The notes beneath the pieces are model-generated. The model had not been told where the DNA came from. It worked only from the letters and a program-made list of their open reading frames with translations, and did no database searches. 10,609 nucleotides of DNA. Source: Gammaproteobacteria bacterium. Lineage in GTDB: Bacteria > Pseudomonadota > Gammaproteobacteria > Magnimaribacterales > Magnimaribacteraceae. Both the position numbers and the translations under genes were made by a program. Shown here one piece after another: positions 1 through 10,609 of the stretch (position 1 is its first letter; each line of letters begins with the position of its first letter). The stretch covers positions 12,210-22,818 of the forward strand of contig PAOE01000021.1 of the NCBI GenBank assembly GCA_002707915.1, written 5' to 3'.

Positions 1-152
1 ACTTCTGAAATTCCTCCCATCACCTGATCGGAAAACGGTATCCATTTAACTCTTTGGTCATTTAAATTATCGATAGTTTTTGCCATGGTGCTTAGGGGGA
101 AATTAAATATTATGAGACCCAAAAGGACTCTAAAAATCATCTTAAAATTCAT
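1..152 (-). CDS. CIA30-domain protein, N-terminal part (cut by window edge)
   Basis: The leftward frame gives about 50 residues before the window ends. It starts with a short hydrophobic stretch (roughly residues 5-20, ending LSTMA) that looks like a signal peptide or membrane anchor. Next comes a segment with W, then SDQVMGGIS, the recognisable opening of the CIA30 family (NADH:ubiquinone oxidoreductase intermediate-associated protein 30). CIA30 proteins have a galactose-binding-like beta-sandwich; in mitochondria they help assemble complex I, but the role of bacterial members is not settled. Two in-frame ATG codons compete as start: 152 (first residues MNFKM) and 140. Neither has a Shine-Dalgarno sequence. 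The promoter at 159-188 puts transcription onset almost at 152, so 140 or a leaderless start at 152 are both possible. The signal peptide suggests an exported protein, unlike the mitochondrial namesake. Confidence 0.75.
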   Translation of the reverse strand, partial: MNFKMIFRVLLGLIIFNFPLSTMAKTIDNLNDQRVKWIPFSDQVMGGISE

Positions 153-158
153 AATAAT

Positions 159-188
159 ATTATGAGTAAGTTTTATTCCAAAAGTCAA
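159..188 (-). promoter_or_regulatory. Sigma70-type promoter for the leftward CIA30-domain gene
   Basis: Read on the minus strand, TTGACT (183-188) is followed after 18 bases by CATAAT (159-164), a close match to the housekeeping -35 and -10 boxes. The -10 box ends only 6 bases before the ATG at 152, so the transcript would be leaderless or nearly so unless translation begins at the ATG at 140. I see no equally good promoter for the plus-strand dehydrogenase in the same 74-base gap. Confidence 0.5.
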
Positions 189-215
189 AAAAAAGAGTTA
201 GAGTAAAAGTAAATA

Positions 216-220
216 CGGAG
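216..220 (+). promoter_or_regulatory. Ribosome binding site that decides the dehydrogenase start
   Basis: The sequence CGGAG directly abuts the ATG at 221, which is too close for initiation. It lies 6 bases before the in-frame ATG at 227, which is normal spacing. This favours 227 as the true start, dropping the first two residues. Confidence 0.6.
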
Positions 221-226
221 ATGAAT

Positions 227-2434
227 ATGAAAAATAATTTCAACTTTTTGGGGTTCATATTAATTATCTTCCTCGTAAGCTGCAGTAGTTCTGAGGAAGA
301 GCAAATTACTGAGGAACAAACTTTATTGGGTTCAACGCAAATAGGTTTAATTGATGATCAAAGAATACTAGACGCAGAATCTGAACCCGGAAATTGGTTG
401 GCTCATGGAAGGACATATGAGGAGCGCAGATTTTCACCGCTGAAAGGCATAAATAAAGAAAATGTCTCTGAGTTAGGCCTTGTATGGAGTAAAGACATGG
501 GGACAAATAGAGCATTAGAAGCCACCCCTATAGTTGTTGATGGAATTATGTTCTTCACCAGCACTTGGAGCAGAGTTTACGCAGTTGATGCGTTAACGGG
601 AGAGACTATTTGGAAATTTGATCCTAAAGTTCCTGGAGAATGGGCTAGAAAAGCGTGTTGCGATATTGTGAATAGAGGTGTTGCGGTTTATAACGGCAAA
701 GTTTACTCAGCAAGCTTAGATGGAAGATTATTTGCAATAAACGCTGAAAATGGAGAGCTAGTCTGGGAAGTTGACACCATTATTGATAGAACTAGATCGT
801 ATACCATCACAGGTGCACCCAGAGTTGCAAAAGGAAAGGTCTACATAGGTAATGGCGGAGCCGAGTATGGTGTGAGAGGTTATGTAACTGCTTACGATAC
901 AGAAAGCGGAGATCAGGTTTGGAGATTTTTCACTGTTCCAGGAAATCCTGATTTAGGGTTTGAAGATCCAGCAATGGAAATGGCTGCCAAAACTTGGAAG
1001 GGAACTAATTGGTGGGAGTTCGGAGGTGGTGGAACTGTCTGGAACTCCATAGTCTATGATCCAGACTTTAATAATGTTTATCTCGGCGTTGGAAATGGGT
1101 CACCTTGGACTAGAGATATAAGATCTCCTGGTGGAGGGGATAATTTATTTCTATCATCTATAGTGGCTGTAAATGCTGATACAGGGATGTATAAGTGGCA
1201 TTATCAAACTACTCCTGAAGATAATTGGGATTACACCGCTGTCCAAGATATGGCCCTAGCAGACATGGAAATTGATGGAGAGATGAAAAAAGTCTTACTT
1301 CAAGCACCTAAGAACGGTTTTTTCTATGTCATTGATAGAGAAAATGGAAAAGTGCTACGAGCCCATCCTTTCGCCGCTGTCACTTGGGCAACTCACGTAG
1401 ATCTAGAAACTGGAAGACCAGTAGAAAATCCAGCTGTTGATTACACTGAAAATGGAGCTTGGGTATTGCCTGGGCCACTAGGTGCACATAATTGGCAAGC
1501 TATGTCGATAGATTTAGAGGCCGGATTGGCGTATATACCTACTCAGGAAAATCCTTTCTTCTATGCAATACAAGAAGACTATAAAAAAACTGGCGTATTC
1601 AAATGGACACCTGGTCAATGGAATATGGGTATTGAAATGAGCTCACTTGCTCAAAATATCCTTAATAATTTAGAGTCTCAGCCTAAGCCCGGAGGTTTTT
1701 TAAAAGCTTTTGATCCTCTGACAGGAGAAACTAAGTGGTCTGTACCAATTCCACATTACTGGAATGGTGGCGTTTTAGGTACTGCAGGTGGTCTTGTATT
1801 TCAAGGCGATGCATTAGGAATGTTTTCTGCTTATGATAAAGAGACTGGAGAGAGACTATGGGAATTTAATACTTATACTTCAATGTTAGCTCCACCAATA
1901 ACTTTTGAAATTGATGGAGAGCAGTATGTTTCAATCTTAACTGGCTCTGGTGGTGGAGATCTTTTTGGAGGAGAGCCTCTACCCCCTATTGAAATTCAGG
2001 CTTCATTAACTTACAACAATTTTGGTAGGTTGCTAGTATTCAAACTAGGTGGAAAAGAAACTCTTCCAATTCCTAATGTAAGAGATAAGACAATCCCTGA
2101 ACAACAACTAATGCAAGTAAGCATAGACCAACTCCAAGACGGTGAAAGTAAATATAATCAAAATTGTGCCGTTTGCCATGGTTTTGTTGTGAAGTCTGCT
2201 GGCGGTATTCCAGATCTAAGAAAAATGACTGCTGGTACTCATGATGCTTTTAATCAAATTGTCTTGGAAGGACTTTTGGCAAGTAATGGGATGGCTTCAT
2301 TCTCAGATGTTTTGTCTGAAGAAGAAGTAGAGAACATTCATCATTATGTGCGTGCAAGAGCTCACGAAGATAGAGAAGTAGCGCTGGGAAATATGGAAGC
2401 TCCTCAGTATACTTGGTTCGGACAGGAAGAATAA
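227..2434 (+). CDS. Quinohemoprotein (PQQ- and heme c-dependent) alcohol dehydrogenase, lipoprotein
   Basis: Periplasmic enzyme that oxidises alcohols to aldehydes with PQQ and passes electrons to its own cytochrome c domain. Residue numbers count from the ATG at 221; 227 is the better start. Residues 4-21 are a lipoprotein signal with lipobox LVSC (C21) followed by SSSEEE, so the enzyme is probably lipid-anchored, with no inner-membrane retention Asp after the Cys. Residues about 55-610 form the PQQ beta-propeller. Visible landmarks are the vicinal cysteines C146-C147, the likely metal ligands E215 and N292, and the catalytic Asp D337 in DNWDYTA. The residue two after D337 is Thr, not Asp, which points to a calcium rather than a lanthanide enzyme. 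The C-terminal domain (about 630-720) has the heme site CAVCH (649-653) and a probable axial Met, M691. The length of about 735 residues fits type II or III quinohemoproteins. No PQQ synthesis or partner subunit genes are in the window. The alcohol substrate cannot be read from the sequence. Confidence 0.97.
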   Translation: MKNNFNFLGFILIIFLVSCSSSEEEQITEEQTLLGSTQIGLIDDQRILDAESEPGNWLAHGRTYEERRFSPLKGINKENVSELGLVWSKDMGTNRALEATPIVVDGIMFFTSTWSRVYAVDALTGETIWKFDPKVPGEWARKACCDIVNRGVAVYNGKVYSASLDGRLFAINAENGELVWEVDTIIDRTRSYTITGAPRVAKGKVYIGNGGAEYGVRGYVTAYDTESGDQVWRFFTVPGNPDLGFEDPAMEMAAKTWKGTNWWEFGGGGTVWNSIVYDPDFNNVYLGVGNGSPWTRDIRSPGGGDNLFLSSIVAVNADTGMYKWHYQTTPEDNWDYTAVQDMALADMEIDGEMKKVLLQAPKNGFFYVIDRENGKVLRAHPFAAVTWATHVDLETGRPVENPAVDYTENGAWVLPGPLGAHNWQAMSIDLEAGLAYIPTQENPFFYAIQEDYKKTGVFKWTPGQWNMGIEMSSLAQNILNNLESQPKPGGFLKAFDPLTGETKWSVPIPHYWNGGVLGTAGGLVFQGDALGMFSAYDKETGERLWEFNTYTSMLAPPITFEIDGEQYVSILTGSGGGDLFGGEPLPPIEIQASLTYNNFGRLLVFKLGGKETLPIPNVRDKTIPEQQLMQVSIDQLQDGESKYNQNCAVCHGFVVKSAGGIPDLRKMTAGTHDAFNQIVLEGLLASNGMASFSDVLSEEEVENIHHYVRARAHEDREVALGNMEAPQYTWFGQEE

Positions 2435-2435
2435 A

Positions 2436-2996
2436 TTACTGGTCTTGGATCAGTGTTTTGGGGGGAAGTTCAGGAGGAGGTACTTCAACAAATTCAAATG
2501 AAGGCCTCCCTTGTTCCTCTTCACCCGCCTGTACGTCATAAGGATTAGATTTATTACCCTCATTGTCCTTATTTAGCACGCCGTAAGTCTTTCTACCATT
2601 CAACCTTTCCCCTTCCTGTAACTTGTGCAATGCATCTTGTGCAATCCTGTGATTTTCTTTATTCCACTTAAGTTTAAAAGATCTTGGATCTCCAATAGGT
2701 TTTTTGGACTCATCTATTTCTTTAATCCAAAGAAATAATTCACCTTCATTGCTTCTAGCTTTATTGGGTTCTTGTATTACTACCCATAATATATTGAAGT
2801 CATCTGGCAATTCTTCCAATGTGGGCCAACCTAAAACACCAATATAACCTCTCCAACTAAACACATAGAAAATTGAAATAATAAAAATTGATGCTAATTT
2901 GAGCCTTTTTGAGAAATCAGTATAAAAACAAAAAACTATTAAAAGGACTACAATTACTACATAAGAAATACTTAAAATCAGCCTCTCTTCAAGCAC
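2436..2996 (-). CDS. Unrecognised two-span membrane protein, third member of a channel-like trio
   Basis: I cannot name a family for this 186-residue protein. It has two predicted membrane helices (about 7-26 and 33-52), a short WRGYIGVLGWPTLEELP linker, and then a soluble region of about 130 residues. That region contains GELFLWIKE, a charged helix rich in K, E and Q (about 113-131), and a proline-rich tail, VPPPELPPK. Two closely spaced helices imply that both ends lie on the same side of the membrane; which side is not certain. The start is GTG at 2996, one base after the stop of the preceding gene. A good Shine-Dalgarno sequence (AGGAAG, 3005-3010) lies 8 bases upstream. It is the last gene of the long minus-strand operon and follows the MotA-like and ExbD-like genes directly, so it is probably part of the same complex. 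It ends one base from the convergent dehydrogenase. Confidence 0.82.
   Translation of the reverse strand: MLEERLILSISYVVIVVLLIVFCFYTDFSKRLKLASIFIISIFYVFSWRGYIGVLGWPTLEELPDDFNILWVVIQEPNKARSNEGELFLWIKEIDESKKPIGDPRSFKLKWNKENHRIAQDALHKLQEGERLNGRKTYGVLNKDNEGNKSNPYDVQAGEEEQGRPSFEFVEVPPPELPPKTLIQDQ
2438..2459. terminator. Hairpin spanning the convergent gene junction, possible bidirectional terminator
   Basis: ACTGGTC (2438-2444) and GATCAGT (2448-2454) can pair into a 7-bp stem (one G-T wobble) with a 3-base loop. GTTTT (2455-2459) follows on the plus strand and a weaker AATTTATT tract on the other side for the minus strand. It lies right after the dehydrogenase stop and overlaps the last codons of the minus-strand gene ending at 2436. 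The stem is short, so strength is uncertain. Confidence 0.45.
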
Positions 2997-2997
2997 G

Positions 2998-3612
2998 TTA
3001 TTTTCTTCCTAAAGCTTTTGTAAGTAATTTTTTTGGGAGTTGATTAAGGTCTGAGATTTTTTTACTTCCATCAACCGAGAATCGTAATGCAGTTATTTCA
3101 TCTCCCACTCCATTTAAAAAATGTTGACCATAGTAAACAAGTTCAACAGATGGATTCAATTTTTCAACTTTCACAGTAACAGGTAAAGGTGTTTTGTAGT
3201 TTGATTTGTAATGCAATAAGTTAATTACATACTCGCCAGACTGAAGACCTCTAACTGTGACTGTCTCTTGATTAATAGGATTGGAAACAACCTCTCCTTT
3301 CATCGTAATAGTATCAGCCAAATTGCCCCGATCATCTCTGTCTAGATGCATTAAACCTGAATCCCTGTTGTGATACCAAACAAGACCTCCCTGGGGATCT
3401 TCAACCACTGCATCGACATCATCAGGGTGTTCATCAGGCCATTGAATAGAAATTAAAACTTCCGCTTTGGTGTTGATATTTCCAGACTCTTCAGAATTAT
3501 TTATGAGCATAAATGCTATTGCAAACATAAAGGCGAAACCAAGTAATGCATTGAATAGGAGATCAGTGAAGACATCCTGTTCTTCAGACCTTTGTAATGT
3601 CTTGTGTTTCAT
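2998..3612 (-). CDS. ExbD/MotB-like single-span protein with beta-rich periplasmic domain
   Basis: In 204 residues the protein has a short cytoplasmic N-terminus, one membrane helix (about 17-37) and a periplasmic domain (about 50-190). D17 in FTDLLFNALLG sits at the start of the helix, where ExbD, TolR and MotB carry their proton-binding Asp. The periplasmic part is neither a TolR/ExbD domain nor an OmpA-type peptidoglycan binder. Its run of VDAVVEDPQGG, VWYHNRDSG and LDRDDRG, followed by RGLQSGEYVINLLHY and PVTVKVE, recalls the beta-sandwich of YfaP/DUF2135 and related pre-peptidase-like domains. That is similarity by eye only. Its start codon overlaps the stop of the upstream MotA-like gene by one base (TAATG), implying coupled translation and equal supply. 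Likely role: the proton-carrying partner of the MotA-like channel. The partner it acts on is unknown. Confidence 0.75.
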   Translation of the reverse strand: MKHKTLQRSEEQDVFTDLLFNALLGFAFMFAIAFMLINNSEESGNINTKAEVLISIQWPDEHPDDVDAVVEDPQGGLVWYHNRDSGLMHLDRDDRGNLADTITMKGEVVSNPINQETVTVRGLQSGEYVINLLHYKSNYKTPLPVTVKVEKLNPSVELVYYGQHFLNGVGDEITALRFSVDGSKKISDLNQLPKKLLTKALGRK

Positions 3613-4214
3613 TAATATTCAGAATTGAGGTGATTGATGGTCTGACTTAAGCTTGAATCCAGAACGAAATACTGAAATTTAAGAATCATACTGGTTACTA
3701 GACCTGTTAGAGTTGTATAAAGTGCAACCGCCATACCGCCACTCATAGTAGAGAGAAGTTTTTGAAGAATTTCAGGGTCAAAATCTTTTATTTCTCCTAT
3801 CGGCAGAAGCATAAGGATAAAACCTATAACTGTTCCAGTTAGTCCTAATTTGAGAAGAACATCGACGGCCAAATAACCAACAGAATGTTTATTACTTAGT
3901 TCATCCTCGATTAACAAGAGATTATTCTTTTCTAAATTTTTATCTGTATTTAAAAGAAATCTACCTATTAAGGTATTTTCTTTGGGTTCAATTATGCTGG
4001 AAATTTCTCTATCTAAACTCAGAGCAACATAAAACCAATGAACAGTAGCAAGAACATAAATCGCAAGTATTATCATAGAGATCTTACTTCTATCTGATTC
4101 TACAATTAAATTAATCAATTCCAATTGGAACAATAAATAAAAGGAAAATAGTATTAATGTCAGTAATAATGACGCCTTCAATATCAAATAATTTGGCCTT
4201 TTAGAAATCAACAT
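3612..4214 (-). CDS. MotA/TolQ/ExbB-family proton channel protein
   Basis: This inner-membrane protein of 200 residues has four predicted helices (about 11-31, 45-65, 115-138 and 157-180), a MotA-like rather than TolQ-like count, and a cytoplasmic loop of about 50 residues between helices 2 and 3. Family marks are LGLTGTVIGF (123-132) in helix 3 and ALYTTLTGLVTS (164-175) in helix 4. Their threonines match the polar residues lining the proton path in TolQ and ExbB. It would form a pentamer-like channel around the single-span partner encoded immediately downstream (TAATG overlap). It is shorter than typical MotA and lacks that protein's large cytoplasmic domain. No flagellar, TonB or Tol-Pal genes are nearby, so the process driven is unknown. 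No clear Shine-Dalgarno sequence precedes it, and translation may be coupled to the GFA gene 3 bases upstream. Confidence 0.87.
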   Translation of the reverse strand: MLISKRPNYLILKASLLLTLILFSFYLLFQLELINLIVESDRSKISMIILAIYVLATVHWFYVALSLDREISSIIEPKENTLIGRFLLNTDKNLEKNNLLLIEDELSNKHSVGYLAVDVLLKLGLTGTVIGFILMLLPIGEIKDFDPEILQKLLSTMSGGMAVALYTTLTGLVTSMILKFQYFVLDSSLSQTINHLNSEY

Positions 4215-4217
4215 AAT

Positions 4218-4574
4218 TCAATCGTGGCTTGCTCCATCTATTAGCTTTATATTTATGTCAGATGGTATAAATATATCATCAACACACATGATATTAATAC
4301 TTATCTGCGAAGGATCTCTTCTTCTTAAGTGATGAGTATAGATGCCACAATTTTTGCAAAAAAAGTGTTGAGCTATCTCTTTATTCCATTGGTACTTAAG
4401 TAAATTTTCCTTGCCTTCACGCAGTATAAAGTCTTCTTTGCTAATAGGTTTCATAATAATCCCTTTTTTGAGACACAAAGAACAATTACACCTATACAAA
4501 TCTTCAAGAATCTCATGAGTGTAGAAACTGAATTTTACTTTCTGACAATGACAGGATCCGAAATATTCATTCAT
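4218..4574 (-). CDS. GFA/CENP-V family zinc protein
   Basis: Small 118-residue protein with the zinc-binding pattern of the GFA family. It shows GSCHC (C8, C10), RCNCSLC (C29, C31, C34) and FFCKNCG (C73, C76). The family is named after glutathione-dependent formaldehyde-activating enzyme, but most members, including ones this short, have no proven reaction. A glutathione-linked role is plausible because two GST-fold genes lie in the same operon. The start ATG overlaps the stop of the SDR gene by one base (TGATG). The protein seems complete; the length is slightly below the usual 120-150 residues. Expected location is cytoplasmic, as there is no signal peptide. Confidence 0.9.
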   Translation of the reverse strand: MNEYFGSCHCQKVKFSFYTHEILEDLYRCNCSLCLKKGIIMKPISKEDFILREGKENLLKYQWNKEIAQHFFCKNCGIYTHHLRRRDPSQISINIMCVDDIFIPSDINIKLIDGASHD

Positions 4575-5356
4575 CAGATATGTCCAGCTTGACCTCCATC
4601 AACCTCAATAGAGGTTCCGCTTATATAAGAGGCCGCTTCCGAGCATAAAAAAGTAACTAATGCTGCCACTTCCTCAGACGTTCCATAACGACCAACTGGA
4701 ACAGAAGATCCATTAGCTTTAATGACATCCTCCATATTTCCACCGGTTGCATTAGCAATTTCATTTGCGGCTCTTTCCCACATAGCAGTGTGAATTAGTC
4801 CCGGAAGAACCGAATTAATCAGAATGCCATCCGACCCATATTTTTTTGCTAAAGATTTCGAAATTGAAATCATTGCAGCCTTGGTAGCGCCATAATCAAT
4901 TAATGCAGCATTGGGATATTTCCCAGCTGAGCTCGAAATCATAACAACCCTCCCCCATTTCTTTTGTCTCATATATGGAAGGAAGGCCCTGGTGCATCTT
5001 ACTGCTGAAAGAAGATTAAGTTCATGCAAATCCTGCCAATCTTCATCAGTCATATATAAAAAGTTTCTTGAAGGCGATGCTCCAACATTATTCACAAGTA
5101 TATCTACTCCTCCTTCTGATAAAACATGATCTATAAATGCTTGAGTTGAATCTTTTTTACCCATATCTGCTACGAAACCATTTATTGACCCATTCTTAAC
5201 TTTTGTTGATGCTAACTTTGTCACAGATTCTTCTGTTCGAGCACAAAAGACAACATTTGCTCCATGTTCGGCTAACATTTTCACAGTCGCTTCGCCGATA
5301 CCTAAACTAGCTCCCGTAATCACTGCCCTTTTTCCACTTAAATCTAAATTTATCAT
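4574..5356 (-). CDS. Short-chain dehydrogenase/reductase (SDR), FabG-like
   Basis: Classical SDR of 260 residues with all the marks of an active enzyme. It has the cofactor motif TGASLGIG (14-21), NNVG (89-92), the active-site Asn N114, the catalytic Ser near 142, and Y155 with K159 in YGATK. It ends with the usual VDGG near the C-terminus. R40 at the end of the second strand (FCAR) favours NADP(H). Many such enzymes oxidise or reduce hydroxyl and keto groups on acyl, sugar or terpenoid substrates, and the substrate here cannot be read from the sequence. A strong Shine-Dalgarno sequence (AGGGGAG, 5363-5369) lies 6 bases before the ATG, inside the end of the upstream GNAT gene. This gene may therefore be translated well on its own within the operon. 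The context with an alkylglycerol-monooxygenase-like enzyme and GSTs suggests lipid or aldehyde metabolism, as inference. Confidence 0.97.
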   Translation of the reverse strand: MINLDLSGKRAVITGASLGIGEATVKMLAEHGANVVFCARTEESVTKLASTKVKNGSINGFVADMGKKDSTQAFIDHVLSEGGVDILVNNVGASPSRNFLYMTDEDWQDLHELNLLSAVRCTRAFLPYMRQKKWGRVVMISSSAGKYPNAALIDYGATKAAMISISKSLAKKYGSDGILINSVLPGLIHTAMWERAANEIANATGGNMEDVIKANGSSVPVGRYGTSEEVAALVTFLCSEAASYISGTSIEVDGGQAGHI

Positions 5357-5359
5357 TAA

Positions 5360-5830
5360 TTACTCCCCTAGAATTAAACTCATTTTAGTATTGCCTCTAT
5401 CATACCTTTCATCGTCGTTAAGTTCATTCAATACAAATCCACTGGAGAGATAGAGGTTAAGGGCAGGCTTTAGGGAATCATTGGTTATCAAAAATATTTC
5501 TCTCACTTTTCTTTCTTTCGAAAACTCAATGCATCTCTTCAGCAATTTTTTTCCAATCCCATTTCCTTGCAAATTTTTCCTGACGGACATCTTGGCCAAT
5601 TCAAATACATTTTCAGCAGTTGGAATCAATGCTGCAGTGCCCACCACATTTTCTTCCAAGATTGCAAAAAAAATCTCTCCTCCTTTCTTAATTACATATG
5701 ACTCTGGGTCTTGAAGAGTTTTTAGATCCTCTTGTTCCATAACAAAATATTCTTCAATCCATTCTCTATTGAGTTTTTCAAATGCGGATTTATATTCAAT
5801 ATGAAAAGGAACTATTCTTAAATTATCCAT
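5360..5830 (-). CDS. GNAT family N-acetyltransferase
   Basis: This 156-residue single-domain acetyltransferase would move an acetyl group from acetyl-CoA to an amine. The acetyl-CoA pyrophosphate loop is QGNGIGK (88-94) after the strand FELAKMSV, and the later N117 and YLSSGF (127-132) match the conserved helix and strand of the fold. The substrate is not identifiable; the general form resembles stand-alone GNATs acting on small molecules. The gene starts inside the end of the nucleosidase gene (8-base overlap) and stops 3 bases before the SDR start, so it is firmly in the operon. No Shine-Dalgarno sequence is seen, consistent with coupled translation. Confidence 0.94.
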   Translation of the reverse strand: MDNLRIVPFHIEYKSAFEKLNREWIEEYFVMEQEDLKTLQDPESYVIKKGGEIFFAILEENVVGTAALIPTAENVFELAKMSVRKNLQGNGIGKKLLKRCIEFSKERKVREIFLITNDSLKPALNLYLSSGFVLNELNDDERYDRGNTKMSLILGE

Positions 5831-6383
5831 TTAAACTATTAAGCAAAATCCCAAATGCCTCTCCCCCATCTGATACATTCTTTTTCCAATCTTCAGTAGC
5901 ATTTTCATTTGCTCGATCACTGACATATTTGAAACAAAAATAATTTATATTCTCAATCAAACAAAGTTTAGCAAGTGCATAAGCCTCCATATCATATAAA
6001 TCTGTATCGATCTTTTGAGCCGAGGTGACAAAGCTATCTCCTGTACCACAACTTAATCCAGGTCTATCAAAAGAAATATGACCTATTTCATCGTTTAGAG
6101 TAATGCCTAGTGGAAGACCTATGTCAGTTAAGTCCATATCTCTTTGCTTGAAAGTGGTTACTTCATAAATTCCATATAAATCATCCCTTGATGAGCCAGC
6201 AGTCCCAAAGTTAATAACATTTTCTGGCAGTTCTTCCCTAAAAGCTCTAGTTGCAGAGATAATTGCATTGACTTTGCCTATACCGGAGTATAAAACTCGC
6301 CATCCTTCTGCTTGTTTAAGGCTTAATTCTTGCTCCATGGCAACAATAATAAGAGTATTTTCTTTGTTTATATCAGTCTTCAT
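5823..6383 (-). CDS. Short nucleosidase of the MTA/SAH nucleosidase family
   Basis: Purine nucleoside phosphorylase/MTAN-fold protein. It is predicted to cleave adenine from methylthioadenosine or S-adenosylhomocysteine. Visible family features are AMEQEL with E19 (equivalent to the E12 position of E. coli MTAN), NFGTAGS (58-64), CGTGDSF (112-118), YDMEAYALAKLC with E133 (equivalent to E174), and YVSDRA with D156 (equivalent to the catalytic D197). At 186 residues it is about 45 shorter than E. coli MTAN, missing mainly the helix and strand before the GTGDSF segment. The catalytic residues are kept, so it looks like a compact subfamily rather than a broken gene. It overlaps the apt gene upstream by 11 bases and the GNAT gene downstream by 8. 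Pairing with apt supports adenine release followed by adenine recycling. Whether it prefers MTA, SAH or another nucleoside is open. Confidence 0.88.
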   Translation of the reverse strand: MKTDINKENTLIIVAMEQELSLKQAEGWRVLYSGIGKVNAIISATRAFREELPENVINFGTAGSSRDDLYGIYEVTTFKQRDMDLTDIGLPLGITLNDEIGHISFDRPGLSCGTGDSFVTSAQKIDTDLYDMEAYALAKLCLIENINYFCFKYVSDRANENATEDWKKNVSDGGEAFGILLNSLNG

Positions 6384-6888
6384 AACTTACAAGGCTGATG
6401 ATTGGCATTTCTAGTTTAGATGATCCTTTCAGCGACTTAAGCTCAATAACAACTGCTCCTCCTATGACTTTAGCTTCTTGAGATTCCAATAAGTCTTTGG
6501 CACATTTCATAGATCCTCCTGTTGCGAGCAGGTCATCTATGATGACTACAGATTTACCCCTCAAATCATTTTTTTGCATACTTAATGAACTACTGCCATA
6601 TTCAAGCTCGTAACTTTTTTCGATGAGATCTCCCGGAAGTTTATTAGGTTTCCTTATCATCAAAGCACCTACCCCAAGGCTCTCTGCCACTAAAGTGCAG
6701 AATAAAAATCCTCTAGCATCAATTCCTGCAATATATTTAGGAGAAAGCGGTTTGATGGCCTTAGTAAAACTTTCTTTAAGAAGTTTTAAGGCTTCAGGCT
6801 CAGCAAGTAAAGGACTTATATCTCTGAAAAGAATTCCCTTAGATGGAAAATCAGGATAGCTTTTAATCCACTTATGCAAATCTGCCAT
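6373..6888 (-). CDS. apt: Adenine phosphoribosyltransferase
   Basis: Cytoplasmic enzyme that joins adenine and PRPP to give AMP. It has 171 residues, close to the bacterial norm of about 175-185. Clear marks are the N-terminal FPSKGILFRDISPLL, the adenine-side loop GIDARGFLF (55-63), the RKPNKLPG loop (79-86), the catalytic flexible loop YELEYG (93-98), and the PRPP-binding motif VVIIDDLLATGGS (114-126). It starts 4 bases after the monooxygenase-like gene and overlaps the nucleosidase by 11 bases. The product of that next enzyme is adenine, the substrate here. Nothing is missing or unusual in the sequence. Confidence 0.98.
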   Translation of the reverse strand: MADLHKWIKSYPDFPSKGILFRDISPLLAEPEALKLLKESFTKAIKPLSPKYIAGIDARGFLFCTLVAESLGVGALMIRKPNKLPGDLIEKSYELEYGSSSLSMQKNDLRGKSVVIIDDLLATGGSMKCAKDLLESQEAKVIGGAVVIELKSLKGSSKLEMPIISLVSYED

Positions 6889-6892
6889 GACA

Positions 6893-8095
6893 TTATGTTC
6901 TTCTTAAAAAAGGAAGAAATATGATATTTAAAAAGAAATAAATCATAAGTATATTGAGCAGAAAAAATTCGGGACTAAAAAAATAAAGATAGCAAAGGCC
7001 TATCAAGATGCCTACGAGCTTTGAGTACTCCAGATGCATTATCTTTTTAGCATCAAGCCATTGGGAAGTACAAAACATTGAGAAGATGACAAGCGCAATT
7101 AAAATTACACCATGATCGTATTCCAAATTTTTATCTGCTAACAGAACAACGGCTGCATATGCCATGCATAAAAATTGCACAAAAACATAGAATTTCGTAA
7201 AAGGTTTAATGTCAGGATCATGCTTTGTAAATGTTGTTGGATCAAAACTTTCATCTGAAGACCCCTCAGATGATCCATCTGGGCACCAACCTGTTTTTGC
7301 AGTCAATACATTATAAAAATTTCTAACAGAAATTGAGTAAGATAAATCTTTAAAGATTTTTTGATAAATATGAATGTTTGCTTTAACGGGATCGAAGGTT
7401 TTAATCGCTCCTCTAATTCCATAAACACATTCTTCATCGTCTTGTTCTTCCTGAAAAGTAGAAAATAACCTATCCCAAATGATAAAAACTCCTCCATAAT
7501 TCTTGTCAATATATAAGTCATTCTGAGCATGATGAACTCGATGATTTGAGGGAGTTACAAAAAATAATTCGTACCATCCTAACTTGGGGATATGTCTCGA
7601 GTGCACCCAAAACTGGTAGATGAGATTCAGCGTGCCGACAGAAACCATAACATAGGAAGGAACACCGATTAAAAATAGGGGTATATAAAATATCCAGGAT
7701 ATGAAAAACCCAGTTCCAGTCTGCCTTAAAGCTGTAGAAAGGTTATATTCCTCGCTTTGATGGTGAGCCACATGCGATGCCCAAAATATTTGTCTCTCAT
7801 GACTGAATCTATGAAACCAATAGTAAAAAAAATCATAAGCTACAAAAGCGAAGATCCAAGTAATCCATAAATTACTATCCATTCTCCACAGTGCAAAGTG
7901 TGTTTCAATCTGGTAATAGACATAGCCACTAAAGCCAATCTTGAGTATTCCACTAGTACCTCGCAAAGAGCCCATAAATAAGCTACTAATGGTGTCGTTT
8001 AATTTATAAGTGTTTTTATTTATCAATTTTCCATAAGCTAATTCCAAGAGAAGAGCCAATAGAAAAAATGGTACTGCTATTTCAACGTAGTCCAT
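6893..8095 (-). CDS. Alkylglycerol-monooxygenase-like membrane di-iron enzyme (sterol desaturase superfamily)
   Basis: Integral membrane oxygenase of 400 residues from the sterol desaturase/fatty acid hydroxylase superfamily. The histidine clusters that bind two irons are complete: HRFSH (95-99), HVAHH (108-112), HSRH (165-168) and NHRVHH (184-189). The stretch YIDKNYGGVFIIWDRLFSTF (195-214) and the following YGIRGAIKTFDPVK are very like the TMEM195/AGMO branch, which in animals cleaves ether lipids to glycerol derivatives and a fatty aldehyde. Helices flank the catalytic part, and four or so extra C-terminal helices (about 300-397) form a second membrane block after a Ser/Asp-rich linker (270-290). 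The substrate in this organism is unknown; hydroxylation of another lipid is equally possible. The gene lies 3 bases after the second GST-like gene, with no Shine-Dalgarno sequence. Confidence 0.93.
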   Translation of the reverse strand: MDYVEIAVPFFLLALLLELAYGKLINKNTYKLNDTISSLFMGSLRGTSGILKIGFSGYVYYQIETHFALWRMDSNLWITWIFAFVAYDFFYYWFHRFSHERQIFWASHVAHHQSEEYNLSTALRQTGTGFFISWIFYIPLFLIGVPSYVMVSVGTLNLIYQFWVHSRHIPKLGWYELFFVTPSNHRVHHAQNDLYIDKNYGGVFIIWDRLFSTFQEEQDDEECVYGIRGAIKTFDPVKANIHIYQKIFKDLSYSISVRNFYNVLTAKTGWCPDGSSEGSSDESFDPTTFTKHDPDIKPFTKFYVFVQFLCMAYAAVVLLADKNLEYDHGVILIALVIFSMFCTSQWLDAKKIMHLEYSKLVGILIGLCYLYFFSPEFFLLNILMIYFFLNIIFLPFLRRT

Positions 8096-8098
8096 AAA

Positions 8099-8878
8099 TT
8101 ACATTTTGTACCAATCTAAATAAGTTCCCATTACATCTGAGAATTCTTTCTTATTACACAAATTTTTAAAATGTTTGAACGTCAAGGGATAATCCGTTTG
8201 AAAATTTTCGCTTATCAAGGATAAATTTTTACTTTTCAATTGATTGAGATAATGTCCTTCCCTAAGGAATTGCGCAAATTCACAAACGAAAGATATATCT
8301 GCAATGCTAAGTGAGTCTCCTGCAAGAAAATTATTTTTTGATAAAGAATTTTCTAGCCCATCCATATAAAACTGATATGCAGATTTAGTTCGCTCGTAAG
8401 TATATTTTGTTATATCTTCAAGCTCTAAGAGATAAACTTGAAATTCTCTGGAAAAGACAAGATTTGCATCCAAGTAACTATCTATTCTAGACTTTAGATT
8501 TATGTCCTCACCTCCGTATAGAGTTTTATCCTTACACTCCCTAGCTACTGCACGTAAAATACTGTTGGATTCAAAAACACCTAAATGCTCATTCCCTACA
8601 AAACCCGCAGGAACAGTTCCAAATGGATGCTGATTTATGAATTCATCCGTCTTATAGAGAGATCCTTTAAAGCCCCTTTTACTTATCCTTTCATATGACT
8701 TCAAGTTGTCTTTGTCATCTTCTGATATAGGTCGTGCTTCAAAGTCCCATAGCCAATTGGGCATATTGTTAGGTTTATCGCCAACAACTTCCAAATCAAG
8801 TCCTCCAAGTTTTGCAGTTATCATTGACTTCCAAACTCTCGGATTTGGAAGATAAGAAAAAATTCTAATATTGCTCAA
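8099..8878 (-). CDS. Glutathione S-transferase-fold protein with long N-terminal-domain insert
   Basis: This 259-residue protein has a thioredoxin-like N-terminal domain and an all-helical C-terminal GST domain. The glutathione-site pattern is present: HPFGTVPA with the cis-proline (V89-P90) and FESNSI with E103-S104. The C-terminal N-capping motif is LAGDSLSIADIS (185-196). About 45 extra residues (roughly 36-80) sit between the second helix region and the cis-proline loop, unusual for a plain GST. The VPA and ESNSI segments recall eEF1B-gamma-type and related GSTs. The start is TTG at 8878. A later ATG (residue 19) would delete the first strand, so TTG is preferred; it lies 3 bases after the stop of the upstream GST. 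No clear N-terminal catalytic Ser, Cys or Tyr stands out, so enzyme activity is uncertain. Confidence 0.9.
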   Translation of the reverse strand: MSNIRIFSYLPNPRVWKSMITAKLGGLDLEVVGDKPNNMPNWLWDFEARPISEDDKDNLKSYERISKRGFKGSLYKTDEFINQHPFGTVPAGFVGNEHLGVFESNSILRAVARECKDKTLYGGEDINLKSRIDSYLDANLVFSREFQVYLLELEDITKYTYERTKSAYQFYMDGLENSLSKNNFLAGDSLSIADISFVCEFAQFLREGHYLNQLKSKNLSLISENFQTDYPLTFKHFKNLCNKKEFSDVMGTYLDWYKM

Positions 8879-8881
8879 AGC

Positions 8882-9493
8882 TTATTGGGTTTCTATAGCT
8901 TTTTTAAATGCCGGTCTTGATTCCAGCCTTTCTACGTAAGCCTTTATATTGCTCATGTCGTCTGAAACACATCCCAGTCTATTGCTCATAAAACAAGAAT
9001 GGCCGAGCATAATATCGGCACCAGAAAAATCACCTATCAGATAATCTTTACCTTCAAGGTTTTCATTAACTGGTTTTAATGCATTATTAAGCAACCTCTG
9101 AGCTTGTCCCAATACTGTCTCATCTCGTCTTTCTGGGGGTAATAAAACTGTATGGACAACTATTGTGTTCATAGGAGGCATAACCATTCCTTCACAGTAA
9201 TGGAACCATTGTAGATATTTAGAAAAATGTTCTGAATCTACGGAGGGCTTTAACCCGCCATTTTTATGCTTTTCAAGAATATAATCCGTGATAGCTCCTG
9301 ACTCCCAGATTTGGATATCGCCATCCTCTAATACGGGAACTCTTCCCAATGGATGTCTTGCTCTATGTTCATCCGATTTAAGATCGGTTGGACTAAATGC
9401 CATTTTATTAAGTTCATATGGAAGTTCTAATTCTTCAAGAAGCCAAAGAATCCTTCCAGCTCTTGAATTAGGTGCAAAATGCAGCTTTAACAT
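8882..9493 (-). CDS. Glutathione S-transferase
   Basis: Classical cytosolic GST of 203 residues. It would conjugate glutathione to electrophiles or act as a glutathione-dependent lyase or reductase. The N-terminal thioredoxin-like domain shows PNSRAGRILWLLEEL (8-22, S10 the likely active-site residue), HPLGRVPVLEDGD with the cis-proline V52-P53, and WESGAI with E64-S65. The helical domain has the folding motif LIGDFSGADIMLGH (152-165). It is first in the long minus-strand operon, with its own strong Shine-Dalgarno sequence (AGGAGA, 9499-9504, 5 bases before the ATG) and a promoter just upstream. Substrate cannot be assigned. It is only distantly similar to the GST-fold protein encoded next, so the pair is not a recent duplication. 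Confidence 0.96.
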   Translation of the reverse strand: MLKLHFAPNSRAGRILWLLEELELPYELNKMAFSPTDLKSDEHRARHPLGRVPVLEDGDIQIWESGAITDYILEKHKNGGLKPSVDSEHFSKYLQWFHYCEGMVMPPMNTIVVHTVLLPPERRDETVLGQAQRLLNNALKPVNENLEGKDYLIGDFSGADIMLGHSCFMSNRLGCVSDDMSNIKAYVERLESRPAFKKAIETQ

Positions 9494-9498
9494 ATCTT

Positions 9499-9504
9499 TC
9501 TCCT
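9499..9504 (-). promoter_or_regulatory. Strong ribosome binding site of the first operon gene
   Basis: On the minus strand AGGAGA lies 5 bases before the ATG at 9493. It is one of the strongest Shine-Dalgarno matches in the window, in contrast to most downstream genes, which seem to rely on coupled translation. Confidence 0.7.
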
Positions 9505-9516
9505 AAAATTGATACC

Positions 9517-9545
9517 ATTATATGCTTAAAAATACATAACTACAT
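9517..9545 (-). promoter_or_regulatory. Probable promoter of the long minus-strand operon
   Basis: A perfect TATAAT box (9517-9522, minus strand) lies about 24 bases before the GST start, leaving a leader of roughly 15-18 bases that holds the ribosome binding site. The -35 region at 17 bases distance (9540-9545, ATGTAG) is poor, so an activator may be needed or the site may be weak. This 54-base gap is the only one of any size on the minus strand of the window. Confidence 0.5.
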
Positions 9546-9547
9546 TG

Positions 9548-9952
9548 TTATGAATGATCAAGAGAATTTATAACTTGAAGCGCAGTATCTGCTAAGTCGG
9601 CTTGTACAAAAATATGGTCATGATAGAAACCTGAGAAAACATTTGAGGAGATCTTTTTTTTTGTCAGTTCGCTTGATATTGAAGAGATCAATCCATAACT
9701 ATTTAGACTTGAGTGAACCCCTAAAGATATGCAGCAGAATAAAGAATCATACTTTATATTAAACTTATCCGCTTCATCTTTAGATATTACTAAAGTAATA
9801 CCTTCTTCTTCTCTGAAGGTTGCGATGGGCTTAAAGGTTTTCATCAGGTGAACTAACTCGTCATTTGATGTAGTGAAGACGAAAGAACCTTCTAAAATTC
9901 TAGGTTTCAAGTTTCCTAAAATATCCTTTAGTTCGAACTTTTCCTGACTCAT
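9548..9952 (-). CDS. ACT-domain protein of the COG3602 type
   Basis: Small cytoplasmic protein of 134 residues matching the COG3602/DUF2241 family of tandem ACT-like domains, which probably bind an amino acid; no reaction is established. Typical segments are KPRILEGSFVF (16-26), FREEEGITLV with EADKF (46-64), and the strongly conserved second half VHSSLNSYGLISS (79-91) and VFSGFYHDHIFV (105-116). The start is placed at ATG 9952, which overlaps the stop of the upstream DUF4396 gene by one base (TAATG). The frame is open to a TTG at 9961, but that start lies inside the upstream gene and adds only three residues. It ends just before the operon promoter region. Confidence 0.92.
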   Translation of the reverse strand: MSQEKFELKDILGNLKPRILEGSFVFTTSNDELVHLMKTFKPIATFREEEGITLVISKDEADKFNIKYDSLFCCISLGVHSSLNSYGLISSISSELTKKKISSNVFSGFYHDHIFVQADLADTALQVINSLDHS

Positions 9953-10407
9953 TAATGACAAGATTCATTGTACTTTTTGAGTCTGTAATAGTTATAAGGT
10001 AAGGGTGTCAAGAATCCTGCAAGTAGCATAAATGGAATTATCCACCATACTAAGACACCCCCAGCAAAAACTACATCAACTGTATTCATAGCCACTTCCA
10101 TAGCAATCATTGAAATAAGAGACATACCTATAGCGGTACTAAAAGCTTCTTTCAAGTTCATTTGTCTCAAAAGAATAATAGTTTCTAAGGCAATAGAAGT
10201 AATCAAACCATTAATAATTGCTAAAACCATAATACCCAGCATCGGAAAAGGAATTTCATTTATTTGAAAAAAAAGAATAGTCCCAAAATCACCAATGGAA
10301 CAGCCTAATAGGCACCATAGGGTGTTTATGGAAGACCTTTTCCAAGTATGCTTACAGGTCCAAGAAATTTTATGCTCGTCTATATTTTGCAACTCTATTT
10401 CATTCAT
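9952..10407 (-). CDS. DUF4396 family integral membrane protein
   Basis: This 151-residue protein has four predicted membrane helices (about 29-49, 55-80, 90-110 and 113-135). The pattern WCLLGCSIGD (31-40), SLISMIAMEVAMN (96-108) and a C-terminal LPYNYYRLKK (136-145) matches my knowledge of the DUF4396 family, whose function is not known. The N-terminal soluble part contains C18, H20 and further cysteines C32 and C36, which could bind metal, though this is speculative. The start is placed at ATG 10407, which overlaps the end of the photolyase gene by 8 bases. The open frame extends to a TTG at 10440, but the extra 11 residues would be QKKKK-rich and lie within the photolyase coding sequence. 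Its 1-base and 8-base overlaps tie it to the photolyase and ACT genes. Confidence 0.88.
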   Translation of the reverse strand: MNEIELQNIDEHKISWTCKHTWKRSSINTLWCLLGCSIGDFGTILFFQINEIPFPMLGIMVLAIINGLITSIALETIILLRQMNLKEAFSTAIGMSLISMIAMEVAMNTVDVVFAGGVLVWWIIPFMLLAGFLTPLPYNYYRLKKYNESCH

Positions 10408-10609
10408 TTTTTTCTTTTTTTGTAGTGGCAAATGCCTCAAGAGCTATCTCTCTTGATAATTTCAAATCAACAATCGGATTAGGATAATTTGAACCAAGCT
10501 CAATCCCAGCTTCCATTAAAACTTCTTTTGGCGCTTCCCAAGGACTAAAAAGATATTTATTGGGTAAATTTTCAAGTTCAGGAACATATTTTTTTGTATA
10601 TTCACCATC
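10400..10609 (-). CDS. DNA photolyase/cryptochrome, C-terminal end (cut by window edge)
   Basis: The leftward frame is open from the window edge to a TGA at 10400-10402, giving 69 residues. They read YVPEL, NLPNKYLFSPWEAP, AGIELGSNYPNPIVD and SREIALEAF. This is the well-known C-terminal end of the FAD-binding domain in class I photolyases and related cryptochromes. A photolyase repairs UV-made pyrimidine dimers using blue light; the catalytic tryptophans and the antenna domain lie outside the window, so photolyase and cryptochrome cannot be told apart here. The last residues are a lysine-rich tail (TTKKEKNE) encoded by an A7-G-A7 run, which overlaps the start of the DUF4396 gene. Sunlit surface water fits this gene. 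Confidence 0.92.
   Translation of the reverse strand, partial: DGEYTKKYVPELENLPNKYLFSPWEAPKEVLMEAGIELGSNYPNPIVDLKLSREIALEAFATTKKEKNE

Follow-up and report, generated by a model that had tools for sequence, protein, structure and literature searches.

Which machine, if any, is encoded by three tightly packed membrane protein genes in a bacterium akin to SAR86, a group abundant in the ocean? The genes lie in a window (the whole stretch of DNA analyzed) of 10,609 nt on contig PAOE01000021.1 of assembly GCA_002707915.1, a SAR86-like bin of 1.24 Mb that is 75% complete. The original prediction, drawn from the DNA letters, held that this three-gene set at 2436-4214, here called A, B, and C, may specify a single complex distinct from the Tol, Ton, flagellar, and Zorya systems. 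On balance, we favor the idea that A-B-C is a proton-driven machine of the MotA/TolQ/ExbB type that would serve PQQ-dependent oxidation in bacteria and a change of the host envelope in phages. In terms of architecture, the best reading is a variant of the 5:2 proton motors, the 5:2 ratio being predicted, that possesses its own axle and third subunit.

Gene linkage and the ring-type subunit A

All three genes reside on the minus strand. A (3612-4214) encodes a 200-residue membrane protein of the MotA/TolQ/ExbB family, the predicted ring subunit. B (2998-3612) encodes a 204-residue single-span protein, the predicted axle, in which a helix containing Asp17 is followed by a periplasmic beta-sandwich. 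C (2436-2996), which begins with GTG, encodes 186 residues comprising two N-terminal helices and a small alpha/beta domain, and is predicted to be a third subunit. Base 3612 is common to A and B, whereas B and C are one base apart (2997), in agreement with the one-base overlap and one-base gap described initially.

The three genes stay together. B is present in 32 genomes (E 0.001) of a class sample of 274 evenly drawn genomes, and inspection of the fetched loci with iterated profiles places A, B, and C together in 32 of the 34 B loci in the sampled genomes. The exceptions are L070, a short contig with phage-like neighbors on which A was not found, and L071, where a distant B stands alone. Of at least 386 further genome contigs that were confirmed, 80 were kept; on 76 of these, A, B, and C share a strand and lie within 2 kb of B; of the remaining four, three are truncated at the end of a contig and one has A further upstream. 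Among these contigs, the closest named relative of B belongs to a SAR86 cluster bacterium (L081, 91% identity). Up to 166 viral contigs were confirmed over three scans, and all three genes occur on 104 of the 114 that were kept, in some cases with one or more genes in between; two of the 104 equal in length phage isolates that are counted separately. Combined, these further loci hold A-B-C together in 180 of 194 cases. Homologs of the three genes, then, are not usually found apart. Residue coupling between A and B, and between A and C, is stronger than in shuffled pairings; the top pairs set B on TM3/TM4 and C on TM1/TM2 of A, a placement no better than that of the shuffles.

Residue conservation was counted over 218 aligned A-B-C sets, which are not deduplicated and have an effective number of about 120. 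Peptide patterns containing some of the scored B residues located 180 of the 218; the other 38 (32 bacterial sets and 6 from phage isolates) were found without patterns and constitute a motif-free subset. Linkage across loci and residue conservation in these sets rule out chance open reading frames and a single-genome oddity.

A belongs to the MotA/TolQ/ExbB superfamily, as was proposed. Specifically, window A matches PF01618 with E 6.5e-9 (36.1 bits against a curated cutoff of 22.9), and a profile built from 51 A sequences finds solved structures of MotA (the best, E 2.3e-7), TolQ (E 8.5e-5), ExbB (E 7.9e-4), and also PomA; the same profile matches 8vvn at E 0.015. The four-span topology originally assigned to A agrees with this family membership but not with a hydropathy cutoff, which gives three helices in window A, starting at residues 10, 43, and 112, and up to five segments in its relatives. 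By alignment to MotA and TolQ, Thr128 (codon 3831-3833) falls on the superfamily's TM3 GT position and Thr168 (codon 3711-3713) on its TM4 T position; window A thus carries both of the threonines looked for in this superfamily. No pattern search was applied to A, in contrast to B. Thr168 is retained in 215 of 218 sets and in all 38 motif-free sets, Gly127 is found in 218 of 218, and Asp41 is near-invariant (216/217). Thr128 is kept in 202 of 218 sets; in one viral group it is present in 12 of 24 and there is mostly replaced by Asn.

The predicted axle B and its companion C

In the structure model of B, the N-terminal membrane helix spans residues 10-37 and includes Asp17 (codon 3562-3564), and the periplasmic beta-sandwich, with its invariant acidic residues, occupies approximately residues 50-190. 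B is thus the single-helix, Asp-bearing partner expected in a 5:2 motor, and Asp17 is predicted to be essential. This residue is kept in 214 of 218 sets (110/110 viral, 104/108 bacterial), a retention that is high partly because loci were found by peptide patterns. Because some of these patterns include Asp17 or the DRDD residues, Asp17 was recounted by locus origin: it is present in 34 of 38 motif-free sets (28/32 bacterial, 6/6 phage isolates), in every locus fitting only the other peptide pattern (52/52 viral, 21/21 genome), and in 26 of 26 from two viral scans whose pattern omits Asp17. Ala replaces this Asp in four bacterial B proteins (L056, L059, L060, and L061), each of them in the motif-free set. 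Those four loci are precisely the ones with two C genes in tandem. The Asp of B and Thr168 of A, to which key roles had been assigned from a single sequence, are thus widely kept, and the residue set together with the gene order supports a proton passage between the A threonines and Asp17 of B.

Residues of the periplasmic domain are conserved as well. Trp58, Asp65, Asp67, Leu90, Asp93, Gly96, Glu116, and Gly126 are each present in 218 of 218 sets; Trp58, Asp65, Asp67, Asp93, Asp94, Glu116, and Gly126 are each present in all 38 motif-free sets. Since the acidic residues among the latter (Asp65, Asp67, Asp93, Asp94, and Glu116) are retained where no pattern guided the search, they suggest a metal site. 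The modeled fold resembles the beta-sandwich of TerD, and one of the solved matches (2kxt) is described in its title as calcium-binding. At the sequence level, hhalign of 96 B proteins against 5 TerD proteins (PF02342) revealed no homology (probability 0.5%). DUF2135 (PF09906) gives weak matches in 10 of the 96 B members, with a best E of 0.0039, and none for window B. The phage family phrog_1735 (673 positions, function unassigned) matches 45 of the 96, with window B aligned at positions 420-557, hinting that another phage protein harbors the same beta domain.

The proposal that the periplasmic domain of B is different from those of known systems holds. Window B has no match in Pfam, NCBIfam, or PADLOC at E values up to 5; an OmpA-like peptidoglycan-binding domain, as in MotB and ZorB, is found in it by neither Pfam nor PADLOC; and PF02472 is not among the families listed (25 of 65) for the 96 B members. 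Elsewhere, the same genome possesses sets of familiar type. Contig C36 carries a TolQ-like/TolR-like pair with TolB-like and Pal-like genes, recognized partly by eye. An Exb/Ton-like set on contig C39 (L073, genome G000) includes two adjacent PF01618 genes, one of them within a long protein. The ExbD/TolR proteins of the Tol-like and the Exb-like set both match PF02472 with E 1e-27. We give next to no credence to the possibility that A-B-C is an ordinary ExbBD or TolQR paralog: while A does belong to PF01618, window B lacks the Pfam match that its counterparts in the same genome readily obtain, its modeled fold is a TerD-like sandwich, and the third gene is constant.

The model of that third protein, C, contains helices at residues 2-25 and 30-55 and a disordered stretch at 141-156. 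Pfam matches of window C are at E 0.02 or worse, all below cutoffs and none to TonB or TolA; nothing is above cutoff in NCBIfam, and PADLOC gives no match.

Could these proteins form a regulated proton channel or sensor instead of a motor? The B domain would then gate a leak or signal the state of a metal or of the envelope to C. This explanation accommodates the invariance of Asp65, Asp67, Asp93, and Glu116, which extends to the motif-free sets, and the likeness of B to TerD and to the calcium-binding entry, as well as models of B and C that, the disordered stretch of C aside, have no long linker. We nonetheless consider it unlikely. The membrane Asp and the TM4 Thr are retained in phages too, as expected of a working axle, and some bacterial loci have neighbors suited to force transfer, namely lipoproteins or VWA/FHA proteins. 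Specifically, nine loci (L038-L040, L046, L047, L049, and L059-L061) share the order L,D-transpeptidase (YkuD), DUF302, A-B-C, VWA/FHA. The VWA/FHA protein in L046 and L039 has a signal-like start and one more hydrophobic stretch.

The PQQ-dependent alcohol dehydrogenase and other neighbors

Convergent with C, at a distance of one base, lies the gene for a PQQ-dependent alcohol dehydrogenase (221-2434, plus strand; TIGR03075 at 626 bits against a cutoff of 480; PF01011 and PF13442). Its product has a C-terminal cytochrome c domain and, judged by eye, a lipoprotein-like signal, and it is the only PQQ dehydrogenase over the cutoff in this incomplete genome. We regard it as an associated gene outside the membrane complex. 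The original view that no partner is nearby requires amendment: a partner of the Tol, Ton, Mot, or Zor type was not recognized in the window, but a frequent companion adjoins C.

How frequent is this companion? After deduplication, 56 of 98 bacterial loci contain the PQQ dehydrogenase cluster, in most cases convergent with C and a short distance beyond it (median gap 29). Because these 98 loci are weighted toward kin of the window, the class sample provides a fairer test. There, the enzyme exceeds the cutoff in 21 of 32 genomes with B versus 25 of 242 without B (p 2.1e-11, or 8.3e-11 without the window's own genome), and B and the enzyme co-occur in 15 of the 22 B-bearing families. A phylum sample, scored for B at E 1e-10, gives 12 of 13 versus 70 of 336 (p 1.5e-7; dropping G000 and G107, the two B-bearing genomes that the class sample also contains, gives 2.4e-6), with the qualification that genome counts are not independent, one family supplying 8 of the 13 B-bearing genomes. 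Among 61 relatives, where B and the dehydrogenase are linked neighbors, the enzyme (E 1e-60) is found in 29 of 29 with B and in 4 of 32 without. Proximity likewise exceeds chance, for 5 of the 20 co-bearing class-sample genomes have the enzyme no more than 8 kb from B (0.24 expected, P 2.4e-6). The remaining 11 of the 32 class-sample genomes with B have no PQQ dehydrogenase over the cutoff; five of the 11 belong to a single B subgroup of six rows, in which the sixth genome has the enzyme.

Families of PQQ catabolism and quinoprotein relay (TIGR03865, TIGR04557, TIGR04558, TIGR03861, and TIGR03864) also neighbor A-B-C, flanking it in unlike arrangements across lineages; A, B, and C themselves match none of them. 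Over their cutoffs are TIGR04557, TIGR04558, and TIGR03865 in L055, TIGR04557 in L041, TIGR03861 in L063, and TIGR03864 in L132 and L154. Below cutoff are TIGR03864 in L063, TIGR03861 in L050, and TIGR03075 in L154 and L155, and further PQQ-related neighbors were seen by tblastn alone. Eight loci (L048, L051, L054, L057, L058, and L064-L066) have none of the queried partners, with weak ABC matches in L051 and L054 only.

These eight loci fit the suggestion that the PQQ link reflects nothing but shared ancestry and linkage and that the task of the cassette is a general one in the envelope. So do the convergent arrangement, which is inherited throughout one clade, and the phage copies, which have no enzyme nearby. 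We find this suggestion rather doubtful, given that several PQQ-related families adjoin A-B-C in several unlike arrangements, that co-occurrence spans 15 families, and that B and the enzyme are closer than chance allows in an evenly drawn sample.

A link to lanthanide enzymes only was considered as a general rule and rejected, because the window enzyme has Thr two residues past the assumed catalytic Asp (DYT, versus DYD in L041 and L063 and DFD in L067). Asp versus Thr at this position is presumably a lanthanide marker in PQQ dehydrogenases.

On the other side of the set, three bases upstream of A, lies a gene for a protein of the GFA (glutathione-dependent formaldehyde-activating enzyme) family (4218-4574, minus strand; PF04828, E 1.6e-11). 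It holds the same place in 7 of the 98 deduplicated bacterial loci, with a median gap of 3, and is possibly a member of an operon with A-B-C. A short-chain dehydrogenase gene (4574-5356, minus strand; PF13561, E 9.6e-53) overlaps the GFA gene by one base and is another possible operon member. Next, at 5823-6888, a gene of the PNP_UDP_1 phosphorylase family overlaps one of the phosphoribosyltransferase family, and beyond these lie a 400-residue protein of the fatty acid hydroxylase superfamily (6893-8095, PF04116) and two adjacent glutathione S-transferase family genes (8099-9493). Among ten window neighbor proteins, PADLOC finds no Zorya model (ZorC, ZorD, or ZorE) at E 0.001; the two weak matches to other models, by an acetyltransferase (E 7e-4) and by the phosphoribosyltransferase (E 9e-7, ShosT model), are explained by the Pfam families of these proteins.

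Phage copies, a proposed mechanism, and known systems

Phages carry the set as well, a feature beyond what the first sequence reading foresaw. By tblastn against 50,697 phage records, B is present in 27, some of them duplicates of one phage; all 27 are Rhizobium or Sinorhizobium phages, including Pootjesviridae and phage 16-3. The six complete phage genomes inspected each have A-like and C-like genes in the vicinity of B, with zero to two genes intervening. A is short in these isolates (113-148 residues) and is devoid of most of the cytoplasmic loop, while B retains the membrane Asp and the beta domain, and C retains its two helices. On the viral contigs, PHROGs assigned phage functions to seven of ten representative neighbors (terminase, head maturation protease, primase, ERCC4 nuclease, exonuclease, protease, and endolysin), placed one in a family of unassigned function, and left two unmatched. 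An unrooted FastTree phylogeny of 153 B proteins splits bacterial from viral members with two changes of label, evidence against a recent transfer from hosts to phages. One set from a bacterial genome (L069, G214) has its B among the viral proteins and is possibly a prophage.

In 15 of 98 deduplicated viral loci, the upstream region on the same strand contains a cluster whose representative is trypsin-like, at a median gap of 87. Its members, seen upstream of A in L263 and others, are lipoprotein-like. Rhizobium phages 16-3 and X2_25 (L076 and L078) likewise have annotated proteases a short way ahead of A. A GDP-mannose 4,6-dehydratase cluster directly follows C in 15 of the 98 loci (L166 and 14 others), at a median gap of 4, as if translationally coupled. 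No PQQ dehydrogenase clusters near viral A-B-C copies.

Might the set instead be a weapon, a Zorya-like defense of bacteria against phages or a means by which phages exclude each other? The top PADLOC matches of A are ZorA models (E 5e-5), phages do carry A-B-C, and the dehydratase that immediately follows C at some viral loci hints at an altered surface. PADLOC is, however, silent on B and C, the ten window neighbors include no Zorya model, and within the order, A-B-C follows one family and its PQQ enzyme. We judge defense or superinfection exclusion very unlikely.

Returning to the proton-driven machine that we favor, we envisage the following mechanism. A would form a ring in the inner membrane and supply the threonines, and B would serve as the axle, carrying a proton on Asp17 and exposing in the periplasm a beta-sandwich that looks metal-binding. 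Proton passage between the A threonines and Asp17 would turn or shift B, whose periplasmic head would act on a partner in the envelope; C would accompany them as a regular membrane subunit. In this way, the machine could move or pull a target in the periplasm or envelope. Across most of the bacterial lineages seen, such motor work may serve periplasmic PQQ-dependent alcohol oxidation, and in some bacteria a lipoprotein or a membrane VWA/FHA protein is a likely outer partner. The phage version, neighbored by the trypsin-like protease and GDP-mannose dehydratase, probably alters the host envelope. We also entertain, tentatively, a more historical possibility: A-B-C, with its TerD-like, metal-binding axle head, may be an ancient motor apart from Tol, Ton, Mot, and Zor that evolved mostly in phages. 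Phages would then possess a complete proton-driven motor of their own, which would energize envelope remodeling as they infect, and a single bacterial branch would have been recruited to periplasmic quinoprotein oxidation.

If the favored mechanism is correct, A-B-C extends the proton motors by a member whose axle domain is different and whose third subunit is constant, and it links the proton motive force to periplasmic PQQ-dependent alcohol oxidation in SAR86, a connection that is testable. If the phage copies work, a phage-encoded proton motor becomes a concrete object of study. The open-access titles and abstracts searched contained no evident description of the A-B-C set.

How, then, does the set compare with known systems? 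Tol and Ton gene clusters combine a ring-type subunit, a single-span subunit with an Asp, and a third membrane protein. A-B-C clusters the same three kinds of protein as TolQ-TolR-TolA and ExbB-ExbD-TonB, but B carries a TerD-like beta-sandwich and not PF02472, and C, with its two helices, does not match TonB or TolA. Genes like tolA, tolB, pal, or tonB were not recognized among the annotated open reading frames of the window. The MotA-MotB stators resemble A-B-C in that the best solved match of A is a MotA chain; unlike MotB, window B has no OmpA-like domain, and flagellar genes were not recognized in the window. The likeness to Zorya ZorA-ZorB lies in the PADLOC matches of A, which differs in ending 16 residues past its last predicted helix and in being paired with a B that PADLOC does not match. 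A plain Exb, Tol, Mot, or Zor variant is therefore rejected, as the original prediction had anticipated, by the failed family membership of B and by a window in which such partners were not recognized.

The part of PMC12204202 drawn on here lists motility, phage defense, type I secretion, membrane stabilization, and nutrient import as known tasks of these motors. It further proposes TolQ-like motors, of unknown function, in which a vWA domain is carried directly on the axle Asp helix; they occur mainly in Proteobacteria and Verrucomicrobia and are mostly heterologous pairs without tolR-like genes. As far as that part of the source describes them, these vWA-axle motors and B share one principle, namely that another periplasmic domain is put straight on the Asp helix. 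A-B-C departs from them in bearing a TerD-like sandwich in that position, in its constant third gene, in its presence in phages, and, at some loci, in keeping a VWA/FHA protein as a separate product encoded after C.
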